Source of the DNA: Stakelama marina | GTDB taxonomy: Bacteria; Pseudomonadota; Alphaproteobacteria; Sphingomonadales; Sphingomonadaceae | DNA: 64,000 nucleotides | Assembly: GCF_018122655.1 (NCBI RefSeq) | Contig: NZ_JAGRQC010000003.1 | Location: 434,001 to 498,000 of the forward strand | Reading direction: 5' to 3' | Part shown: positions 1-64,000 of the stretch, in pieces | Layout of the letters: the number at the start of each line of letters is the position of its first letter | Position numbering within the stretch: the stretch's first letter is position 1 | Notes under the pieces: model-generated | The model's database searches: none | What the model saw: only the letters and a program-made list of their open reading frames with translations | What the model was told of the DNA's origin: nothing | Made by a program: the position numbers and the translations under genes

Positions 1-3000
1 TGCATTCCGAACTTGCGCGTGATCTCGCTCGACAGCCTTGTGCCGACCGCGCGGTGCGTGTTGCGCACGCTATAGGTCAGCTGCATCTTCTCGCCGCGCG
101 TGAAGACGGCGGCTGCGTCCTTTATCATCTGCGCATCGAGGCTGTCGGGTACCTCGTTGCGGAAGGTGTTGAGGCTGAAGCGCCGTTCGGCATCTTCGGC
201 ATCGACCTTGGCGAGGATCGGGTTGAGGTCGAGATCGTCGAGATGCTCGGCGCCGCGGCTGACCTGGCGCAGCAGCTCGGTACGGCCGATCACCTCGTCG
301 AGGCTCTTGCAGCCCAACCGGGCAAGGATTTCGCGGACCTCTTCGGCGATGAAGGTCATCAGGTTGATGACCTTTTCGGGCGTCCCGGTGAACTTGGCGC
401 GGAGCCGCTCGTCCTGCACGCATACGCCGACGGGGCAGGTGTTCGAATGGCATTGGCGCACCATGATGCAGCCCATTGCGACAAGGCTGAGCGTGCCGAT
501 GCCGAATTCCTCGGCGCCGAGGATCGCGGCGATGACGATGTCGCGCCCCGTCTTCAGTCCGCCATCGGTGCGCAACCGCACGCGACCGCGCAGATTGTTG
601 AGCGTCAGCGTCTGGTTGACCTCGCTCAGCCCCATTTCCCACGGCGTGCCGGCATATTTGATGCTGGTCTGCGGGCTGGCGCCGGTGCCGCCGGTATTGC
701 CCGAGACGAGGATGACGTCGGCATGCGCCTTCGCGACGCCGGCCGCGACGGTGCCGATGCCGGCGCTCGATACCAGCTTCACGCAGACCCGCGCCTTGGG
801 GTTGATCTGCTTCAGATCGTAGATGAGCTGCGCAAGATCCTCGATCGAGTAGATATCGTGGTGCGGCGGCGGCGAAATCAGCATCACGCCCGGCGTCGCG
901 TGGCGCAGCTTGGCGATGAATTCGGTGACCTTGAACCCGGGAAGCTGGCCGCCCTCGCCGGGCTTGGCGCCCTGCGCGACCTTGATCTCGATTTCCTCGC
1001 ACGCGTTCAGATATTCGGCGGTCACGCCGAAGCGCCCGCTCGCGATCTGCTTGATGACCGAATTGGCGTTGTCGCCATTTTCGTAAGGCGTGTAGCGGCT
1101 CTTGTCCTCGCCGCCTTCGCCCGACACCGCCTTGGCGCCGATCCGGTTCATCGCGATCGCCAGCGTCTCGTGCGCTTCCGGGCTCAGCGCGCCCAGGCTC
1201 ATGCCCGGCGTGACGAAGCGCTTGCGGATTTCGGTGATCGCCTCGACCTGGTCGATCGGCACGCCTTCGTCGGGGAAATTGAACTCCATCAGGTCGCGGA
1301 GATAAACGGGCGGCAGGTCGCGCACCCCGCGCGAAAATTGCAGATAGCTCGAATAGCTGTCGGTGCCGACCGCAGTCTGCAACAGGTGCATCAGCTGCGC
1401 CGAATAGGCATGCGTCTCGCCGCCGTAGCGCTGGCGATAGAAGCCGCCGATGGGCAGCGTCGCCACCGCCTTGTCGAACGCGGCTTCGTGGCGGTCGCTG
1501 GCGTTGACGTAGAGCGAGGCATAACCCTCGCCCGAAATCTTTGCCGGCATGCCCGGGAACAGGTCGTTGACCAGCGCGCGGCTGAGCCCGACCGCTTCGA
1601 AATTATAGCCGCCGCGATAGCTGGAGATCACCGCGATCCCCATTTTCGACATGATCTTCAAAAGGCCGTCACCGATCGCGGTGCGATGGCGCCTGAGACA
1701 TTCGTCGAGCGAGAGGTCGCCGAACAGGCCACGCTCATGCCGGTCGACGATCGCCGCTTCGGTCAGATAGGCGTTCACAGTCGTCGCGCCGACGCCGATC
1801 AGCACGGCGTAATAATGCGTGTCGAGGCATTCGGCGGTGCGCACGTTGATCGAGGCATAGGAACGAAGGCCACGCCGCACGAGATGCGTGTGAACGGCAG
1901 CCGCGCTCAGCACGCCAGGAATCGCGACGCGGTCGGGGCCGATATGTTCGTCGGTCAGGAACAGTTCGGAACGGCCCTCGCGCACGGCCTGTTCGGCCTG
2001 CGCGCGGATGCGCTGGATAGCCGCGCGCAGCGATTCGTGCCCGGCGCCGGCTTCGAACGTGCAGTCGATCTCGGCCGCCTGTCCCTCGAAATGCGCCTTC
2101 AGCCGTGCCCATTCGGCACCGGTCAGCACTGGCGAATCGAGCACCAGCACCTTGCCCGGTCGCTTGTGCGAATCGAGGATATTGTCGAGATTGCCGAACC
2201 GCGTGTTGAGCGACATCACATGGCGCTCGCGCAGGCTGTCGATCGGCGGGTTGGTGACCTGGCTGAAATTCTGGCGGAAGAACTGACTGATCAGCCGGGG
2301 CTTGTCCGACACGACGGCGAGCGGCGTGTCGTCGCCCATCGATCCGACCGCTTCCTTGCCCTGTTCGACCATCGGCGAGAGGATCAGCTCCATATCCTCC
2401 AGCGTCTGTCCCGCCGCGACCTGCCGCCGCGCCAGCTCAGCGCGGTCGAAGCGCACCGTGGCGTAGGAAGGCGCCTCGGGAAGGTCTTCGACGGTCAGGA
2501 AGTTGCCGATCATCGAGGCATAATCGGCCTCTCCGGCAATGCGGTCCTTCAATTCGCGGTCGTGGAACACCGCGCCTTCGTCGAGATCGACCGCGACCAT
2601 CTGGCCCGGGCCGAGCCGACCCTTTTCGAGCACGTTCGATTCGGGAACGACGACCATGCCGGTCTCCGACCCGACGATCAGCAGCCCGTCATTGGTGCGT
2701 GTATAGCGCAGCGGACGCAGCGCGTTGCGGTCTAGCCCGGCAACCGCCCAGCGGCCGTCGGTCATCGCGAGCGCCGCCGGCCCGTCCCACGGCTCCATGA
2801 CGCTGGCGAGATACTGGTACATCGCGCGGTGCGCCTCGGGCATGTCGTCCTGCCCGCCCCATGCCTCGGGAATCAGCATCAGCTTGGTCGTCGGCGCGTC
2901 CTTGCCGGAGCGGCAGATTGCCTCGAACACCGCATCGAGAGCGGCGGTGTCGGACGCGCTCGCCGGGATCACCGGCTTGATGTCCTCCGAATGCTCGCCG

Positions 3001-3842
3001 AACGCGATCGAGGCCATCTTGATCTCGTGGCTGAGCATCCAGTTGCGGTTGCCGCGGATCGTATTGACTTCGCCATTGTGCGCGAGGCAGCGGAACGGCT
3101 GCGCCAGCCACCATTGCGGAAAGGTGTTGGTCGAATAGCGCTGGTGGAAAATCGCGACGCGGCTCTCGAACCGCTCGTCGTTGAGGTCGGGGTAGAAGTC
3201 CGACAGGCTCTCGGCGAGGAACAGCCCCTTGTAGATGATCGAGCGGCAGCTGAGCGAGCAGATGTAGAAGCCCGAAATCTGGGCCGCGATAACGCGCTTC
3301 TCGATCCGGCGGCGGACGAGATAGAGCTCCTTTTCGAACTCGGCGCAGTCCATCTCCTCGGGCATCGGCCCGGCGATCATGATCTGCTCGATCTCGGGCC
3401 GTGTCTCCTGCGCCTTGCGGCCGATGACCGAGACGTCGACTGGCACCTGGCGCCAGCCATAGATGGTGTAGCCCGCGTCGATCAGTTCCGATTCGACGAT
3501 CGTGCGGCAGCTTTCCTGCGCATTAAGATCGGTGCGCGGCAGGAAGACCATGCCGACCGCGAGGCGGTTGGGCAGCACCTTGTGCCCCGACGAATCGATC
3601 GCGTCGTCGAAAAAGCGGTGCGGCAGATCGACATGCAGCCCTGCGCCGTCGCCGGTCTTGCCATCGGCATCGACTGCGCCGCGGTGCCACACGGCGCGCA
3701 ATGCGTCGATCGCCGAGGAAACGACGCGGCGCGAGGCGCGCCCATCGGTCGAGGCAACGAGCCCGACGCCGCAGGCATCGGATTCGAATTCGGGACGATA
3801 CATGCCCTCACGGGCAAGGCGGAGGCGTTCGGTTTCGTTCAT
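1..3842 (-). CDS. gltB: Glutamate synthase large subunit (partial, C-terminus beyond window)
   Basis: Large (alpha) subunit of NADPH-GOGAT, which hydrolyses glutamine and transfers the ammonia to 2-oxoglutarate. About 1280 codons are present; family members have about 1500. After a short propeptide the frame reads SDACGVG, giving the N-terminal nucleophile cysteine of the class II glutaminase domain near residue 24. The cysteines of the 3Fe-4S site are visible near the left edge (about 415-480, CHSNTCPVGV). The last residues in the window enter the C-terminal GXGXG domain. The ATG at 3840-3842 overlaps the stop of the preceding DUF2059 gene as ATGA, so translational coupling is likely. It forms an operon with gltD. 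Identity is very secure. Confidence 0.97.
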   Translation of the reverse strand, partial: MNETERLRLAREGMYRPEFESDACGVGLVASTDGRASRRVVSSAIDALRAVWHRGAVDADGKTGDGAGLHVDLPHRFFDDAIDSSGHKVLPNRLAVGMVFLPRTDLNAQESCRTIVESELIDAGYTIYGWRQVPVDVSVIGRKAQETRPEIEQIMIAGPMPEEMDCAEFEKELYLVRRRIEKRVIAAQISGFYICSLSCRSIIYKGLFLAESLSDFYPDLNDERFESRVAIFHQRYSTNTFPQWWLAQPFRCLAHNGEVNTIRGNRNWMLSHEIKMASIAFGEHSEDIKPVIPASASDTAALDAVFEAICRSGKDAPTTKLMLIPEAWGGQDDMPEAHRAMYQYLASVMEPWDGPAALAMTDGRWAVAGLDRNALRPLRYTRTNDGLLIVGSETGMVVVPESNVLEKGRLGPGQMVAVDLDEGAVFHDRELKDRIAGEADYASMIGNFLTVEDLPEAPSYATVRFDRAELARRQVAAGQTLEDMELILSPMVEQGKEAVGSMGDDTPLAVVSDKPRLISQFFRQNFSQVTNPPIDSLRERHVMSLNTRFGNLDNILDSHKRPGKVLVLDSPVLTGAEWARLKAHFEGQAAEIDCTFEAGAGHESLRAAIQRIRAQAEQAVREGRSELFLTDEHIGPDRVAIPGVLSAAAVHTHLVRRGLRSYASINVRTAECLDTHYYAVLIGVGATTVNAYLTEAAIVDRHERGLFGDLSLDECLRRHRTAIGDGLLKIMSKMGIAVISSYRGGYNFEAVGLSRALVNDLFPGMPAKISGEGYASLYVNASDRHEAAFDKAVATLPIGGFYRQRYGGETHAYSAQLMHLLQTAVGTDSYSSYLQFSRGVRDLPPVYLRDLMEFNFPDEGVPIDQVEAITEIRKRFVTPGMSLGALSPEAHETLAIAMNRIGAKAVSGEGGEDKSRYTPYENGDNANSVIKQIASGRFGVTAEYLNACEEIEIKVAQGAKPGEGGQLPGFKVTEFIAKLRHATPGVMLISPPPHHDIYSIEDLAQLIYDLKQINPKARVCVKLVSSAGIGTVAAGVAKAHADVILVSGNTGGTGASPQTSIKYAGTPWEMGLSEVNQTLTLNNLRGRVRLRTDGGLKTGRDIVIAAILGAEEFGIGTLSLVAMGCIMVRQCHSNTCPVGVCVQDERLRAKFTGTPEKVINLMTFIAEEVREILARLGCKSLDEVIGRTELLRQVSRGAEHLDDLDLNPILAKVDAEDAERRFSLNTFRNEVPDSLDAQMIKDAAAVFTRGEKMQLTYSVRNTHRAVGTRLSSEITRKFGM

Positions 3843-4438
3843 TGGCTACCGTTCTTCGAATTCGCCGCCTTCAGCTTGGCGACGAGGTCCTTGGTGTCCT
3901 GCTGGGCATGCTGCATCGACTGTTTCATCAGTTTCTGCTGCCACGCGGCGACGTCGGGATCGCTCATGATCGTTATCGACTTTTCCAGATAGGCCTTGCC
4001 GGTCGGCGTGGCGAAGAACTTCCGCAGATCGGCGAGCTGTTTGGCATCGAAGCGGCGCGCATAGGCATGCGCGATCGCGTCGACCATGCCTGGCATGTTC
4101 TCGCGAAGCATCGTGATCGCCTGCTCCATCTGGGCCTTCATATAGTTCTGAAGGATCGGCTTCGCCTGAGGGTTTGACTGAAGCGCGGAGTCGATCTGCG
4201 GACTCTGCATGATGCCTCGCTGAATATTTGCCATCATCGGCCTCAGCATCCCCTCGACCATGGCCTGACGCCGCTCGGGCGGCATCATCTCGCCGAGCAG
4301 CTTCTGCGCGGCGGCAAGACGCGCGGGATCGACCGCGGCAGCGGCGCTCGTCTGCGCGTCGGCGGAAGCCGTCTGTGCGTGGAGCGGCAGCGGCGCCATC
4401 AGCGCAAGCGCAGGCATAAGAGTTTTCACGATAGTCAT
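3839..4438 (-). CDS. DUF2059 domain protein, exported
   Basis: A 199-residue protein with an N-terminal signal peptide (MTIVKTLMPALALMAPLPLH, cleavage near AQ). It has the helical DUF2059 pattern, including a C-terminal stretch on pole/FFATPTGKAYLEKS. The function of DUF2059 proteins is not established; they are usually secreted or periplasmic. The start at 4436-4438 is ATG within an ATGA overlap with the gltD stop, and its own stop overlaps the gltB start the same way. A longer frame upstream would lie inside gltD and has no signal peptide, so I reject it. The protein sits between the two GOGAT subunits in one transcription unit, which is unexpected for an exported protein. Confidence 0.85.
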   Translation of the reverse strand: MTIVKTLMPALALMAPLPLHAQTASADAQTSAAAAVDPARLAAAQKLLGEMMPPERRQAMVEGMLRPMMANIQRGIMQSPQIDSALQSNPQAKPILQNYMKAQMEQAITMLRENMPGMVDAIAHAYARRFDAKQLADLRKFFATPTGKAYLEKSITIMSDPDVAAWQQKLMKQSMQHAQQDTKDLVAKLKAANSKNGSQ

Positions 4439-5874
4439 GCGGCTTTCCTCTCCGATGTCGCCTTGGCCTTCAGCCAGGCGTGCATGTGGTCGGCGACATC
4501 GCGACCGTCGCGGATCGCCCACACGACCAGACTGGCCCCGCGGACGATGTCGCCGGCAGCGAACACGCCGTCCATGCTCGTCATCATCGTCTTGTTATCG
4601 ACGCGCAGCGTACCCCAGCGCGTGACGCCGAGATCGGGTGCACCGAAAAGCTTTGGCAGGTCTTCGGCATCGAAACCGAGCGCCTTTACCACCAGGTCGG
4701 CGGGCACGGTGAAGTCGCTGTCGGGCTCGGGTTCGGGCGCGCGTCGACCGCTCGCATCGGCGGCGCCCAGCCGCATCCGCGTAGCGCGCACGGCGGTGAC
4801 CCGGTCATCGGCGTCGAACGCCTGCGGTGCCGACAGCCAGACGAACTCGACGCCTTCGTCCTCGGCATTGCCGACCTCGCGCTGCGATCCGGGCATGTTG
4901 GCGCGGTCGCGGCGATAGAGGCATTTCACCGATTTCGCGCCCTGGCGGACGGCGGTGCGGACGCAGTCCATCGCCGTGTCGCCGCCGCCGATGACGACGA
5001 CATTCTTGCCGGCGGCGTTCAGGCTGCCATCCTCGAATTCGGCGACGGTGTCGCCAAAACCCTTGCGATTCGACGCCGTCAGAAAGTCGAGCGCCTCGAC
5101 AACGCCGTTGCTGCCGATGCCGGGCGCCTTGATGGCGCGGGGCTTGTACACGCCCGTGGCGACAAGCAGCGCGTCATGGCGGTCGCGCAATTCGTCCATC
5201 GTCGCGTCGCGGCCGACCTCGAAACTTTCGTGGAAAACGATGCCGCCGTCCTTCAGTCGCTGGACGCGGCGCATCACCACTTCCTTTTCGAGCTTGAAGC
5301 CGGGGATGCCATAGGTCAGCAGCCCGCCCGCGCGGTCATGCCGGTCATAGACATGGACCTCATATCCCAGAACGCGCATATATTCGGCGGCCGTCAGGCC
5401 GGCCGGCCCGGCGCCGATCACACCGACCGACTGGCTGCGTTCGGGCCCGGGCACGACGGGTTCGACCCAGCCCTCTTCCCAGGCGGTGTCGGTGATGAAC
5501 TTCTCGACCGATCCGATGGTGACCGCACCATGGCCGGAAAACTCGATGACGCAATTGCCCTCGCACAGCCGATCCTGCGGGCAGATGCGGCCGCAGATCT
5601 CGGGCATGGTCGAAGTGCTGTTGGACAGCTCATAGGCTTCGCGCAACCGGCCCTCTGCGGTCAGGCGCAGCCAGTCGGGGATATGGTTGTGCAGCGGACA
5701 GTGGACCGAGCAATAGGGCACGCCGCACTGCGAGCAGCGCCCCGATTGTTCCTCGGCCCTGTCGACGGCATAGCGCTCGGCAATCTCCTTGAAATCGCCT
5801 GCACGCGCACCCGGATCGCGCTTATCCGGATAGGCTTGCTCCGTACCGACAAATTTGAGCGTCGCGTCCGCCAT
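4435..5874 (-). CDS. gltD: Glutamate synthase small subunit
   Basis: Beta subunit of NADPH-GOGAT, a 479-residue FAD/NADPH oxidoreductase that passes electrons to GltB. The N-terminal half carries the two 4Fe-4S cysteine groups (CSQCGVPYCSVHCP and CGRICPQDRLCEGNC). These are followed by the FAD Rossmann motif GVIGAGPAGLTAAEY and the NADPH motif VVVIGGGDTAMDC. A final FAD-contact GD motif is in VFAAGDIVRGA. Length fits the family. It is the first gene of the minus-strand glt operon, with about 165 bp of non-coding sequence upstream that should hold the promoter. Confidence 0.97.
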   Translation of the reverse strand: MADATLKFVGTEQAYPDKRDPGARAGDFKEIAERYAVDRAEEQSGRCSQCGVPYCSVHCPLHNHIPDWLRLTAEGRLREAYELSNSTSTMPEICGRICPQDRLCEGNCVIEFSGHGAVTIGSVEKFITDTAWEEGWVEPVVPGPERSQSVGVIGAGPAGLTAAEYMRVLGYEVHVYDRHDRAGGLLTYGIPGFKLEKEVVMRRVQRLKDGGIVFHESFEVGRDATMDELRDRHDALLVATGVYKPRAIKAPGIGSNGVVEALDFLTASNRKGFGDTVAEFEDGSLNAAGKNVVVIGGGDTAMDCVRTAVRQGAKSVKCLYRRDRANMPGSQREVGNAEDEGVEFVWLSAPQAFDADDRVTAVRATRMRLGAADASGRRAPEPEPDSDFTVPADLVVKALGFDAEDLPKLFGAPDLGVTRWGTLRVDNKTMMTSMDGVFAAGDIVRGASLVVWAIRDGRDVADHMHAWLKAKATSERKAA

Positions 5875-6039
5875 GAGGTCCCCATTGCTGCTGGATGGTG
5901 CGCCGCATAGCGCGCGCAGCCGCCAGAGTCACGGGAAAAGCTGCAAGTGAGACAGCAAAACTTACCTATTCCGCAAGATAATTGCGCGGAATTTCTCAGG
6001 CGGCGCGGCTCGCCGCAAATTTAATGGGCCGAACCGGAC

Positions 6040-6852
6040 CTATATCGACAGCAGCCATATCAGCGCGGCACCGCCGATCGCGATACGGTACCAGGCGAAG
6101 GGGGCGAAGCCGTGGCGCGTGACGATGGTCATGAACCAACGGATGACGAGCATGGCGACGACGAACGAGACCACAAATCCCAATGCGATGGCCAGCCACC
6201 CGCTCTCGCCAAGCGATGCGTGGCTCTTCAACAGGTCGTATCCGGAAGCCGCGATCATCGTCGGCACTGCGAGGAAGAAGCTGAATTCGGCAGCGGTCTT
6301 GCGATCGACGCCCAGGCTCAGCGCGCCCATGATCGTCGCGCCCGACCGGCTGACGCCCGGGATCATCGCGAGGCATTGAACGATGCCGATGCCGAGCGCG
6401 GTCTTCCAGGTCATCGCCTCGACCTCGTGCGCTTCGGGTTCCTTGACCAGTTTTTCGATCACCAGGATCGCGATGCCGCCGACGATCAGCGCGATCGAGA
6501 CGACCAGCGGCCCGACCGACGGGCTCGTCAGCAGTGCCTTCACGCCTTTGTACACGAACACGCCGATGACCGCCGATGGCAGAAAGGCGAGCAGGATGTT
6601 GCGGGTGAACAGGATGGCATCGCCTTCGCGGCCGAGCAGCCCGACCGCGACCGCCCAGAAGCGTTTCCAGTACAGCACGATTACCGCGAGGATCGCGCCG
6701 AGCTGGATCACGATCTCGAACGTTCCCGATCCCTCGCCCTGAAAGCCGAGTAGCGCGCCGGCAAGGATGAGGTGTCCGGTCGAGGAAACCGGCAGAAATT
6801 CGGTCACCCCCTCGACGATACCAAGCAGGATGATGGTCAGAAGTTCGGTCAT
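6040..6852 (-). CDS. uppP: Undecaprenyl-diphosphatase UppP/BacA
   Basis: An integral membrane phosphatase of 270 residues that recycles undecaprenyl pyrophosphate to the monophosphate carrier used for peptidoglycan and surface glycans. Conserved family motifs are present: GIVEGVTEFLPVSSTGHLIL near the N-terminus and PGVSRSGATIMGAL in the middle. Several hydrophobic segments fit an 8-helix topology. The ATG at 6850-6852 starts directly at the conserved N-terminus. It lies downstream of the SDR gene on the same strand, about 60 bp away across a small GC hairpin (6867-6883), so co-transcription is possible but not certain. High overexpression of this family gives bacitracin resistance (family knowledge). 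Confidence 0.96.
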   Translation of the reverse strand: MTELLTIILLGIVEGVTEFLPVSSTGHLILAGALLGFQGEGSGTFEIVIQLGAILAVIVLYWKRFWAVAVGLLGREGDAILFTRNILLAFLPSAVIGVFVYKGVKALLTSPSVGPLVVSIALIVGGIAILVIEKLVKEPEAHEVEAMTWKTALGIGIVQCLAMIPGVSRSGATIMGALSLGVDRKTAAEFSFFLAVPTMIAASGYDLLKSHASLGESGWLAIALGFVVSFVVAMLVIRWFMTIVTRHGFAPFAWYRIAIGGAALIWLLSI

Positions 6853-6912
6853 GCGGTCCCCTCGGCGCCCGGAGACGCCGGGCCGCTCGCGCTAGGTAGA
6901 AGGAAAAGTGGC

Positions 6913-7839
6913 TCAGGCGTGTTCTTTGCGGCCGAACCGTCCATGGCGGCGATACTGGACCAGCCAGCCCGGCGCTACCGTGGCAAGCGGCGTCGGCGTT
7001 ATGCCGAGCTCGGTTACCCCGGCGGTGTCCTGTGCCACTACATTGTCACGCAGCAGCATCTGCCACTGGTCGCGCGTGATCGGCGTTCCGGGCAGCGAGG
7101 CGAGCATCGAACCAAGCCCGTCAGGGACATCGACGATCGCCGGATCGCGGCCGATCGTCTTCGCTATCCAGCGGATCAGCGCGTCCATCGTCAGAATGTC
7201 GGGGCCGCCGAGTTCGAAGACGCGTCCGCCATAAGCCTCCGGATCGCCAAGCGCCTTGACGACGGCGGCCGCGACATCGGCGACATAAATCGGCTGAAAC
7301 CGCGTCGGGCCGCGCAGCACCGGCACGATCGGCGCCGACGAAATCATGCGGGCGAAGCGGTTGATGAACTGGTCCTCGCGCCCGAATACGATCGACGGGC
7401 GTAGGATCGTCGCATTGGCGAATGCCTTGCGTACCGCGGCTTCGCCCTCGGCCTTCGAACGGCCATAGGCGGAAGGCGAATCGGCATCGGCGCCGATCGC
7501 CGAGATGTGGACCAGCGATTCGGCGCCCGAAGCGGCCGCGGCTTCGGCCACGTTTCGCGCACCGTCGACATGATATTTCTCGAAGTCGCCCGACAGGATG
7601 CCGACCAGGTTGACCACGCCGTCGGCACCGGCAACCGCGCGCTCCACGGTTTCGGGGCGCGTGATGTCTGCGGCGATGAACTGCGTTTGTCCCAGCCCGC
7701 CGAGCGGCTTCAGATACCATGCATCGCGCGGATCGCGCTGAGCGATGCGCACGCGCGCGCCCGCTGCCAGCAGATCCTGCACGACATAGCGCCCCAGGAA
7801 TCCGCCGCCGCCGAATATCGTAACCAGCTTGTTCTTCAT
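6913..7839 (-). CDS. NDUFA9-like NAD(P)-binding SDR protein
   Basis: A 308-residue atypical short-chain dehydrogenase of the complex I NDUFA9 subfamily. The N-terminus has the Rossmann glycine motif TIFGGGGFLGRYVVQ, and a YGRSK segment replaces the usual YxxxK. Many alphaproteobacteria carry this gene. The mitochondrial homologue binds NADPH as an accessory complex I subunit, whereas a bacterial role is only inferred. I chose the ATG at 7837-7839 because AGAGG lies just upstream; an 18-residue longer frame has no conserved residues. The neighbours are uppP and a tRNA gene, neither of which informs function. Confidence 0.88.
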   Translation of the reverse strand: MKNKLVTIFGGGGFLGRYVVQDLLAAGARVRIAQRDPRDAWYLKPLGGLGQTQFIAADITRPETVERAVAGADGVVNLVGILSGDFEKYHVDGARNVAEAAAASGAESLVHISAIGADADSPSAYGRSKAEGEAAVRKAFANATILRPSIVFGREDQFINRFARMISSAPIVPVLRGPTRFQPIYVADVAAAVVKALGDPEAYGGRVFELGGPDILTMDALIRWIAKTIGRDPAIVDVPDGLGSMLASLPGTPITRDQWQMLLRDNVVAQDTAGVTELGITPTPLATVAPGWLVQYRRHGRFGRKEHA

Positions 7840-7967
7840 CGTCGCCTCTTTGCTGTCGCCCCGCCAAATGCCTGTTGCAGGCACAAACGGCAAGCACCGA
7901 CATGGAGTTTCGAAAGCAGGATTGACAACACCATCGCTGCTACCCTAGAGCGCGCCGCCTACCCCGT

Positions 7968-8055
7968 GCCCAGATGGCGGAATTGGTAGACGCACCAGCT
8001 TCAGGTGCTGGCGGCCTTTGTGGCCGTGGAGGTTCGAGTCCTCTTCTGGGCACCA
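7968..8055 (+). tRNA. tRNA-Leu (anticodon CAG)
   Basis: A complete class II tRNA folds by eye. The acceptor stem GCCCAGA (7968-7974) pairs with TCTGGGC. The D-arm contains AATTGGTAGACGC. The anticodon stem CCAGC/GCTGG encloses loop TTCAGGT, with anticodon CAG at 8002-8004. A long variable arm (GGCC...GGCC) and the T-loop TTCGAGT follow. The 3' CCA is encoded after discriminator A. The long variable arm and A discriminator fit leucine. Confidence 0.97.
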
Positions 8056-8122
8056 TTTTCCTACAGCGCGAATCATCAGGCCCGTGGATCGGCGCGCGAG
8101 CCGTGACGAGAATCGCACGGCT

Positions 8123-9019
8123 TCAGGCGCCGGTGAAGCACAAGGCATCGACGAGCAGCGCAAATGCCTGCGATTGCTGGCGGCGGCTGGGATAATAGAG
8201 GTGATAGCCCGAAAAGGGCGGGCACCAGTCTTCGAGCACACGCATAAGGTATCCCGACGCGACTGGCTCGGCGATATAGTCTTCGGGGAGGTATGCGATG
8301 CCCGATCCGTCGATTGCCGCCTGACGGGCCATCGCGATTTCATTGACGATAAGCTGGCCTTCGACACGCACGTTGAGTGCGCGCGCTGCCTTTTCGAACT
8401 CCCAGGCGTAAAGCCCGCCAAGCGTGGGAAAGCGCAGGTTGATGCAGTTATGCCGCGAAAGCTCATGCGGCGTTCGTGGCGGATCGCGGTCGGCGAAATA
8501 GCCTGGCGACCCGACAGCCGCCATGCGCATGTCCGGCCCGATCGGCACCGCGATCATGTCCTGTTCCAGCGTCTCGCCCATCCGAATGCCCGCGTCGAAT
8601 TGTCGAGCGGCGATGTCCACCAGCCCGGCGTCGACATTCACTTCCACCTGCACATCGGGAAAGGTGGGCAGGAACTTGGCCAATGCCGGCCAAAGAATCG
8701 TCTCTGCCGCATGAATGCCGGTCGTGATGCGGATCGTGCCGGCCGGCCGATCGCGCATTTCGGCGATGGCGCTCAACTCCGCTTCGATCTCGTCGAAGCG
8801 GGGCGCGATGGTGGCAAGCAGCCTTTCGCCCGCCTGCGTGGGCGACACGCTGCGTGTCGTCCGGGTGAGCAGCCGGACTCCGACGCGCTCCTCCAGACCT
8901 CGCACCGCATGGCTGAGCGCTGAGGGAGATAGGCCCATCTGCGCCGCTGCCCGCGTGAAGCTGTGTTCCTGCGCCACCGACCGAAAGGCGAGCAGGTCAT
9001 TGACGGTCCGGCGCACCAT
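8123..9019 (-). CDS. LysR family transcriptional regulator
   Basis: A 298-residue LysR-type regulator. The N-terminal winged HTH (about residues 5-63, containing HSFTRAAAQMGLSPSALSH) is followed by a periplasmic-binding-protein-like effector domain starting near RITTGIHAAETI. AAGGA precedes the ATG at 9019. It is divergent from a cupin and an aldo-keto reductase gene, and a dyad (9032-9049) with LysR-box character lies between them. It therefore probably controls those two genes, a common arrangement for this family. The inducer cannot be deduced. Confidence 0.93.
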   Translation of the reverse strand: MVRRTVNDLLAFRSVAQEHSFTRAAAQMGLSPSALSHAVRGLEERVGVRLLTRTTRSVSPTQAGERLLATIAPRFDEIEAELSAIAEMRDRPAGTIRITTGIHAAETILWPALAKFLPTFPDVQVEVNVDAGLVDIAARQFDAGIRMGETLEQDMIAVPIGPDMRMAAVGSPGYFADRDPPRTPHELSRHNCINLRFPTLGGLYAWEFEKAARALNVRVEGQLIVNEIAMARQAAIDGSGIAYLPEDYIAEPVASGYLMRVLEDWCPPFSGYHLYYPSRRQQSQAFALLVDALCFTGA

Positions 9020-9031
9020 TACTGAATCCTT

Positions 9032-9049
9032 TTCACAAGCTCTTGCGAA
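9032..9049. promoter_or_regulatory. Candidate LysR-box dyad
   Basis: TTCACAAG-CT-CTTGCGAA is a dyad with 7 of 8 positions paired and fits the T-N11-A pattern of LysR operators. It lies 13 bp upstream of the LysR start, in the shared 5' region with the divergent cupin gene. Autoregulation plus activation of the cupin/AKR genes is inferred from position. Confidence 0.4.
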
Positions 9050-9202
9050 TTACCTCCTCTAATCCCCGGATACTGCACACACCACATCGGTTGGTGAACG
9101 GCAGCCGAGGATGCGACCCCAATGATCGTGATGACCATGTTCGCGCTTGTCTTCGGCGGTGGTGTTTCGGTTGCAGCAGAACACGCAGGAAAGGAGCAAG
9201 CT

Positions 9203-9616
9203 GTGGAAATCACTCGCAAGAAGGATATGAAGACCGTCGAGGGGCCTGAGGAATATTTTACCGGAAAGGCGACGATTACCGGGCAGTTTTCGCGCGAAGA
9301 CCCGTCCAAGGTGACGGGTGCGATCGTTCATTTCGAACCTGGCGCACGCACCGCCTGGCACAAGCATCCGCGCGGCCAGACGCTGATCGTGGCCGAGGGT
9401 GTCGGCTGGACGGCGCTCGAAGATGGCGAGATCCACGAATTTTACGAAGGTGACATGTTGTGGTGCCCGGCCGACAAGAAGCACTGGCACGGCGCGACCC
9501 CGCACGAGGCGATGACCCATATCGCGATCCAGGAAACCGATGAGAACGGCAGGAATGTCGAGTGGATGGAGAAGGTCAGCGACGAGGAATATCTCAAGGG
9601 TCCGAAAAAGCACTGA
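9203..9616 (+). CDS. Cupin protein, hydroxynitrile lyase (GtHNL)-like
   Basis: A small single-domain cupin of 137 residues starting from GTG at 9203, which has a strong AAGGAG at 9191-9196. Metal-site motif 1 is [12 protein letters not shown] and motif 2 includes HWHGA. The ordering WFTG-like/EPGARTAWH/HPxGQ/KHWHGA/MTHxAIQE resembles the manganese-dependent cupin (R)-hydroxynitrile lyases such as the Granulicella protein, from memory of that family. Actual activity is unproven; many relatives sit beside AKR or carboxymuconolactone decarboxylase genes and have unknown roles. The frame also extends upstream to an ATG at 9122, which would add a signal-peptide-like segment, but that start has no good ribosome binding site. 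Confidence 0.82.
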
Positions 9617-9684
9617 CCGGCGGTGCCTATCGCGCGGATCAGATCATATCCTCATCTGCGAACGTCCAATCGAAGGTTAAGGCG

Positions 9685-10557
9685 ATGATTCTCGAAGAAA
9701 CCTATGCGCTGTCCGGCGGCGTCACGATCCCGAAGCTCGGCCTCGGAACGTGGATGATCGACGACGACAAAGCCGCACAGGCGGTGCGTGATGCCATCCG
9801 CATCGGTTACCGCCATGTCGACACGGCGCAGGCCTATGGCAACGAACGCGGCGTCGGCGAAGGTATTCGTGATTGCGGCGTTCCGCGCGACGAGCTGTTC
9901 GTCACCACCAAGCTTGACGCAGGGATCAAGTCGCTTTGCCAAGCGCGCGATGCGATCGATGGTTCGCTCAGGACGCTGGGACTGGACGTGATCGACATGA
10001 TGATCGTTCATAGTCCGCAACCATGGGACAAGTTCCGGAAGGGTGAGCACTTCTTCGAAGGCAATCTCGAAGCGTGGCGCGCGCTCGAGGAGGCGCTTCA
10101 GGCCGGCAAGCTCCGGGCCATCGGCGTTTCGAACTTCGAGCAGGTCGATCTCGACAATATCCTGGAGAACGGAAGCGTGAAGCCGGCGGTCAACCAGATC
10201 CTCGCGCATGTCACCAACACGCCTTTCAAGCTCATTGATTATACGAAGAGCAAGGATGTGCTGGTCGAGGCCTATTCGCCATTCGGTCATGGCGAGGTGC
10301 TGAACAATCAGGAGCTTGCCGCGATCGCCGGAAAATACGGCGTCAGCGTGCCTCAGCTCTGCATCCGCTATTGCCTGCAACTGGGGCTGCTTCCACTACC
10401 CAAGACCGCGTCGCCCGATCATATGCGCAGCAATGCGTCGGTCGATTTCGTGATCGACGAGGCCGATATGGAAGCGCTTAAGACCGCCACGCCTATCGAT
10501 AATTACGGCGAGGCCAGCGCATTCCCCGTTTACGGCGAGAACGCCCGCAGCGATTGA
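9685..10557 (+). CDS. Aldo-keto reductase (AKR5-like)
   Basis: A 290-residue NADPH-dependent aldo/keto reductase with an (alpha/beta)8 fold. The expected catalytic tetrad is visible as Asp46 (GYRHVDTAQAYGNE), Tyr51, Lys76 (VTTKLD) and His109 (MIVHSP). The C-terminal LPLPKTASPDHMRSN matches the cofactor-binding loop, where K and S/R contact the NADPH 2'-phosphate. I chose the ATG at 9685 because the protein begins at the usual family N-terminus; the longer frame overlaps the cupin gene. It follows the cupin by about 70 bp on the same strand and is probably co-transcribed and LysR-controlled. The substrate is unknown. Confidence 0.92.
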   Translation: MILEETYALSGGVTIPKLGLGTWMIDDDKAAQAVRDAIRIGYRHVDTAQAYGNERGVGEGIRDCGVPRDELFVTTKLDAGIKSLCQARDAIDGSLRTLGLDVIDMMIVHSPQPWDKFRKGEHFFEGNLEAWRALEEALQAGKLRAIGVSNFEQVDLDNILENGSVKPAVNQILAHVTNTPFKLIDYTKSKDVLVEAYSPFGHGEVLNNQELAAIAGKYGVSVPQLCIRYCLQLGLLPLPKTASPDHMRSNASVDFVIDEADMEALKTATPIDNYGEASAFPVYGENARSD

Positions 10558-10592
10558 TCGTCAAGCGCCAGCGACCGGTCTGGCCGATCGGC

Positions 10593-10632
10593 ATATTGAT
10601 CCCGTCGGACAACGGCCCGACGGGATCAATAT
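10593..10632. terminator. 16-bp perfect hairpin between convergent genes
   Basis: The arms 10593-10608 and 10617-10632 are perfectly complementary, with an 8-base loop. The hairpin lies between the AKR stop (10557, +) and the gyrB stop (10651, -). There is no T-tract on either side, so it would be a bidirectional terminator only if this host tolerates stems without U-runs, or it may protect 3' ends. Confidence 0.6.
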
Positions 10633-10650
10633 CGCGCGACGAACCTTGGC

Positions 10651-13598
<2,948 letters not shown>

Positions 13599-13620
13599 CC
13601 GGAAGGGCTGCAATGGGTGG

Positions 13621-13646
13621 TGACGGGCACACGGCGGCGCCCGTCA
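13621..13646. terminator. Hairpin between convergent cupin and helicase genes
   Basis: TGACGGGC (13621-13628) pairs perfectly with GCCCGTCA (13639-13646) across a 10-base loop. It lies between the cupin stop (13598, +) and the helicase stop (13659, -). There is no T-run; bidirectional termination is inferred from position. Confidence 0.45.
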
Positions 13647-13658
13647 GTCGATTCGCTC

Positions 13659-14984
13659 TCAGCCTTGCGACTTGCTACCGCGACGGCGCTGGCCGCCACC
13701 GGGGCGGCGCTTGCGCTGCGCGTTCGCGGGCTTCGCGTCGTGCGTCTTGCGCGGGCGGCGCGGACCGCGGTCCTGCCGAGGCTTGCGCGGGCGGTCGGGA
13801 CGCTCGGCGGGAACCGGGCCGACGCGCGTTTCCTTGATGCGTTCGGCCTCGGTGAGGAAATTGTCGGGCAGCGGTACGACCTCGACCTTCTGCCGCGTCA
13901 GCTTCTCGATGCCGCGCAGATAGGGGCGCTCATCCTCTGCGCAGAAGGCGAAGGCGATGCCGTCATTGCCCGCGCGCGCGGTGCGGCCGATGCGGTGGAC
14001 ATATTGTTCGGCGACGTTGGGCAGTTCGAAGTTGATGACATGGCTGACACCCGACACATCGATCCCGCGCGCGGCGATGTCGGTGGCGACGAGTAGCTTG
14101 ACCCGGCCCGACCGGAATGCGCCGAGCGCCTTTTCGCGCTGCGGCTGGCTCTTGTTGCCGTGGATCGCGACCGCTTCGATGCCGTTGCCGGCGAGCAGCT
14201 TCACGACTCGGTCGGCGCCGTGCTTGGTGCGGGTGAAGATCAGCGCGCGCTCGATCTCGTTATTTTCGAGGAACAGCGTGAGGAGCGCCTGCTTTTCCTT
14301 CTGGTTTACGAAGGTGACATATTGCTCGACGCGCTCGGCGGTCGAGGCGACGGGCGTGACCCTCACCTCGGTCGGATCGGTGAGGAACTGACCGGCGAGA
14401 TCGCGGATCGCCTTGGGCATCGTCGCCGAGAAGAACAGGCTCTGCCGGTCCTTGGGCAGCATCGGGATGATGCGCTTGAGCGCGTGAATGAAGCCAAGGT
14501 CGAGCATCTGGTCGGCCTCGTCGAGGACGAGGATCTCGACATCGGATAGCGCCAGGCACTTCTGGTCGATCAGGTCGAGCAGACGCCCCGGCGTGGCGAC
14601 GAGGATGTCGACGCCCGAGCCGAGGTCGCGGCGGTTGCGCGCGATCGGCACGCCGCCGAACACGGTTGCAACGCGCAGCTTGGTATAGCGGCCATATTCC
14701 TTGGCCGACTGCGCGATCTGGCTGGCGAGTTCGCGCGTCGGCGCGAGGATCAGCATGCGGCAGCGCATCGGCTTGACGCGCTCGTTCGCGGCGACGAGCC
14801 GCTGGATCGACGGCAGCATGAACGCTGCGGTCTTGCCGGTGCCGGTCTGCGCGATGCCGAGCAGGTCGTCGCCTTCGAGCAGCGCGGGAATCGACTGGGC
14901 CTGGATCGGCGTCGGCGTATCATAGCCCTTCTGGGCGAGCGCATCGACGAGCGACCGGTTGAGGCCGAGTTTGGAAAAAGACAT
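13659..14984 (-). CDS. DEAD-box ATP-dependent RNA helicase (RhlE-like)
   Basis: A 441-residue superfamily 2 RNA helicase. It has a Q motif (DTPTPIQAQSIPALLEG), Walker A AQTGTGKTAAF (about residue 48), and DEAD in LVLDEADQMLDLGF (about 153). SATMP and HRIGRTARAG complete the core. A lysine/arginine-rich tail of about 70 residues with RGPRRPRK-type repeats follows, as in RhlE or DbpA-type proteins that act on rRNA or mRNA decay. The start is the ATG at 14984. RhlE is the best subgroup guess; specific RNA targets are not deducible. Confidence 0.93.
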   Translation of the reverse strand: MSFSKLGLNRSLVDALAQKGYDTPTPIQAQSIPALLEGDDLLGIAQTGTGKTAAFMLPSIQRLVAANERVKPMRCRMLILAPTRELASQIAQSAKEYGRYTKLRVATVFGGVPIARNRRDLGSGVDILVATPGRLLDLIDQKCLALSDVEILVLDEADQMLDLGFIHALKRIIPMLPKDRQSLFFSATMPKAIRDLAGQFLTDPTEVRVTPVASTAERVEQYVTFVNQKEKQALLTLFLENNEIERALIFTRTKHGADRVVKLLAGNGIEAVAIHGNKSQPQREKALGAFRSGRVKLLVATDIAARGIDVSGVSHVINFELPNVAEQYVHRIGRTARAGNDGIAFAFCAEDERPYLRGIEKLTRQKVEVVPLPDNFLTEAERIKETRVGPVPAERPDRPRKPRQDRGPRRPRKTHDAKPANAQRKRRPGGGQRRRGSKSQG

Positions 14985-15307
14985 GAATTTCCTGAAATGG
15001 TCAGCAGCGCCAGGCGCATCTCTGGCGCATGGCGGGCGGGGAAGAATGGCACCCCGCGTGATTTGGGAAGCTTGAGCTAATAGACGACGCGGAGCCTAGG
15101 TCCGGGGACCCGATCACGCTGCATGACACGTCGCTTGGACCGCCAGATGGTCGTGTTGCGGTGCAATGTCAAGAAATTGCGTGCGATTGCGACAATCGTC
15201 ATGCCGGACTTGATCCGGCATCCATCGACCGGCTGCATGAGCATGGGCTAATGTTTCGTGCTGGCCCACGGATCAAGTCCGGGGTGGCGAAGACATTTAT
15301 CGGGACG
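14985..15307. other. Intergenic region with inverted repeat, no gene
   Basis: This 323-bp stretch separates the helicase start from the recF stop. No credible open frame is seen. The left part presumably holds the helicase promoter and a long leader. The right half holds the inverted repeat described at 15204-15282. Confidence 0.7.
15204..15282. repeat. Inverted repeat pair of REP type
   Basis: CCGGACTTGATCCG (15204-15217) and CGGATCAAGTCCGG (15269-15282) are perfect 14-bp inverted copies about 51 bp apart. The surrounding ATGCCGGACTTGATCCGGCAT is itself partly palindromic. This motif is reminiscent of short dispersed repeats common in intergenic regions of sphingomonad-type genomes. It lies just downstream of recF. 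Confidence 0.6.
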
Positions 15308-16375
15308 TTATCCGTCGATCGAACCATTGGTCAGCGAATACCGGCTCGCATCGGGCGGGAGTCCGTCGAACAGGCCGGCCTCGGTGCCCGTCATCCAGAC
15401 CTGCCCGCGTCCCGCCAGCCGGTCGAACAGCGCGCGGCGGCGGAGGGGGTCGAGATGCGCGGCGACCTCGTCGAGCAGCAGGATCGGATTGCGGCCGACT
15501 CGGTCCGCGACGAGTTCGGCATGCTCGAGCACGATGCCGAGGAGCAGCGCCTTCTGCTCGCCGGTCGAACATAGCGCTGCCGGCTGGTCCTTGCCGAGAT
15601 GCGTCACGGCGAGGTCGGTGCGGTGCGGGCCGGTGAGCGTGCGCCCGGCGGCGGCGTCGCGCGCGCGCCCGGCGGCGAGATCGCGCGCGAGCATGTCGCC
15701 TTCGCCGCTCCAGCCTTCGAGCGACAGGCCGGCGCGCGCGAACGGCCCCTCGGGCTGCTCGGCCAGCCGCTCCGCCAGCGCGGTCACCGCGTCGCGGCGG
15801 GCGGTGTCGATCGCGGCGCCGTGTTCGGCCATCTGCGTCTCGATCGCAGTCAGCCATTCGGGATCGGCGGGTGCGTTGTCTGATAGCAGCCGGTTGCGCG
15901 CGCGCATCGCGGCTTCGTAGCGGCTCGAATGCTGCGCATGGCCGGGGACCAGCGCGAGCGTCAGGCGGTCGAGGAAGCGGCGGCGTTCGCCCGCGGCCTC
16001 GACGAAGATGCGGTCCATCGCCGGGGTCAGCCACAACACCGTCAGCCAGTCGGAAAGCTGCGTGGCGGGGGCGCCGGCTCCGTTGACGCGAACCAGCCGC
16101 CGGTCGGGCGCGTCGGGGCGCGTGCCGGTGCCGATCTCGACTTCGCCCTCCAGCCGCGCGGCCACGCCGAAGGCACCGTTGCCACCCTGACGCGCCATCG
16201 CGGAAAGCTGTGCGCGGCGGAGACCGCGTCCCGGCGCGAGCAGCGATACCGCCTCGAGGATATTGGTCTTGCCCGCGCCATTCTCGCCGGTGAGGACGAC
16301 GAAGCCCGGACCGGGGGTGAGCACGGCGTCGGCGTGGTTGCGAAAATCGCTGAGGGAGAGGCGCGCGATTGCCAT
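15308..16375 (-). CDS. recF: DNA replication/repair protein RecF
   Basis: A 355-residue SMC-like ATPase that helps load RecA at gaps (RecFOR pathway). The N-terminus matches the family: [15 protein letters not shown], with Walker [20 protein letters not shown] (about residues 28-46). The signature region is [13 protein letters not shown], and Walker B lies in [13 protein letters not shown]. The ATG at 16375 gives the canonical N-terminus. It sits between gyrB and dnaN on the same strand, the ancestral order, but with other genes inserted. Confidence 0.95.
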
Positions 16376-16408
16376 GTCCTGTCCCTAGCGGCTAGGACGG
16401 TGGCTGCA

Positions 16409-16753
16409 ATGCGTAGCAAACTGATACCCTTGGCACTGGCGGTCGCCGCGCTTGGCGCCTGTCACCAGAAAACCCCGCAGGAAAAGCAGGCCGACCAGAT
16501 CGTCGATGCTGCCGATGCGAAGGCCGATTCGATCGAGGCGGCAGCCGATAACAAGGCTTCCGATCTGGAGGCGCAGGCCGAGCAGATGAAGCAGCAGGCC
16601 GGGCAGGCGGGCACGTTCGAGGGGCGCCGGATGCGGCTTCAGGCCGAATCGCTCAAGGAACAGGCCAAGGTCTTCCGCCAGGAAGGCAAGGCGAAGGCCA
16701 AGGCGGTGCGCGACGAGGGCCAGGCCAAGGCGAGCGCGCTGCTGGCGCAGTAA
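16409..16753 (+). CDS. Small coiled-coil lipoprotein
   Basis: A 114-residue protein with a lipoprotein signal peptide (MRSKLIPLALAVAALGAC, lipobox LGAC). The rest is alanine-, lysine-, glutamate- and glutamine-rich heptad-like sequence with no aromatic core, so a long helix or coiled coil is expected. I do not recognise a functional family. It is divergent from recF. An envelope-spacing or stress-lipoprotein role would be speculation. Confidence 0.75.
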   Translation: MRSKLIPLALAVAALGACHQKTPQEKQADQIVDAADAKADSIEAAADNKASDLEAQAEQMKQQAGQAGTFEGRRMRLQAESLKEQAKVFRQEGKAKAKAVRDEGQAKASALLAQ

Positions 16754-16967
16754 CGGGCTTGGCTTCACATAATTCGCGCTGATTCTTTGCGAAAGTTGCG
16801 TGCGACAGTAATTTGATGTCGGGGCGCGTTGGCGGTGATTTCGACCGTTCAAAGAGCGCGCCGGAACAGCGGTAACGCGCAGTCGAGCAGGCGAAATCCT
16901 ACATTGCAAGGAGGATGGCGGTGCGGATGCGAATCGGTATGCGCGGGGGCCGCTTGTTGCGCAGTAG

Positions 16968-16988
16968 ATGCTGAAACGCGTTCAGCAT
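16968..16988. repeat. Dispersed palindromic repeat, copy 1
   Basis: ATGCTGAA-ACGCG-TTCAGCAT has perfect 8-bp arms and is followed by GACGG. A near-identical copy (one changed base in 21) is at 45681-45701. It lies between the lipoprotein and coq4 genes. Confidence 0.7.
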
Positions 16989-16990
16989 GA

Positions 16991-17012
16991 CGGCGGGGAT
17001 GCCCCCCCGCCG
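16991..17012 (-). terminator. GC hairpin just past coq4
   Basis: CGGCGGGG (16991-16998) pairs with CCCCGCCG (17005-17012). It begins 4 bases downstream of the coq4 stop on the minus strand and is followed by the palindromic repeat. There is no T-tract. A terminator or transcript-end stabiliser is inferred. Confidence 0.4.
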
Positions 17013-17015
17013 GCG

Positions 17016-17798
17016 CTAGATGCCTTTCAGTCCCTGTTCGGCGAGGCGTTGCTGGGCCGCGCGATATTTGACCGGCTCTGCGATGTTCAGGCGCTTGCGT
17101 GCCGCCTCGAGCGGCTCGAACATCAGCTTTTCATAATCCTCGCCCGATAGCCACTTGGCCTGCTTGCCGTGGCGATAGCCTTCGAGCACGGCGGCGGCGA
17201 ATTTGCGCTCGCCGGTTTCGCGCAGGCTCTTGAGCGCGGCGCCGCCGGCGATGAACGCCCAGCCGAGCCCGCGCGTCTGCGCGAAGGAAAAGGCGACGAG
17301 GCACGCCTCGCCTAGATGTTCCTCGGCAGTATAGCCGGTCAGGATGTGCCAGATATCGTGGATGTCGCGTTCGCGCCGCCCGTACCAGGCATAGGGATGC
17401 TTGAGTTCGCGCCAGCCGCTATTGTCGGCATAGCTGATATCGGCGAGCCCCTGCGCCGAGAAACCGGTCTTGTCGAGAAAGGCGCGGTAGTGCGCGCCGA
17501 CCGATCCTTGGGGCATCGAATCGAGCCAGGCGCGGTCACTGAAACGCTCCGACAGTTCGACGCGCGCATAGGCGAGTTCGCCGCCGCCGGGACGATCGAG
17601 CAGCTTGCGATAATTTTTCTGCGACGTGTCGCCGTTGAGCGCACGCATGATGCGGAACACCTGCACCGTGTCGTCGCCGTTGCGCAGCAGTTTCCTGAGC
17701 GCGCGCCACGCCGAAGCCCAGTCGCGCTTCGTCTGGATCGCGGGGCTTTCCTCGGGCGTGTCCTGCGCGGTGTGCGGTGCGTCGATTACCGTTGCCAT
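17016..17798 (-). CDS. Coq4-family protein (ubiquinone biosynthesis-like)
   Basis: A 260-residue Coq4-domain protein. The metal-site signature HDIWHILTGY (about residue 147) is followed by acidic residues, including EEHLGE, close to the HDxxHx(11-12)E pattern of Coq4. Yeast Coq4 is needed for ubiquinone assembly, and bacterial homologues are common in sphingomonads, but their exact role is not settled. I chose the ATG at 17796-17798 because GGAAAAGG lies just upstream. The alternative ATG at 17808-17810 lies inside a perfect palindrome and has no binding site. The palindrome suggests control by a TetR-type repressor encoded elsewhere. Confidence 0.85.
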   Translation of the reverse strand: MATVIDAPHTAQDTPEESPAIQTKRDWASAWRALRKLLRNGDDTVQVFRIMRALNGDTSQKNYRKLLDRPGGGELAYARVELSERFSDRAWLDSMPQGSVGAHYRAFLDKTGFSAQGLADISYADNSGWRELKHPYAWYGRRERDIHDIWHILTGYTAEEHLGEACLVAFSFAQTRGLGWAFIAGGAALKSLRETGERKFAAAVLEGYRHGKQAKWLSGEDYEKLMFEPLEAARKRLNIAEPVKYRAAQQRLAEQGLKGI

Positions 17799-17806
17799 GG
17801 CCTTTT

Positions 17807-17832
17807 CCATACTGACAATGGTGTCAGTATGG
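17807..17832. promoter_or_regulatory. Perfect 11-bp-arm palindrome, likely TetR-type operator
   Basis: CCATACTGACA (17807-17817), ATGG spacer, TGTCAGTATGG (17822-17832). The arms are perfect inverted copies. It sits immediately upstream of the coq4 ribosome binding site, in the 70-bp gap to dnaN. The size and symmetry fit TetR-family operators, and no such regulator gene is in the window. Confidence 0.65.
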
Positions 17833-17868
17833 TGGCGCGGGCTTTCAAAATCAATAACCGCCCGCGCG

Positions 17869-18978
17869 TCAGACGCGCATCGGCATCAGGACGTAGAGCG
17901 CGGGCGACTTTTCATTCTCGCGGATCAGCGTCGGGGCCGATGCGTCGGCGAGATGCACCTCCACCGTATCGCCTTCGATCTGGCCGAGAATGTCGAGCAG
18001 ATAGCGGCTGTTGAAGCCGATTTCGAACGGCAGCGCGGTATATTCGCCGGGCACTTCCTCGGCCGCCGCGCCGTTTTCGGGGCTCGTCACCGAGAGCGTG
18101 ATCTTGTCACGGTCGAGCGCCATCTTGACCGCGCGGGTCTTTTCGGTGGCGATCGTCGAGACGCGGTCGACGCCCTGCATGAACGCGCGCGGGTCGATCT
18201 TGAGCAGCTTGTCGTTCCCGGTCGGAATGACGCGGGTGTAATCGGGGAAGGTGCCGTCGATCAGCTTCGAGGTCAGGATCGCCTGGCCGAGGTCGAAGCG
18301 GATCTTCGAACCCGACAGCGACACGCCGACCGATCCGTCGACCTCGTCGAGCAGCTTGCGAAGTTCGGCGACGCATTTGCGCGGGACGATCACGTCGGGC
18401 ATCTGCTCCGCGCCGTCGGGCCGCGGCACGGTGACGCGGGCGAGGCGGTGGCCATCGGTCGCCGCCGCTTTCAGCACCGGCTGGTCGTCGTCGGAGACGT
18501 GCAGGAAGATGCCGTTCAGATAATAGCGCGTCTCTTCGGTCGAGATCGCGAAGCGCGTCGAATCGATGATCTGCTTCAGCGTTTCGGCGGGCAGTTCGAA
18601 GGTGGTCGGCAGATCGCCCTCTGCAATGACCGGGAAATCGTCGCGCGGCAGCGTCGGCAACGACGACGAATAGCGTCCGGCGGTGATCTGAAGCTTGCCC
18701 TCTGCCGCCGACAGTTCGACCTGAGCCCCTTCGGGAAGCTTGCGGGCGATATCGAACAGCGTGTGGGCGGATACCGTGGTCGAACCCGGCTGGTCGATCG
18801 CGGCGGGAACGGTTTCGTCGATCTGCAGGTCGAGATCGGTCGCCATGAGGCGAATCGACGCGTCCGACGCCTCGATCAGCACGTTCGACAGGATGGGGAT
18901 GGTGTTGCGCCGCTCGACCACGGACTGAACATGGCTCAGCCCCTTGAGCAAAGTTGCGCGTTCGATCGTCGCCTTCAT
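17869..18978 (-). CDS. dnaN: DNA polymerase III beta clamp
   Basis: A 369-residue sliding clamp. The N-terminal domain has KATIERATLLKGLSHVQSVV and RRNTIPILSNVLIEA, then TDLDLQIDETV. The middle domain has STRFAISTEETRYYLNGIF, and the C-terminal VLMPMRV is the usual ending. I chose the ATG at 18976-18978, since the only longer start is a TTG two codons upstream. It lies on the same strand as recF and gyrB, preserving the dnaN-recF-gyrB order. The promoter lies in 18979-19070. Confidence 0.97.
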   Translation of the reverse strand: MKATIERATLLKGLSHVQSVVERRNTIPILSNVLIEASDASIRLMATDLDLQIDETVPAAIDQPGSTTVSAHTLFDIARKLPEGAQVELSAAEGKLQITAGRYSSSLPTLPRDDFPVIAEGDLPTTFELPAETLKQIIDSTRFAISTEETRYYLNGIFLHVSDDDQPVLKAAATDGHRLARVTVPRPDGAEQMPDVIVPRKCVAELRKLLDEVDGSVGVSLSGSKIRFDLGQAILTSKLIDGTFPDYTRVIPTGNDKLLKIDPRAFMQGVDRVSTIATEKTRAVKMALDRDKITLSVTSPENGAAAEEVPGEYTALPFEIGFNSRYLLDILGQIEGDTVEVHLADASAPTLIRENEKSPALYVLMPMRV

Positions 18979-19070
18979 CGTCAAACTACCCCCGGGCGGC
19001 CCCGCCCAATCGCATTATGGCCCTGACAGATTCGTATAGAGCCGAATTCCTTTAGCGCATCTCTAACGCG

Positions 19071-19103
19071 AAAAAGGGCCGGAGCAAGCGGCTCCGACCC
19101 TTT
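19071..19103 (-). terminator. Rho-independent terminator of the OMP gene
   Basis: Read on the minus strand: AAAGGG, two unpaired bases, GGAGC, a 5-6-base loop, GCTCC, then CCCTTTTT. A GC-rich stem followed by a T5 run lies 33 bp past the OMP stop. This is the clearest classical terminator in the window. Confidence 0.8.
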
Positions 19104-19135
19104 CCGTTCAGATTCTGAACGCCGATACGCTGCGA

Positions 19136-19789
19136 TCAGAAGCGGAAGCCGACGCCGGCGACGACCTGATGCCGGTCGGTGTCGACGCTGAAATTGTTGG
19201 TATTGGTGCCGTCATTATATTCCAGACGGGCATCGCCATAGTTCGAATAGCGATATTCGATCTTGGCATAGGCGTTGGTGCCGATGGCGTGTTCGACGCC
19301 CGCACCGACGCGATAGCCGTCGAGATTGAAATGCTCGTCATTGACGCGCTGGTTGTTGTCCGTCGTCAGGTCGAGACGGGCATTGGTGTAGCCGCCCTTG
19401 GCATAGATCATCGTGCGCGGGCTGACGAGATAGCCGGCGCGGACGCCCGCATACAGGTCGCGGCCCGCCTGGACGTTGCCATAACCGAACTGGGCATTGC
19501 CGTCATAGGGATCGGTGTTCGCGGTCGAATCCGAAACCTCGCCTTCCAGGCCGACAATGGCGCGCGGACCGACGGCGACGTCATAGCCACCCTCGACACC
19601 ATATTGGAACCCGTCCGACGTCTGATCGACGCCCGGCATATCCTGCGTGCTGCCGGGGCGCAGCGCGTCATAGCCGGCGATAACGCCGACATGCGGTCCG
19701 GTGAAGGTCGGGCTGGCGGTCTGCGCCACCGCGGGCGCGGCGGCAAAAGCGGAAGAACCGATCAGTGCGGCCATCAAAGCGTAACGCAT
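19136..19789 (-). CDS. Outer-membrane beta-barrel protein
   Basis: A 217-residue porin-like 8-strand barrel of the OmpA-N/Omp25-like type. The signal peptide is MRYALMAALIGSSAFAAAPA, with cleavage near VAQTA. The mature protein has alternating hydrophobic strands (HVGVIAGYD, QYGVEGGYD, AGVRAGY, AYAKIEYRYSNYG) and ends in the aromatic C-terminal signature VVAGVGFRF needed for BamA insertion. AGGAG precedes the ATG at 19787-19789; longer frames upstream lack coding character. It is a single gene with its own terminator and is likely abundant. The exact role is unknown. Confidence 0.88.
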   Translation of the reverse strand: MRYALMAALIGSSAFAAAPAVAQTASPTFTGPHVGVIAGYDALRPGSTQDMPGVDQTSDGFQYGVEGGYDVAVGPRAIVGLEGEVSDSTANTDPYDGNAQFGYGNVQAGRDLYAGVRAGYLVSPRTMIYAKGGYTNARLDLTTDNNQRVNDEHFNLDGYRVGAGVEHAIGTNAYAKIEYRYSNYGDARLEYNDGTNTNNFSVDTDRHQVVAGVGFRF

Positions 19790-19928
19790 ACTAAACTCCT
19801 TGACTTCGTTACTACCCGTCATTGCGGGTGGACGGCGAAAATGCGGCTCCCCCGCGAGAGGTTGCATGAACGCCAGATAAACGCGGATTTCCGTTGCTTT
19901 TGCGCCACAGGGGCTTGAAAACGGGAGG

Positions 19929-20573
19929 ATGACGAACAAGGCGCAGCGGCAGGGCCGGGACTTCATCGCACGGCACGGCGAAACGGTGTTCAACGCCGCC
20001 GGACGGTTGCAGGGCGACCATGCGCACACTCCGCTGACGCGCGCCGGTTTTGCCCAGGCCGAAGAGATGGGGGCGGCGCTTCGCGAAATTCTGGGGACCG
20101 GACCTGCGCTCACTTTATGGGCGTCGCCGACGGGGCGTGCGTTGCAGACGCTGGCGGTGATCGCCGAACATCTCGAACTCGACTGGCACGATGCACGGAC
20201 CGACGAACGGCTGGTCGAAATCGGCATGGGGGACTGGGGCGGACGCTATTATGCGGAGGTGACCGCGGAGGTCGGCCCGATCATCGACCCGGCGACCGGG
20301 TTGCTCGTCTGCGCACCGGGGGGCGAGCGATATCACCAGATCGCGGGGCGCGTGTCGGGCTGGCTCGCCGACACCGACGCCGATCGGGGCGACCGGCTGG
20401 TCATCATGCACGGCATTTCCAGCCGCGTGCTGCGCGGCGTGATGACGGGGTGCGACGTGCATCCCGAATTCGAGGCGCCGGTCGCAGCGGGGCTGCCGCA
20501 AGGATCGGTGGTGATGGTCGAAAACGGTGCCGAATCCGTCGTTCACCATGGCACGGGGCGCGCACCGGCATGA
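19929..20573 (+). CDS. Histidine phosphatase family protein
   Basis: A 214-residue phosphoglycerate-mutase-like phosphatase. The catalytic motif RHGET is at residues 15-19, followed by PLTRAGFAQAEEMG. ASPTGRALQTLAV supplies the second arginine region and MHGISSRVLRG the second histidine. The enzymes use a phosphohistidine intermediate; substrates vary widely and cannot be told here. The stop TGA overlaps the ATG of the next gene as ATGA, so the two are probably translated together. Confidence 0.9.
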   Translation: MTNKAQRQGRDFIARHGETVFNAAGRLQGDHAHTPLTRAGFAQAEEMGAALREILGTGPALTLWASPTGRALQTLAVIAEHLELDWHDARTDERLVEIGMGDWGGRYYAEVTAEVGPIIDPATGLLVCAPGGERYHQIAGRVSGWLADTDADRGDRLVIMHGISSRVLRGVMTGCDVHPEFEAPVAAGLPQGSVVMVENGAESVVHHGTGRAPA

Positions 20574-21070
20574 CCCGCAGGCTGTTGCTGGCAGCGCTGT
20601 CGGTCGCGGTGGCAGGTCCCGCGACGGCTGCCGATTCGCTCGGCATATTCGAAAGCTGGGGTGCGTTTCGCGACGATTCGCCGCGCCATTGCTACGCCAT
20701 CGCGCAGCCGGTGCGCCCGATCAGCGCCCGGCGAGCCGGAGCGTTTGCCAGCATCGCGACCTGGCCGGGGCAGGGCATTCGCGACCAGATCAACGTCCAT
20801 CTCAGCCGCAACCGCAATCCCGATGCGAAGGTCACGTTGTCGGTCGGCGAACGCCGGTTCGAACTGATCGCGGGCGACCGCGATGCCTGGGCGCCCGATG
20901 CCGAGACCGACCGCGCGATCGTCGGCGCGATGCGATCGGGCCGCAGCATGAGCGTGGAGAGCGTGTCGCGCAGCGGCCGGCCCTTCGCCGACATCTACCT
21001 GCTGAAAGGCGCCGCGACGGCGATCGACGCCGCCGCGGTCGGCTGCCTTGCCCGCGCGCCCGGCCGATAG
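20570..21070 (+). CDS. Exported conserved protein, possibly IalB-like
   Basis: A 166-residue protein with a signal peptide ([20 protein letters not shown], cleavage near AADS). The mature part begins [12 protein letters not shown] and [12 protein letters not shown], which resembles the tryptophan/cysteine start of invasion-associated locus B-type domains, but I am not sure of the family. The ATGA overlap with the upstream phosphatase and the short distance to rlmN suggest one transcript. Function unknown. Confidence 0.72.
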
Positions 21071-21134
21071 CGGCGCGAACGTCCGGATCGCGCTGGAACT
21101 GGCATTGCCGCACAGAATCGACTATGTGCGCGCC

Positions 21135-22343
21135 ATGCAGAAAAGCGAGCCGCTTTCCATGCCCATTCCCGGGCATATCGATCCCGTGCCCGTGCCGCGC
21201 ACTCCCGCGGCGCGAGAAGACGGGCGTATCGACCTGGTCGGACTGTCGAAGGACGCGATCCGCACCGCGCTGGAGGGTGCGGGGATGGAGCCGCGCCAGG
21301 CCAAGCTCCGTTCGAAGCAGATCTGGCACTGGATCTACAATCGCGGCGCAACCGATTTCGCCAAGATGACCGACATCGCCAAGGCGCAGCATCCCTGGCT
21401 TGCCGAGCGGTTCGTGATCGGCCGGCCCGACATCGTCGAGGCGCAGGTTTCGACCGACGGGACGCGCAAATGGCTGCTCAAATCGCCCGACGGCCATGAT
21501 TACGAGATGGTGTTCATCCCCGATGCCGATCGCGGGACGCTGTGCGTGTCGAGCCAGGTCGGCTGCACGCTCAACTGCCGGTTCTGCCACACGGGCACGA
21601 TGCGGCTGGTGCGCAACCTGACGCCCGGCGAGATCGTCGGCCAGGTGATGCTCGCGCGCGATTCGCTCGGCGAATGGCCGTCGACGCCCGAGGGGCGGAT
21701 GCTCACCAACATCGTGATGATGGGGATGGGCGAGCCGCTGTATAATTTCGATTCGGTGCGCGACGCGCTGAAGGTCGTGATGGACGGCGATGGGCTTGCC
21801 CTGTCGAAGCGGCGCATCACGCTGTCGACCAGCGGCGTTGTGCCGATGATGGCGCGCTGCGGCGAGGAGATCGGCGTGAACCTGGCGGTGTCGCTCCATG
21901 CGGTGCGCAAGGAAGTGCGCGACGAGATCGTGCCGCTCAACCGCAAATACGGCATCGAGGAACTGCTGCAGGCGTGCGCCGACTATCCCGGCGCGAACAA
22001 TGCCCGGCGCATCACGTTCGAATATGTGATGCTGAAGGACAAGAATGACAGCGACGAGGATGCGCGCGAGCTCGTCAGGCTGATCCGCAAGTACCGGCTG
22101 CCGGCGAAGGTCAATCTGATCCCGTTCAACCCGTGGCCGGGCGCGCCCTATGACTGTTCGACGCCGGAGCGGATCAGGAGCTTTTCGAACATCGTGTTCG
22201 AAGGCGGCATCTCGGCCCCCGTCCGCACCCCGCGCGGGCGCGACATCGACGCCGCGTGCGGCCAGCTGAAGACCGCGGCGGAGAAGAAGAGCCGCGCCGA
22301 ACTCGACCGGCTGGCGGAAGAAAAGCAGGCCGCGCTGGGCTGA
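21135..22343 (+). CDS. rlmN: 23S rRNA/tRNA A2503/A37 methyltransferase RlmN
   Basis: A 402-residue radical-SAM enzyme that makes 2-methyladenosine. The iron-sulfur motif CTLNCRFC (CxxxCxxC) follows VSSQVGC. The N-terminal region has [15 protein letters not shown], and the conserved tail is [14 protein letters not shown], whose cysteine is the mechanistic second cysteine. The start at 21135 is a choice among three in-frame ATGs; 21159 ([14 protein letters not shown]) is nearly as good, while 21048 overlaps the upstream gene. It is likely co-transcribed with the two upstream genes. Confidence 0.95.
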
Positions 22344-22352
22344 GCCCGCATA

Positions 22353-22760
22353 TCATCGGTATTCGCGCGTCACATCCTGTTTCAGGCCGTGCAGCGCGAC
22401 GACCTGGCCGTGCCGGCAGATCGGCGCGGCCGACAGGCGCATCCAGCGCAGCGGGCTGCCGACCGGACGGATGCGCACATCGACGGTGAAGCCGCGCCGG
22501 TGCCGTATGGCGTGCGCGCGGAGCCGTTCCATCGCATCGCGCGAATCCTCGCAGTAAAGCGCCACCGCATCGGCGCGGCTGATCCGCTCGCCGCGGGGCA
22601 GGCCGAAAATATCATATACCTGGTCCGACCAGTCGAGCGCGTTGTCGGCAAGGTCGCAGGCCCATCGGCCGATGCCGACGCCATTATCGGGTGCGAGGCG
22701 GGCGGCCTGATCGATGAGCGGCCAGCTATGGTTCAGCGGCAATGGTTCGGTCGGTTGCAC
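22353..22760 (-). CDS. Stand-alone PAS-domain protein
   Basis: A 135-residue protein consisting almost entirely of one PAS fold: IGRWACDLADNALDWSDQVYD, then RGFTVDVRIRP and RWMRLSAAPICRHGQVVALHG. The last part matches the PAS-associated C-terminal strand. No kinase, cyclase or DNA-binding domain follows. It may act as a partner or sensor module or be an orphan remnant. It is convergent with rlmN and divergent from the TauE-like gene. Confidence 0.8.
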   Translation of the reverse strand: MQPTEPLPLNHSWPLIDQAARLAPDNGVGIGRWACDLADNALDWSDQVYDIFGLPRGERISRADAVALYCEDSRDAMERLRAHAIRHRRGFTVDVRIRPVGSPLRWMRLSAAPICRHGQVVALHGLKQDVTREYR

Positions 22761-22870
22761 CGGCGCCTTCCTTCGGTTGCGCGGCAGATTGCATCGCGAA
22801 CGGTTAAGGCGCGGTGCATGCGGCGGTGACCGCTATCGCTTTTGCGCGGCGGAGCACGTAAGGGGCGGCC

Positions 22871-23626
22871 ATGGACCTGCCCTCATTGCTCATCGCTGCC
22901 GCCGGCGGCTTTCTCGGCGGTGCGATGAACGCGCTGGCGGGCGGCGGATCGTTCGCGACCATGCCGACGCTGATCGGGCTGGGACTGCCGGCGACCTATG
23001 CCAATGCGACTTCCAATTTCTCGCTGTTGCCGGGAGCGGGGGCCAGTGCGCTGACCTTTCGCGACGAACTCGGCCCGATCGGAACCGCGCGTCCGGTGCA
23101 GCTCGCGGCGATCACCTTTGCCTGTGCGCTGGTCGGCAGCCTGCTGCTCGTCATCACTCCGACCGAGACGTTCGACGTCATCATTCCCTGGCTGCTGCTG
23201 CTCGCCTTCCTGATCCTGCTGTTCGGCAAGCGCGCCGCGGCCTGGCTGCACGACCGGGTGACGATCGGGCGGCGCAGCCTGTTCGTCGCGCAGGGGCTGC
23301 TCGGCATCTATGGCGGCTATTTCGGCGGCGGGATCGGGATGATGACGACCGCGCTCTACGGCCTGCTGGCGGGTGCGAGCCCGCGCGAGATGTTCGCGGT
23401 GCGCACGCTGATGCTGGCGGTCGCCAACACCGCCGCTGCGTTCGTCTTCATCGGGTTCGGCATGGTGCGCTGGTGGGCGTGCATTCCGATGCTGATCGGG
23501 GCGCTGGCAGGCGGATGGATCGCCGCCGCGCTCGGCAAGCGCGTGCCCGCGACGCCGATCCGCATCTGGACGCTGCTGTGGACCGGTGCGGTGACGGTGA
23601 TGTTCTTCTGGCGCGCCTACGCCTGA
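22871..23626 (+). CDS. TauE/SafE-type sulfite/organosulfur exporter
   Basis: A 251-residue polytopic membrane protein. The repeated family pattern is present: GGFLGGAMNALAGGGSFATMP near the start and GIYGGYFGGGIGMMTTALYG in the middle, each with the conserved glycines. Several hydrophobic helices span the length. The substrate is unresolved; members move sulfite, sulfoacetate or related anions. The stop overlaps the 3' end of the convergent DUF2254 gene by 10 bp. Confidence 0.9.
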   Translation: MDLPSLLIAAAGGFLGGAMNALAGGGSFATMPTLIGLGLPATYANATSNFSLLPGAGASALTFRDELGPIGTARPVQLAAITFACALVGSLLLVITPTETFDVIIPWLLLLAFLILLFGKRAAAWLHDRVTIGRRSLFVAQGLLGIYGGYFGGGIGMMTTALYGLLAGASPREMFAVRTLMLAVANTAAAFVFIGFGMVRWWACIPMLIGALAGGWIAAALGKRVPATPIRIWTLLWTGAVTVMFFWRAYA

Positions 23627-24879
23627 GCCGCGTTGCGGATCGCATCGCGGTCGGTGGCGGTTTCGGCATGGCCGAGCGCATGTTCGCGCAGGATGTCGAG
23701 ATGCTGCGCAATCAGTTCCGCCGCCGCCGGCTCGAGATCGCGTGCGAGAACGCGGCGATATACCTCGAGCAGCCGTGTCGCGACGGCGGGATAGGATGCC
23801 GCCGACTGGCGCAGCGCGTGGAGCGGGGCGTCGAACAACCCCCGGAACCGGTCGCCCCTCACCAGTACGCGTTCCGCGCCATCGTCGTCGTGTAGCCACA
23901 GCGCGCCCTGCGGCAGGCGGCCATGCGCGACCATCACCGGCCCCAGCGCATCGACACAGGCGCGTGCGGTGTAGAAATCGTTGACCGCCGCCGACAGTGC
24001 CCGCGCCGCGATTTCGACGAGCAGGCGGACGTAGAAGACGGCGCCTTGCGACGCGCTGCGGAAATCGCCGATCGCGAACGCCTCTACCGCATCGTCGCAC
24101 GCATGCCGGTCGCAGCCGATCGCGGTGGCGAGCAGGTCGCCTGCCATGACATGCGCGCCGACCTCGGTCTCGATACGGATCAACCCGCCGCCTTTCGCCG
24201 CGAGCCGCGTCAGCAGCGGCAGCGCGACGACCTCTACATAGCCTTCCTGCCGCGCGCGGATCGCGACACCCTTGTCCCAGTCGGGCGCACGGCCGGTTTC
24301 GACGGCGTCGTCGAACGGCTGAGCGTCGGCGGCGGCATCCTTGCCCAGCGCGGTGATCGCGGTGTCGATATGGATGGTGCGGCCAAGATCGTGAAGCGCA
24401 TAGGACAGCCAGCACAAGAGCGGCACCGTCGCCAGCGCGAGCGTCGTGATCGTCAGCCGCGCGGCCTGACCATGTTCGGGATCGACGGCGAGCAGCGCGA
24501 GGATCGCCCAGCTCAATCCGGCGAGGAGCAGCCCCAGCGTGATTCGCGTCGTTCGCCTGGAAATCCAGCGGTCGATCAGCCGCACGCCCAGATTTCCGGC
24601 CGCCAGCGTCAGCACCAGCAGGCTGATCGAGAAATAGAGCGTGACCAGCGCGCCGTAGATCGTGGCGAGCGCGCTCGCCAGCGTTTCGGCGGTATGGGCG
24701 GAGAAATCGAACGGCCAGCCGATCCGCGTCAGCGCCTGCGACGCACCGGTCGAATCGAGCCGCAGCAACAGCGCGACCAGCGGCAGGCTGGCGACCACCA
24801 TCGCCGTCGCCATGCCCCAATAGCTGCGCCACAACAGCGCCGCGATCCACCGTCTGGGCGATTGCGGATGCGACGCCAT
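23617..24879 (-). CDS. DUF2254 membrane protein
   Basis: A 420-residue predicted membrane protein. Four hydrophobic segments lie in the first 165 residues (AMVVASLPLVALLLRL, TIYGALVTLYFSISLLVL, LGLLLAGLSWAILALLAV, LALATVPLLCWLSYAL). A soluble C-terminal domain follows, carrying HDLGRTIHIDTAI and the family-typical VEIAARALSAAVNDFYTA. DUF2254 has no established function. It is followed on the same strand by little more than the flavin reductase start 8 bp upstream; the two may form one unit. Confidence 0.88.
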   Translation of the reverse strand: MASHPQSPRRWIAALLWRSYWGMATAMVVASLPLVALLLRLDSTGASQALTRIGWPFDFSAHTAETLASALATIYGALVTLYFSISLLVLTLAAGNLGVRLIDRWISRRTTRITLGLLLAGLSWAILALLAVDPEHGQAARLTITTLALATVPLLCWLSYALHDLGRTIHIDTAITALGKDAAADAQPFDDAVETGRAPDWDKGVAIRARQEGYVEVVALPLLTRLAAKGGGLIRIETEVGAHVMAGDLLATAIGCDRHACDDAVEAFAIGDFRSASQGAVFYVRLLVEIAARALSAAVNDFYTARACVDALGPVMVAHGRLPQGALWLHDDDGAERVLVRGDRFRGLFDAPLHALRQSAASYPAVATRLLEVYRRVLARDLEPAAAELIAQHLDILREHALGHAETATDRDAIRNAAQA

Positions 24880-24886
24880 CAGCGGA

Positions 24887-25492
24887 TCAGCCGGGCCGCC
24901 GCATCTGGAAGAATTCGCCCGGTTCGAAATAATCGCCCCAGCTTCCGCCGCGCAGGATCGGGCGGGCTCGGGCGGTCTGATAGATGCCGTTTTCGATCAT
25001 CGCGGTGTCGATGTGCACGCCGACGACCTCTCCCAGTACGAGCCAGGAATCGAGTTCGGCTCCCTTGGCATCGGTCAGGCGGACGATCTGCGATTTGACG
25101 CATTCGAACTGCACCGGGCTGGCGCCGACGCGCTGCGGCTTCACCAGTCGCGACGGTTCGGGGTCGAGCGCGGTGCTGTCGAACTCGTCGATCTTGTCAT
25201 CGGTCGAGGTCGCGTTCATCGCCTCTGCGAGGTCGCGCGTGGCGAGATTCCACACGAACTCGCCCGTGGCGTCGACATTGGCGACGCTGTCCTTCCACCC
25301 GACCGAGCAAAAGCCGATGATCGGCGGGCGATAATTGAACAGGTTGAAGAAGCTGTAGGGCGCAAGGTTGCGCTTGCCCTCTGCGCTGAGCGTCGACACC
25401 CAGCCGATCGGCCGCGGCGCGATGATCGCATTGGTCGGGTCGTGCGCGAGCCCGTGCCCGCCCGCGGGTTCGTAGAAGTGAAATTCAGCCAT
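24887..25492 (-). CDS. Flavin reductase-like domain protein
   Basis: A 201-residue FMN-binding split-barrel of the flavin reductase-like family. Conserved features are IIAPRPIGWVSTLSAEG, NLAPYSFFNLFNYRPP and EFVWNLAT, which shape the FMN site. Members reduce flavin or act as oxidoreductases of unknown substrate. The ATG at 25492 has a weak context but gives the usual N-terminus. Its stop is 8 bp from the DUF2254 start. Confidence 0.9.
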   Translation of the reverse strand: MAEFHFYEPAGGHGLAHDPTNAIIAPRPIGWVSTLSAEGKRNLAPYSFFNLFNYRPPIIGFCSVGWKDSVANVDATGEFVWNLATRDLAEAMNATSTDDKIDEFDSTALDPEPSRLVKPQRVGASPVQFECVKSQIVRLTDAKGAELDSWLVLGEVVGVHIDTAMIENGIYQTARARPILRGGSWGDYFEPGEFFQMRRPG

Positions 25493-25580
25493 CGCGTCGA
25501 TTGTGCCCCATCGTTCGTAGCTATCAAGTGCGAAAGCGTGAGAACGCTGGTATCACGGCGACGATCCATCGGAGACGACC

Positions 25581-26315
25581 ATGGCCGACAGCGGCGACCA
25601 TCCCCCCAGACGCAGCATCTGTCGCCACACGCTGGCGACGCGCATCTGGCACTGGGTCAATGCGGTCACGATCTTCATCATGATCGGCAGCGGGCTGATG
25701 ATCCTGAACGCGCATCCGCACCTGTACTGGGGCCATTACGGCGCCAATTTCGATACGCCCTGGATCGACCTGCCGCATTGGCCCGGATGGCTGACGATCC
25801 CGTCGAGCTACAACCTCGCGCTTGCCAGGCGCTGGCACCTGACCTTTGCGCTGGTGCTCGCCTTCGGGTTGCTGTTCTTCATGGTGGCGAGCCTTATCAA
25901 CCGGCATTTCCAGCGCGACCTGAGGTTGCGGCGAGCGGAAGTCGCGCCGCGCCACCTATGGGCCGACATCAAGGCGCATCTCGCCTTTCGTTTCTCAGAC
26001 CCCGACCGTCCGGGTGCGTATAACACGCTGCAAAAGCTTAGCTATGTCGCGGTGATCTTCGTCCTCATCCCGGTGATGATCCTGAGCGGCCTTACCATGT
26101 CGCCGGGCATGGATGCGGCATGGCCGTGGCTGATCGACCTGTTCGGCGGGCGGCAGTCCGCGCGCTCGGTCCATTTCATCGCCGCTGCGCTTATCGCCGG
26201 TTTCGTCACCGTCCATCTCGCGCTCGTGATCCTTGCCGGCGTGTGGAACGAGCTGCGTTCGATGATTACCGGGCGCTGGGAGGTCGAGGACGCGGATCGG
26301 GGAGAGGCGGCATGA
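25581..26315 (+). CDS. Cytochrome b (HydC/FdnI-like di-heme membrane subunit)
   Basis: A 244-residue b-type cytochrome with four hydrophobic helices. Candidate heme-ligand histidines occur in the helices: TRIWHWVNAVTIF, ARRWHLTFALVL, SARSVHFIAAALIAG and FVTVHLALVIL. The helical pattern and lengths fit the formate-dehydrogenase/hydrogenase gamma-subunit type rather than quinol-oxidising bc1. The stop overlaps the ATG of the following molybdoenzyme gene (ATGA), so the two probably form an electron-transfer pair. Confidence 0.9.
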   Translation: MADSGDHPPRRSICRHTLATRIWHWVNAVTIFIMIGSGLMILNAHPHLYWGHYGANFDTPWIDLPHWPGWLTIPSSYNLALARRWHLTFALVLAFGLLFFMVASLINRHFQRDLRLRRAEVAPRHLWADIKAHLAFRFSDPDRPGAYNTLQKLSYVAVIFVLIPVMILSGLTMSPGMDAAWPWLIDLFGGRQSARSVHFIAAALIAGFVTVHLALVILAGVWNELRSMITGRWEVEDADRGEAA

Positions 26316-27073
26316 GCAGGTTTTTGACCCGCCGCGCGGCGCTCACCGGGCTGGCGGTCGGCGCGGGCGGGCTGCTGACGGGATGCGACAAGCTGGGCAA
26401 CGAAGGCCCGGTGCGCAAATTCATCTTCAAGGGCGACGGCTGGAACCGCGGCTTGCAACGCCTGATTACCAGCCGCGACGCGCTGGCGCCCGAATTCCGG
26501 CCCGACCAGATGTCGCCGATCTTTCGTTCCAACGGCACGCGCAATCCGAATACGCAAAGCTACAACGCCCATGCCGCAGCGGATTTTTCCACCTGGCGGC
26601 TAAAGATCGACGGGCGCGTCGCGCGACCGCTTTCGCTGTCGATGGCGCAGTTGCGCTCGCTTCCGGCACGCAGCCAGATCACGCGCCACGATTGTGTCGA
26701 GGGATGGAGTGCGATCGGCAAGTGGACCGGCCCGCGGCTCGGCCCGCTGCTTCGCCATGCCGGGCTGCGCGACGATGCGCGCTACATCGTCTTTCACTGC
26801 GCCGACCGGTTTGGCGGCACGCCCTATTACGAGTCGATCGATCTGGTCGATGCGTTTCATCCGCAGACGATCCTCGCCTGGGCGATGAACGACCATGTGC
26901 TGAGCGTACCGCACGGTGCCCCCGTCCGGCTGCGCGTCGAACGGCAACTGGGATACAAGCACGCCAAATATGTCGAACGCATCGAAGCCGTAGCGTCGCT
27001 CGACGATATCGGTCGCGGGCAGGGCGGCTATTGGGAAGATGTCGCCGACTATGACTGGTATGCCGGTATCTGA
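26312..27073 (+). CDS. Exported sulfite-oxidase-fold molybdoenzyme (lipoprotein)
   Basis: A 253-residue molybdopterin-binding protein of the sulfite oxidase / MsrP-like fold. The N-terminus MSRFLTRRAALTGLAVGA ends in GLLTGC, combining a twin-arginine motif with a lipobox, so Tat export and lipidation are likely. The conserved RHDCVEGWSAIGKWTG supplies the cysteine ligand to Mo. Its start overlaps the cytochrome b stop (ATGA), the probable redox partner. MsrP repairs methionine sulfoxide in the periplasm, but this protein is not a clear MsrP orthologue and the substrate is open. Confidence 0.9.
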   Translation: MSRFLTRRAALTGLAVGAGGLLTGCDKLGNEGPVRKFIFKGDGWNRGLQRLITSRDALAPEFRPDQMSPIFRSNGTRNPNTQSYNAHAAADFSTWRLKIDGRVARPLSLSMAQLRSLPARSQITRHDCVEGWSAIGKWTGPRLGPLLRHAGLRDDARYIVFHCADRFGGTPYYESIDLVDAFHPQTILAWAMNDHVLSVPHGAPVRLRVERQLGYKHAKYVERIEAVASLDDIGRGQGGYWEDVADYDWYAGI

Positions 27074-27122
27074 TTGAAACTTTTGCTTGGCGACTCGTGC
27101 GTTGGTTCGGTAACGGACCTTT

Positions 27123-28394
27123 ATGGCTCTGATCGACCGGTTTTTTGAACGTGCCGTCAAACGCGGCGAACTCACCATCATCTATCCGAACGGGCGAAAG
27201 CGCAGCTTCGGCAAGCCCGATCCGGACCTGCCCCCGGTCACGCTGAAATTCGCCGATCGCAAGATTTTCGCCGAGATCGTCCGCGACCCCAGCCTTGGCG
27301 CTGCCGAAACCTATATGGAGGGGCGGCTGACCGTCGAGCAGGGCGATATTCGCGACGCGCTGATGCTCGTCCAGGCGAACAATCGCTGGGAAGATTATAA
27401 CGGCAGTCTGGACCCCAATCTGCCGCGCAGGGTGTGGAACGGGATCATCCACCGGCTCGACCGATATAACATGGCGCGTCAGTCGAAGAAGAACGTCGCG
27501 CACCATTACGATCTTTCGGATCGGCTCTACGACCTCTTCCTCGACGCCGACCGGCAATATAGCTGCGCGTACTGGACCGATCCCGACGGCGAGACGCTCG
27601 AACAGGCGCAGCTCGACAAGAAGGCGCATATCGCCGCCAAGCTGGCGCTCGAACCCGGGATGCGCGTGCTCGACATCGGCTGTGGCTGGGGCGGGATGGC
27701 GCTCTATCTGCACGAGAAATTCGGTGTCGACGTGTGCGGCATCACGCTGTCCGAGGAACAGGTCAAGGTCGCGCGGCGGCGTGCCGAACAGGCCGGCGTC
27801 GATGGCCATGTCCGTTTCGAGCTGATCGACTATCGCGAGCTGGAAGGGCAGTTCGACCGGATCGTGTCGGTCGGCATGTTCGAACATGTCGGTCCGCCGC
27901 AATACCGCACCTTTTTCCGCAAGTGCCACGAACTGCTGACGCCCGAAGGCGTGATGCTCGTCCATACGATCGGGCGGATGGGCGGCCCCGGCGTGACCGA
28001 CGATTTCACCGCCAAATACATCTTCCCCGGCGGCTATATCCCCGCGATGTCGGAAATGATCAGCGCGAACGAGGGCAACCGGCTGATGGTCACCGATATC
28101 GAGGTGCTGCGCAAACACTACGCCTATACGCTGCGCGAATGGTACAAGCGCACCGTCGCGGCGAAGGATGCCATCGTCGAGATGTATGACGAGCGCTTCT
28201 ACCGCATGTGGCTTTACTATCTGGCAGGGTCGGAGACGAGCTTCCTGCACGGCGGGCTGGTCAACTTTCAGGTCCAGTACGCCCGATCGCGCGACACGCT
28301 GCCGATCACGCGCGATTACATGCTCGAGGTCGAACGCAAGCTCGCTGCGTCGCCCGACAGCGGTGCGCACGCCTCGATCAAGGTCGAGGGCTGA
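27123..28394 (+). CDS. cfa: Cyclopropane-fatty-acyl-phospholipid synthase
   Basis: A 423-residue SAM-dependent methyltransferase that adds a methylene to unsaturated membrane phospholipid chains. The N-terminal lipid-binding region is followed by VAHHYDLSDRLYDLFLD and the SAM motif RVLDIGCGWGGMALYL. GMFEHVG (bicarbonate/acid site) and the QFQ/VQYARSRD tail typical of Cfa also appear. The length is slightly above the E. coli enzyme. The about 50-bp upstream gap contains a possible EcfG-type promoter (27076-27103). Confidence 0.95.
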   Translation: MALIDRFFERAVKRGELTIIYPNGRKRSFGKPDPDLPPVTLKFADRKIFAEIVRDPSLGAAETYMEGRLTVEQGDIRDALMLVQANNRWEDYNGSLDPNLPRRVWNGIIHRLDRYNMARQSKKNVAHHYDLSDRLYDLFLDADRQYSCAYWTDPDGETLEQAQLDKKAHIAAKLALEPGMRVLDIGCGWGGMALYLHEKFGVDVCGITLSEEQVKVARRRAEQAGVDGHVRFELIDYRELEGQFDRIVSVGMFEHVGPPQYRTFFRKCHELLTPEGVMLVHTIGRMGGPGVTDDFTAKYIFPGGYIPAMSEMISANEGNRLMVTDIEVLRKHYAYTLREWYKRTVAAKDAIVEMYDERFYRMWLYYLAGSETSFLHGGLVNFQVQYARSRDTLPITRDYMLEVERKLAASPDSGAHASIKVEG

Positions 28395-28425
28395 CGCCCA
28401 CCGCCAATCCGGCTAGGCGCGGCGG

Positions 28426-29763
28426 ATGAGCGACCTCGTCCTCACCCGCCGTTCGATCTTCGATCAGGCATGGCCGATCATGCTCGGTCAGGCGACGGTG
28501 CCGCTGGTCGGCATCGCCGACACCGTGGTGATCGGGCGCACCGGCGACGCCGCCGCGCTGGCCGGCGTCGCGCTCGGCACGACGATCATCAACTTCGTGT
28601 TCTGGACCTTCGGCTTCCTGCGCATGGGGATGACCGGCATGACCGCGCAGGCCAAGGGCGCAGGCGACGAGGCGGAAGTGCGCGCGATGCTGGTGCGCGG
28701 GCTGTTGCTGGGTACGCTGATCGGGGTGCTGCTGTTCGCGCTGCAGATCGCGATCATTCCCGCCGCCTTCGCAGTGCTGGCGGGTGGCGAAGCGCTCGAC
28801 GCGGCAGCCAGGGGCTATGTTTCAGCGCGCTTCTTCGGGGCGCCGGCGGGGCTGGCGGTCTATGCGCTGGTCGGCTGGTTTCTGGGGCTGGGGCGGACGC
28901 GGGCGGCGCTGGTGCTGCAGGTCGCGATGAACTGCATCAACATCGTCGCCGACATCGCGTTCGTCTGGCATTTCGGCATGGGTGCGGCGGGCGTCGGATA
29001 TGGCACCGCGATCGCCGAATGGTCGGCGCTCGTCATCGGTAGCGGCATCGCGCTGTCGGTGCTGGGGCCGGGCGCGCTTTCCGCGATCCGCGCGCAGGGT
29101 CGCGCGCTGATCGACCGCGAGGCGCTGCGGCGGCTGTTCGCGGTCAATGCCGACATCATGATCCGCACGATCGCGCTGCTCGCCACCTTTGCCTGGTTCG
29201 CCAATGCCGGCGCGCGGCTCGGCACCGTGCCGCTTGCCGCCAACCATGTGTTGATGCAGTTCGTCAGCGTCTCCGCCTTCGTGCTCGACGGTTTCGCCTT
29301 CACCGCCGAATCGCGCATCGGCATCGCCATCGGCAAGCGTTCGCGCCCCGATTTTCTGCGCGCCTTTCGCCTGACCGGCGAGTTCACCGCGATTGCCGGG
29401 CTGTGCTTCGCACTGGGCATCTGGCTGGCGGGTCCGTCGCTGATCGCCGTCATCACCGATAACGCACAGGTTCGCGCGGCGGCGGGCGCATTGCTCGTGT
29501 GGACCGCGCTGGTGCCGCTGATCGGTGCGCCTGCCTGGCTGTTCGACGGCATCTTCATCGGTGCGACGCGCGGACGTGCGCTGCGCAACGCCGCGCTGGC
29601 GGCGACCGCGCTCTATATCGGCACCGACCTGCTGATGCGGCCATGGGGTGCGACGGGCGTGTGGATCGCGCTCCTTGCCAGCTATGTCTGGCGTGCGCTG
29701 GCGCTCGGCGCCTATCTGCCGGGTCTCACGCGAAGCATTGCGGAAAGCCCGCGACGCGCATAG
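28426..29763 (+). CDS. MATE family efflux transporter (DinF-like)
   Basis: A 445-residue multidrug/toxin extrusion protein with about 12 hydrophobic segments. Family landmarks include FDQAWPIMLGQATVPLVGIADTVVIGRTGDAA at the start, LTANxxL-like helix pairs, and the GQ/AMGxG-type stretches in each half. It uses a Na+ or H+ gradient, but neither coupling ion nor substrate can be read. It follows cfa by about 30 bp on the same strand, so read-through is possible. Confidence 0.92.
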   Translation: MSDLVLTRRSIFDQAWPIMLGQATVPLVGIADTVVIGRTGDAAALAGVALGTTIINFVFWTFGFLRMGMTGMTAQAKGAGDEAEVRAMLVRGLLLGTLIGVLLFALQIAIIPAAFAVLAGGEALDAAARGYVSARFFGAPAGLAVYALVGWFLGLGRTRAALVLQVAMNCINIVADIAFVWHFGMGAAGVGYGTAIAEWSALVIGSGIALSVLGPGALSAIRAQGRALIDREALRRLFAVNADIMIRTIALLATFAWFANAGARLGTVPLAANHVLMQFVSVSAFVLDGFAFTAESRIGIAIGKRSRPDFLRAFRLTGEFTAIAGLCFALGIWLAGPSLIAVITDNAQVRAAAGALLVWTALVPLIGAPAWLFDGIFIGATRGRALRNAALAATALYIGTDLLMRPWGATGVWIALLASYVWRALALGAYLPGLTRSIAESPRRA

Positions 29764-29802
29764 AGCGCGGCACCGTTCCTACCTGCCGTTTGGAGATTGC
29801 TG

Positions 29803-31020
29803 ATGGCCGACAAGATCAACCGCGTTGTGCTCGCCTATTCGGGTGGCCTCGACACGAGCGTGATCCTGAAATGGCTGCAGACCGAATATGGCTGCGAGGT
29901 CGTAACCTTCACCGCCGATCTCGGCCAGGGCGAGGAACTCGAACCTGCGCGCAGGAAGGCCGAAGCCGCGGGGGTGAAGCCCGAACATATCTTCATCGAC
30001 GATCTGCGCGAGGAATTCGTCAGCGACTTCGTCTTCCCGATGATGCGCGCCAACGCGCTGTACGAGGGGCTGTACCTGCTCGGCACGTCGATCGCGCGGC
30101 CGCTTATTTCCAAGCGGCTGATCGAGATCGCCGAGGAAGTCGGCGCGGACGCCGTCGCGCACGGCGCGACAGGCAAGGGCAACGACCAGGTTCGCTTCGA
30201 ACTGTCGGCCTATGCGCTCAACCCCGATATCAAGGTCATCGCGCCGTGGCGCGAATGGGATCTGAACAGCCGCACCGCGCTGATCGACTTCGCCGAAAAG
30301 CACCAGATTCAGGTGCCCAAGGACAAGCGCGGCGAAAGCCCGTTCTCGACCGATGCGAACCTCCTCCACACCAGCAGCGAGGGCAAGGTTCTGGAGGATC
30401 CGTGGGAGGAAGTTCCCGATTACGTCTTCTCGCGCACGGTGAATCCGGAGGACGCGCCCGACGAGCCCGAAGTCATCACGATCGATTTCGAAAAGGGCGA
30501 CGGCGTCGCGCTGAACGGCAAGGCGATGAGCCCGGCGACGCTGCTCGCCGCGCTGAACGACCTCGGCCGCAAGCACGGCATCGGCCGGCTCGATCTGGTC
30601 GAGAACCGCTTCGTCGGCATGAAGTCGCGGGGCATGTACGAGACGCCCGGCGGCACGATCTATCACGCCGCACACCGCGCGATCGAACAGATCACGCTCG
30701 ACCGCGGTGCGGCGCACCTGAAGGACGAGCTGATGCCGCGCTATGCCGAGCTGATCTATAACGGATTCTGGTACGCGCCCGAGCGCGAGATGCTGCAGGC
30801 GGCGATCGACCACAGCCAGGAAAAGGTCGACGGCACGGTGCGGATGAAGCTCTACAAGGGCGGCGTCCACATCATCGGCCGCAAGTCGCCGAACACGCTC
30901 TACAGCGAAAAGGTCGTGACGTTCGAGGACGACGAGGGCGCGTATGACCAGCGCGACGCGGCGGGCTTCATCAAGCTCAACGCGCTGCGGCTGCGCCTGC
31001 TGGGACGCCGCGACCGGTAG
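29803..31020 (+). CDS. argG: Argininosuccinate synthase
   Basis: A 405-residue enzyme of arginine biosynthesis that joins citrulline and aspartate with ATP. The PP-loop [16 protein letters not shown] is at the N-terminus. [31 protein letters not shown] and the C-terminal [18 protein letters not shown] are conserved. The ATG at 29803 is preceded by TGGAG. It is monocistronic or the last gene before the accessory glycosyltransferase region. Confidence 0.97.
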
Positions 31021-31024
31021 GGCG

Positions 31025-32242
31025 TCAACCCCGCTTGCCTTGATCGAGCAGGCCGATGAAAAAGGCCGTAACCACCGTTTGAAGGCCGATGCAGCCGAGC
31101 AACATCGACGGTACCGTAAGTCGCATCAGTGCGAGCGGGTCCAGGTCACCAAATCCGGTGTGGGCCCAGAATGTCGTCGCCGCGATTGCGCCCCCGATAC
31201 CCGCAGCGAGCATCAGGCCGCCCCCAATACAGGCGCGCTCGACCGTGAACCAGTCGCGCACCCTGCGCATCAGACCGCTTTCCGGCCATAGCCCAACGAT
31301 TGTGCCATATCGGCGCGCGAGGAGCGATAGCCCGATGAGCTGTGATCCCATCAGCAGCGCCATCCCGAAGAAAATCATTGTGTGCACGCCAAATTGCACT
31401 TCTCCGAGTGTCACGTCCCCTGGGATAAGCCCGGCCACACCCACGAGGCCCGCAAAGGCGAGAGCGAGCCCAGGATAGAGCAGCAGGAATTTCGGCGCGT
31501 AGATCAAAAGGAAACGTAAATGCCGCCAGCCGTCGTGCCACGTCCTGAGATGCGGCGGACGACTGCGGCCATCAGGCTTGAGCGTCGTCGGTACCTCGCG
31601 AATATCGAGCTTCTCCAACGCCGCCTTGACCACCATCTCGCTGGCGAATTCCATCCCCGGGGAAGCCAAGCCGAGCGAAACGACCGCCTCGCGACGGAAT
31701 GCACGCAGCCCGCAGTGAAAATCGCCGACGCCGACTCCGAAAAAGATACGGCCCAGAAAGCTCAAAACCGGATTGCCCAAATAGCGGTGCAGTGCGGGCA
31801 TGGCCCCGGGCGCGATACCGCCCCGGAAGCGATTGCCCATCACCAGTTCTGCTCCATCGCGAAGCGCCTCGACAAAGGGCATCAACCCCCCGAAATCATA
31901 GCTGTCATCAGCATCGCCCATCGCGATATAGCGCCCCCGCGCCGCCGCGATCCCACCGATTAATGCCGCGCCATAGCCGCGATTTGCAACATGCACTATA
32001 CGCGCGCCGAACGCGATCGCAATCTGTTGCGACCCATCAGTCGACCCATTGTCGGCGACGATGATTTCCCCAGTAACACCGCTGTTGTCGAGAAAAGCGC
32101 GCGCGGTGCGCAGGCATAGTGCGAGTGTCTCCGCCTCATTCAGGCAGGGCATGACGATCGATAATTCGACCGTATTCGCCGCAGTTTTTTCAACGTCACG
32201 GGGGCCTGGCTCGGGCATGCGACGGACTTGGGCGACTGACAT
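31025..32242 (-). CDS. Membrane-anchored GT2, polyprenyl-phosphate sugar synthase-like
   Basis: A 405-residue protein. The N-terminal GT2 domain (about 25-240) shows LSIVMPCLNEAETLALC, ADNGSTDGSQQIA and the metal-binding GDADDSYDF. The C-terminal part has four hydrophobic helices (LLLYPGLALAFAGLVGVAG, MIFFGMALLMGSQLIGLSLL, GLMLAAGIGGAIAATTFW, LGCIGLQTVVTAFFIGLL). This is the layout of dolichyl/undecaprenyl-phosphate mannose or glucose synthases. Such enzymes make the lipid-linked donor used by GT-C enzymes, and a GT-C-like gene is directly divergent. AGGGG precedes the ATG at 32240-32242. The sugar and acceptor are unknown. Confidence 0.88.
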   Translation of the reverse strand: MSVAQVRRMPEPGPRDVEKTAANTVELSIVMPCLNEAETLALCLRTARAFLDNSGVTGEIIVADNGSTDGSQQIAIAFGARIVHVANRGYGAALIGGIAAARGRYIAMGDADDSYDFGGLMPFVEALRDGAELVMGNRFRGGIAPGAMPALHRYLGNPVLSFLGRIFFGVGVGDFHCGLRAFRREAVVSLGLASPGMEFASEMVVKAALEKLDIREVPTTLKPDGRSRPPHLRTWHDGWRHLRFLLIYAPKFLLLYPGLALAFAGLVGVAGLIPGDVTLGEVQFGVHTMIFFGMALLMGSQLIGLSLLARRYGTIVGLWPESGLMRRVRDWFTVERACIGGGLMLAAGIGGAIAATTFWAHTGFGDLDPLALMRLTVPSMLLGCIGLQTVVTAFFIGLLDQGKRG

Positions 32243-32350
32243 GGGACCCCTTGCAAGTAATTGTAGGTCCAGCTGGTCTATCGGACAGGCCCTAAAAAGA
32301 TGGTTAACCATTTTTGGTTAGCGGTCAGGTGACCTTTTGAGCGAGGGCAA

Positions 32351-34165
32351 ATGCGCAACGAAAAAGTTACCGTTTCTGGCCTGGTTCCGCGCAACCTTTG
32401 GCGGGATGCCATCGCCGCGCTTGCCATCGCGGCCTTGTTGATGACGATCTGGACAATCAGGGGCTGGCCTCAACTGGCCTTTCTGAACCTGCCGGACAAT
32501 GACGACATGATGCGGCTAGCACAGATTCGTGACTGGCTGGCAGGGCAGGGGTTCAACGACTGGACGCAATATCGGCTGGCGCCCCCGCTGGGTGCGCCTA
32601 TGCACTGGTCGCGAATCAACGACATCGTCCCGACGGGTATCATCGTTTTGACGCGGCCGTTGCTCGGCACTCACCACGCCGAATTGCTAGCCGTGATTTC
32701 CTATCCCGGTATGCTGTTCGGTATCTATCTCTTTCTTTCTGCTAGGATCGGCCGGCGGCTGGGTGGGGCGGCGGCCGGAACGGTCGCGCTGATCGTCGCG
32801 GCGATCGCATATCCAGCCGGCTCACTGTTCCTACCAGGCAGAATCGACCATCACGCCCTCCAGATCGTGCTCACCTTAGGCATCGTCCTTTCCCTCACAT
32901 GGCGGTCGTCACTTGCCAGCGGTGCGATAGCAGGAGCCGGAGTGGCCCTCAGTATGGGGATCGGGCTTGAAACTGCACCCCAAGTCGCCGCTGTTATGTT
33001 GACTCTCTTCGGCATGTGGGTGTGGCGAGGCAGTGAGGAGAAGGCGCGCGCCATCGGCTTCGGTGCGATGCTGGTCGCGGTGACAGGATTATTGCTCGCT
33101 TTTGCCCGGCCGACTTTGTGGACGACGCAGTGGTGCGACACTTTCACCCCGGCTTCGACCACCAGCACGCTGGCCGTCGGCGGCTATTGGCTGTTGCTTG
33201 GTTTTGCGGGTGTGCGGTTGAGGGGATGGCGGGCGCGCATTATCGCCGGTAGTGCGCTCGGTGCCGTTGCAGCCCTGGTGTTGGTTGGGCTGTACCCCAT
33301 TTGTCTGTCGGGCCCCTACGGTCCGATGGATCCTTTTGTCCGCCACGCCTTCATGGACAATGTGCTTGAGGCTCGGGGACTGTTCCACCAGGAACTGCTC
33401 GGCATCGCTATCCCCTCCGCCGGGATGATGGCGGCTTCGACCATCGCCGCGATTTGGTTCCTGTACCGCTTTCCTTGCCGACGGATTGTCGCATTACCGC
33501 TGATTGCGATTCTCGCGATGAGCGATCTCGTTCTGTTCGATCAAGTGCGCGGCGCCTATATCGGCAGCGCTGTCGCCGCGCCGCTGCTGGCGCAGATGAT
33601 CCTCGCCGCGCGTCGCGGCGGGCGGACGCCGCAGATCATAGCGAGTTGGCTGGCGTCGTGCGGTATGGTTTACCTGTTGGTGCCCGCCATCGCCGCAAAA
33701 GCGTTTGCTCCGCAAATTCGGGCGACTTATCTCGTCAACAAGGGCTGCAAATCGGGCGATGTCTGGCACCAACTCGACCGCTATCCGGCCGGCGTAGTGA
33801 TGGCGCCGATCGACATGGGCGCATACATCATCGGTGGGTCGCACCACGCATCGGTTGCGGCGGGCTATCACCGCAACAATCGGGGCAACCGCGCGATGTA
33901 CGAGTTCTTCCTGTCGCAACCCAAACAGGCGGAACGTATGGTCGCGCGCTGGCATGTCCGTTATATCGCGATCTGCCCGACCGATTTCCTCGAACTCGAC
34001 GTGCGCAATGCCTATCCCGACAGCCTCGCCGCTTTACTGCTGAGCGGTAATGTTCCAAGCTGGGTAGAGAGGCTGCCACTGCGCGATACCGGACTCGCCT
34101 TTTATCGCGTCCGCGAAGGCGCTGGAGCGAGTAAGCGTGCAGACATGGCAGAAACAGCTTTCTGA
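32351..34165 (+). CDS. STT3-like GT-C membrane glycosyltransferase (putative)
   Basis: A 604-residue polytopic protein with about 11-12 hydrophobic helices and a hydrophilic C-terminal part (about 450-600). The first outer loop carries LPDNDDMMRLAQIRDWL followed by APMHWSRIND, the acidic catalytic-loop style of GT-C enzymes such as STT3/PglB. FLPGRIDHHALQ later resembles the second conserved loop. Related alphaproteobacterial proteins are often left as hypothetical. The pairing with a lipid-sugar synthase gene supports a sugar transferase. The start at 32351 is convincing, but the acceptor is unknown. Base composition is slightly lower in GC than neighbouring genes in lines I counted. Confidence 0.72.
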   Translation: MRNEKVTVSGLVPRNLWRDAIAALAIAALLMTIWTIRGWPQLAFLNLPDNDDMMRLAQIRDWLAGQGFNDWTQYRLAPPLGAPMHWSRINDIVPTGIIVLTRPLLGTHHAELLAVISYPGMLFGIYLFLSARIGRRLGGAAAGTVALIVAAIAYPAGSLFLPGRIDHHALQIVLTLGIVLSLTWRSSLASGAIAGAGVALSMGIGLETAPQVAAVMLTLFGMWVWRGSEEKARAIGFGAMLVAVTGLLLAFARPTLWTTQWCDTFTPASTTSTLAVGGYWLLLGFAGVRLRGWRARIIAGSALGAVAALVLVGLYPICLSGPYGPMDPFVRHAFMDNVLEARGLFHQELLGIAIPSAGMMAASTIAAIWFLYRFPCRRIVALPLIAILAMSDLVLFDQVRGAYIGSAVAAPLLAQMILAARRGGRTPQIIASWLASCGMVYLLVPAIAAKAFAPQIRATYLVNKGCKSGDVWHQLDRYPAGVVMAPIDMGAYIIGGSHHASVAAGYHRNNRGNRAMYEFFLSQPKQAERMVARWHVRYIAICPTDFLELDVRNAYPDSLAALLLSGNVPSWVERLPLRDTGLAFYRVREGAGASKRADMAETAF

Positions 34166-34380
34166 CGAGCCATTGTACTGTGCGGACGCGCCGCATCTTC
34201 GTGCCGGTAGCGATCGCCGCCGCGCTCATCCTGCTGCTCTCGATGGCGCTGGGCTGGCATTATGCGGTCGACGGCATCGTCGGCGCGTCGGTCACGCTGG
34301 CCTGTTACCAGGGATTGCTGGCATTCTATCGCTCGCGTTCCGGCGCGAGGGAGCACGCGCCCGCGCTCGCACTGGGCTGA
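34166..34380 (+). pseudogene. Truncated PAP2-family phosphatase (3' fragment)
   Basis: A frame with only 66 codons from its first usable start (GTG at 34180). It encodes ALILLLSMALGWHYAVDGIV and then a helix, ending ALALG. The LGWHYAVDG segment matches the last catalytic motif (H...D) of PAP2/Aur1-like phosphatases. The other two catalytic motifs (KxxxxxxRP and PSxH) are absent because the frame begins only just after the GT-C gene stop (34165). I read this as the remnant of a longer gene whose 5' part was replaced by the upstream cassette. A small functional protein is the alternative. Confidence 0.6.
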
Positions 34381-34476
34381 GCCAGCTCCCGCTGGACCAA
34401 AAATGCGCCGAACCGCAGGGGATGGCGATGTGCTAGCGCTTGTACGCACGCACGCTGCTGCACTACAGCATCGCGG

Positions 34477-36042
34477 ATGCAGGGGTTGCGCGATCGACAG
34501 GCCCATTGGTGGCAGACACGGTGGTTCGTCGTGGCGATGGCGCTGGTCGCGGTCGTTCCGCTGATCTGGCCGACCATTCCGCCGCTCGTCGACCTGCCCG
34601 GCCATATGGGCCGGTACCGCGTGCAGGAATCATGGGACACCGCGCCCTGGCTGCACGAATGGTACAATTTTCACTGGCAGCTGATCGGCAATCTCGGGTT
34701 CGACCTGCTCATCATTCCGATGAGCAAGCTGTTCGGCATCGAACTAGGCGTGAAGCTGATCGTGATGACGATCCCCGCGCTGACCGCGATCGGCCTGCTG
34801 TGGATCGCGCGCGAGGTGCATGGGAGGATTCCCGCCACCGCGCTGTTCGCGCTGCCGATCGTGTACAGCTTTCCCTTCCATTTCGGCTTCGTCAATTTCG
34901 CGCTGTCGATGGCGCTGGCGCTCAATGCCTTCGCGCTGTGGCTGCGCATGGGCCGGCTGCACCGGGTGCGGCTGCGCGCGATCGTGTTCGTGCCGATTTC
35001 GGCGATCATCTGGGTGACGCACACCTATGGCTGGGGAACGCTGGGCGTGCTCGCCTTTTCGGGCGAGCTGGTCCGCCAGCACGATCTGCGCGGCGGCGGC
35101 TGGAAGGGTTGGATCACCGCCTGGATTCGCGCCGGCGTTCATTGTCTGGTGCTCGCGCCGCCCGCCGCGCTGATGATCCTGTGGCGATCGGGCGACCATG
35201 TTACCGGGCAGACGTTCGACTGGTTCAACTGGCGCGCCAAGATGCTGTGGGTGACCATGGTGCTGCGCGACCGGTGGCAGCTGTTCGACCTGGCGAGCCT
35301 GGCGGTGTTCTATCTGATCCTGTTCAAGGGGTTGCGCGATCCCAACATCCAGTATTCGCGCAACCTGACGCTGTCGGCGCTGTTCCTGCTCGCGGTTTAT
35401 CTGCTGCTGCCGCGGATCGTGTTCGGATCGGCCTATGCCGATATGCGGCTGGCGCCGTTCGTGTTCGGGATCGCGCTGATCGCGCTTCGGCCCAAGCCTG
35501 GCCTGTCGATCCGCCGCGCGAATGTGGTCGCGCTGCTGGGGCTCGCCTTCTTCCTGGTGCGCATCGGTGCCACGACCGCGAGCTTTTATCTGTACGACCA
35601 GCGCTATACCCGCGAGCTGGCGGCGCTCGACCATGTGCCCAAGGGCGCGCGGCTGCTGAGCTTTGTCGGGACGACGTGCCGTTACTATTGGAAGATGTCG
35701 CGCGTCGAGCACATGCCCGGCCTCGCGCTGGAGCGGCGGCTGGCCTTTTCGAACGACCAGTGGTCGATGGCGGGCGGGCAGCTGCTGACGGTGCGCTATG
35801 CCGCCGGGCGCGGGTTCAACCACGATCCGTCCGAACTCGTCACCTACCGCAAATGCCATGGCGAGATGTGGCGGCCGATCGACTGGGCGCTGCGCACCTT
35901 TCCGCGCGATGCGTTCGATTATCTGTGGCTGATCGGGCCGCCGCCTTATGATCCCGCGCTGCTGAAGGGCATGACGCCCGTCTGGCGCGACGGCACGAGC
36001 ATGGTGCTGCGCATCGACCATGACGCGAAGCCCAAGCGCTAA
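34477..36042 (+). CDS. Large polytopic membrane protein, GT-C-like
   Basis: A 521-residue protein with about 9-11 hydrophobic helices, then a soluble C-terminal part of about 130 residues. The first outer loop reads LVDLPGHMGRYRVQESW, with acidic and basic residues where GT-C enzymes hold their catalytic aspartate. No characterised family is recognised with confidence. It follows the PAP2 remnant on the same strand and converges with the FemAB-like gene, overlapping it by 4 bp. Its proximity to two other glycosyltransferase-like genes suggests surface-glycan work. Confidence 0.65.
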   Translation: MQGLRDRQAHWWQTRWFVVAMALVAVVPLIWPTIPPLVDLPGHMGRYRVQESWDTAPWLHEWYNFHWQLIGNLGFDLLIIPMSKLFGIELGVKLIVMTIPALTAIGLLWIAREVHGRIPATALFALPIVYSFPFHFGFVNFALSMALALNAFALWLRMGRLHRVRLRAIVFVPISAIIWVTHTYGWGTLGVLAFSGELVRQHDLRGGGWKGWITAWIRAGVHCLVLAPPAALMILWRSGDHVTGQTFDWFNWRAKMLWVTMVLRDRWQLFDLASLAVFYLILFKGLRDPNIQYSRNLTLSALFLLAVYLLLPRIVFGSAYADMRLAPFVFGIALIALRPKPGLSIRRANVVALLGLAFFLVRIGATTASFYLYDQRYTRELAALDHVPKGARLLSFVGTTCRYYWKMSRVEHMPGLALERRLAFSNDQWSMAGGQLLTVRYAAGRGFNHDPSELVTYRKCHGEMWRPIDWALRTFPRDAFDYLWLIGPPPYDPALLKGMTPVWRDGTSMVLRIDHDAKPKR

Positions 36043-37187
36043 TCACCGCGCTTGAAAGGCGTCATCGCGCCCAAAAACTCCTGATCGTTTTCGACCGCGA
36101 GCTTTTCGCGTTCGATGAAATCGGCGACCGCGCGGCGGAACCCCGGATCGGGGATATAATGCGCCGAATAGGTGGTGACGGGGACATAGCCGCGCGCGAG
36201 CTTGTGTTCGCCCTGCGCGCCCGCTTCGACACGGGCCAGACCGCGCGCGATGGCGGCGTCGATCGCCTGATAATAGCAGAGCTCGAAATGGAGGAATGGC
36301 ACATCCTCGACACAGCCCCAATAGCGGCCGTAGAGCGCGTCGTCGCCGATCAGGTTCAGCGCGCCGGCGATGGGATGTCCGTCGCGCTCGGCAAGGATCA
36401 GCAGCACCCGGTCGCCCATCGCTTCTCCCAGCATCGAGAAGAAGGGGCGCGTAAGATAGGGGCGGCCCCATTTGCGGTGGCCGGTATCCTGATAGAATTC
36501 CCAGAAGGCGTCCCAATGCGCATCTTCGATGTCGTCGCCGCTCAGATGGCGGATCGTCAGCCCCTCGACCGCGCGTGCGCGTTCCTTGCGGATCGCCTTG
36601 CGCTTGCGGCTGGCGAGCGCGGCGAGGAAATCGTCGAAGCTGCCATAGCCGTGATTGGTCCAGTGGAACTGGTTGCCGTGGCGGATCAGCCATCCCGCCG
36701 CTTCGAACTGCGCGACCTGTTCAGGCGCGACGAAGGTCGCGTGCGCCGAGGACAGCCCGTGCCGATCGGTCACCGCCTCGATCGCGGCGATCAGCGCGGC
36801 GGCGTGATCGTCGTCGCGGAGCAGCAGGCGCGGCCCCGGCACAGGGGTAAAGGGCACCGCGACCTGAAGCTTGGGATAATAGCGCCCGCCGGCATGTTCC
36901 CACGCATCGGCCCAGCCATGGTCGAAGACATATTCGCCCTGGCTGTGCCCCTTGGCATAGGCGGGCGCGATCGCAATCGGGCGGCCGTCGGGGCCATCGA
37001 CCACGATCGGCAGCGGTTGCCACCCCGTTTCGGCGACCGCCGAGCCCGATCGTTCGAGCATCGAGAGAAAGGCATGGCTGACGAAAGGGTGTCCCGCAGG
37101 CGCGCAGGCATCCCAGTCGGCGGCGGGAATCGAACAGACGCCGTCGGCGATTCGCGCGGTGATCGGATGGGAAGTCACGCGCATCAT
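36039..37187 (-). CDS. FemAB-like GNAT acyltransferase (DUF482 type)
   Basis: A 382-residue protein of the peptidoglycan-biosynthesis-annotated DUF482/GNAT group. The core has HGNQFHWTNHGYGSFDDFLAAL followed by ASRKRKAIRKERARA. ERDGHPIAGALNLIGDDALYGRYWG and HFELCYYQAIDAAI also occur, with two tandem GNAT folds as in FemX proteins. Known members transfer amino acids to lipid II, but the DUF482 subgroup has no proven substrate. I chose the ATG at 37185-37187; a longer frame to 37262 would run into the RlpA upstream region. No clear ribosome binding site was seen for either. Confidence 0.8.
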   Translation of the reverse strand: MMRVTSHPITARIADGVCSIPAADWDACAPAGHPFVSHAFLSMLERSGSAVAETGWQPLPIVVDGPDGRPIAIAPAYAKGHSQGEYVFDHGWADAWEHAGGRYYPKLQVAVPFTPVPGPRLLLRDDDHAAALIAAIEAVTDRHGLSSAHATFVAPEQVAQFEAAGWLIRHGNQFHWTNHGYGSFDDFLAALASRKRKAIRKERARAVEGLTIRHLSGDDIEDAHWDAFWEFYQDTGHRKWGRPYLTRPFFSMLGEAMGDRVLLILAERDGHPIAGALNLIGDDALYGRYWGCVEDVPFLHFELCYYQAIDAAIARGLARVEAGAQGEHKLARGYVPVTTYSAHYIPDPGFRRAVADFIEREKLAVENDQEFLGAMTPFKRGD

Positions 37188-37363
37188 GTAGGATCGGTGC
37201 TCGCCGGGTGAAAGTGCCGCAGGCCATCGCAGCGTCCATGTCGGATCAGAGACGCGGTTCATCGGCGGGACGGCACCTTATGTCGCGAATCGGGGGCGGC
37301 GGTAATGACTTGGCGACCAGGCCGGGACAGGGTCACGCGCATCGAAATGGGGAGGGGCTTTCC

Positions 37364-37756
37364 ATGCGGTTCGCATTCGTTCTGGCAACTTGTCTGTGTG
37401 CCGCCGCGCCCGTCGTCGTCCATGCGGCGCCAGCAGAAGGTGCGGCGATGGCCGGGACCGAAATCGACGGCGGCGAGGCGAGCTATTTCAGCACCGAAAT
37501 CGCCGGGCAGCGTACCGCGAGCGGAGATATATGCGATCCCGACACGCTGACGGCGGCGCACCGGACGCTGCCCTTCGGCAGCAGGGTCCGCGTGACCAAC
37601 CCGGCCAATGGCGAAAGCGTAGTCGTCACGATCAACGATCGCGGCCCCTATGCCGCGGGGCGTGTGATCGACCTGTCGCGCGCCGCCGCGGACGAAATCG
37701 GACTGACCCGGCGCGGACGCGGCGATGTCGAGTTGACGTTATTGTCCGACGATTGA
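37364..37756 (+). CDS. RlpA-like double-psi beta-barrel protein
   Basis: A 130-residue exported protein. The signal peptide MRFAFVLATCLCAAAPVVVHA is followed by the barrel: GGEASYFSTEIAGQRTASG, LPFGSRVRVTNPANGES and VVVTINDRGPYAAGRVIDLS. The NDRGP and IDLS motifs are typical of RlpA septal lytic transglycosylases. There is no SPOR domain, so it is the short form. GGAGG precedes the ATG at 37364. Septal or cell-wall binding is known for the family, while activity here is inferred. Confidence 0.88.
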   Translation: MRFAFVLATCLCAAAPVVVHAAPAEGAAMAGTEIDGGEASYFSTEIAGQRTASGDICDPDTLTAAHRTLPFGSRVRVTNPANGESVVVTINDRGPYAAGRVIDLSRAAADEIGLTRRGRGDVELTLLSDD

Positions 37757-37827
37757 CAACGTAACTTTAGTGCGTCCGACCGCGGCTGCGGTTGACGGAT
37801 GGTGCGCCGCGGTGCAGCAGGCTCTTC

Positions 37828-40503
37828 ATGGCTAGCAATCCCTCGATCACCAACAATCCCGACATCCGCTTCCTTGGACGCATGCTCGGCGACGTCATCC
37901 GCGACTATGGTGGCGAGGATCTTTTCAAACGCATCGAATATATCCGATCGACCTCGGTCGATCGCTATCGCGGCGTTGCCGGCGCCGATGCTATCGATCC
38001 CGGACTCGACCGGCTGACGCTGGACGAGACGCTCGATTTCACGCGCGGCTTCATGCTGTTTTCCATGCTCGCCAACCTTGCCGAGGACCGGCAGGGCGTG
38101 GCGACCGAACCCGATGCCGATGTGTCGCACGCGCTCAAGCGGCTCGACGCCGACGGGATCGACCGGAAGGCGGTGCTCGACCTGCTTGCGCACGGGCTGA
38201 TCGTTCCCGTGCTGACCGCGCACCCGACCGAGGTTCGCCGCAAGAGCATGATCGACCACAAGAACCGCATCGCCGAGCTGATGGCGATGAAGGATCAGGG
38301 GCTCGAGGAGACGCCCGACGGCGACAAGATCGAAGAGGCGCTGCTGCGCCAGATCGCGCTGTTGTGGCAGACCCGCGTCCTGCGCCGCGAAAAGCTCTAT
38401 GTCGCCGACGAGGTCGAAACCGCGCTCAGCTATTTGCGCGACGTGTTCCTGCCCGCGCTGCCCGCGCTCTATGCACGCTGGGACCGTGCGCTGGGCGAGC
38501 GCGTGCCGAGCTTCGTGCGCCCGGGAAGCTGGATCGGCGGCGACCGCGACGGCAACCCGTTCGTCACCGCCGATTCGCTGCGCTTCGCCCTCGCGCGCGC
38601 GGCGGAAACGGTGCTCGGCTATTATCTCGAAGCGCTCCATGCGCTGGGCGCCGAGCTGTCGATTTCGACGCAGCATACCGATGTCGATCAGGCCGTGCTC
38701 GACCTTGCCGAGGCGAGCGGCGACGAGGCCGAAAGTCGCGTCGACGAACCGTATCGCCGCGCGATCTCGGGCATCTATGCGCGTGTGTCCGCGACGCACG
38801 AAAAGCTTGCCGGAAAGAAACCGCCGCGCCCCGGACCGCTGACCGGGGAAGCCTATGCCGATCCGCACGAATTTCGCGCCGATCTCGTCAAGCTCGCCCG
38901 CGCGCTGGCCGAACAGGGCGGCAAGTCGCTGTCGTCGGGCGGTGCGCTCGGCCGGCTGATCCGCGCGGTCGAGACCTTCGGCTTCCATCTCGCCACGCTC
39001 GACATGCGCCAGAATGCCGCGGTGCATGAGCGCGTCGTGTCCGAGTTGCTGAAACATGCCGGCGTCGAGGATGATTATACCGCGCTCGACGAGGATGCGC
39101 GCGTCGCGCTGCTGCGCCGCGAACTGGCCAGCCCGCGCCCGCTGACCAGCCCCTATGCCGAATATTCGGATGAAACGGCGAAGGAACTGGCGATCCTGCA
39201 TGCCGCCGCCGATGCGCATTCGAAATACGGGCGCAACTGTATCAACAACTATATCATCTCGATGGCATGTTCGGTTTCCGACCTGCTCGAGGTGAACCTG
39301 CTGCTCAAGGAATCGGGGCTCTATGTGCCGGGCGAACCGCCGCAGGCGCATGTCATGGCGGTACCGCTGTTCGAAACCGTCGCCGACCTGGAAGCTGCGC
39401 CCGAGGTGATGCGCGCCTATTTCGCGCTTCCCGAAATCGCCGCGATCAACAAGGAGCGCGGCTATCAGGAAGTGATGATCGGCTATTCCGATTCGAACAA
39501 GGACGGCGGCTATCTGACCTCTACCTGGCAGCTTTCGCGCGGATCGACCGCGCTGGCGCCGGTGTTCGAGGAAGCGGGAGTCGCGATGCAGCTGTTCCAC
39601 GGTCGCGGCGGCGCGGTGGGGCGCGGCGGCGGATCGGCCTTCTCCGCGATCCGCGCGCAGCCGCCGGGCACCGTCAACGGCCGCATTCGCATTACCGAGC
39701 AGGGCGAGGTGATCGCAGCCAAATACGGCACGCCGGAAAGCGCCAAGACCAATCTGGAAGTGATGGCGTCGGCGACGCTGCTCGCCAGCCTGGAACCGGT
39801 GAAGCTGTCGCAGAAGGATTACGAGCGGTTCGCGGGAGCGATGGACCAGCTCTCCGACACCGCGTTCAAGGCGTATCGCGGGCTGGTCTATGACACCGAG
39901 GGTTTTCGCAGCTTCTTCCGCCAGATGACGCCGATCAGCGAAATCTCTGGTCTGAAGATCGGATCGCGCCCCGCCAGCCGCAAGAAATCGGACGCGATCG
40001 AGGATCTGCGCGCGATTCCCTGGGTGTTTTCGTGGGCGCAGGCGCGTGTGATGCTGCCGGGCTGGTACGGCGTCGGCCAGGCGATCCAGCAGTTCGAGGA
40101 CAAGGGGCTGCTGCGCGAGATGGCCGAAGGCTGGCCGCTGTTCGCCGCGACGCTCGAGAATATGGAGATGGTGCTCGCAAAGTCCGACATGGGCATTGCC
40201 GCGCGCTATGCGACGCTGGTCGAGGACGAGGCAAAGCGCGATCACATCTTCGGCCGCATCCGCGACGGCTGGCAGCAGACGCATGACGGGCTGTTGACGG
40301 TGACGCGGCAGACGCGCCTGCTCGAGCGGCATCCGCAGCTCGAGGCGTCGATTCTCCTGCGCCTGCCCTATATCGAGCCGCTCAACCTGTTGCAGATCGA
40401 ACTGCTCAAGCGGCTGCGCGGCGGCGAGGAGGATCCGCGCATCGGCGAGGGCATCCTACTGTCGATCAACGCGATCGCGACGGCACTTCGCAACAGCGGC
40501 TGA
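37828..40503 (+). CDS. ppc: Phosphoenolpyruvate carboxylase
   Basis: An 891-residue anaplerotic enzyme making oxaloacetate from PEP and bicarbonate. Catalytic motifs are visible: VLTAHPTEVRRKSM (His), GGDRDGNPFV, GYSDSNKDGGYLTSTWQL and FHGRGGAVGRGGG. The C-terminus ends LRNSG, where the usual tail is RNTG. The length and motif order match plant/bacterial PEPC. The ATG at 37828 is followed by the conserved NPDIRFLGRMLGDVI. It is convergent with the thioesterase gene, with 3 bp between their stops. Confidence 0.96.
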   Translation: MASNPSITNNPDIRFLGRMLGDVIRDYGGEDLFKRIEYIRSTSVDRYRGVAGADAIDPGLDRLTLDETLDFTRGFMLFSMLANLAEDRQGVATEPDADVSHALKRLDADGIDRKAVLDLLAHGLIVPVLTAHPTEVRRKSMIDHKNRIAELMAMKDQGLEETPDGDKIEEALLRQIALLWQTRVLRREKLYVADEVETALSYLRDVFLPALPALYARWDRALGERVPSFVRPGSWIGGDRDGNPFVTADSLRFALARAAETVLGYYLEALHALGAELSISTQHTDVDQAVLDLAEASGDEAESRVDEPYRRAISGIYARVSATHEKLAGKKPPRPGPLTGEAYADPHEFRADLVKLARALAEQGGKSLSSGGALGRLIRAVETFGFHLATLDMRQNAAVHERVVSELLKHAGVEDDYTALDEDARVALLRRELASPRPLTSPYAEYSDETAKELAILHAAADAHSKYGRNCINNYIISMACSVSDLLEVNLLLKESGLYVPGEPPQAHVMAVPLFETVADLEAAPEVMRAYFALPEIAAINKERGYQEVMIGYSDSNKDGGYLTSTWQLSRGSTALAPVFEEAGVAMQLFHGRGGAVGRGGGSAFSAIRAQPPGTVNGRIRITEQGEVIAAKYGTPESAKTNLEVMASATLLASLEPVKLSQKDYERFAGAMDQLSDTAFKAYRGLVYDTEGFRSFFRQMTPISEISGLKIGSRPASRKKSDAIEDLRAIPWVFSWAQARVMLPGWYGVGQAIQQFEDKGLLREMAEGWPLFAATLENMEMVLAKSDMGIAARYATLVEDEAKRDHIFGRIRDGWQQTHDGLLTVTRQTRLLERHPQLEASILLRLPYIEPLNLLQIELLKRLRGGEEDPRIGEGILLSINAIATALRNSG

Positions 40504-40506
40504 GGG

Positions 40507-40911
40507 CTATCCGTCCGCTGCCGCAAGGAACGGCGCCGCGACCTCTTTCGGGACACGGACGATGCGTTCGGCCTCGCGGTCGATGATCGCCCAGGTCGTC
40601 ACCGCTTCGACCTTCACCTTGCCGTCCGCGCCGATGAATCGCATGTGGCGGTTGAATCGCGCGCCCCTGGGCGGTTCCTCGACCCAGGTTTCGGCGGTCA
40701 CCGTTTCGCCCTCGCGAACATTGCCGCGATAGTCGATCTCGTGCCGCGTCACGACCCAGATATAGCGCGCCTTGTGTTCAGGCGCGGCGACCGCATCCCA
40801 ATGCGCGATCGCGACCTGCTGAATCCACGCCACCCATACCGCGTTGTTGACATGGCCCAGCTCGTCAATGTCTTCGGCGCGGGCGGTGATGGTCTGGGTG
40901 AATCGGCTCAT
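40507..40911 (-). CDS. Acyl-CoA thioesterase (hotdog, YbgC/4HBT-like)
   Basis: A 134-residue hotdog-fold thioesterase. The signature RAEDIDELGHVNNAVWVAWI contains the catalytic acid and the DxxGHVNN pattern, and HEIDYRGNVREGETV is the next strand. Substrate chain length is unknown. The ATG at 40909-40911 fits the family N-terminus; a longer frame would extend into the next gene's promoter. An imperfect inverted repeat (40933-40969) lies upstream. Confidence 0.9.
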   Translation of the reverse strand: MSRFTQTITARAEDIDELGHVNNAVWVAWIQQVAIAHWDAVAAPEHKARYIWVVTRHEIDYRGNVREGETVTAETWVEEPPRGARFNRHMRFIGADGKVKVEAVTTWAIIDREAERIVRVPKEVAAPFLAAADG

Positions 40912-40932
40912 GTCGCTGAAAATAGCGCGAAA

Positions 40933-40969
40933 GTTGCGTGAACGAAACGTTGTTTTGGGTTCATGCAAC
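40933..40969. promoter_or_regulatory. Inverted repeat in divergent promoter region
   Basis: GTTGCGTGAAC (40933-40943) and GTTCATGCAAC (40959-40969) are inverted with one mismatch, 15 bp apart. They lie between the divergent thioesterase and glycine-zipper genes, so an operator or a regulatory dyad for one of them is possible. No regulator is adjacent. Confidence 0.35.
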
Positions 40970-41022
40970 CGCCCCTTACCTGCGCCGGTTCTAGTCGCAG
41001 GAACGGTTGAAGGAGAGTATCC

Positions 41023-41433
41023 ATGCGTACTGCCATGCTGAGCGCAGCCGCCGTTGCGCTGTCGCTGCCCGCCATCCCCGCTGCCGCCGCGCAGCATCAC
41101 CATCATCACCGCCATGGCCCGCCGCCGCATGCAAAGGCATGGGGCAAGCGCGCCCACGATGCCGAACGCTATTATGCCGAGCGCCATTATCGCAGCGGGT
41201 ATCGCCCGATCCGCTTGCGGCGCGATATGCGCGTCTATCGTGGATATGACGGCCGCTATTATTGCCGCCGGTCGGACGGCACCACCGGCCTGATCGTCGG
41301 CGCGGCGCTTGGCGGCCTGCTCGGCAACCAGCTCGGGCGCGGCGATTCGACGCTGCTGACGACCGTCATCGGCGCAGGTGCCGGCGGGCTGATCGGTCGC
41401 GAGATCGATCGCGGCAAGGTCGTCTGCCGCTGA
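41023..41433 (+). CDS. Glycine-zipper 2TM surface protein, His-rich
   Basis: A 136-residue envelope protein. The signal peptide MRTAMLSAAAVALSLPAIPA precedes a histidine-rich mature start (AAQHHHHHRHGPPPHAK). A tyrosine/arginine-rich middle (AERYYAERHYRSGYRPI) and a glycine-zipper helix pair (GLIVGAALGGLLGNQLG, TVIGAGAGGLIG) follow. The last part matches the Rickettsia 17-kDa antigen family, found in outer-membrane proteins. A metal-binding role of the His cluster is only suggested. AAGGAG precedes the ATG. Confidence 0.85.
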   Translation: MRTAMLSAAAVALSLPAIPAAAAQHHHHHRHGPPPHAKAWGKRAHDAERYYAERHYRSGYRPIRLRRDMRVYRGYDGRYYCRRSDGTTGLIVGAALGGLLGNQLGRGDSTLLTTVIGAGAGGLIGREIDRGKVVCR

Positions 41434-41562
41434 TCGCCGGAGGTCCGGAAGGGAGGGCGCGGCGCACCGGACATTATCGCGTCGCGCCCATTTTATTTAC
41501 TCGCGCCTTGTTTACCATGGCGCGAAACCGGGCGTTGAGCTTTGCGGCTTAGACCGTGCGAC

Positions 41563-41784
41563 ATGCTTCCACGCCGTCCCGCACAGATTTTCCGCAGCCG
41601 CTGGTCGGCGATCTTCTGGGCCGTGGGCGTCATCTTCTTTGCGCTGACAACGATCGGGTTCGCGCCGTCCAAGGCGTCGCACCCGCCGGCCGCCAAGAAG
41701 GCCGAGCACGCCAAGCAGACCGATGTCGATGGCGCGCGGATCAACGACAAGGAAGTGAAGATGCTCGCCAACCTGATCGGCTGA
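41563..41784 (+). CDS. Small single-TM protein
   Basis: A 73-residue protein. A basic N-terminus (MLPRRPAQIFRSR) is followed by one transmembrane helix (WSAIFWAVGVIFFALTTIG) and a lysine/alanine-rich tail. No domain is recognised. The start at 41563 gives a sensible topology; a longer frame to 41542 adds seven unremarkable residues. Its stop ends directly against the stop of the next gene on the opposite strand. Confidence 0.6.
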   Translation: MLPRRPAQIFRSRWSAIFWAVGVIFFALTTIGFAPSKASHPPAAKKAEHAKQTDVDGARINDKEVKMLANLIG

Positions 41785-42102
41785 TCAGCCGGTCTGTGTG
41801 CAGGGGAGCGGCGGCTGATCGGGCGTCGAGAAGCTGATCTCCCCGCCCTTGCCGCGAAGCACATATTCTCCGCTGCGATAATAGATTCCCGATCCCGAGC
41901 GCTGATGGTCGAGCGTCGCGACCTGCTTTGCGCCGCGAACGACCGTCGCGGTGTCGGCGCCCTTGTCATAGCGCACGACCAGCGCCGATCCGTCGATGCA
42001 GGTGAAGCGCGCAGTGATGATATCGGCCGCGGCCTGGCCGGCATTGTTGCCGGGCGCGCTGTCGGCAGGCGGCGGTTCGGCGACATTGGTAGCTGCGGCC
42101 AC
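41785..42102 (-). CDS. MliC-like lysozyme-inhibitor domain protein
   Basis: At least 105 residues from a GTG at 42102. The C-terminal half has the MliC/PliC-like pattern FTCIDGSALVVRYDK, then a GIYYRSGEYVLRGKGGEI strand pair, with cysteines that would pair (C in FTC, C in PLPCTQ). The reading frame continues upstream in frame to about 42285 and encodes ATLLALLLTGC, a good lipobox, yet no ATG, GTG or TTG lies between the lipobox and the upstream in-frame stop. The true start is therefore unresolved; the GTG is only a fallback. Confidence 0.7.
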   Translation of the reverse strand: MAAATNVAEPPPADSAPGNNAGQAAADIITARFTCIDGSALVVRYDKGADTATVVRGAKQVATLDHQRSGSGIYYRSGEYVLRGKGGEISFSTPDQPPLPCTQTG

Positions 42103-42277
42103 GTCGCCATCGGCACCCGAATTGCCGGGCTCGGCGCGCGGCGGTGTCGCGGCGATGTCGGTCGCGGCGGCCTCGGGCGTCCGATTGTCGGGCGTGGGCG
42201 CACCGCCGCAGCCGGTCAGCAGCAGCGCCAGCAGGGTCGCCGGCGCTGCCGCGAAGAGCGGGCGGTGGAGCGCCCGG

Positions 42278-42619
42278 TCAGGGATTGATCGCGCTTTCGT
42301 CGCGGTCGGTCAGTTCGTCTTCGCCGATGCTGCCATCGTCGAATTCGGCCTGCACCTCGTCTTCCTTGCGGTCGGCACGGTCCTGATCGACATCCTCGTC
42401 TTCCTCGCCGAGGTCGCTGTCGGTCATCTCGATCATGTCTTCGTCTTCCTCGTCCTCCTCCGCGTCGCGGATGTCGGGATCGAGGTCGGTCTGCACGACG
42501 CCGTCGTTGCGGCCGCCGCGCGTCGTCTCGATGATTTCCGCGCGCTGGCTTTCGTCATAGCCGCGATCGTCATACCCATCGTCATTGGGGCCGCGTTCGG
42601 GAACCTTGTGTCCGCCCAT
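42278..42619 (-). CDS. Small highly acidic protein, unknown
   Basis: A 113-residue protein that is extremely rich in Asp and Glu (DEEDEDMIEMTDSDLGEEDEDV) and probably disordered. A short N-terminal region (MGGHKVPERGPNDDG) carries the only basic residues. No recognisable domain. GAGGA precedes the ATG at 42617-42619. Its stop lies just inside the upstream-extended frame of the MliC-like gene. Function unknown. Confidence 0.65.
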   Translation of the reverse strand: MGGHKVPERGPNDDGYDDRGYDESQRAEIIETTRGGRNDGVVQTDLDPDIRDAEEDEEDEDMIEMTDSDLGEEDEDVDQDRADRKEDEVQAEFDDGSIGEDELTDRDESAINP

Positions 42620-42717
42620 AGCTATCCTCGCTTGTCTGTCGGCAGCGACGATTGGCTGCCGCATTTCCGAACGGCGAAGCCGCACTTCGCGTTCCCGCCT
42701 TCCGCGACGAATCGTCA

Positions 42718-43944
42718 TCAGGCCGGTTGGAACATGCGGCCGCGTTCGGCGATCATTATTACCACAAAGGCGACCAGCCCGCATATCAAGAAGCCCGAAT
42801 AGAGCGGCACGGTGGTGCCGTCGAACGACTGGCCGATCCACGCGCCGATCACCGCCCCGCCCATCGTCGAGACAAAGCCCTGCAGGCTGGATGCGGTGCC
42901 GGCGATCTCACCCATATTCTCCATCGCCATCGACGAGAAATTGGAGGTGGCGAGCCCGAAGCACGCCATCATCAGCGCCTGAAGGATCGCGAAGCTGACG
43001 ATATTCTCCCATCCCGACAGCGCCACGAACAGGTGGATTCCGGCGATTGCGATGAGCGCGGACAGCGCCAGATGCGAGATCAGGCGCTGGCCGAAGCGCA
43101 TGACGATGCGCGCGTTGAAATAGCTGCCGAGCGCCATCGTTCCCGCGACCGCGGCGAAGATGAGGACGAGCAGATTGGGCAGGCGAAACACGTCGAAGAC
43201 GATCTGCTGTACCGATCCGATAAAGCCGAACAGTCCGCCCGACAGCAATGCGGCGGCAAGCGTATAGCCGACGGCATAGCGATCGCGCAGCACGATGCCA
43301 TAGCCGCGCAGCAACCGGCGCGGATCGAGCGGGATGCGGTGTTCGGAAGCAAGCGTTTCGGGCATCCGCGCGAGGAACCAGACCAGCACGAGCGCGCTGA
43401 CCGCCGCGATCCCGCCGAAGATGATCCGCCAGCTTCCCACCAGCAGCACCGTCTGGCCGAAGGTGGGGGCAAGCACGGGCGCGACCATGAACACGATGAA
43501 GGCGAGGCTCATCACCCGCGCCATCGCACGGCCGGCGAAACAGTCGCGGACCAGCGCGATCGTGACGACGCGGGCAGCCGCCACCGCCGCGCCGGAGGTT
43601 GCGCGCGCCAGCAACAGCAGCGCGAAGCTTCCCGAAAAGGCGGCGACGATATTGGTCGCGGCATAGGCGAACAACGCCACGGCCAGCACCGGTCGCCGCC
43701 CGAACCGGTCGGCAAGCGGGCCGTGCGCGAGCTGCGCGACTGAAAAGCCGAGCAGGAACGCGGTGATGACATATTGCCGGTGATTGGGATCGGCGACGCC
43801 CAGGCTGTCGCCGATCGCGGGCAGCGCAGGGAGCATCGAATCGATGCCGAGCGACGTCAGCGCCATCATCGCCGCGATCAACGCGACGAACTCGGCAAAG
43901 CGGATCGGCGAGCGATCGAGCGTGGTGCGGGCCTGCGGTTCCAT
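42718..43944 (-). CDS. MFS drug transporter, Bcr/CflA type
   Basis: A 408-residue major facilitator with 12 hydrophobic helices. The MFS loop motif LADRFGRRPVLAVAL follows helix 2. The first helix carries MALTSLGIDSMLPALPAIGD, typical of the Bcr/CflA group. The predicted role is drug or small-molecule export by proton exchange. I chose the ATG at 43942-43944; another ATG at 43957-43959 is possible but has no better binding site. A 12-bp perfect palindrome (43964-43975) lies directly upstream. Confidence 0.9.
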   Translation of the reverse strand: MEPQARTTLDRSPIRFAEFVALIAAMMALTSLGIDSMLPALPAIGDSLGVADPNHRQYVITAFLLGFSVAQLAHGPLADRFGRRPVLAVALFAYAATNIVAAFSGSFALLLLARATSGAAVAAARVVTIALVRDCFAGRAMARVMSLAFIVFMVAPVLAPTFGQTVLLVGSWRIIFGGIAAVSALVLVWFLARMPETLASEHRIPLDPRRLLRGYGIVLRDRYAVGYTLAAALLSGGLFGFIGSVQQIVFDVFRLPNLLVLIFAAVAGTMALGSYFNARIVMRFGQRLISHLALSALIAIAGIHLFVALSGWENIVSFAILQALMMACFGLATSNFSSMAMENMGEIAGTASSLQGFVSTMGGAVIGAWIGQSFDGTTVPLYSGFLICGLVAFVVIMIAERGRMFQPA

Positions 43945-43963
43945 GATGCGGTGCACCATGGCC

Positions 43964-43975
43964 GATAACGTTATC
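43964..43975. promoter_or_regulatory. Perfect 12-bp palindrome GATAACGTTATC
   Basis: GATAACGTTATC is its own reverse complement. It is placed at the head of the MFS gene, just upstream of both candidate starts, so repression of the pump is possible. A second dyad (TTGTGT, 7 bp, ACACAA at 44024-44042) lies nearer the divergent lipoprotein gene. No regulator gene adjoins them. Confidence 0.4.
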
Positions 43976-44054
43976 CGCGTCACCCAAGCATCGCTTGACC
44001 GAATCCACCGATTTGTTAGTGTATTGTGTAATTAACACACAAGTGGAGCCGGTG

Positions 44055-44564
44055 ATGCGCCAATCGCTTTATGTCGTCCCCTTCGCGCTGCTGCTTGCGG
44101 CCTGCAACGGCTCTTCGGACGGCGATGCGACCAATGTCACCTTTTCGGCCAAGGGAGAGGGCGGCAACATGACCGCGACGGCGGACGAAAATGGCCGCGT
44201 ATCGTTCAAGCTTCCCGGGTTCGAGGGATCGATCAAGCTGCCCAAATTCCGGCTCGACGCGGACAATTTCGATCTCAACGGCGTGAAACTCTATCCGGGT
44301 ACGAAGATTACCGCCTTCAACGTCGACGCGAACAGCGGCGACGGTGGCAACGGCCCCGACCGCGTGCATGTGCGCTTCGACAGCCCCGCCTCGCCGCAGG
44401 TCGTGCATGACTGGCTGAAACCGAAGCTGATCGATGCTGGCTATTCGCTGGAGGACAGCGGCGCGGGGCTGAGCGGGAAGACCGACGATGGCGACAATTT
44501 CCGGCTCGAACTGTCACCGACGGGACAGGACCGGACGGCGGGCGTCATCACGATCGAAGACTGA
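44055..44564 (+). CDS. Lipoprotein, unknown
   Basis: A 169-residue protein with a lipoprotein signal peptide (MRQSLYVVPFALLLAAC, lipobox LLAAC). The mature part contains SFKLPGFEGSIKLPKFRLD and later PQVVHDWLKPKLIDAGYSL, with no domain I recognise. The ATG at 44055 is preceded by GGAGC. It is divergent from the MFS gene with an AT-rich dyad between. Conserved lipoproteins of this type seem frequent in related genomes, but the role is unknown. Confidence 0.7.
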   Translation: MRQSLYVVPFALLLAACNGSSDGDATNVTFSAKGEGGNMTATADENGRVSFKLPGFEGSIKLPKFRLDADNFDLNGVKLYPGTKITAFNVDANSGDGGNGPDRVHVRFDSPASPQVVHDWLKPKLIDAGYSLEDSGAGLSGKTDDGDNFRLELSPTGQDRTAGVITIED

Positions 44565-44632
44565 CCCTGTTCGGATGCGGGCGAAGCGACTATTGGCAAG
44601 GGCAATCTGAAACGCTTTTGCCGGAAAAGACC

Positions 44633-45586
44633 ATGCTCGATACACCGTTGTCCGAAGTCCCGCTCGTCTCGATGAAGCAGCAGCAGGACGATCCCGAAGC
44701 CTTTGCCGCAGCGCTCGGCGGATCGTTCGAGCGGTTCGGCTTCGCGATGGTGTCCGATCACGGCATCGACGAGGCGCTCATCGACCGTGCCTGGAAGACC
44801 ACCGAGCGGTTCTTCGCGCTGCCCGAGGAGGAAAAGCGCCGCTATCATGTCGAGGGTGGCGGCGGCGCGCGCGGCTATACGCCGTTCAAGACCGAGATCG
44901 CCAAGGGCGCCGAACATGTCGACCTGAAGGAATTCTGGCATGTCGGACGCGAGCTGCCGGAAGGGCACAAATACGAGCCCGACATGCCCGCCAATATCTG
45001 GCCCGACCGGCCCGAGGGCTTTCGCGAGACCTTTACCGAGCTGTTCGCGGCGTTCGATACTGCGGGCGACCGGCTGCTCTCCGCGATCGCGCGGCATCTG
45101 GGGCTGGAGCCCGACTGGTTCGATCCGGCGGTGAAGGACGGCAATTCGGTGATGCGCCTGCTGCACTATCCGCCGATCGAGGAGGACGCGCCCAATGTCC
45201 GCGCCGGCGCGCATGAGGACATCAACCTCATCACGCTGCTGCTCGGCGCCGAGGAAGCGGGGCTCGAACTGCTCGACAAGGACGGTCGCTGGCTGCCGGT
45301 GAAGCCTCCGCAAGGCGCGATGGTCGTCAATGTCGGCGACATGCTGCAGCGGCTGACCAACCATGTCCTGCCCTCGACCACGCACCGCGTCGTCAATCCG
45401 CCGGCCGAGCGCCGCGGGCATTCGCGCTATTCGATGCCGTTCTTCCTCCATCCCGCGCCAGATTTCCTGATCGAGACGCTGCCGGGCTGCGTCAGCGAGG
45501 AAAATCCGAACCGCTATCCCGAACCGATCACGGCGCAACAATATTTGCATCAGCGGCTCGTCGAGATCGGCCTCATCAAGAAATAA
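44633..45586 (+). CDS. 2OG-Fe(II) oxygenase (isopenicillin N synthase family)
   Basis: A 317-residue non-heme iron dioxygenase. The metal triad is visible: AGAHEDINLITLL (His and Asp of HxD), and STTHRVVNP (distal His). The 2-oxoglutarate anchor is in RYSMPFFLHP. The N-terminal non-haem dioxygenase domain begins VPLVSMKQQQDDP with FGFAMVSDHGI. GGAAAAG precedes the ATG at 44633. Substrate unknown; members make ethylene, antibiotics or modify small molecules. Confidence 0.88.
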   Translation: MLDTPLSEVPLVSMKQQQDDPEAFAAALGGSFERFGFAMVSDHGIDEALIDRAWKTTERFFALPEEEKRRYHVEGGGGARGYTPFKTEIAKGAEHVDLKEFWHVGRELPEGHKYEPDMPANIWPDRPEGFRETFTELFAAFDTAGDRLLSAIARHLGLEPDWFDPAVKDGNSVMRLLHYPPIEEDAPNVRAGAHEDINLITLLLGAEEAGLELLDKDGRWLPVKPPQGAMVVNVGDMLQRLTNHVLPSTTHRVVNPPAERRGHSRYSMPFFLHPAPDFLIETLPGCVSEENPNRYPEPITAQQYLHQRLVEIGLIKK

Positions 45587-45736
45587 CCGGGCCGGCCGCA
45601 ACATTTCTTCGTCACCCTGAACTTGTTTCGGGGTCCTTCGTGCCGCTAGAGCATCGCCTGCTGCTGTGGGCGCGCCGTGCATGCTGAAACGAGTTCAGCA
45701 TGGCGGAACGGGCCGCAACGAAATGAGGAGACCGCG
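45587..45736. repeat. Intergenic repeat region with palindromic copy 2
   Basis: This gap holds ATGCTGAA-ACGAG-TTCAGCAT (45681-45701), which differs from 16968-16988 by one base. An imperfect dyad CCCTGAACTTGTTTCGGGG (around 45616-45634) lies beside it. It sits just upstream of hom. The homology between the two palindromic copies supports a dispersed repeat. Confidence 0.65.
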
Positions 45737-47029
45737 ATGACCGAACCGCTGCGCGTAGCGATTGCAGGCCTTGGAACTGTGGGGGCGGGTGTCATTCGCC
45801 TGCTCGATACCAATGGCGAGCTGATTGCGCGGCGCGCCGGACGGCCGATCGAGGTGGTCGCCGTTACGGCGCGCGACCGGTCGAAGGATCGCGACGTCGA
45901 CCTGTCGCGCTTCAAATGGATCGACGATCCGACCGCGCTGGCGGTGGAGGCCGATGCCGATGTCGTGCTTGAACTGGTCGGCGGTGCGGACGGAACCGCG
46001 CTGGCGCTCGCTCGCGCGGCGCTGGACGCGAAAAAGAGCTTCGTGACCGCCAACAAGGCGATGATCGCGCATCACGGGTTCGAACTGGCGCAAGCGGCGG
46101 AAAGCGCGGGCGTCGCGCTGAAGTTCGAAGCCGCGGTCGCCGGCGGCATTCCGGTGGTGAAGGGACTGCGCGAGGGCGCGGCGGCGAATGCCATCGACCG
46201 CGTGTACGGCGTGATGAACGGCACCTGCAATTTCATCCTGTCGAAGATGGAGAGCGAGGGCGGCGATTTCTCCGAGGTCCTCGCCGAGGCGCAGGCAAAG
46301 GGCTTTGCCGAAGCCGATCCGAGTTTCGACATCGACGGTGTCGATGCGGCGCACAAGCTGTCGATCCTGTCCAGCATCGCCTTTGGTACGCAGCCCGCGT
46401 TCGACGATGTCGCGATCGGCGGCATTCGCGACGTCGTTGCCGCCGACATCGCAGAGGCGGCGGCGCTCGGCTATCGCATCCGGCTGGTCGGCATCGCAGA
46501 GGAAGACGGCGAAGGGTTGTTCCAGCGCGTCCATCCCTATCTCGTGCCCATGGCCCACCCGCTCGCGCATGTATCGGGTTCGACCAATGCCGTCGTCGCG
46601 GAGGGCAATTTCGTCGGCCGGCTGTTCTTCGAAGGCGCGGGCGCGGGCGACGGTCCCACCGCCAGCGCGGTCGTCGCCGATCTGATCGATATCGCGCGCG
46701 GCGAATTCGGCCCGCCCTATGCGATGCCCGTAACGGTGCTGGCGAAACAGCCGCCCGCACCGACCGGCGAACGGCGCGGCCGCGCCTATGTTCGCCTCAC
46801 CGTTGCGGACAAGGTCGGCGTGCTCGCGGAGATCGCCGCGGCGATGCGCGATGCCGGTGTTTCGATCGAGGCGCTGATGCAGCGCGGCGCAATGGCCGAC
46901 GGCAGCGTGCTCGTCGCCATCGTCACGCATGAGGGGCCCGAACGCTGCGTCGCGCAGGCGCTTGAAAAATTGTCGGCGTCGTCGAACCTGAAGGGCGCGC
47001 CGATGTGGATGCATATCCTGGGCGACTGA
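45737..47029 (+). CDS. hom: Homoserine dehydrogenase
   Basis: A 430-residue enzyme of the aspartate pathway that reduces aspartate semialdehyde to homoserine, for Thr and Met. The N-terminal Rossmann motif is VAIAGLGTVGAGVIRLL. The catalytic core has TANKAMIAHHG, YGVMNGTCNFIL and GVDAAHKLSILSSIAFG. The C-terminal ACT domain (VRLTVADKVGVLAEIA, about residues 350-430) suggests threonine feedback. GAGGAG lies upstream of the ATG at 45737. Confidence 0.96.
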   Translation: MTEPLRVAIAGLGTVGAGVIRLLDTNGELIARRAGRPIEVVAVTARDRSKDRDVDLSRFKWIDDPTALAVEADADVVLELVGGADGTALALARAALDAKKSFVTANKAMIAHHGFELAQAAESAGVALKFEAAVAGGIPVVKGLREGAAANAIDRVYGVMNGTCNFILSKMESEGGDFSEVLAEAQAKGFAEADPSFDIDGVDAAHKLSILSSIAFGTQPAFDDVAIGGIRDVVAADIAEAAALGYRIRLVGIAEEDGEGLFQRVHPYLVPMAHPLAHVSGSTNAVVAEGNFVGRLFFEGAGAGDGPTASAVVADLIDIARGEFGPPYAMPVTVLAKQPPAPTGERRGRAYVRLTVADKVGVLAEIAAAMRDAGVSIEALMQRGAMADGSVLVAIVTHEGPERCVAQALEKLSASSNLKGAPMWMHILGD

Positions 47030-47137
47030 TCGCGCGTCGGCTTCGCGGAACCGTAGCAATTTCCGGGCATTGCTCGACAAGTGAAGTCTGCTCCCGTATC
47101 GCCCCAGCCAGCAACAGAAGCGAGGAATGTTCGACCC

Positions 47138-48115
47138 ATGCCGTCTAGCGCCAGCAAGAATCTCGACCGAGTCCTCGTCCTGGAAATGGTCCGCGTGACC
47201 GAAGCGGCGGCGATCGCAGCTTCCTCGCTGATCGGGCGCGGCAATGAAAAGGCGGCCGACGCCGCTGCGGTGGAGGCGATGCGCGAGGCGCTCAATTCGC
47301 TCCACATGGACGGCACCGTGGTGATCGGCGAGGGCGAGCGCGACGAGGCGCCGATGCTTTATATCGGTGAAAAGGTCGGCATCACCGACGGCGATGCGCC
47401 GTCGATCGACATCGCGCTCGACCCGCTCGAAGGCACCACGATCACGGCAAAGGCCGGTCCCAATGCGCTCGCGGTGCTGGCGATCGCCGAAAAGGGTTGC
47501 CTGCTCAACGCGCCCGATGTGTACATGGAAAAGATCGCGGTCGGCCCCGGCTATTCGAAGGGGGTGATCGACCTCAACAAGAGCGCGCGCCAGAATGTCG
47601 AGGCGGTGGCGAAGGAAAAGGGCGTCGAGCCGAACGAGATCATCGCCTGCGTTCTCGACCGCCCGCGCCATGAAAAGCTGATCGCCGAACTGCGCGAGGT
47701 CGGCTGCGGTATCGTGCTGATTCCCGATGGCGATGTGGCCGGCGTGATCGCGACGACCGATCCCGACACGACGATCGACATCTATATGGGTCAGGGCGGC
47801 GCCCCCGAAGGTGTGCTCGCGGCGGCGGCGCTGCGCTGCGTCGGCGGCCAGTTCCAGGGCCGGCTGATCTTCCGCAACGAGGACGAGCGGCAGCGCGCGC
47901 GCAAATGGGGCATCGACGACCTCGACCAGATCTACAGCCTCGAAGATCTCGCCAAGGGTGATTGCATCTTCGCCGCGACGGGCGTCACCGACGGGTCGCT
48001 GCTCGAAGGCGTCAAGCGGCTTCGCGGCGGCGTGATGACGACCGAAAGCGTCGTGATGCGCGCCAGCTCTGGCACCGTGCGCTGGGTCAAGGGCGAACAC
48101 CGCCACTCGCGCTGA
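47138..48115 (+). CDS. glpX: Class II fructose-1,6-bisphosphatase
   Basis: A 325-residue GlpX-type phosphatase for gluconeogenesis. DGTVVIGEGERDEAPML is the substrate/metal motif, followed by DIALDPLEGTTITAKAGPNA (metal-binding DPLEGT). The IALRCVGGQFQGRLIFRN-like C-terminal segment completes the fold. The ATG at 47138 gives the standard N-terminus; GAGGA is about 12 bases upstream. Hom lies about 110 bp upstream; co-transcription is uncertain. Confidence 0.95.
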   Translation: MPSSASKNLDRVLVLEMVRVTEAAAIAASSLIGRGNEKAADAAAVEAMREALNSLHMDGTVVIGEGERDEAPMLYIGEKVGITDGDAPSIDIALDPLEGTTITAKAGPNALAVLAIAEKGCLLNAPDVYMEKIAVGPGYSKGVIDLNKSARQNVEAVAKEKGVEPNEIIACVLDRPRHEKLIAELREVGCGIVLIPDGDVAGVIATTDPDTTIDIYMGQGGAPEGVLAAAALRCVGGQFQGRLIFRNEDERQRARKWGIDDLDQIYSLEDLAKGDCIFAATGVTDGSLLEGVKRLRGGVMTTESVVMRASSGTVRWVKGEHRHSR

Positions 48116-48136
48116 CGGGCGGCGTTTCCGGCACCG

Positions 48137-48889
48137 ATGGCCACCGCGCTGCTCGTACTGGCGCTGGCCGCCTATACGCTGTTCCTGAAGGGGCGGCTGG
48201 CAATCCGCCTTGGCATCGACCGCAGCGACCGTGCGGCGATGTACCGTTTCTGGGTGTGGAAGGCGGTGCTGCTGTTCGCGGCTCCGACGCTGATTTCGCT
48301 TGCGCTTCTCGGCCGACTGGGGGCGCTCGGCTACATGCCCCAATCGTTCGCCGTCGCCTCCGCCCGATTGTCGGTTGTCCCCGGCGGCTGGCGCGGCGAC
48401 GCGGTGATGTTGTGGACGATGGCTGGCGGACTGATCGGCGGCGCGCTGATCGGTGTGCTGGTGGCACGGTGGCGCCGGCGGCGCGGACGCGCGCCATGGA
48501 TGCTGGGCGATGTCGGCATGGTCCTGCCGCGGCACCGCGGAGAATTGCGCTGGACCTTTTTGCTGTCGATCACGGCCGGGATTACCGAGGAGCTGTATTT
48601 CCGCCTGTTGCTGCCGCTGCTGAGCGCGATCCTGCTCGGTGATGCGCTGCCGGGCTTCGCGCTGTCGCTGGTGCTGTTCGCGCTCGCGCATGGCTATCAG
48701 CGCTGGACGGGGATGCTCGGCGCGATGGTCCTGGGCGCGATCTTTACCGCGATCTATTGGCTGACCGCGAGCCTGGGCATGACGATGGCGCTCCACGCGC
48801 TCGTCGATCTCAATGCGCTCGTCCTGCGACCGTTGTTGATGGGGCTGCCAAAAAGGCCCGTCAGCTCTTCAGCCGATAGCCGCTTTTGA
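48137..48889 (+). CDS. CPBP family intramembrane metalloprotease
   Basis: A 250-residue membrane protein with about 7 hydrophobic helices. The CPBP active-site motif EExxxR is visible as [14 protein letters not shown] (near residue 150), followed by [11 protein letters not shown] and the third conserved stretch [12 protein letters not shown]. Members process prenylated or other membrane proteins (Rce1 fold) or maturate bacteriocins; the substrate here is unknown. Its stop overlaps the convergent ABC permease by 29 bp. Confidence 0.87.
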
Positions 48890-49622
48890 AGATCCACGAG
48901 ATCAGCGCGAGGCACAGCGCCATGAACAGCGCGATGAAGCCGAGGCTCCACGCCACCGACACATCACCCTTGCCGAAGAAGCTCCAGCGGAACCCGCTGA
49001 CCAGATAGACCACGGGATTGAACAGGCTGACCGTGCGCCACGGCTCCGGCAGCATGTCGATCGAATAGAAGGCGCCGCCGAGAAAGGTGAGCGGCGTGAC
49101 GAGCAGCGCGGGGACGATCGAAAGCTGTTCGAACCCTTGCGCCCAGACGCCGATGATGAAGCCGAACAGGCTGAAGGTCAGCGCGGTCAGCAGCAGGAAC
49201 GCGATCATCGCCAGCGGATGTTCGATGTGCAGGTTCACGAACAATGTCGAGGTGGCGAGGATGATGAGACCCAGCACCACCGACTTGGTCGCCGCCGCGC
49301 CGACATAGCCGATCACCATCTCCATCGCCGATACCGGCGCCGACAGCAATTCGTAGATCGTGCCGGTGAATTTGGGGAAGTAGATGCCGATCGAAGCGTT
49401 CGAAATGCTCTGCGTGAGGAGCGTCAGCATGATGAGGCCGGGCACGATGAAGCTGCCATAATCGACGCCGCCGACATTCTGCATGCGGCTGCCGATCGCG
49501 CCGCCGAAGACGACGAAATAAAGCGAGGTGGTGATGACCGGCGTCGCCACCGACTGCCACAGCGTACGCAGCGCACGCGCCATTTCAAAACGGTAGATCG
49601 CCCAGACGCCGTGACCGTTCAT
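48861..49622 (-). CDS. ABC-2 type transporter permease
   Basis: A 253-residue permease with six hydrophobic helices of the ABC-2 type (YadH/NodJ-like). It includes [18 protein letters not shown] and [16 protein letters not shown], then [11 protein letters not shown] and [16 protein letters not shown]. The latter two match the ABC-2 signature region. The ATG at 49620-49622 fits; the longer frame to 49769 would overlap the ATPase gene. With the ATPase it forms an exporter; the cargo (drug, lipid or polysaccharide) is unresolved. Confidence 0.92.
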
Positions 49623-49677
49623 ATCGACGCCCCCGTCCGTTCGAGACGAACCGGAGATTGATTGCGATAGATTTTCA

Positions 49678-50619
<942 letters not shown>

Positions 50620-50682
50620 GGGGTGCCCCTTTTCGCGAAACCGACAGGTAGGAACGCGTCGCCTATTCGGCAACGAAGGCGT

Positions 50683-51429
50683 TCAGCTTTTCGTGCGCGC
50701 GGTGTCGATCATCGACTGGAGCGAATCATAGGGAACCGCACCCGACGTTACGCGGTCGCCGATCACCCAGGACGGTGTGCCCGTCATGCCGAGTTGCCCG
50801 GCAAGCTGGAGATTCTTGTCGATCTGCTGCGCGACCCGGTCCGATCCGGCGACCTTTGCCGCGCGGTCCATGTCGAGGCCGGCCGTGCGCGCGGCGTTCA
50901 TGATCGCGTCGCGCGTCACCCGCTCTGCAGCGAACAGCGTGTTGTGGAATTTCTGAAACTTGCCCTGTTCGGCGGCGGCGAGGCTCCATTCGGCGGCGGT
51001 GCGGCTTTCCTCGGTCAGGATCGGCAGCTCGCGATAGACGATGCGCACCTTGGGGTCGTTCTTCACCAGCTCGGCGATCTCGGGCAGGCTCGCGCGGCAA
51101 TAGACGCAGGCATAGTCGGTATAGACGACCACGTTGACGTCGGGATTCTTGGCACCCTGCCATGCGCTGCCGAACGGATCGACGATCGCCTGCCGATTGG
51201 CGTCGATCACCTGCGCGGTCTGCTTGTCGCGCAGCCGGTCCATCGCCTCGGGCAGGATTTCGGGATTGTCGAGGACATAGTCATGGACGACCTGCTCGAT
51301 TTCGGCGCGGCTGCCCAGCGAGGCGGGAAACAGCGCCTGGACCGCGACGACCGCCGCCGCACCGGCAAGCGCGGAGACGAGGATGAGCAGGACGAGGCGG
51401 AGCGGCGTGCGCGTAAGGGCTTCGATCAT
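50683..51429 (-). CDS. Membrane-anchored DsbA-family thiol protein
   Basis: A 248-residue protein. An N-terminal helix (LRLVLLILVSALAGAAAVVAV) anchors or secretes it, and a helical ScsC/Com1-like region (EIEQVVHDYVLDNPEIL) follows. The thioredoxin fold has the redox motif CVYC (about residue 109) and a cis-Pro region TGTPSWVI. The ATG at 51429 overlaps the M48 protease stop (ATGA). The pairing suggests a shared role in envelope disulfide quality control. Confidence 0.9.
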   Translation of the reverse strand: MIEALTRTPLRLVLLILVSALAGAAAVVAVQALFPASLGSRAEIEQVVHDYVLDNPEILPEAMDRLRDKQTAQVIDANRQAIVDPFGSAWQGAKNPDVNVVVYTDYACVYCRASLPEIAELVKNDPKVRIVYRELPILTEESRTAAEWSLAAAEQGKFQKFHNTLFAAERVTRDAIMNAARTAGLDMDRAAKVAGSDRVAQQIDKNLQLAGQLGMTGTPSWVIGDRVTSGAVPYDSLQSMIDTARTKS

Positions 51430-52784
51430 CGGCGGGGTAGCTTGCCCTTGTCTTTCAGTTCCTGAACCTGCGTCTGCGATACCATCATGATGTCCTGCGC
51501 GCGGAGCCAGTCGCGCGACCCCTTGTCGAGGCCGGCCATCGCGGTCTTCGCGCTGACGAGCGCCAGCACCGGGTCGCCGGTCAGGTTGGCGCGCTCGGCA
51601 GAGGCGAGCGCGGTGCGCGCGCGGTCGCCCTCGCGTTCATAGACGGTGCCGAGCTGGAGCCAGGCGAAGGGATTTTCGTCGTCGCGCGTGATCGCGTCGC
51701 GAAGCACGGTCTTCGCCTCGTCGAGATGGTCGCGATTGTCGGTCGAAACCAGCGCCTGGCCGAGCGTCGTTTCGATAAGCGGCGCATGATCGCTGTATTT
51801 CACCGCCTCGCGCAGCGGTGCGAGCGCCTGTTCGGGATGGCCGCCCTCGAACAGGATCTGTCCCTGCAGTTCGAGGAAATAGGGATTTTTCGGTTCCGAC
51901 TGGACGAGCGCCTGCGCCTCCGCTTCCGCGCGGTCGGGATAGCCGGCGCGGTGATAGGCATAGGCGCGCGCATAATGCGCCGGCAGCGAATTGTCGGTCA
52001 CCGGATATTTCGCCAGCACGTCGTTCATGTCGTTGACATAGCCGCGCAGCTTGGCCTGAACGAGTTCGAAGCGCTCTTCGAGCTTGGGTGGGGTCGGCTT
52101 GCCCCATGCCGACGACTGATGGAGCGTCTGCGTCAGCGCCGCCATCCGTTCGCCGGTCAGCGGGTGGCTGCGGTCGAAGCTGTTGTCCTGCGGAATGCCG
52201 AGGCGATATTCGTAATTCTGAAGCTTCTTGAAGAAGTCGAGCATCCCCTTGCCGCTGATCCCGGCGGTGTTGAGGTAGCGCGCGCCGGCCGCGTCGGCCG
52301 ACGATTCCTGCGTGCGGCTATATGCGAGATATTTGCCGAGCGCCGCGCGCTGCCCGGCGGCGAGGATGCCCGCGCCCGCTTCGCCCGCGCCGGCCGCGAT
52401 CGCCGCTACGCCGAGCAGCAGGCTGGCGATCGACACGCCGGTTGCGCTCTTCATGCCGCGATCGGCTAGCGGAACGTGTCCGCCGGCGATATGGCCGAGT
52501 TCGTGGGCGATGACGCCCTGAACCTCGTTGGCATTGTCGGCGGCGTCGATCAGGCCCGAATGCACGAACACCACTTGCCCGCCCGCGACGAACGCGTTGA
52601 TGCTGGGGTCCTGAAGCACGATGATCTGGACATTCTTTGGCGACAGACCCGCCGCCTCGATGATCGGACGGGTCATGTCCTTCATCAGCGCTTCGGTTTC
52701 GGTGTCGCGCAGAATGGTCTGCGCATAGGCGGGCTGGACCGCGAACAGGCAGAACAGCGCGATGAGCGCAGCAAGTCGCTTCAT
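51426..52784 (-). CDS. M48 metalloprotease with TPR repeats (BepA-like)
   Basis: A 452-residue periplasmic protease/chaperone. The signal peptide is MKRLAALIALFCLFAVQPAYA. The zinc motif is VIAHELGHIAGGH (near residue 95), with the distal glutamate in QESSADAAGARYL (about 158). The second half holds TPR-like helical repeats (KNPYFLELQGQILFEGG, PFAWLQLGTVYEREGD). BepA (YfgC) helps assemble LptD and other OMPs or degrades misfolded ones; that function is inferred here. It is coupled to a DsbA-like gene. Confidence 0.93.
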   Translation of the reverse strand: MKRLAALIALFCLFAVQPAYAQTILRDTETEALMKDMTRPIIEAAGLSPKNVQIIVLQDPSINAFVAGGQVVFVHSGLIDAADNANEVQGVIAHELGHIAGGHVPLADRGMKSATGVSIASLLLGVAAIAAGAGEAGAGILAAGQRAALGKYLAYSRTQESSADAAGARYLNTAGISGKGMLDFFKKLQNYEYRLGIPQDNSFDRSHPLTGERMAALTQTLHQSSAWGKPTPPKLEERFELVQAKLRGYVNDMNDVLAKYPVTDNSLPAHYARAYAYHRAGYPDRAEAEAQALVQSEPKNPYFLELQGQILFEGGHPEQALAPLREAVKYSDHAPLIETTLGQALVSTDNRDHLDEAKTVLRDAITRDDENPFAWLQLGTVYEREGDRARTALASAERANLTGDPVLALVSAKTAMAGLDKGSRDWLRAQDIMMVSQTQVQELKDKGKLPRR

Positions 52785-52893
52785 GATCGGCTTGTCGATC
52801 AGGTCACGTCTCCGTCAGGTCCGTCCCGTCCGGTCTTGCGCCGGTACTTCCCATCTCTGGCCGCGTCCGGCTGAACTTCGGCTGAAGCCGGTC

Positions 52894-52928
52894 GGCGGAC
52901 GCGCGGACAGATGTGTCGCGCGTCCGCC
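52894..52928 (-). terminator. Stem-loop just past rne stop
   Basis: GGCGGACGCGCG (52894-52905) pairs perfectly with CGCGCGTCCGCC (52917-52928) around an 11-base loop, starting 9 bp past the rne stop. There is no T-tract. As at 10593-10632, it could be a stability hairpin rather than an intrinsic terminator. Confidence 0.5.
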
Positions 52929-52937
52929 ATGTCCCGA

Positions 52938-55568
52938 TCAGCCGCCGAAGGTGCGCTGCCACCAGCCGCGACGCGGGCTGGCATCGCCGCCCTCATCGGC
53001 GTCACCTTCGCCCGCGGCGTTGTCGCCCGTGCCGGCATCGGCCGTCGTGGCGCCATCGCCGCCCTTGTCCGCAGGCGCGGTCTCCGCTGCCGGTTCGAGA
53101 TCCTGCTCGACCGGTTCCGCCTTGGGCGCAGCCTTGCGCCGACGGCGCGGCTTCGGCGCGGGCGCTTCCTCGGCGCCATCCGACTCCGCTTCCTTGGCGG
53201 GGGCGTCCTCGGCGGGCGCTTCGGCCTTTTTGCGGCGGGTACGCTTTGGCTTGGGCTTTTCGGCAGGTTCGGCGGCGGCCTCTTCCGCAGGCTTTTCCGG
53301 CGTCGTGTCGGCCTTGGCGCTATCCTCTTCGGCGCGCGCCTTGGGCCGACGGCGTGTCCGCTTCGGCTTGGCCTCGGCTTCGGGAGCGGGTTCGCTTACC
53401 GGCGCCGCTTCGGCGGGCTCGGCCGGAGCCTCGGCAGGCGCTTCGGCTTCTGCCTGGCTATCCTGCTGCGATTCGTCGCTCTTCGCCTCGCCCGAATCGC
53501 CGCGATTGCGACGACCGCCGCGGCGACCGCGCCGACGACGCTTCGGCTTTTCCTGTTCGCCGTCGTCCGACGGCTGCTCGGTTTGCTTGTCTTCCTCCTC
53601 GTCGGAGTCGGAGCCGTCCGAATCGTCGTCCTGCCGCTGTTCGGCATCGCGACCGCGACCGCGTCGTCCACGCCGACGCCGGCGACGACGGCGGCCATTG
53701 CCTTCGCCTTCGCCTTCGCCTTCGCTGTCGTCGTCGCGCGATTCGGTGTCTTCCTGCTCTTCCTCGTCTTCCTCGATGAAATCCTCTTCGGGCTCCTCGA
53801 TCGGGGGTTCGATGCGCGGAGCGTGCGCCGGCGGCGGACCGGATGCCTCTACCGACATCCGCGCGCCCTCGACCTCGCCATCGGACATGATCTCGACCGA
53901 CACGCCATAGCGCTCTTCGATCTCGGCAATGTCGGCGCGCTTCTTGTTGAGGACGTAGAAAGCGGCTTCCTGGCTGCAGCGCAGCGTCAGCAGCGACCCG
54001 CGACCGCGTGCCGCCTCGTCGTCGAGCAGGCGCAGCGCCGAAAGCCCGGCCGAGGATGCGGTGCGGACGAGCCCGGTGCCTTCGCAATGCGGGCAGGTGA
54101 CGGTGGACGCTTCGAGCACGCCGGTGCGCAGTCGCTGGCGGCTCATCTCCATCAGCCCGAAGGCGGAGATGCGGCCGACCTGGATGCGCGCACGATCGTT
54201 CTTGAGCGCCTCCTTCATCGCCTTTTCGACCTTACGGACGTTGGAATTGTGATCCATGTCGATGAAGTCGATGACGACAAGGCCCGCCATGTCGCGCAGG
54301 CGAAGCTGACGCGCGATTTCGTGCGCGGCCTCGAGATTGGTCGCGGTCGCGGTCTGCTCGATATTATGTTCGCGCGTCGACCGGCCCGAGTTGATGTCGA
54401 TCGACACCAGCGCCTCGGTCGGGTTGATGACCAGATAGCCGCCCGATTTGAGCTGGACGACGGGGTGGTACATCGCCGCGAGCTGATCCTCGACATGATG
54501 GCGCTGGAACAGCGGCACCGCGTCCGAATATTGCTTCACGCGCCGGGCATGGCTCGGCATCAGCAGCTTCATGAAGTCCTTGGCCTGGCGATAGCCTTCC
54601 TCGCCCTCGACCACGACCTCGCTGATCTCGCGGTTGTAGATGTCGCGGATCGCCCGCTTGATGAGGTCGCTGTCGCCGTAAACCAGCGCGGGTGCGCTCG
54701 ATTTGAGCGTCTGTTCGCGAATCCCGTCCCACAGCCGCGCGAGATAATCGAAGTCGCGCTTGATCTCGGTCTTGGTGCGCTGCAGCCCGGCGGTGCGGAC
54801 GATGCAGCCCATCGTCGGCGGCAGCTTCAGCTCCGCCATGATGCCCTTCAGCCGCTTGCGGTCGCCCGCGTTCGAGATCTTGCGGCTGATCCCGCCGCCA
54901 TGCGCGGTGTTGGGCATCAGCACGCAGTAGCGGCCGGCGAGCGACAGATAGGTGGTCAGCGCGGCGCCCTTGTTGCCGCGTTCTTCCTTCACGACCTGGA
55001 CGAGCAGCACCTGACGGCGGCGGATGACGTCCTGGATCTTGTAGCGCTTGCGCAGCGACATACGGCGCTGGCGCAGCGCCTCGGCCGCGCTTTCCTTGTC
55101 GCCCTTGCCCTTTCGGCGTCCGCGGCCGCGCTTGGCGTCGCCTTCCGAATCGTCCGAAGCCTCGGCGTCTTCGTCGCCCTCATTCTCGTCGTCGTGCGAG
55201 CGTTCGACCAGTTCGACGGCGCCGTCGCCATCGTCCTCGTCGACCTCTTCCTCGGCGCGCAGCGCGGCTTCCTCGGCGGCGTGTTCGGCCTCTTCGGCGA
55301 GCAGCGCGTCGCGGTCTTCCTTGGGGATCTGGTAATAGTCGGGGTGGATTTCGCTGAAGGCGAGGAAGCCGTGGCGGTTGCCGCCATAATCGACGAACGC
55401 CGCCTGCAGCGACGGTTCGACGCGGGTTACTTTCGCCAGATAGATATTGCCCTTGAGCTGCTTTCGCTCGGCGGACTCGAAATCAAACTCCTCGATTCGG
55501 TTTCCCTTGACGACAGCCACGCGGGTTTCCTCCCGGTGACGTGCGTCGATCAACATACGCATGGTCAT
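52938..55568 (-). CDS. rne: Ribonuclease E/G
   Basis: An 876-residue RNase E, main mRNA decay and rRNA/tRNA processing nuclease. The S1 domain (about 36-210) is split by a highly acidic insert (about 90-160, EEEVDEDDGDGAVE). Catalytic Asp residues lie in VSIDINSGR and LVVIDFIDMDHNS (about 390-435), and the zinc-link in CPHCEGTGL (about 489). From about 575 a disordered acidic then Lys/Arg/Ala/Pro-rich tail would scaffold a degradosome. GGAG precedes the ATG at 55566-55568. The long upstream gap is described separately. Confidence 0.95.
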   Translation of the reverse strand: MTMRMLIDARHREETRVAVVKGNRIEEFDFESAERKQLKGNIYLAKVTRVEPSLQAAFVDYGGNRHGFLAFSEIHPDYYQIPKEDRDALLAEEAEHAAEEAALRAEEEVDEDDGDGAVELVERSHDDENEGDEDAEASDDSEGDAKRGRGRRKGKGDKESAAEALRQRRMSLRKRYKIQDVIRRRQVLLVQVVKEERGNKGAALTTYLSLAGRYCVLMPNTAHGGGISRKISNAGDRKRLKGIMAELKLPPTMGCIVRTAGLQRTKTEIKRDFDYLARLWDGIREQTLKSSAPALVYGDSDLIKRAIRDIYNREISEVVVEGEEGYRQAKDFMKLLMPSHARRVKQYSDAVPLFQRHHVEDQLAAMYHPVVQLKSGGYLVINPTEALVSIDINSGRSTREHNIEQTATATNLEAAHEIARQLRLRDMAGLVVIDFIDMDHNSNVRKVEKAMKEALKNDRARIQVGRISAFGLMEMSRQRLRTGVLEASTVTCPHCEGTGLVRTASSAGLSALRLLDDEAARGRGSLLTLRCSQEAAFYVLNKKRADIAEIEERYGVSVEIMSDGEVEGARMSVEASGPPPAHAPRIEPPIEEPEEDFIEEDEEEQEDTESRDDDSEGEGEGEGNGRRRRRRRRGRRGRGRDAEQRQDDDSDGSDSDEEEDKQTEQPSDDGEQEKPKRRRRGRRGGRRNRGDSGEAKSDESQQDSQAEAEAPAEAPAEPAEAAPVSEPAPEAEAKPKRTRRRPKARAEEDSAKADTTPEKPAEEAAAEPAEKPKPKRTRRKKAEAPAEDAPAKEAESDGAEEAPAPKPRRRRKAAPKAEPVEQDLEPAAETAPADKGGDGATTADAGTGDNAAGEGDADEGGDASPRRGWWQRTFGG

Positions 55569-56023
55569 TTATGATTCTCCGGGCGCGCCGGCCGAAAGTC
55601 CCCGGCGGCGCGCGATCAACAGTAAGGGCAGGGCGGAAAAACCTCCGGCCTGCGGTCTTGAACTCGTGAAATGCTGCTGCTGCCGGGGCGCGAGCGGACC
55701 GATGGTCCGACGCTTCCGCCGCCGCGCGTCCGAACTGTGGAACGCTATTGTGCGGGCGGAACGGAACTTGCCACATGCAGCTTCAACCTGAATGACCGCT
55801 CACACGCGGGAATTCGCGGTGCGCGGGGAAATTTGGCCGGCGACTTCCGCGATTTCGCGGTGCCGGTACCCGTTGCCTAGCACCCGCGCCGCGGCGCGGC
55901 AACACTGTCGCGAAACCGGCAACATCCTGCCGCCCGGCGGCAACGCTTTGCCGATTATGGCTTACGCGCCATTAACCGCATCGCTTCACCGCACCTTGAA
56001 ATGACCGCTGCCAGACATGGTGC
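55569..56023. other. Long intergenic region upstream of rne and the amidase gene
   Basis: A 455-bp divergent gap without a credible gene. It is GC-rich on the rne side, with several self-complementary segments (for example CCGGGCGCGCCGGCC near 55580 and GCGGGGAAATTTGGCC near 55825). It must contain the rne promoter and, if other alphaproteobacteria are a guide, a long 5' leader open to autoregulation. The right end supplies the amidase promoter. No riboswitch class is recognised. Confidence 0.5.
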
Positions 56024-57301
56024 ATGGACTGGGTAAGCGGAATCTTCAGCATGCTTTTTGGCTGGACCGGCGCACTTTCAACGCGGCATATCGGACGCGT
56101 GGGCATTCTTCTGGCAATTCTCGCGGGCTGGTTCACCGGCACGCCGGGCTGGGCGTCGACGATCCAGGACATTCGCGTGCACAATGACCGGATCGTCATT
56201 CGCTTCGACGGGCGGGTCAGCGATGCCAGCGCCTTCATGCTCGACAGCCCGCGCCGGATCGCGGTCGATGTCGGCGGCGCGGACCCGGGGCGCAAGCCGG
56301 TTGTCGGCGGCCCGGTGGCCGATGTCCGCCAGGCGTCGCATGGCGGGGATTCGGCGCGCGTCGTGTTCGACCTGTCGCGCCCCGCGATCGTCACGCGAGG
56401 CGATTTCGGCAGCGACGGCCATACGCTCACCCTGGCGCTGCGCACCGTCGACGATGCCCGGTTCGCGAGTGCTGCGGCGCAAGGCAGGTTGCGCTTCCTG
56501 CCGCCGTTCAGTTTCGGGCATTCCAGTCGCGACCGCGGATACAGCGTTTCGGTGCCCGTTCCCGCCGTGCACCGTTCGGCGGCATTGCCGCATGTCTATG
56601 GCGACGATCCCAGCCGGCCGCTGGTCGTGATCGATGCGGGGCATGGCGGGCACGATCCCGGCGCGATCGGCGTCGATGGCCTGCGCGAGAAGGATATCAC
56701 GCTCAAGACCGCGCTCGCGATCAAGGACGAGCTGCTCAAATCGCACCGCGTCCGCGTCGCGCTGACGCGCGAGGACGACCGCTTCCTCGTCCTGCGTCAG
56801 CGCTTTGCGATCGCGCGCAAGCTGGGCGCCGATCTGTTCATCTCGATTCACTGCGACAGTGCGGCCAATCCCGACGCGACCGGGGCGACCGCCTATACGC
56901 TGTCCGAAGTGGCGTCGGACAAGGAAGCCGCCCGGCTCGCCGCGCGCGAGAACAAGGCCGACATTATCGCCGGGGTCGATCTCGACGACGAACCCGCCGA
57001 TATTTCCTCGATCCTGATCGACCTGACGCAGCGCCAGACGATGAACGCCTCATCGGGATTCGCCCGGCTGCTGGGGCGCGAGGCGAAGCCGCTGATCGCG
57101 ACGAAGGACAATTTCCACCGCATGGCGTCGCTGATGGTGCTCAAGGCGCCCGACATGCCCTCGATCCTGTTCGAAACCGGCTATATCTCGAACCCGCACG
57201 ACGCCGCGTTCCTCAATTCGACCGCCGGCCGCGAAAAGATCGCCGAGAGCGTGCGCCACGCGGTCGAGATCCATTTCGCCAAGCAATACGCCTCTCGCTG
57301 A
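56024..57301 (+). CDS. N-acetylmuramoyl-L-alanine amidase with AMIN domain
   Basis: A 425-residue cell-separation amidase (AmiC-like). The N-terminal signal/anchor VGILLAILAGWFTGTPGWA is followed by an AMIN domain (about 45-140, IQDIRVHNDRIVIRFDG). The catalytic amidase_3 domain (from about residue 200) has the zinc motif VVIDAGHGGHDPGAIG, SIHCDSAA and ILFETGYISNPHDAAF. The ATG at 56024 includes a plausible n-region. It precedes the PBP1A gene by about 220 bp on the same strand, a common pairing for wall growth. Confidence 0.93.
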   Translation: MDWVSGIFSMLFGWTGALSTRHIGRVGILLAILAGWFTGTPGWASTIQDIRVHNDRIVIRFDGRVSDASAFMLDSPRRIAVDVGGADPGRKPVVGGPVADVRQASHGGDSARVVFDLSRPAIVTRGDFGSDGHTLTLALRTVDDARFASAAAQGRLRFLPPFSFGHSSRDRGYSVSVPVPAVHRSAALPHVYGDDPSRPLVVIDAGHGGHDPGAIGVDGLREKDITLKTALAIKDELLKSHRVRVALTREDDRFLVLRQRFAIARKLGADLFISIHCDSAANPDATGATAYTLSEVASDKEAARLAARENKADIIAGVDLDDEPADISSILIDLTQRQTMNASSGFARLLGREAKPLIATKDNFHRMASLMVLKAPDMPSILFETGYISNPHDAAFLNSTAGREKIAESVRHAVEIHFAKQYASR

Positions 57302-57520
57302 CAGTTTCGGCGCTTGAGCGACAGACGGACCGGCAAGCGCGGGAAATCCTGTTGCGGCTTGTGACCCCTGCCGGGGCGGTGCGCCTTTTGGCCGATGGCC
57401 GCGTCGCGCGTCGGCTCCGGTGCCTTGGCATCGCATCCTGCTTGCTTCTCGCCACAGGCCAAAATTCGCACTGTGCCGGGCATTGCCGTTTGCGCGCGCA
57501 GGCCGTAGACCCCGCTCGAT
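57302..57520. other. Intergenic region before PBP1A
   Basis: A 219-bp gap on the + strand between amidase and PBP1A. No stable T-tract terminator or clear promoter was seen. Read-through of the amidase transcript is possible but not shown. Confidence 0.3.
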
Positions 57521-60043
57521 ATGTCCGAAAGTGAATCCTCGACCGTCAGTTTCCGGTTGCGTCGCGAGATTGGTGGATTGCGGGGCGGTTTCCAGCAGAT
57601 TCGCCACCGCTGGTGGTTCCGTATCCTTGCCTGGCTGGCGCTGCTTGCTGGGATCGGCGCCTTTGCGCTGTGGTTCTTCCTCGCGCGCGACCTCCCCTCG
57701 GTCGATCAGCTCAAGCGGTACGAACCGCCGCTGCCGACGCAGGTCCGCGCGATCAATGGCGAGCCGGTGCATTCCTATGCCCGCGAGCGTCGCATCGTGC
57801 TCAGCTATGACGAATATCCGCCGCTGCTCGTGCGCGCCTATATGGCGGCGGAAGACCGCACCTTCTTTTCGCATCACGGTGTCGACCTTCCCGGTATCGC
57901 ATCGGCGATGTGGACCAACCTGACGCATCACGGACGACCGGTCGGCGCGTCGACGATCACCCAGCAGGTGGCGAAGAACCTGCTGCTGACGAACGAGGTC
58001 AGCTATGTCCGCAAGGCGAAGGAGGCGATCCTCGCCTGGCGTATCGAGGATGCGCTGACCAAGCAGCAGATCATGGAGCTGTACCTCAACCAGATATTCC
58101 TCGGTCGCAATGCTTACGGCGTCGCCGCGGCGAGCCGCGCCTATTTCGGCAAGGACCTGAAACAGCTTTCGCTCGCGCAGATGGCGTATCTGGCGATCCT
58201 TCCCAAGGGGCCGGCCAATTACGACCCCGACCGCAGCCCCGACCGTGCGCTGGCGCGGCGTAATTGGGTGCTGGGCGAGATGCTGAAAAACGGCTTCATC
58301 ACCCAGGCGCAGCATGACGAGGCGGTGGCGCAGCCGCTCGGCACGATCCGGCGGCGGATTTCGCGCTACGACCGCGTCGGCGGATATTTCATCGAGGCGG
58401 TGCGCCGCCAGCTGATCGACAAATTCGGCGAAACCGCCAAGGACGGACCGCACAGCGTCTATGCCGGCGGGCTGTGGGTGCGTACCTCGCTCGACCCGAA
58501 GCTGCAGGGCTATGCACAGCAGGCGCTGCGCGACGAGCTGGTCCGGTTCGAGCGCGGTCGCGGCTGGACCGGCCCGATCCGCGAAGCCGATATCGGCGAC
58601 GATGGCGACTGGCGCGGCGCGTTGCTCGGCACCAATATCGGCATCGACTATGACGACTGGCAGGCGGCGATCGTCATTTCCAAGTCCGACGGCACCGCAA
58701 ATATCGGCTTCGCCAATGGCAAGACCGGCGATCTGCCGCGCGGCAATGCGACGATGCCCGTGCGCGGCAAGGGCGGTGCGGCGTTCGACGCGCTGAAGCC
58801 CGGCGACGTGATCGCGGTTTCGCCCGATGGCGGCGACTGGGCGCTGGAAAGCATTCCCAAGATTTCGGGCGGCATGATCGTCGAGGACCCGAGTTCGGGC
58901 AGGATCATGGCGATGCAGGGCGGGTTCGATTCGCGCATCCAGGCGTTCAACCGCGCCTTGCAGGCCGAGCGCCAGCCGGGTTCGACGATCAAGCCGATCG
59001 TCTATACCGCCGCGCTGGAACAGGGCATGACGCCCGCGACGATCATCATGGATGCACCCTTTTGCGTCGAACAGGGCGCGAAGCTGGGCCGCAAATGCTT
59101 CCGCAACTTCGCCAACGAGCGTGCCGGCGGCGCGCGGACGATGCGCTGGGGCATCGAGCAGTCGCGCAACCTGATGACGGTGCGCGCCGCCGCGCAGACC
59201 GGCATGGATCATGTCGTCGACATGATCCAACGGCTAGGAGTGAGTTCGAAGAAGCTGCCGCCCTATCTTTCCTACTCGCTTGGTGCCGGCACGACGACGG
59301 TCGAGCGGATGGTCAACGCCTATTCGATGCTCGTGAACCATGGTCGCGAGCTGAAGCCGACGCTGATCGACTATGTGCAGGACCGGCACGGCAAGGTGAT
59401 CTGGCCCGAGCATTGGCGCGCCTGCGATCGTTGCAACGCGCCCGACTGGGACGGCAAGGCGATGCCGCGCCCGGTGGTGCGGTCGAAACAGGTCGTCGAT
59501 GCGATGAGCGCCTATCAGATGGTCCATATTACCGAAGGCGTCATCAAGCGCGGTACCGGCGTGCGGCTGCGCAGCCTCGACCGGCCGCTCATGGGCAAGA
59601 CCGGTACGACCTCCGGCCCGACCGACACCTGGTTCGTGGGCGGCAGCCCGCAGATGATCGGCGGCGTCTATGTCGGTTACGACACACCGCGGCCGATGGG
59701 ACATTACGCGCAAGGCGCCACCGTCGCCGCGCCGATCATGAAGCAGTTCCTCGAAAAGGCGCTCGACGGATTGCCCAAGGTGCAGTTCCGCGCCCCCGCC
59801 GGCATCCGCATGGTCCGCATCGACCGGCGGACGGGCAAGCCGGTGTTCGGAACCTGGCCGTCGGGCGATCCGCTGGCGCCGGTGATCTGGGAAGCGTTCA
59901 AGCCCGAGACCGAGGGGCGCCGCACCGCGCATAGCGACGAACAGACCGACCAGAACAAGCAGCCGGTGAAACGCACCGCGCAACCAAAGGCGGAGACGCC
60001 TGGTGACAGCGATTTCTTGCAGCGCGAGGGCGGCATCTACTAG
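57521..60043 (+). CDS. mrcA: Penicillin-binding protein 1A (class A)
   Basis: An 840-residue bifunctional glycosyltransferase/transpeptidase. A cytoplasmic N-terminus precedes one TM helix (LAWLALLAGIGAFALWFFLA, about residues 37-57). The GT51 domain has AEDRTFFSHHGVD (catalytic Glu near residue 110) and GASTITQQVAKNLLL. The transpeptidase motifs are PGSTIKP (Ser near 486), SRN (about 547) and KTGTT (about 692). A loosely conserved insert domain lies between. The C-terminus is polar. The start at ATG 57521 fits. Wall synthesis partner of the upstream amidase. Confidence 0.95.
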   Translation: MSESESSTVSFRLRREIGGLRGGFQQIRHRWWFRILAWLALLAGIGAFALWFFLARDLPSVDQLKRYEPPLPTQVRAINGEPVHSYARERRIVLSYDEYPPLLVRAYMAAEDRTFFSHHGVDLPGIASAMWTNLTHHGRPVGASTITQQVAKNLLLTNEVSYVRKAKEAILAWRIEDALTKQQIMELYLNQIFLGRNAYGVAAASRAYFGKDLKQLSLAQMAYLAILPKGPANYDPDRSPDRALARRNWVLGEMLKNGFITQAQHDEAVAQPLGTIRRRISRYDRVGGYFIEAVRRQLIDKFGETAKDGPHSVYAGGLWVRTSLDPKLQGYAQQALRDELVRFERGRGWTGPIREADIGDDGDWRGALLGTNIGIDYDDWQAAIVISKSDGTANIGFANGKTGDLPRGNATMPVRGKGGAAFDALKPGDVIAVSPDGGDWALESIPKISGGMIVEDPSSGRIMAMQGGFDSRIQAFNRALQAERQPGSTIKPIVYTAALEQGMTPATIIMDAPFCVEQGAKLGRKCFRNFANERAGGARTMRWGIEQSRNLMTVRAAAQTGMDHVVDMIQRLGVSSKKLPPYLSYSLGAGTTTVERMVNAYSMLVNHGRELKPTLIDYVQDRHGKVIWPEHWRACDRCNAPDWDGKAMPRPVVRSKQVVDAMSAYQMVHITEGVIKRGTGVRLRSLDRPLMGKTGTTSGPTDTWFVGGSPQMIGGVYVGYDTPRPMGHYAQGATVAAPIMKQFLEKALDGLPKVQFRAPAGIRMVRIDRRTGKPVFGTWPSGDPLAPVIWEAFKPETEGRRTAHSDEQTDQNKQPVKRTAQPKAETPGDSDFLQREGGIY

Positions 60044-60125
60044 CAGCAGCCGTCCGCCCCCATATCGGGCGCGATTGTGCGGGCGGGGGACCCTGCTCGC
60101 GAAAATGTGATTTGGAGAAAGCGAC

Positions 60126-61253
60126 ATGCGCGCCGAAGCGCAGGCTCATGCGGATACGATCAACGAGGCGCTGGCACTGTTGCGGCGCTTCCTCGACTGG
60201 GACAAGGCGCTCCGCCGCCTCGACGAGCTCAACGCGCGCGTCGAGGACCAGTCGCTGTGGGATGACCCGAAACAGGCGCAGGAGGTGATGCGCGAGCGCC
60301 AGCGGCTCGATGCCGCGATCACCGCGACGCGCGATATCGAAAGCGAGCTGAAGGACACCGCCGAGCTGATCGAGATGGCCGAGGCGGAGGGCGATGACGA
60401 GATGGCGGCCGAAGGCACCGCCGCGCTGGAGGCGCTCGCCAGGCGGGCCGAAAAGGACAAGATTCAGGCACTGCTCGCCGGGGAGGCCGACAGCAACGAT
60501 ACCTATATGGAGATCAATGCCGGCGCGGGCGGCACCGAGAGCCAGGACTGGGCCGAAATGCTCCAGCGCATGTACACGCGCTGGGCGGAGCGGCGCGGCT
60601 ACAAGGTCGAACTGATCGACTATCATGCCGGCGAACAGGCGGGCATCAAGTCGGCCACGCTGCTCCTCAAGGGCGAGAACGCCTATGGCTATGCCAAGAC
60701 CGAAAGCGGCGTGCACCGGCTGGTGCGTATTTCGCCCTATGACAGCTCGGCGCGGCGCCATACGAGCTTTTCGAGCGTCTGGGTCTATCCGGTGATCGAC
60801 GACAATATCGATGTCGAGATCAACGACGCCGATCTGCGCATCGATACCTATCGCGCATCGGGTGCGGGCGGACAGCACATCAACACGACCGATTCGGCGG
60901 TGCGCATCACCCACCTGCCCACCGGCATCGTCGTGCAGTGCCAGAACCAGCGTTCGCAGCACAAGAACCGCGCCGAGGCCTATAACCAGCTCCGCGCGCG
61001 TCTTTACGAACGCGAACTCGCCGAGCGCGAGGCCGCGGCGAACGCGCAGAATGCGACGAAGACCGATATCGGCTGGGGCCACCAGATCCGGTCCTATGTC
61101 CTCCAGCCCTATCAGCTGGTGAAAGATCTTCGCACCGGCATGACATCGACATCGCCCTCGGACGTGCTCGACGGCGATCTGGACCCGTTCATGGCGGCTG
61201 CGCTATCGCAGCGGGTGACCGGCGAAACGGTCGAGGTGGAGGACGTCGATTGA
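60126..61253 (+). CDS. prfB: Peptide chain release factor 2
   Basis: A 375-residue class I release factor recognising UAA/UGA. The universal GGQ is in [12 protein letters not shown]. The stop-codon recognition region reads [15 protein letters not shown], so SPY stands where E. coli has SPF. The N-terminal helical domain is complete and in one frame, so there is no programmed +1 frameshift. The ATG at 60126 has GGAGA upstream. The stop overlaps the start of the following lipoprotein gene (TTGA). Confidence 0.96.
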
Positions 61254-62023
61254 GACTTGCCCGTGGCGCATTGCTGATCCCCGCCGGGATGCTGCTTGCG
61301 CTTGCGGCATGCGATGGCGGCCCACCGCACGTCCCCGAACAGCATGACAGCGCCGGCCCCTTTCCCAAGGCCGACCGTCCCGTCGCCAATATCGTGTCGA
61401 GCCGCTGGTCGAACGAAGAGGCGCGCGACCGGCTGAACGAGGCCGGCGACGTGATGGACAAGTCGGGCATCAAACCCGGCATGACCGTCGCCGATATCGG
61501 CGCGGGCGAAGGCTATTACACGATCCGCCTGTCGAAGCGCGTCGGGCCGAAAGGCCGTGTGCTGGCCGAAGATATCGTTCCCGCCGTGCGCGATGCACTG
61601 GCGCAGCGCGTCGCGCGCGAACGGCTCGACAATGTCAGCGTGCGGCTGGGCGAACCGGCCGACCCGAAACTGCCCGACAACAGTTTCGACCGCGTGTTCA
61701 TGGTCCACATGTATCACGAGATCAAATCGCCCTATGAATTTCTGTGGCACGTCCGGCCGTCGCTGCGCCCCGATGGGCAGGTGATCGTGGTCGATGCCGA
61801 CCGCCCGACACAGGATCATGGCACGCCGCCCGCGCTGCTGAAGTGCGAATTCAATGCGGTCGGCTATTCGCTCGTGCGGATGGAGAACATGCCTTCGGCG
61901 GGCGGCTATATGGCGGTGTTCACGGCGAAGGGACCGCGACCGAAACCGGCTGATATCCGCCCTTGCCGGCTTGCTGCGCACGAGGAAGCGGGTGCTGGCG
62001 CCACGGGGCATTCGACGACCTGA
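61250..62023 (+). CDS. Lipoprotein-type SAM methyltransferase
   Basis: A 257-residue protein. The signal peptide [21 protein letters not shown] ends in a lipobox (LAAC). The mature part is a class I methyltransferase fold: [16 protein letters not shown] (SAM motif I), [13 protein letters not shown] (IV-like) and [12 protein letters not shown] start at 61250-61252 overlaps the prfB stop (TTGA) and has GGAGG at a good distance. Exported methyltransferases of this type are known from predictions, but their methyl donor and target are unexplained. Confidence 0.82.
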
Positions 62024-62044
62024 CGACGCACGGCGTGGGTCGTC

Positions 62045-62437
62045 CTAGAGCAGCCCCAGCGCGGAAAAGCTTCGTATCTCCGCCCGTGTCACGATCCAGT
62101 GATCGACGACGCGTACCCCGAGCGGGTGGAGGACGCGCGCCAGCATTCGGGTCGCGGCGATGTCGCCGCGGCTCGGCTGCGCGTTGCCGCTGGGATGGTT
62201 GTGCGCGACGGCGACCGCGTTCGCGCCGAATGCCAGCGCATCGCTTGCGACCGTTCGCAGCGGCACCTCCGCCCGGTCGACCAGTCCGCCGCGGATATAG
62301 CGCGCACCGACCAGCCGAAGCCCGTCCGCGAAATAGGCGAAGGCCGCCACCTCGCTGCGTTCCCCGGCGAGGTTCCCGAACATCGGTCCCACCGCTTTCC
62401 CCAGCGGAATCAGGGCTATGTCGGCATTCGCCATCAT
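62045..62437 (-). CDS. RadC-like JAB/MPN+ domain protein
   Basis: A 130-residue JAB-domain protein. The zinc signature AHNHPSGNAQPSRGD (HxHPSGx(7)SxxD) is intact, in the RadC order, and the fold follows AEVPLRTVASDALAFGANAV. It lacks the N-terminal helix-hairpin-helix part of full RadC. The start at ATG 62435-62437 is chosen as the first of two adjacent ATGs. A longer frame to 62584 would overlap the thyA start on the other strand. RadC itself has no proven biochemical role. Confidence 0.75.
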   Translation of the reverse strand: MMANADIALIPLGKAVGPMFGNLAGERSEVAAFAYFADGLRLVGARYIRGGLVDRAEVPLRTVASDALAFGANAVAVAHNHPSGNAQPSRGDIAATRMLARVLHPLGVRVVDHWIVTRAEIRSFSALGLL

Positions 62438-62582
62438 GACGCCATCATGCCACTGCCCCGGGCGGCCGCCGCGAAGAACCGTGTTCGCTTCGGACAATGT
62501 TTCATCCGATTCGGATTCGATTGGTGCTGCATCTGTTCGCGCGGGCGCAGCGCGGTTAAGACGATCGGCGAAGGGGAACCGC

Positions 62583-63512
62583 ATGGCCGACGCGCGTCAT
62601 TTCGAACATCAATATCTCGATCTGCTGCGCCGGGTCTGGGAACAGGGCGACGAACGCCGCGATCGCACCGGTGTCGGCACGCGCTCGCTGTTCGGGCCGA
62701 CGATGCGCTTTCCGCTTAAGGACGGCGCGGTGCCGCTGTTCACGACCAAGCGCGTGGCGTGGAAGACGGCGGCGCGCGAGATGCTGTGGTTCCTGACCGG
62801 CGACACCAATATTCGCGCGCTGGTGGCGCAGAAGGTACATATCTGGACCGACTGGCCGCTTGACCGGTATCGCCGCGAAACCGGCGAGGATGTCGACCGC
62901 GACGCGTTCGAGTCGCGCATTCTGGACGATGACGATTTCGCCGCGGCGTGGGGCGATCTCGGCCCCGTCTACGGCAAGCAATGGGTCGACTGGGACACCT
63001 ATGAACCCGTCGGCGACGGCCTGTTCCGGCGCGGCCCCGGCATCAACCAGATCGCGGCGCTGGTCGACGGACTGCGCAACAATCCGACCTCTCGCCGGCT
63101 GCTGTTCACCGGCTGGAACGTGGCGCAGCTCGACGGCATGGCGCTGCCGCCCTGTCACATGACCTATCAGTTCCACGTCGCGGGCAAGCGGCTGTCGTGC
63201 ATGTTGTGGCAGCGCTCGTGCGACCTTGGCCTGGGCTTTCCGTTCAACGCCTTTTCCGCCGCGCTGCTGACCGCGATGCTCGCGCAGCAGAGCGACCTCG
63301 AACCCGGCGAGCTGGTGTGGAGCGGGGGCGATGCGCATGTCTATCTGAACCACGAACATCTCGTGACCGAGCTGTTGCGGCGCGAACCTCGCAGCGTGCC
63401 GAGGCTCGAACTGCTGCGCCGCCCGCCCTCCATCTTCGACTACACGATCGAGGATTTCGCGGTCCATGATTACGACCCGCACCCGCATATCGCCGCGCCG
63501 GTCGCGGTATAG
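62583..63512 (+). CDS. thyA: Thymidylate synthase
   Basis: A 309-residue folate-dependent dTMP synthase. Motifs are RTGVGTRSLFGPTMRF, KTAAREMLWFLTGDTN and GDLGPVYGKQW. The catalytic PPCHMTYQFHV contains the nucleophilic cysteine, and SCDLGLGFPFN and AHVYLNH bind the substrate. Residues 85-115 include an insert (LVAQKVHIWTDWPLDRYRRE region) typical of longer ThyA forms. AAGGGG precedes the ATG at 62583. Dihydrofolate reductase follows 9 bp later. Confidence 0.97.
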   Translation: MADARHFEHQYLDLLRRVWEQGDERRDRTGVGTRSLFGPTMRFPLKDGAVPLFTTKRVAWKTAAREMLWFLTGDTNIRALVAQKVHIWTDWPLDRYRRETGEDVDRDAFESRILDDDDFAAAWGDLGPVYGKQWVDWDTYEPVGDGLFRRGPGINQIAALVDGLRNNPTSRRLLFTGWNVAQLDGMALPPCHMTYQFHVAGKRLSCMLWQRSCDLGLGFPFNAFSAALLTAMLAQQSDLEPGELVWSGGDAHVYLNHEHLVTELLRREPRSVPRLELLRRPPSIFDYTIEDFAVHDYDPHPHIAAPVAV

Positions 63513-63521
63513 GCGCGGCGC

Positions 63522-63998
63522 ATGATTATCTTCTTCCTCGCGCGCGCCGATAACGGCGTGATCGGCAGCGATGGCAACCTGCCCTGGCACATTCCTGCCG
63601 ACCTGAAGCGGTTCAAGGCGATGACGATGGGCAAGCCGCTCGTGATGGGGCGCAAGACGTTCGAGAGCTTTCCGCGCCTGTTGAAAGGGCGGCGGCACAT
63701 CGTCCTGACGCGCGACCGCGACTGGCAGGCCGAGGGCGCCGAGGTCGCGCATACCCCGGACGAGGCGCTTGCCGTGGCGGGCGCGGGAGAGATCGCGGTC
63801 ATCGGCGGCGCGGAAATCTTCGCCCTCTACCGCGACCGCGCCGACCGCATCGAGCTGACCGAGGTGCATGCGCAGCCGGCGGGCGACGCGGTGGTACCGG
63901 GCTTCCACCGCGACGACTGGCGCGAGACCGCGCGCGAGGACCATGTGGCCGAGGGCGACCGCCCGGCGTTCAGCTTCGTGACGCTTGAGCGGCGCTGA
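63522..63998 (+). CDS. folA: Dihydrofolate reductase
   Basis: A 158-residue NADPH-dependent enzyme regenerating tetrahydrofolate after the thymidylate synthase reaction. The N-terminus has FLARADNGVIGSDGNLPWHIPADL (Met20-type loop and substrate Asp/Trp). MGKPLVMGRKTFESF and AVIGGAEIFALY (NADPH binding) follow. It is directly downstream of thyA, a classical operon. It is complete: the stop lies just inside the window's right end. Confidence 0.96.
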   Translation: MIIFFLARADNGVIGSDGNLPWHIPADLKRFKAMTMGKPLVMGRKTFESFPRLLKGRRHIVLTRDRDWQAEGAEVAHTPDEALAVAGAGEIAVIGGAEIFALYRDRADRIELTEVHAQPAGDAVVPGFHRDDWRETAREDHVAEGDRPAFSFVTLERR

Positions 63999-64000
63999 GG

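Follow-up and report, generated by a model that had tools for sequence, protein, structure and literature searches.

Among the described systems closest to the locus analyzed here are the oligosaccharyltransferases of the STT3, AglB and PglB type (GT66). According to a report on Archaeoglobus fulgidus AglB (AfAglB), the second DXD motif of this enzyme is Asp-His-His and its donor is a monophosphate (PMC8342417). For AglB and PglB, the glutamate of loop 5 and an aspartate of loop 1 have been proposed to act on the acceptor asparagine, as stated in two accounts (PMC8342417, PMC7226087). A review lists STT3, AglB, PglB, ArnT and AftD as the top HHpred structural homologues of the GT-C enzymes of teichoic acids and cell-wall polymers (PMC8035078). 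Therefore, structural kinship alone does not name the acceptor. In the open-licence literature we recognized no paper on an STT3-like protein in sphingomonads or Alphaproteobacteria.

We analyzed a 64,000-nucleotide stretch of Stakelama marina DNA (the window). Judging by its predicted structure, one of the encoded membrane proteins resembles in its architecture the enzymes of archaea and eukaryotes that transfer sugar chains to protein, and it has relatives in many Alphaproteobacteria. The genes considered are the following.

31025-32311, minus strand: GT2 (ORF, 428 aa) of the polyprenyl-phosphate sugar synthase type, with a GT-A domain, DAD at residue 133 and four predicted C-terminal membrane helices
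32351-34165, plus strand: STT3/AglB-like GT-C protein, 604 aa (structural model, Foldseek and VIA-align, profile match to the AglB C-terminal domain)
34189-34380, plus strand: fragment of a PAP2-type gene (C-terminal part; Pfam PAP2_3, 4.1e-6) in the interval separating the GT-C genes, outside the putative system
34477-36042, plus strand: second GT-C protein, 521 aa (structural model, GT-C matches), from a family often linked to STT3-like genes

An earlier note on this DNA had placed the three main genes correctly, and all three ORFs lie at these coordinates. The genes for the 604-aa and 521-aa proteins are separated by 311 bp, which include the PAP2 fragment. No full source copy of the latter was found in the same genome, where the fragment DNA finds itself and two matches of 30-34 bases. 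Pfam returned no family match at a useful E-value for either of the two large proteins. Nevertheless, we rejected the possibility of chance or noncoding ORFs in view of conserved homologues for all three genes and confident models for both large proteins. At E <= 0.001, and with the own genome counted, homologues of the 604-aa protein occur in 102 of the 149 genomes of the same family and those of the 521-aa protein in 42. The gene names argG, MarC, FolD and YggT were assigned from sequence; argG and GNAT agree with a public record.

The 604-aa protein was modeled with a pLDDT of 93.7. In VIA-align comparisons its best match is AglB (3wak; Z 24.4, rmsd 3.6, 542 aligned residues), with the alignment spanning residues 12-590 of the model and including the C-terminal domain. 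The AglB C-terminal domain on its own (3vu0) gives Z 11.0 over 122 residues. Human OST-B (Z 21.5, rmsd 4.1, 532 aligned), DPY19 (Z 21.2, rmsd 4.7, 536 aligned), PglB (Z 18.6, rmsd 4.8, 492 aligned), ArnT (Z 17.3, rmsd 4.7, 440 aligned) and Pmt (Z 16.2, rmsd 4.5, 350 aligned) follow. In the Foldseek search, ranks 1-21 are all occupied by STT3, AglB, PglB or DPY19 chains. The model has a GT-C transmembrane region and, C-terminal to it, a globular domain, as expected for GT66, so that the GT-C-like character claimed earlier, for which a fold test had been suggested, is borne out by the prediction. The name AcrB/AcrD/AcrF given in a public record, which would make the protein an RND transporter, was rejected on the basis of the fold.

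Sequence profiles point in the same direction. When a family profile of 86 rows was compared with PDB, AglB C-terminal domains took the top two places (3vgp, 8.5e-5; 3vu0, 0.0054). A first profile of 25 rows had put KcsA on top (0.039, with AglB 3vgp at 0.1); kinship to KcsA was dropped, as with 86 rows it reached 0.17 versus 8.5e-5 for AglB. The NCBIfam family archaeo_STT3 (TIGR04154) matched 20 of the 40 family members at E <= 1, and five of ten members scanned singly passed 0.01. The best of these matches (1.5e-9, 36.8 bits) is colinear, with residues 67-402 on profile positions 53-416. All matching members are far below the curated TIGR04154 cut-off, and the 604-aa protein itself scores 8.3 bits (cut-off 450). 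For PF02516, the 604-aa protein has no match at E 1, most family members likewise have none, and a search of the whole own genome returned nothing at E 10. The same family matched in five of 14 control genomes (four archaea and Caulobacter vibrioides), in four of the five above the cut-off. Two other assignments were considered and rejected: PMT_2 (2/40 members at E <= 1, best 0.001) and the NCBIfam LA_3751/LA_3752 putative glycosyltransferase (7/40 members, best 0.0041), the latter being weaker than archaeo_STT3. The label ‘STT3-like’ used in the earlier note is thus backed by the fold, the match to the AglB C-terminal domain and archaeo_STT3.

The motifs of the 604-aa family were read from 86 aligned rows and map to the window as follows.

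32495-32515, plus strand: acidic motif DNDDMMR of loop 1, residues 49-55 (D51, D52 and R55 in 86/86 rows, D49 in 80/86)
32840-32854, plus strand: loop 2 motif RIDHH, residues 164-168 (D166-H167-H168 in 86/86 rows)
33368-33370, plus strand: Glu340 of loop 5, in an N-V-x-E context resembling TIXE/SVSE (E in 86/86 rows)
33548-33550, plus strand: Arg400, which precedes the last helices and is a candidate for binding phosphate (R in 86/86 rows)
33812-33820, plus strand: Asp488-Gly490, the WWDYG place without the two Trp, aligned to D and G of the A. fulgidus AglB WWDYG
33869-33874, plus strand: His507-Arg508, C-terminal-domain signature of the 604-aa family (86/86 rows)

The acidic first outer loop, DNDDMMRL, corresponds to residues 49-56, and the conservation of its acids, which had been named as a test, holds across the 86 rows. 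Following helix 1, D49-x-D51-D52 can be taken as the first DXD motif of GT66, and DHH in loop 2 provides the second, as in AfAglB. At the TIXE/SVSE place, V or I stands two positions before the Glu in 83/86 rows, and the first position is mostly N, R, H or K, not T or S. We infer that Arg400 is the equivalent of PglB R375, the latter as described in PMC7226087. At the WWDYG place, D is present in 75/86 and G in 71/86 rows, the commonest variants being PLDLG and PIDMG; the Trp pair is absent at the aligned place.

Compared with AglB, then, the 604-aa protein shares the overall fold including the C-terminal domain, DHH in loop 2 and the loop 5 Glu, and its family mostly keeps the Asp and Gly of WWDYG. 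The monophosphate donor reported for AfAglB (PMC8342417) is also what we propose for the 604-aa protein. In contrast, sequence identity is ~15%, the WW pair is lost, the T/S opening the TIXE-like motif is mostly missing and scores stay below family cut-offs. The family also differs in being found in Alphaproteobacteria and in its genomic linkage to GT2 and GtrA genes and to a further GT-C gene. With the fold and the invariant motifs on one side, and the lost WWDYG Trp and scores below the cut-off on the other, the 604-aa protein probably works like STT3/AglB, although it is not classified as one.

The second large protein is more difficult to place. Its model (pLDDT 91.9) has the GT-C architecture, in line with the earlier suggestion, and its best Foldseek match is ArnT (4.2e-4). 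VIA-align values are close to each other: OST-A 16.9 (rmsd 5.5, 439), ArnT 16.7 (5.1, 417), AftD 16.0 (rmsd 6.4, 429) and Pmt4 16.0 (4.7, 334). None of the 19 members of the 521-aa family matches the Pfam GT-C families at E <= 1. The protein could not be assigned to ArnT/GT83, Pmt/GT39 or another GT-C family, as profile matches are lacking and fold alone does not decide. The 521-aa protein shares the predicted GT-C fold and a C-terminal outer domain with the ArnT, Pmt and Emb-type enzymes; it differs in that no family stands out and in having its own invariant positions, D39, H43, D322 and R324 among them.

The counts over full-flank loci given below derive from a genome scan of the best 80 of 545 relatives, and the loci lean to near kin; 58 of the 80, those with full flanks, entered the counts. 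The profiles used were made from members found in these very loci, and therefore known members are counted by construction. The alignments comprise all 25 and all 19 members of their clusters (A1 and A2), 85 of the 86 matches passing the length filter (A3), 46 of 50 (A4), and 39 of the 85 in A3, chosen mainly outside the window's clade (A5). ORFs extended too far at the N-terminus were trimmed according to the position of the match or to a motif rule, and the tree is the result of a quick search with SH-aLRT support alone.

Co-occurrence, proposed in the earlier note as a check, was found for the two large proteins: the 521-aa family lies within 5 kb of STT3-like genes in 34 of 42 genomes. In the set from the best 80 of 545 relatives, it lies within 4 kb in all 23 loci that belong to the window's clade and have full flanks. 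In three loci a GT87-like protein takes the place of the STT3-like gene beside the 521-aa homologue; therefore, the pairing is not fixed.

The GT2 has clear relatives in Pfam (PF00535, Glycos_transf_2, 1.2e-26) and in PDB (ArnC, 3.6e-11; DPM synthase, 2.7e-10; also sll0501, which we take to be GtrB). It also matches NCBIfam AglJ (TIGR04182) at 2.1e-29, but with 102.8 bits versus the cut-off of 325. The DAD motif (residue 133) and the four hydrophobic stretches towards the C-terminus (275-422) agree with the polyprenyl-phosphate sugar synthase layout recognized previously. The description ‘divergent’ fits the orientation of the gene but not its sequence, which is not unusual, with relatives at 56% in Nonomuraea and at 46% on Citrobacter plasmids. 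The 627-aa Citrobacter partner of such a GT2 has no Pfam match at 0.01 and is absent among the matches listed for the STT3-like and 521-aa profiles.

Orthology of the window GT2 to the GtrB/ArnC-like GT2 of the common loci was not supported: in BLAST of 20 neighborhoods (1e-6) it matched, besides itself, a single ORF, the GT2-GtrA fusion of locus L076 (28% identity). Among the loci studied, a close GT2 relative accompanies a same-clade STT3-like gene in the window and in two further loci (L082 and L083) only. Sphingomonas naasensis has its GT2, STT3-like and 521-aa genes arranged in the order seen in the window. Outside this clade, GT2s that are more distant members of the same cluster were found no more than 190 bp from an STT3-like gene in nine loci (Rhizobium, Pseudorhizobium, Metarhizobium, Salaquimonas, Nitratireductor, Henriciella and Dongia), eight of them divergently oriented as in the window.

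Small transporters of the GtrA or EamA-like kind are commoner outside the window's clade. In the full-flank part of the set (best 80 of 545 relatives), 26/35 loci outside the clade have one within 4 kb and 9/35 have a GT2, versus a GtrA/EamA-like gene in 1/23 within it. Over the 58 full-flank loci of this set, GtrA occurs within 4 kb in 24 and at 5-9 kb in none; the methyltransferase is hardly enriched (6/58 within 4 kb, 4/58 at 5-9 kb). In the window itself, a flippase search with GtrA and EamA-like profiles gave no match at 0.01 among 350 ORFs of at least 60 aa. The same genome has a sister locus (L062, contig C7) where a methyltransferase and GtrA adjoin an STT3-like paralogue and a GT2 of the usual, GtrB/ArnC kind lies 5.4 kb from the methyltransferase. 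The proposed unit of the GT2 and two GT-C genes is the weaker part of the earlier reading: the 521-aa family tracks STT3-like genes, but pairing with the GT2 is rare and the window has no GtrA or EamA-like profile match.

Building on what is established here, namely the fold of the models, the invariant motifs and the gene linkage, we consider a periplasmic glycosylation system of several components, among them an AglB-like transferase, to be a fairly probable explanation, with a polyprenyl-phosphate donor and the 521-aa protein as the second transferase of the pathway. Its ligands, donor, flipping, acceptor and the joint action of the two large proteins are inferred as follows. The 604-aa protein would face the periplasm and use a polyprenyl-phosphate carrier as the source of a sugar or short glycan, which it would transfer to an acceptor beyond the cytoplasmic membrane. 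D51/D52 of loop 1, together with D166 and H168 of loop 2, would coordinate a divalent metal, to which E340 of loop 5 would bind via water; R400 would be the ligand of the lipid phosphate. The C-terminal domain, in which DLG replaces WWDYG, may position the acceptor. The donor would most likely be a polyprenyl-monophosphate sugar made by a GT2, either the window's own or the GtrB/ArnC-type one close to the sister locus (contig C7), and might be flipped by the GtrA protein of that locus. The 521-aa protein could be the pathway's second GT-C transferase and either add a further sugar or assist in acceptor binding.

The nature of the acceptor can be read in several ways. A Gtr-like system, in which the transferase adds single sugars to a polysaccharide or glycolipid of the envelope, comes close to an even call. 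The two GT-C models and a GT2 predicted by similarity (ArnC, DPM synthase, sll0501 and four C-terminal helices) to charge polyprenyl phosphate in the membrane would supply two of its parts. In many of the loci studied a polyprenyl-phosphate-type GT2, GtrA/EamA-like flippase candidates and the STT3-like gene stand side by side, as in GtrA-GtrB-GT-C systems. The same layout appears in described multi-component systems with polymer acceptors, according to PMC8035078 and PMC11127046, and the former gives these structural homologues, OST included, also for GT-C enzymes that decorate polymers. However, lipid-modifying ArnT ranks below AglB in fold (Z 17.3 versus 24.4), and the AglB-type DHH, loop 5 Glu and C-terminal domain match suggest more than general GT-C likeness. 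Unlike in Gtr systems, the transferase has AglB-type motifs and a C-terminal domain, the GtrA of this genome is located on a different contig (C7), and the locus includes a second GT-C protein. The closest fold, which includes the acceptor-binding C-terminal domain, and a loop 5 Glu invariant in 86/86 rows speak for an alphaproteobacterial protein glycosyltransferase of the AglB type. Its acceptor pocket would no longer read N-X-S/T, and it would modify Asn or a different side chain in secreted proteins. We regard it as unlikely, the two Trp that bind the +2 Ser/Thr being absent at the aligned place and polymer-decorating GT-C enzymes likewise having OST structures as top homologues (PMC8035078). 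Its broadest form, widespread AglB-type protein glycosylation in Alphaproteobacteria with a rebuilt pocket lacking WW, fed by GT2/GtrA, aided by a second GT-C protein and directed at secreted or outer-membrane proteins outside the N-X-S/T rule, seems quite unlikely. A DPY19-like C-mannosyltransferase, using a polyprenyl-phosphate monosaccharide to modify tryptophan, is very improbable. The STT3-type fold match to DPY19 given above and DPM synthase among the PDB relatives of the GT2 are consistent with it, and a monosaccharide-phosphate donor is possible for both, but AglB is the better fold match and its C-terminal domain aligns in sequence. Moreover, the loop 5 Glu is invariant in the 604-aa family, whereas no loop 5 acid of DPY19 seems completely conserved (PMC6801728).

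A separate question is whether the three genes form one system. It is somewhat doubtful, if quite conceivable, that they do not, and that the GT2, acquired by transfer next to a pre-existing STT3-like/521-aa pair, acts in a different pathway. Such a history would agree with GT2 matches at 1e-40 in 10 of the 149 family genomes, versus 102/149 for the STT3-like family at 0.001, with close relatives in an actinobacterium and on plasmids, with Ruegeria and Natrinema records where the GT2 has no other glycosylation genes in the flanks shown, and with within-clade pairing in three of the loci studied. Against it stand the nine loci with more distant GT2s of the same cluster adjacent to STT3-like genes.

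An AglB-like family this common would either extend the range of AglB or reveal an STT3 fold redirected to another bacterial acceptor. It may also offer a natural test case of an STT3-type active site with an altered sequon pocket. The STT3-like family was detected in 34 of 240 genomes sampled from the class and, in a phylum-wide sample of 249 genomes, in 36, of which 31 belong to the class. In plasmid records its members are named ‘hypothetical protein’ or ‘AcrB/AcrD/AcrF family protein’, and therefore the family is easily missed.

An earlier note had read three neighbouring genes as a possible glycosylation system, and this reading holds: P0002 is an STT3/AglB-like transferase, accompanied by a linked second GT-C protein (P0003) and a GT2 of the polyprenyl-phosphate type (P0001). 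Together they represent a variant among the known multi-component lipid-phosphate-sugar systems. All three proposed ORFs were recovered on contig C8, which carries the window (genome size 3.33 Mb):

31025-32311, minus strand: P0001, GT2, 428 aa
32351-34165, plus strand: P0002, STT3/AglB-like GT-C protein, 604 aa
34189-34380: C-terminal fragment of a PAP2_3-type gene (Pfam match), between the P0002 and P0003 genes
34477-36042, plus strand: P0003, second GT-C protein, 521 aa

The PAP2_3-type fragment is probably a leftover of an insertion or deletion. At this place in S. naasensis (L082) the called ORFs are separated by 58 bp.

Pfam searches with P0002 and P0003 returned no family at a useful E-value. 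Because a single sequence shows little, P0002 was analyzed with a family profile, using alignments of 25 homologs (A1) and later of 86 rows (A3). In A3, 16 positions are invariant (86/86 rows), among them D51, D52, R55, D166, H167, H168, E340, R400, H507 and R508; D51 and D52 belong to the acidic first outer loop (DNDDMMRL) singled out earlier. The two best PDB matches of the A3 profile are AglB proteins of A. fulgidus, each represented by its C-terminal globular domain (8.5e-5 and 0.0054), with D488 and G490 of P0002 aligned to the D and G of WWDYG. At E up to 1, the NCBIfam model archaeo_STT3 matched the transmembrane half of 20 of 40 family members (best 1.5e-9), all scores being far under the 450-bit cut-off; five of ten members scanned singly passed 0.01, and P0002 itself scored 8.3 bits (E 0.63). 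Pfam STT3 matched the family weakly (2/25 members, best 0.0013; 1/40 in a second set, 0.7).

The AlphaFold2 model of P0002 (86-row alignment; pLDDT 93.7, pTM 0.93) agrees with its proposed STT3-like GT-C nature. Foldseek against the PDB placed STT3, AglB, PglB or DPY19 chains at all of ranks 1-21 (E 4.7e-11 to 1.6e-7), followed by AftA (7.7e-5). VIA-align gave the highest score to AglB 3wak (Z 24.4, rmsd 3.6, 542 residues), ahead of yeast and human STT3 (Z up to 21.9), DPY19 (21.2, 4.7, 536), PglB (18.6, 4.8, 492), ArnT (17.3, 4.7, 440), Pmt (16.2, 4.5, 350) and EmbB (13.9, 4.7, 375). AglB therefore ranks over other GT-C families, and the match extends into the C-terminal domain. According to a review (PMC8035078), the top HHpred structural homologs of Gram-positive polymer-decorating GT-C enzymes are AftD, ArnT, STT3, AglB and PglB, so that likeness to oligosaccharyltransferase structures is not peculiar to protein glycosylation. 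The public record of one STT3-like family member on an S. parapaucimobilis plasmid (L183:5920-7689) says AcrB/AcrD/AcrF family protein, an identity contradicted by the fold of the family.

PMC8342417 describes the metal ligands of AfAglB as Asp47 (first DXD motif) and Asp161 and His163 (second DXD motif, Asp-His-His), Glu360 of the TIXE motif as participating via water, the sequon Ser/Thr as bound in a pocket formed by WWDYG and DK/MI, and a monophosphate lipid as the donor. In PglB, R375 touches the lipid pyrophosphate, according to PMC7226087. The P0002 family shares DHH and the loop 5 Glu with AglB, and holds an Arg that may correspond to PglB R375, each in 86/86 rows; the WWDYG Trp pair of AglB is absent. 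Judged from these residues, the donor-binding and metal centre looks intact and the acceptor pocket altered; from the fold and the order along the chain, we infer that they occupy the same spatial places as their AglB and PglB counterparts. As the family lacks a complete WWDYG motif, P0002 was not placed in GT66. It likely acts via the STT3 mechanism.

P0003, also noted earlier as GT-C-like, is by its predicted model (pLDDT 91.9) a GT-C fold protein of an unnamed family. Foldseek returned two matches below 0.001 (ArnT, 4.2e-4; PglB, 6.8e-4), and VIA-align scored many GT-C enzymes at Z 16.9 to about 14 without a leader. Its family is more conserved than that of P0002 (61-72% identity in the first 27/46 rows vs 37-49% in the first 29/85). 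In three loci a GT87-like protein lies between argG and the 521-aa homolog, in the place of the STT3-like gene (L063:7650-8852, L066:12212-13426, L184:4698-5894); it looks as though the 521-aa family can change partners. At L109:11692-16457 three 521-aa homologs follow a single STT3-like gene in tandem, and several other loci (e.g. L104, L092) have two. The tandem arrangement suggests duplication, possibly serving several sugars.

Within the window's bacterial family, P0002 homologs occur in 102 of 149 genomes and P0003 homologs in 42, of which 34 have the two within 5 kb. Among the best 80 of 545 relatives in the genome scan (Sphingomonadales 62/80, Sphingomonas 36/80), neighbours were counted at the 58 full-flank loci, within 4 kb of the STT3-like gene vs at 5-9 kb: P0003 28 vs 0, GtrA 24 vs 0, GT2 12 vs 1, EamA-like 3 vs 0. 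A methyltransferase (6 vs 4) is therefore hardly enriched. At six of the 58, the 4-kb range held neither P0003 nor a GT2 nor a flippase candidate. The tree of 110 STT3-like rows contains the window's clade (33 rows, SH-aLRT 100), mostly by argG and P0003, a second clade (28 rows), many by GtrA, and a third (30 rows), many by an FAD oxidoreductase; P0003 adjoins STT3-like genes of more than one clade. Within 4 kb, full-flank loci of the window's clade have P0003 in 23/23, GT2 in 3/23 and a flippase candidate in 1/23, vs 5/35, 9/35 and 26/35 outside it. In eight loci (Rhizobium, Pseudorhizobium, Metarhizobium, Salaquimonas, Nitratireductor, Henriciella) the STT3-like gene has a divergently oriented GT2 of the window's cluster at most 190 bp away, and GtrA or an EamA-like small transporter is nearby; in Dongia the GT2 lies on the opposite side of the STT3-like gene.

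Contig C7 of the same genome carries a P0002 paralog (31% identity) adjoining GtrA and a methyltransferase; the genes on its other flank we take to be MarC, FolD and YggT. In L064 and L075, which are loci of other genomes, argG, P0003, GT2, methyltransferase, the STT3-like gene, MarC and FolD are contiguous (L075 also with GtrA). By this gene order, the two loci seem to be one ancestral locus, divided in the window genome.

Of 240 genomes sampled from the whole class, 34 gave P0002-family matches; of 249 sampled from the whole phylum, 36 did, 31 of them within the class. Two of the five beyond the class are partial matches near threshold. Five plasmid records also match.

The best PDB relatives of P0001 are ArnC and DPM synthase, in line with the proposed polyprenyl-phosphate sugar synthase type; its best NCBIfam match, AglJ, is under cut-off. 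P0001 matches at 1e-40 occur in 10 of 149 family genomes, which makes it a patchy gene. It is also widely shared: in the plasmid collection 162 records match at 1e-5, including Nonomuraea (56% identity) and Citrobacter (46%). The gene was probably transferred between lineages. In Ruegeria and Natrinema the P0001-like GT2 stands alone amid unrelated genes. The Citrobacter GT2, on Citrobacter braakii plasmid pKAM621_3, shares an operon (L180:3757-7164) with GtrA and a 627-aa membrane protein that has no Pfam match; the operon may be a mobile module for surface glycans. Transposases lie close to this operon. At L076:9836-11005 a single 389-aa ORF has a GT2 fused to a GtrA-like membrane part, the latter recognised by eye.
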